This document shows positions 1 to 6,816 of a DNA stretch of 6,816 bases, one piece after another. Under the pieces are notes generated by a model, which was not told the DNA's origin, made no database searches, and saw only the letters and a list, made by a program, of their open reading frames with translations. Position numbers and translations under genes: made by a program. Positions within the stretch are counted from its first letter, which is position 1, and every line of letters starts with the position of its first letter. This DNA is from an uncultured Clostridia bacterium (GTDB taxonomy: Bacteria; Bacillota_A; Clostridia; Oscillospirales; Ruminococcaceae): positions 1 to 6,816 of the forward strand of contig CAMVPV010000071.1 of the NCBI GenBank assembly GCA_947169455.1. The letters are read 5' to 3'.

Positions 1-51
1 TAATTAAGATCAGTATAATTTGAGTTATTATAATTATAATTAATATAATTA
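1..51. other. Very AT-rich tract beside the repeat array (candidate unwinding element)
   Basis: Only 5 of the first 51 bases are G or C, against a much higher GC content in most of the window. The tract directly follows the 23-bp repeat array in the direction of repA transcription. It also codes for the Asn/Tyr-rich part of the RepA linker, so its composition may come from protein sequence alone. An AT-rich tract next to iterons is the normal layout of a DNA unwinding element; that role is inferred. Confidence 0.4.
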
Positions 52-713
52 GGGTCGTTTTTTCCGAATTCAAGACTTTCGATTTCGGGAATTCTTGAAT
101 TTCGATTTTCGTTATTCATGACTTTCGATTTTCCGAATTCAAGACTTTCGATTTCGGGAATTCTTGAATTTCGATTTTCGGTATTCAAGACTTCTGATTT
201 TCCGCATTCAAGACTTTCGATTTCGGGAATTCTTGAATTTCGATTTTCGGTATTCAAGACTTCTGATTTTCCGCATTCAAGACTTTCGATTTCGGGAATT
301 CTTGAATTTCGATTTTCCGAATTCAAGACTTCCGGTTTTGCGGCTTCTTTATCATCGGGCTCATCTATCCTGCGCAAAAAGATAACGGATGGTCTTCCGA
401 GCCCGCGACGGCTGCGTGTGATAAGACAGGCACCATGTTCGTCAAGTTCATTGAAAATACGGATGACTTTTTCGGTTCCGCAGTTGAGTATCTCTGCTGC
501 TTCTTCAACGGTGAAAATGATATATACACGGTCATTTTCATCGAACCAGCCGTTCTGCATGGAGAGCGACATCCTGTCGAGCATGAGGGAATAGAGCAGC
601 TTTGCGCTGTTCGAGAGCTTTGCATAGTCGGGGTCGGTGAACAGCGTCCTCGGCAGCATGATGAAATTCATATCGCGGGTGTCGTCTTTGCAGTAGAAAT
701 TGTTATCGGGCAT
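1..713 (-). CDS. repA: Replication initiator protein A, RepA_N family (5' part; 3' end beyond the left edge)
   Basis: Reading the minus strand gives an open frame with no stop from about 713 to base 1 (237 full codons). Residues about 15-116 match the RepA_N winged-helix domain of Gram-positive plasmid and ICE initiators. Recognisable stretches are FIMLPRTLFTDPDYAKLS, AKLLYSLMLDRMSLSMQNGW, FDENDRVYIIFTVEEAAEIL and RGLGRPSVIFLRR. Family knowledge: this domain binds origin DNA, and a DnaD-like C-terminal domain (here off the window) recruits the replication machinery. Residues about 127-218 are a linker with a 23-residue repeat (ENRNSRIPEIESLE core), followed by an Asn/Tyr-rich stretch (NDPNYINYNYNNSNYTDLN). 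Such repeat and Asn-rich linkers are usual in this family. The start at 713 is preferred because AGGCGG lies 7 nt upstream. An in-frame ATG at 731 would add six residues (MKGGIQ) and is the alternative. The gene is divergent from xylB. The family call is firm; its role on a plasmid, ICE or remnant is inferred. Confidence 0.88.
   Translation of the reverse strand, partial: MPDNNFYCKDDTRDMNFIMLPRTLFTDPDYAKLSNSAKLLYSLMLDRMSLSMQNGWFDENDRVYIIFTVEEAAEILNCGTEKVIRIFNELDEHGACLITRSRRGLGRPSVIFLRRIDEPDDKEAAKPEVLNSENRNSRIPEIESLECGKSEVLNTENRNSRIPEIESLECGKSEVLNTENRNSRIPEIESLEFGKSKVMNNENRNSRIPEIESLEFGKNDPNYINYNYNNSNYTDLN
60..335. repeat. Nested tandem repeat: twelve 23-bp units in 69-bp higher-order units (iteron-like)
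   Basis: Units begin at 60, 83, 106, 129, 152, 175, 198, 221, 244, 267, 290 and 313, each exactly 23 bp with no spacers. Three subtypes alternate. Type A starts TTTTCCG and has ATTCAAGACTTTCGA. Type B starts TTTCGGG and has AATTCTTGAATTTCGA. Type C starts TTTTCGG and has TATTCAAGACTTCTGA. The order is A-B-C repeated, giving a 69-bp period at 60, 129, 198 and 267. All four B copies are identical. The 69-mers at 129 and 198 differ at one base (A136 versus C205). The copy at 106 is diverged, and the last unit at 313 is A-like ending CCGG. Within each 69-mer, ATTCAAGA (type A) and TCTTGAAT (type B) can pair as an 8-bp stem. The array lies inside repA, where RepA_N replicons carry their origin repeats, so an iteron role is likely but inferred. 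Confidence 0.95.
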
Positions 714-848
714 TTGTATTCCGCCTTTCATGTTGAGAGTTTCTTTTTCCGGATTGCACAGAGCACACAAAAACCGCCGATTTTACGCCGCTTGCAGTGC
801 ATTATGCAATCGAGAACCTAAAAAATAAGGGAAGAAATTTCTGTCCTT
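714..848 (-). other. repA untranslated leader with a possible 24-codon upstream ORF
   Basis: The leader runs from the predicted transcription start near 848 to the repA start. Within it, an ATG at 802 (minus strand) opens a 24-codon frame ending with TGA at 730-728, so its stop overlaps the alternative repA ATG at 731 as ATGA. The predicted peptide is basic and Cys-containing (begins MHCKRRKIGG, has CVLC). No good SD precedes it; TTAGG lies about 15 nt upstream. It could couple translation to repA or be chance. No terminator with a T-run is visible in the leader. Confidence 0.3.
798..808. promoter_or_regulatory. Candidate operator copy 2 (TGCATTATGCA) in the repA leader
   Basis: This is a perfect 5-1-5 palindrome (TGCAT-T-ATGCA) about 45 bp downstream of the predicted repA transcription start. 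It lies 86 bp centre to centre from the related site at 884-894. The TTGCA just before it (792-796) can also pair with TGCAA at 805-809. A role in repA control is inferred from the paired arrangement around the promoter. Confidence 0.4.
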
Positions 849-854
849 GTATAT

Positions 855-883
855 ATTATAGCACGTATGTTCTCATTTGTCAA
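855..883 (-). promoter_or_regulatory. repA promoter, consensus sigma-A type with extended -10
   Basis: On the minus strand, TTGACA (878-883) is separated by exactly 17 bp from TATAAT (855-860). TGC directly precedes the -10 box, giving an extended -10 (TGnTATAAT). Both hexamers match the consensus perfectly. Transcription would start near 848 and run left into repA with a leader of about 135 nt. A 10-bp palindrome AGAAATTTCT (834-843) lies just after the start point. Confidence 0.85.
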
Positions 884-894
884 TGCATTACGCA
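884..894. promoter_or_regulatory. Candidate operator copy 1 (TGCATTACGCA), abutting the repA -35 box
   Basis: This 11-bp imperfect palindrome (TGCAT-T-ACGCA) touches the upstream edge of the repA -35 hexamer. It matches the copy at 798-808 in 10 of 11 positions. A protein bound here would contact or exclude RNA polymerase. The regulator is unknown; RepA itself or a neighbouring repressor is possible. Confidence 0.4.
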
Positions 895-1080
895 AAATTT
901 TTGTAAATTTTTTTGCAGCTCCGCTCCCGTGAAAGGAAAGACCGGGATCTTCAATTTTCCATTGCGGAGCACCGGACAACAGAACAAACGCGGGAGATAT
1001 CGGACAGCTGTTATCCGGCAGCGACGCGATAGGGACAGCGGGGGCACCCCGCCCCCGCGGGCTGTGCGGATAATACAAAA
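895..1080. other. Non-coding spacer between the repA and xylB promoters, rich in inverted repeats
   Basis: I see no credible gene here. Two structured blocks are visible. In the first, GCTCCGC (918-924) pairs with GCGGAGC (964-970), and inside it TCCCG (925-929) pairs with CGGGA (943-947). In the second, TTATCCG (1011-1017) pairs with CGGATAA (1067-1073), enclosing a perfect 8-bp GC stem GCGGGGGC/GCCCCCGC (1038-1045 and 1051-1058) with loop ACCCC. Neither has a T-run on the correct side, so neither is a standard intrinsic terminator. They could insulate the divergent promoters, be a REP-like element, or form part of an unseen RNA. Confidence 0.45.
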
Positions 1081-1085
1081 AGTTC

Positions 1086-1114
1086 TTGACATCCCCTTGA
1101 TCTTGATGTAAAAT
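1086..1114 (+). promoter_or_regulatory. xylB operon promoter, sigma-A type
   Basis: TTGACA (1086-1091), a 17-bp spacer and TAAAAT (1109-1114) form a near-consensus promoter 70 bp upstream of the xylB start. Transcription should begin near 1121. It is back to back with the repA promoter, and the GC-rich inverted repeat lies just upstream of it. Confidence 0.75.
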
Positions 1115-1132
1115 ATAAAATGTAATAATATG

Positions 1133-1145
1133 CGGCATAATGCCG
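1133..1145. promoter_or_regulatory. Perfect dyad CGGCAT-A-ATGCCG, candidate operator of the xylB operon
   Basis: This 13-bp inverted repeat has 6-bp arms around A1139, at about +13 to +25 from the predicted start, a usual place for a repressor operator. It does not resemble the Bacillus XylR operator, and no regulator gene is in the window. In RNA it would form only a short hairpin with no loop room, so a protein-binding DNA site is the better reading. Confidence 0.45.
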
Positions 1146-1168
1146 TAAATTTCTGAGATCCAGATCAT

Positions 1169-1174
1169 AAGGAG
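1169..1174 (+). promoter_or_regulatory. Ribosome binding site of xylB (AAGGAG)
   Basis: AAGGAG lies 10 nt before the ATG at 1185. A nearer ATG at 1178 is out of frame with the conserved protein, so the site supports the start at 1185. Confidence 0.75.
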
Positions 1175-1184
1175 TGCATGAACA

Positions 1185-2708
1185 ATGAAGTATGTAATCG
1201 GAATCGACCTCGGTACCAGCGGTACCAAAACAGTCCTCTTCGACACACTCGGCAACGTAGTTGCATCCGCATCGGAGGAATACCCCCTCTATCAGCCAAA
1301 GAACGGCTATGCAGAGCAGGATCCCGATGACTGGTACAAGGCAGCGATAGATACTGTCAGCAGGGTAGTTGAAAAGTCCGGCGTTGACAGCGCAGATATC
1401 GCAGGTATCGGCATATCCGGTCAGATGCACGGTCTTGTTATGCTCGACGCGGACAACAAGGTCATCCGCCGCTCTATCATATGGTGCGACCAGCGCACCG
1501 CCGAAGAGTGCGTTGAGATAACCGAAAAGGTCGGCGCAAAGCGTCTTATAGAGATCACCGCTAACCCCGCGCTCACCGGATTCACCGCATCCAAGATAAT
1601 GTGGGTGAAGAACCACGAGCCCGATAATTACGCAAAGTGCCGCCATATACTCCTGCCCAAGGATTACGTCCGCTTCAAGCTCACGGGCGAATATGCGACC
1701 GAAGTTTCCGATGCATCCGGAATGCAGCTCCTCGATGTTCCCAACCGCTGCTGGTCGGAGGAAGTGCTCGAAAAGCTCGGCATAGATATCGCACTTCTCC
1801 CCAAGGTATATGAATCGCCCGAGATAACCGGCAAGGTGACCGCCGAAGCTGCTGCGCTCACAGGTCTTAAGGAAGGCACTCCCGTTGTGGGCGGCGCAGG
1901 CGACAACGCAGCGGCTGCTGTCGGAACAGGCGTCGTTGTTGACGGCAAGGCGTTCACTACGATAGGCACGAGCGGCGTCGTATTCGCGCACACATCCGGC
2001 ATCAACATCGACCCCGCAGGCAGAGTGCATACCTTCTGCTGTGCGGTTCCCGGCTGCTGGCACGTAATGGGCGTTACTCAGGCGGCAGGTCTTTCGCTGA
2101 GGTGGTTCCGTGACAATTTCTGTTCCGCAGAGGCAGAGGTGGCAAGGCTCACCGGCAAGGACACCTACGAGGTAATGACCGAAGAGGCAGAGCAGGCTCC
2201 CATCGGTTCGGACAGGCTCCTCTATATGCCCTACCTCATGGGCGAGAGAACTCCTCACCTTGACCCCAACGCAAGAGGTATGTTCTTCGGACTTTCCGCT
2301 ATACACACCAAGAAAAACATGATAAGAGCCGTTATGGAAGGCGTTGCTTATTCTATGCGCGACTGCATGGAGATATGCCGCGAAATGGGCATCAGCATCA
2401 ACGATATGATGGCTTGCGGCGGCGGCGGAACTTCTCCGCTGTGGAGACAGATGCTCGCTGACCTGTACAACTGCCCCGTAAAGACGATGGCATCCAAGGA
2501 AGGCCCCGCGCTCGGCGTTGCTATACTCGCAATGGTGGGCACAGGCATATATAATTCCGTACCCGAGGCTTGCGCGGCAGTCGTAAAGACCGACAAGACA
2601 CAGGAGCCCGTTGCGGCTAACGTTCCCGAGTATGAAAAATTCTATTCGCTTTACAGGGAGATCTATCCCTCTGTAAAGGAAAAGTGCGCTAAGCTGGCAC
2701 AGCTCTGA
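1185..2708 (+). CDS. xylB: Xylulokinase (FGGY family)
   Basis: The 507-residue product phosphorylates D-xylulose with ATP to D-xylulose 5-phosphate, which enters the pentose phosphate pathway in the cytoplasm. It is complete and near the family length (E. coli XylB has 484 residues). The first actin-like FGGY domain opens with the phosphate-binding motif GIDLGTSGTKT (6-16). The substrate loop GQMHG is at 79-83, then WCDQRTAEEC (100-109), and LPKDYVRFKLTGEY with SDASGMQLLDV (157-184) is typical of XylB. The catalytic base is expected to be D240 in GGAGDNAAAAVG. The second domain has GTSGVVF (261-267), LMGERTPHLDP (351-361), the glycine-rich ATP-site motif ACGGGGTSPLWRQMLAD (410-426) and EGPALGVA (439-446). 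The start is set by AAGGAG and the conserved N-terminus. It is the first gene of the plus-strand unit, with its own promoter and dyad upstream. No xylA isomerase or transporter is in the window. Another FGGY kinase specificity is possible but less likely. Confidence 0.95.
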   Translation: MKYVIGIDLGTSGTKTVLFDTLGNVVASASEEYPLYQPKNGYAEQDPDDWYKAAIDTVSRVVEKSGVDSADIAGIGISGQMHGLVMLDADNKVIRRSIIWCDQRTAEECVEITEKVGAKRLIEITANPALTGFTASKIMWVKNHEPDNYAKCRHILLPKDYVRFKLTGEYATEVSDASGMQLLDVPNRCWSEEVLEKLGIDIALLPKVYESPEITGKVTAEAAALTGLKEGTPVVGGAGDNAAAAVGTGVVVDGKAFTTIGTSGVVFAHTSGINIDPAGRVHTFCCAVPGCWHVMGVTQAAGLSLRWFRDNFCSAEAEVARLTGKDTYEVMTEEAEQAPIGSDRLLYMPYLMGERTPHLDPNARGMFFGLSAIHTKKNMIRAVMEGVAYSMRDCMEICREMGISINDMMACGGGGTSPLWRQMLADLYNCPVKTMASKEGPALGVAILAMVGTGIYNSVPEACAAVVKTDKTQEPVAANVPEYEKFYSLYREIYPSVKEKCAKLAQL

Positions 2709-2760
2709 TAAAATACATCTGACACGGCGGGCGGGCGGCAGACTGCGGCTCGACCCGCTG
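2709..2760. other. Short GC-rich gap after xylB, no terminator seen
   Basis: The 52-bp gap contains a run of GGCGGGCGGGCGG-type sequence and GCGGG/CCCGC arms (2731-2735, 2754-2758), but no T-run follows. Transcription can therefore read through into the next genes. It is sharply GC-rich just before an AT-rich gene, a compositional break that may mark an old insertion edge. Confidence 0.4.
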
Positions 2761-3405
2761 TTGTCGGATATTTATAACGATATGAAAGAAGTTTATATTA
2801 AATCGGTGGAAACACTGCGATTGACCGAAGCTGTTAAAAACGGCGAAAGTGATATAGATGTGCAGGATTTCCTTGAAAAATCCCACAAAAAAAGTAAAGA
2901 AACGCTGATGAACCTCGCGGAAAGCGATATTGATGATCCTGCCGTATTTATGTTACAGATATGCGATGCATGGCTGCGTGAACGCAGCAGGATGACATTG
3001 TATGAAAGCGGGAAATTTTTTCTTAGGATAAGAGATAAAGACCTTACTCTGCATATCGAAAACAATGCTTCCGAAAAGCTGAAAGCCATAGTGGAAAAAT
3101 ATTCAGCTAAAATTTCTGCTGATGATTTTTATGTTGAACACGATAAATATTATGACGGGTTTATTTACAGATTGATGGCGACAGACGGTAGTTCAGCCAT
3201 TTACGGGATATATTTATCAAATCTGAAATACTACAATGAATCGGAATCGCCTAACGGATATGCTGTTTTTTCACTGATTTGTGATGTGGCGGAATATCTT
3301 GGCGGATTTACAGATACGGACATTTTGCGCATAGTTAAGGAACCGCATTTATTAATGAGTGGGAATTGGGGTGTAATATTTGCAGAGAAAAAACCTGTTC
3401 AATGA
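2761..3405 (+). CDS. Hypothetical protein, AT-rich gene between xylB and the GH2 enzyme
   Basis: I do not recognise this 214-residue protein. It looks soluble: no signal peptide or membrane segment is visible. The first ~60 residues are charged and probably helical (SVETLRLTEAVKNGESDIDV, KSHKKSKETLMNLAE), followed by a mixed alpha/beta pattern (FFLRIRDKDLTLHIENN; DGFIYRLMATDGSSAIYGIY). A compact C-terminal part ends GNWGVIFAEKKPVQ. The start is uncertain: TTG at 2761 gives the longest form, ATG at 2782 removes seven residues, and neither has a good SD. By hand count bases 2761-3360 are 225/600 = 37.5% GC, while sampled 60-base lines of xylB and the GH2 gene are 57-67%. The codon choice (AAA, GAA, TTT, ATT) follows that shift. 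Its end overlaps the GH2 start by 26 nt. The composition suggests acquisition by transfer. It is co-oriented and likely cotranscribed with xylB, but a sugar-related role is not shown. Confidence 0.7.
   Translation: MSDIYNDMKEVYIKSVETLRLTEAVKNGESDIDVQDFLEKSHKKSKETLMNLAESDIDDPAVFMLQICDAWLRERSRMTLYESGKFFLRIRDKDLTLHIENNASEKLKAIVEKYSAKISADDFYVEHDKYYDGFIYRLMATDGSSAIYGIYLSNLKYYNESESPNGYAVFSLICDVAEYLGGFTDTDILRIVKEPHLLMSGNWGVIFAEKKPVQ
3368..3373 (+). promoter_or_regulatory. SD-like GGGGTG deciding the TTG start of the GH2 gene
   Basis: GGGGTG lies 6 nt upstream of TTG at 3380, inside the coding end of the previous gene. In the GH2 frame a TAA stop sits at 3374-3376, and no ATG occurs before the conserved N-terminal region, so TTG is the only reasonable start. 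Confidence 0.5.
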
Positions 3406-6400
3406 CGGCTGGGAATTTTTCCTTGCCGAAAGCGGTGCGGGGATAGCCGCCGCCGAAAACGCGGAGTATGCTCCCGTGGATATCCCGCACGACTGGCTGA
3501 TATACGATACGGACAACTTATATAAGTCCGGCGACGGACTTTACAGGAAATTCTTTGAAGCGGACGACATATACTCTCACAGCTATATTCTCTGCTTTGA
3601 CGGTGTGTATATGGACTGCACCGTTTATGTCAACGGCACCGAGGCAGTCTCGTGGACGCACGGATATACATCGTTCGGCACCGATATCTCCGCGCTGCTC
3701 AACGAGGGCAGGAACCGCATAGATGTGCTCGTCCGCTATAAGTCACCCAATTCAAGGTGGTACTCGGGCGCGGGCATCTTCCGCAATGTATGGCTGTATG
3801 AGCTCTCACCCGTTCACCTCAATATCAACGGGATATATATATCGCCCGACGCCGAAACAGGCGATATCTACATAAATACCGAAACGGTCGGCGTAAGCTC
3901 CGCCATGCCCCCGCTCGAAGTGCGGCATACCGCATTCGATGAAAGCGGAAATATCATCGCACAGGGACGCTCGCCCGTCACATGGAGCTGCAACGAATTC
4001 ACGATACACGCCGACGATATCAGGCTGTGGAGCCTCGAAGAACGCAATCTCTATACGCTCCGCACCGAGCTTGCCGTGATACAGGACGGCACCGTCCTCG
4101 ACTGCGATGAAAACACGTTCGGTTTCCGCAAGCTGAGATTTGACCCCGACTTCGGCTTCTTCCTCAACGGGAAGAATATCAAGCTGAAAGGCGTATGTCT
4201 GCACCACGACCTCGGCTGTCTCGGTGCGGCATTCAACAGCAGCGCGCTCGAACGTCAGCTGATGATAATGAAGGATATGGGCGTCAATTCGGTGCGCACC
4301 TCGCACAATCCGCCCGCCGCGGAATTCATGGAGATATGCGACCGCATAGGCTTGCTGGTTGACAGCGAATGCTTCGATATGTGGGAGCTGCACAAGACCG
4401 AGTTCGACAACGCGCGGTTTTTCAAGGACACCGCTCACCGCGACGTGAAAAGCTGGGTCAAGCGCGACCGCAATCACCCGTCGCTCATAATGTGGAGCAT
4501 AGGCAATGAGATACTTGACACTCACGTTGATGAACACGGGTATGAAACAGCCGAACAGCTTGCGGGCTATGTGAAGGAATCCGATTACAAGGGCAACGCA
4601 AAGCCGACTATCGCTTCAAATTACATAGAATGGGAAAACGCGCAGAAGGTAGGAAAAATGCTCGGCATCTCCGGATATAACTACACCGAGCGCTGCTATG
4701 ACGATCACCATAAAAAATACCCGCGTACCGTGATCTACGGCAGCGAGACAGCTTCTGCACTGCGCAGCCGCGGGATATATCATTTCCCCGCGGATATACC
4801 GAAGCTGACCCACGCGGACAATCAGTGCTCCTCGCTCGGCAACAGCACCGCGCGCTGGGGCAGCACCGCCGAGGATGCATGGACAGCCGACCGCGACCGC
4901 CCGTTCTGCATGGGGCAGTATGTATGGTCGGGGTTCGATTACATCGGCGAGCCAACTCCCTACGAAACGCGGAGCTGCTATTTCGGCGCGGTCGATACCG
5001 CGGGCATACCGAAGGATATATATTATTTCTACAAGTCGGTGTGGACGGACGAGCCGATGATACATCTGCTGCCGTACTGGGATTTCAGCGAGGGACAGGA
5101 AACAGACGTCATAGCCTACACGAACGCTCCCTGCGCCGAGCTTTTCCTCAACGGCGTGTCACAGGGGAAACAGTACATCGACCATGAACACGGAAAAGTC
5201 CTGCATTGTCAGTGGAAGGTAAGATACACCGCGGGAGAGATAACCGCGAAGGCTTACGATGACAGCGGGAACATGATCGCAGAGGAAACGCGCCGCAGCT
5301 TCGGCGATGCAGCAAGGCTCCGCGTGGCCGCCGAAAGGGATACCGTGAAGGCGGACGGGCGGGATGTCGTTTTCGTTATCATATCCGCGGAGGACAAGGA
5401 CGGAAACCCCGTCGAGAATGCGCGGAACAGATTCACCGTAAAGGTGACGGGCGCGGGAAGGCTCGCGGGAACGGACAACGGCGACCCCACCGATACAGAC
5501 GGGTACAGATCGGACTGCCGCAGGCTGTTCTCGGGCAAAGCCGCCGCCGCGGTGATGTCCGGCACGGAGGCGGGCGATATAACGGTCACTGTGACCTCCG
5601 AAGGGCTCGGAAGCGCAGAAGCAACGATACGCGCAGAGAAAGTCCCCGTGCCCGCGGGAGTTTCGGCGGTGACAGGCGTTCCCTGTTCCGGCAGCACGGA
5701 TAAGGAGATACCGATAAGAACGGCAAAGCTGTCCTGCGGTCTGCACACGCTGACGCCGGACACTCCGGAATGTGACGCCGCGATAGAGATATTCCCCGCG
5801 AACCGCACCTATGATGATATATCCTGCGCGGTGCTGAAGGCAAACGGCACGAAGTCGGACTGCGCAGAGGCGGTATATGCTGACGGGAAGATACATATCA
5901 CCGCAAAGGGCGACGGAGAAGCCGTGCTCACGGTGTTCTGCATGAACGGCGGGAAATATCCGCAGCTCATCGCGGAAATGAACTTCTCCTGCGAGGGCTT
6001 CGGACAGACGCTCCGCAGCCCGTATGAATACATATCGGCGGCGGAATATTCAAGTTCGCCCGATACGTTCAGCATAACCGAGGGAAATTCTGTCGGCGCT
6101 TTCGGGGATAATGTGACGCTGTATTTCGACGGCACAGACTTCGGAAAGCACGGCAGCGAAAGAATAGAACTGTATATCGGCAACAGCAGCGGAAAAGACG
6201 TTATCATAGATATCCTTGACGGGGAGCGGACGATAACTGCGGTAAATTTCCCGCATAACGGATTGTGGAACAGCTTTGCGCCGATGACGTTCGCTCTGCC
6301 CGAAAAGCTGAAGGGCGTACATACGCTCGGGTTCAGGATAAGAGGAAGATGTCTGTTCGGCGGATCTGAATTTGTTTCCCCTGTGTTCGGAACGATATTC

Positions 6401-6760
6401 CCAGCCGACTGTGACGAGCTTTACGGCGACTGCTTCACGAAGGACGGCAGTTCTGTCCGCGGCATAGGGAACAACACCGTTATCGGTTTCCGTGCGCTCA
6501 GCTTCGGCAGCGGAGCGGATGCGGTAATTATCCGCGGCAGCACGCCCAATGAGATCAACACGATACAGATGAAGATATCAAAGGACGGCGCCGAGACTAC
6601 TCATCTGCTGGAGTTCAGACAGAACGGCGGTCATGAACAGCAGTTCGGCATACCGGAGATCACGGGCGTGAACGATGTCGATCTGGTATTTCTGCCCGGC
6701 AGCGATTTTGATCTTGACAGCTTCAGCTTTGTCAAAAAAGAAGAAACCCCGGAGGGATGA
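3380..6760 (+). CDS. Multi-domain glycoside hydrolase family 2 enzyme, beta-galactosidase type
   Basis: The 1126-residue product is a retaining exo-glycosidase, most likely a beta-galactosidase acting on oligosaccharides. Visible order: GH2 sugar-binding jelly roll (1-145; IPHDWLIYDTDN, RWYSGAGIFRNVWL), GH2 Ig-like domain (148-250), TIM barrel (252-555), a DUF4982-like domain (about 560-635; HLLPYWDFSEGQETDVIAYT), a GH2 C-terminal 'domain 5' (645-750), another Ig-like domain (755-875), and two C-terminal beta-sandwich modules (about 885-1005 and 1012-1118; GAFGDNVTLYFDGTDFG, GIGNNTVIGFRALSFG) resembling carbohydrate-binding modules. In the barrel, RTSHNPP (306-312) is conserved, E377 in WSIGNEI is the expected acid/base, and E456 in IYGSETASALRSRG the expected nucleophile. 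WSGFDYIGEPTPY (516-528) is typical of this subgroup. There is no signal peptide, so it should act in the cytoplasm. It starts at TTG and overlaps the upstream gene by 26 nt, suggesting translational coupling. The sugar specificity (galactoside versus another glycoside) cannot be fixed from sequence. Confidence 0.93.
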   Translation: MQRKNLFNDGWEFFLAESGAGIAAAENAEYAPVDIPHDWLIYDTDNLYKSGDGLYRKFFEADDIYSHSYILCFDGVYMDCTVYVNGTEAVSWTHGYTSFGTDISALLNEGRNRIDVLVRYKSPNSRWYSGAGIFRNVWLYELSPVHLNINGIYISPDAETGDIYINTETVGVSSAMPPLEVRHTAFDESGNIIAQGRSPVTWSCNEFTIHADDIRLWSLEERNLYTLRTELAVIQDGTVLDCDENTFGFRKLRFDPDFGFFLNGKNIKLKGVCLHHDLGCLGAAFNSSALERQLMIMKDMGVNSVRTSHNPPAAEFMEICDRIGLLVDSECFDMWELHKTEFDNARFFKDTAHRDVKSWVKRDRNHPSLIMWSIGNEILDTHVDEHGYETAEQLAGYVKESDYKGNAKPTIASNYIEWENAQKVGKMLGISGYNYTERCYDDHHKKYPRTVIYGSETASALRSRGIYHFPADIPKLTHADNQCSSLGNSTARWGSTAEDAWTADRDRPFCMGQYVWSGFDYIGEPTPYETRSCYFGAVDTAGIPKDIYYFYKSVWTDEPMIHLLPYWDFSEGQETDVIAYTNAPCAELFLNGVSQGKQYIDHEHGKVLHCQWKVRYTAGEITAKAYDDSGNMIAEETRRSFGDAARLRVAAERDTVKADGRDVVFVIISAEDKDGNPVENARNRFTVKVTGAGRLAGTDNGDPTDTDGYRSDCRRLFSGKAAAAVMSGTEAGDITVTVTSEGLGSAEATIRAEKVPVPAGVSAVTGVPCSGSTDKEIPIRTAKLSCGLHTLTPDTPECDAAIEIFPANRTYDDISCAVLKANGTKSDCAEAVYADGKIHITAKGDGEAVLTVFCMNGGKYPQLIAEMNFSCEGFGQTLRSPYEYISAAEYSSSPDTFSITEGNSVGAFGDNVTLYFDGTDFGKHGSERIELYIGNSSGKDVIIDILDGERTITAVNFPHNGLWNSFAPMTFALPEKLKGVHTLGFRIRGRCLFGGSEFVSPVFGTIFPADCDELYGDCFTKDGSSVRGIGNNTVIGFRALSFGSGADAVIIRGSTPNEINTIQMKISKDGAETTHLLEFRQNGGHEQQFGIPEITGVNDVDLVFLPGSDFDLDSFSFVKKEETPEG
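6751..6756 (+). promoter_or_regulatory. Ribosome binding site of the last gene (GGAGGG)
   Basis: GGAGGG overlaps the last codons of the GH2 gene, 9 nt before the ATG at 6766. ATGs at 6757 and 6760 are in the same frame but too close to the SD for efficient initiation. Confidence 0.6.
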
Positions 6761-6765
6761 TGAAA

Positions 6766-6816
6766 ATGATACCCGATCATATACCGGAAGAAAAACGGAA
6801 ATTATACCCCATGCTC
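6766..6816 (+). CDS. Start of an unidentified gene, cut by the right edge
   Basis: Seventeen codons are visible, reading MIPDHIPEEKRKLYPML, open to the window end. In-frame ATGs at 6757 and 6760 are alternatives, and the first would overlap the GH2 stop as ATGA. The GGAGGG site and tight spacing show it continues the same operon. The fragment is too short to assign a family; it has no signal peptide-like hydrophobic start. Confidence 0.55.
   Translation, partial: MIPDHIPEEKRKLYPML

What the first reader, a model, noticed from the sequence alone, without database searches (positions are those of the whole stretch)
60..335. Iteron-like 12 x 23-bp array inside repA: candidate replication origin
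Seen: twelve contiguous 23-bp units of three alternating subtypes within the linker-coding part of a RepA_N gene. Known: in RepA_N replicons of Gram-positive plasmids the origin repeats bound by the initiator lie within the central part of the rep gene itself. Inference: this array is the initiator's binding site and the origin of a plasmid or mobile element. The A-B-C alternation of subtypes (69-bp super-period) is an organisation I do not recall for described RepA_N origins and could set spacing or cooperativity of initiator binding.
Basis: partly seen in the sequence, partly recalled or inferred. Interest (0 to 1): 0.75.

Follow-up and report, generated by a model that had tools for sequence, protein, structure and literature searches.

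The report
Replication origin inside its initiator gene
A gut-bacterial gene for a plasmid-type replication starter protein carries, within its own coding sequence, twelve 23-base repeats of the kind that in a well-studied plasmid are the protein's docking sites, so this is most likely the starting point for copying a mobile element, of a known kind but unusually long.

Summary
In detail: 12 contiguous 23-bp units at 60-335 inside a RepA_N gene on the minus strand. Best reading: the initiator's iteron array, the core of a replication origin built into the rep gene. (1) pSK41, whose four Rep boxes central in rep are reported to be bound by the RepA_N domain, shows four tandem 23-bp units there. 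(2) 63 of 84 non-redundant RepA_N genes have a significant 23-bp linker array (other periods tested 0-6 of 84); a second set gave 21 of 23. As 23 is not a multiple of 3, peptide repetition cannot explain this. (3) In relatives an AT-rich tract follows the array, with a recurring ATACTGA whose codon choice points to DNA-level constraint; here it is bases 1-59. The A-B-C alternation is not a conserved design (lag 69 above lag 23 in 10 of 33 arrays): three units are the smallest in-frame block, and this array looks expanded in 69-bp steps. It is the longest of 83 arrays measured. Element type is undetermined; the nearest relative lies between integrase and relaxase genes. Binding and replication are untested. 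New member of a known kind.

The parts
60..335 (-). 12 x 23-bp iteron array (four A-B-C triplets of 69 bp) in the linker-coding part of repA; consensus on the gene strand TCGAAAGTCTTGAATTCCGAAAA
   Evidence: relatives
1..59 (-). AT-rich tract (AT 0.83, against 0.64 in the array and 0.52 in 336-731) directly after the array in gene direction; candidate unwinding region; codes an N/Y-rich stretch
   Evidence: same position in relatives
9..16 (-). ATACTGAT; its first seven bases are the ATACTGA that recurs in this tract in relatives
   Evidence: read from sequence; enrichment
3..713 (-). repA, RepA_N-type initiator, likely start 713 (ORF also open from 731 and 770); C-terminal part beyond the window
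444..668 (-). RepA_N (winged helix) DNA-binding domain
   Evidence: Pfam PF06970; nearest solved structures 4pta, 4pt7, 4pql, 5kbj
855..883 (-). promoter-like site TTGACA-17-TATAAT (12 of 12) with TG before -10, facing repA
   Evidence: consensus match only: 4 sites of at least 9 of 12 found in 1-1300 against 2.6 in shuffles, of which this is the only 12 of 12
798..808 (.). near-palindromic TGCATTATGCA in the repA leader; possible operator
884..894 (.). TGCATTACGCA just upstream of the -35; second copy of the possible operator

Best explanation
The array is the iteron cluster of a RepA_N-type replication origin lying inside the gene of its own initiator. The N-terminal winged-helix domain of RepA would bind each 23-bp unit in tandem; the loaded array would strain and open the AT-rich tract directly beside it (window 59 down to 1 and beyond), where the C-terminal domain, not in the window, would bring in host replication proteins. 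The linker peptide encoded by array and tract is probably a disordered by-product that tolerates a DNA-level design. Alternation A-B-C arises because 23 bp is out of frame: only triplets of units (69 bp = 23 codons) can be gained or lost without a frameshift, and the present array looks like about four near-identical 69-bp copies. Shown: the array, its place, the shared 23-bp pitch, the tract and its motif in relatives. Inferred: binding, unwinding, origin activity, recent expansion.
For: Units A, B, C are read in three different frames yet agree at 53 of 69 pairwise positions, so the likeness is at DNA level. pSK41 rep, read here from NC_005024, has four tandem 23-bp units; review PMC5703833 (passages) says the pSK41 N-terminal domain binds four Rep boxes found centrally in rep and that this central DNA corresponds to the ori. 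In 84 RepA_N genes under 70% identity, lag 23 is the best of 12 lags of its frame class in 60 linkers and lag 46 the best of 11 in 52; controls: N-terminal domain 15 and 6 of 84, C-terminal 300 bp 6 and 5 of 70. A 23-bp array at p<=0.01 against codon shuffles in 63 of 84, against 3, 0, 1, 6, 4, 0, 5, 0 for periods 17, 19, 20, 22, 25, 26, 28, 29; in 23 further genes 21, against 0 to 3 for the same other periods. The nearest relative found, L164 (65% identity over query residues 7-121), has a short degenerate array in the linker (2.8 unit lengths called), and on the same 23-bp grid just past the called run a unit containing CGGAAAATCGAAA, which also occurs in the window array (sequence). AT content exceeds the gene mean by 0.19 and 0.15 in the two 20-bp bins just past the array and lies between -0.04 and +0.02 in all other bins from -120 to +260 (61-64 genes per bin); replicated, positive in 21 of 21. 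ATACTGA: 37 of 64 genes, 10 per kb in the tract against 0.05 elsewhere; 15 of 21 in the second set. Thr in the context N/D-T-D/E is ACT in 55 of 56 tract cases against 6 of 25 elsewhere, while the equally AT-rich ACA falls from 282 of 720 Thr elsewhere to 22 of 180 in the tract. More alike RepA domains have somewhat more alike units (Spearman 0.34, pairs not independent).
Against: No binding or replication data for this gene. The window's own unit is not significantly palindromic by my test (6/8, p 0.37; 21 of 64 arrays reach p<=0.05), although palindromy is described for most RepA_N iterons (PMC7145576, passages); the test is weak, pSK41 itself gives 6/8, p 0.14. 21 of 84 genes lack a 23-bp array at p<=0.01; of 20 such genes examined some show 24, 22 or 17 bp, and three Lactobacillales plasmids show multiples of three such as 42, 54, 63 and 66, so the pitch is not universal. 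Even in the N-terminal control lag 23 was the most frequent of its class (15 of 84, about 7 expected). ATACTGA always lies in one codon frame (64 of 64), so protein-level selection may contribute. The C-terminal domain is outside the window, so the gene may not be intact.
Confidence: 0.83

Rival explanations
1. The units are RepA binding sites, but here they mainly serve control (autoregulation, handcuffing, incompatibility) in an element that no longer replicates on its own, such as an integrated element.
For: RepA_N genes of relatives sit in integrated-type or conjugative contexts: integrase and Mob_Pre relaxase in L194, ParA and ParB in L199, conjugative coupling protein and TraG-type ATPase in L198. 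The unusually high unit number (12) could titrate initiator.
Against: The AT-rich tract with the ATACTGA motif stays beside the array in relatives, which suits unwinding rather than mere titration.
Confidence: 0.12
2. A protein-level repeat: the linker peptide is repeated for a structural or binding role and the DNA repeat is a by-product.
For: The peptide does repeat with 23 residues; relatives keep similar linker peptides.
Against: Units repeat every 23 bp in three frames within one period of the peptide; 23 and 46 bp lags dominate in relatives; the linker is modelled without structure (pLDDT 31-41, but from a weak model with 10 sequences).
Confidence: 0.02
3. Neutral tandem duplication by slippage in a dispensable linker, without function.
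For: Lag-69 identity in the window region is 0.93, so the present length looks recent; 23-residue indels occur in 4 of 30 clusters of close relatives.
Against: Slippage does not predict the same 23-bp pitch in 63 of 84 genes with differing unit sequence, nor four 23-bp units where the pSK41 Rep boxes are reported.
Confidence: 0.03

Closest known systems
pSK41 rep/ori (RepA_N replicon of Staphylococcus aureus; NC_005024, L097)
   Same: RepA_N domain; [quoted passage not shown] AT-rich tract with ATACTGA copies directly after them
   Different: 4 units in pSK41; 12 units in three subtypes here; unit sequence differs; pSK41 binding is established in the literature, here untested
repA of genome G818, contig 61 (L164, L194), nearest relative found
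   Same: 65% identity in the N-terminal part; degenerate 23-bp units in the linker, followed by an AT-rich stretch with ATACTGA
   Different: short array (2.8 unit lengths called), not homogenised; flanked by tyrosine integrase and Mob_Pre relaxase genes, neither seen in the window
PLE RepA of Vibrio cholerae phage satellites (PMC7145576, passages)
   Same: RepA_N fold; a repeat that is bound in gel shift and needed for replication
   Different: iterons lie in a noncoding region (NCR3), not in the rep gene
Rep_3 iteron plasmids (e.g. pSK639, five 22-bp repeats; PMC5703833 passages)
   Same: tandem direct repeats of about two helical turns
   Different: different initiator domain (Rep_3); repeats lie upstream of rep

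Membership tests
RepA_N replicon | N-terminal RepA_N domain in the initiator | tested here: met
   PF06970 1.1e-29; solved RepA_N structures 4pta, 4pt7, 4pql, 5kbj at E 5e-24 to 5e-22; the fold search puts the same entries first, but from a weak model (TMq about 0.29)
RepA_N replicon | tandem direct repeats (Rep boxes) in the central, linker-coding part of rep | tested here: met
   same place and same 23-bp pitch as pSK41
RepA_N replicon | semi-palindromic units with a poly-A centre | tested here: inconclusive
   on the gene strand 8 of 12 units end in AAAA and the four B units in AAA; inverted repeat 6/8, p 0.37
RepA_N replicon | AT-rich stretch beside the repeats (my criterion, from relatives) | tested here: met
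   AT 0.83 in 1-59
RepA_N replicon | host-specific C-terminal domain contacting host replication proteins | not testable with these tools
   C-terminus lies beyond the window; no whole genome held
RepA_N replicon | RepA binds the repeats and the region replicates autonomously | not testable with these tools
   needs gel shift and mini-replicon assay
integrative element (ICE/IME) | integrase and relaxase genes with repA | not testable with these tools
   window ends in repA; the three other long ORFs given to Pfam are not such genes; among relatives L194 has both

The most novel reading that the evidence does not exclude
Much of the RepA_N family in Clostridia, Staphylococcus and Bacillus shares one hidden origin grammar written over coding DNA: a 23-bp, frame-breaking iteron grid, then a 40-bp AT-rich opening zone with ATACTGA repeats kept by codon choice, then in some genes a frame-independent TATCNTATC box; array length grows in quanta of three iterons because of the reading frame, so iteron number and linker length evolve together. 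The window is the longest such array measured here.
Probability: 0.5. Interest if true: 0.62.

Novelty: new member of a known kind. Interest (0 to 1): 0.45.

Why it matters
Origins inside rep genes are known for RepA_N plasmids, but the regular 23-bp pitch gives a simple, testable way to locate the origin in many unannotated RepA_N genes of gut bacteria and their integrative elements. It is also a clear case of DNA-level function imposed on coding sequence against the triplet frame. [quoted passage not shown] the conserved adjacent tract and its motif give a concrete target. Whether the 23-bp pitch or the tract motif are already in print I could not settle: the two sources I most wanted (Weaver 2009, PMC2652615; Schumacher 2014, PNAS) are not held, and in the listings of searches (titles and starts of abstracts) I saw nothing on it; of the listed papers I opened passages of two.

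Tried and rejected
Protein-repeat explanation: rejected by the frame argument. A-B-C alternation as a conserved design: rejected (10 of 33 arrays have lag 69 above lag 23). Significant palindrome in the window unit: not found (p 0.37). Boundary of a mobile element between repA and the xylulokinase gene: window 731-1200 gave no match at E<=0.01 among all loci held then, and only short matches (best E 0.01) in six xylulokinase loci; no boundary found. TGCATTAYGCA in relatives: no exact match in the 200 loci held then. tRNA gene in L194: none found. RepA in the family of the genome with a high GH2 match (G241): 0 of 13 genomes. Three-iteron quantum: 23-residue indels in 4 of 30 clusters, every other length of 15 or more in at most 2, but there are many shorter indels, partly alignment noise, so only suggestive. 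Megaplasmid idea: xylulokinase best plasmid hit 63% in a Monoglobus record, not pursued. The structure model is weak (mean pLDDT 48, 10 sequences; residues 1-28 also below 50) and is used only as a hint that the linker is disordered. The genome-contig scan gave 1 locus, the viral-contig scan 9.

Rows dropped before counts: 147 RepA_N ORFs became 116 with the domain end reached and at least 80 residues after it, then 84 under 70% identity, 37 became 33, then 23 (also dropped if similar to the 84). Of 14 plasmid loci 9 are among the 84; 6 of those 9 have the 23-bp array. The array count is 63 of 84 with 100 shuffles; in the 200-shuffle run of the same one search had p<=0.01, hence the 64 arrays and the 20 exceptions. 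One search uses 83 arrays of at least 60 bp (64 plus 19 of the second set); one search uses 21 of 23. Genomes were samples: 146 of an order, 391 and 291 of a class, 148 and 347 of a family, with RepA matches in 37 of 146, 112 of 391 and 69 of 347; I fetched only part of the listed matches, chosen mostly from the top.

Full report
What is there. The minus strand carries a RepA_N-type replication initiator gene that runs from about 713 off the left edge of the window. Behind its DNA-binding domain (444-668) lie twelve contiguous 23-bp units at 60-335, then an AT-rich stretch to the window edge (AT 0.83 in 1-59; 0.64 in the array; 0.52 in 336-731). Upstream there is a promoter-like site with all 12 consensus bases (855-883) facing repA, with TGCATTATGCA and TGCATTACGCA at 798-808 and 884-894. 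The other side carries a xylulokinase (FGGY), a 214-residue ORF without a Pfam match and a glycoside hydrolase family 2 protein.

Is it more than chance. Subtypes A, B and C agree at 53 of 69 pairwise positions; the highest of 20,000 shuffles was 35. Since 23 is not a multiple of 3, the three subtypes are read in three different frames, so the likeness cannot come from peptide repetition. The peptide repeat of 23 residues is what any 23-bp repeat gives after three units.

Comparison with relatives. From 148 sources I took 147 RepA_N ORFs, 116 of them usable, 84 under 70% identity. Lag 23 was the best of 12 lags of its frame class in 60 of 84 linkers and lag 46 the best of 11 in 52 of 84. Controls: 15 and 6 of 84 in the N-terminal domain, 6 and 5 of 70 in the C-terminal 300 bp; the 15 is itself the highest count of its class, with about 7 expected. 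Against codon shuffles, 63 of 84 have a 23-bp array at p<=0.01; periods 17, 19, 20, 22, 25, 26, 28 and 29 give 3, 0, 1, 6, 4, 0, 5, 0. A further set of 23 genes, mostly from one family sample, gave 21; the other periods 0 to 3. Exceptions: of 20 genes without the array examined, L009 and L017 show 24 bp, L116 22 bp, L090 17 bp, L122 and L061 46 bp, one nothing, and the three Lactobacillales plasmids multiples of three such as 42, 54, 63 and 66; many also show 15 bp, the spacing of the tract beside the array. So the pitch is prevalent, not universal.

The anchor. pSK41 rep shows four tandem 23-bp units in the linker, in the part of the gene where a review reports four Rep boxes bound by the N-terminal domain (PMC5703833, passages). 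The passages I saw do not give their length; the 23 bp is measured here. [quoted passage not shown] In my set 21 of 64 unit consensuses are palindromic at p<=0.05, with A at 0.69 in the centres of those 21; the window's is not (p 0.37), nor is that of pSK41 (p 0.14), so the test is weak.

The tract beside the array. In 64 genes AT content exceeds the gene mean by 0.19 and 0.15 in the first two 20-bp bins past the array; all other bins from -120 to +260 lie between -0.04 and +0.02. In 21 arrays of the second set the excess over 40 bp is 0.14 and positive in 21 of 21. ATACTGA occurs in 37 of 64 tracts, 10 per kb against 0.05 elsewhere, and in 15 of 21 of the second set with none in 18,867 bp elsewhere. 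It always lies in one codon frame (64 of 64), so I tested codon choice: threonine between N/D and D/E is ACT in 55 of 56 tract cases and 6 of 25 elsewhere; ACT is a larger share of threonines in the tract in 48 of 52 genes; in 23 genes picked because they seldom use ACT elsewhere (26 of 275), the tract uses it for 56 of 76. General AT-richness is not enough: ACA, equally AT-rich, is 22 of 180 threonines in the tract and 282 of 720 elsewhere. TATC-A/C/T-TATC lies within 200 bp past the array in 14 of 64 genes, in all three frames (9, 9 and 5 occurrences), and 0 times in 49,313 bp elsewhere; with any middle base, 3 of 21 in the second set. In the window this stretch is beyond the edge.

Why A-B-C. 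If alternation were a design, lag 69 should beat lag 23 generally. In 33 arrays of at least 100 bp it does so in 10 (means 0.623 and 0.674). In the window it is 0.93 against 0.72. The simple account is duplication in 69-bp steps, the smallest that keep the frame. Indels of 23 residues occur in 4 of 30 clusters of close relatives, which fits but is not proof. The array is the longest of 83 (13.0 unit lengths by the detection rule, next 9.0, median 4.2).

Which element. No genome is held for the window. Its xylulokinase is up to 78% identical to genes in one family of genomes, and a search of that family gave the nearest RepA (65%; RepA matches in 69 of 347 genomes). That relative lies between a tyrosine integrase and a Mob_Pre relaxase gene on a 4,992-bp contig; L199 has ParA and ParB genes after repA, and L198 conjugation genes. 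So an integrative or mobilisable element is plausible by analogy, but not shown for the window.

Mechanism proposed. RepA loads along the 23-bp grid, the neighbouring AT-rich tract opens, and the C-terminal domain recruits host proteins; the review reports that the pSK41 C-terminal domain interacts with the host primase DnaG. Binding, opening and origin activity here are inference.

Noticed in passing
window 798-808 and 884-894: TGCATTAYGCA at two places around the repA promoter and leader (3 matches with one mismatch allowed, one of them the first place on the other strand; 0.29 expected); no exact match in 200 other loci.
   Followed up: partly
window 1185-6760: Xylulokinase, 214-residue ORF without Pfam hit and GH2 glycosidase beside repA.
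   Followed up: partly
relatives, 0-200 bp past the array: TATCNTATC box in all three codon frames (14 of 64 genes), 0 in 49,313 bp elsewhere in these genes; unexplained.
   Followed up: partly
L009, L017 (24 bp), L116 (22 bp), L090 (17 bp); L138, L139, L146: RepA_N genes with other linker periods; the three Lactobacillales plasmids show multiples of three such as 42, 54, 63, 66.
   Followed up: partly
L011, L024, L037-L040 and many rows: RepA_N open frames of 137 residues without linker or C-terminal part, several per genome in some genomes; in L024 one lies directly before a full-length repA. Role unknown.
   Followed up: no
L066 (NZ_CP031260, labelled Klebsiella quasipneumoniae plasmid): Carries a RepA_N gene with a 23-bp array close to that of a Staphylococcus plasmid (same cluster as L065) and a fosD gene call; may be a mislabelled or mixed record.
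   Followed up: no
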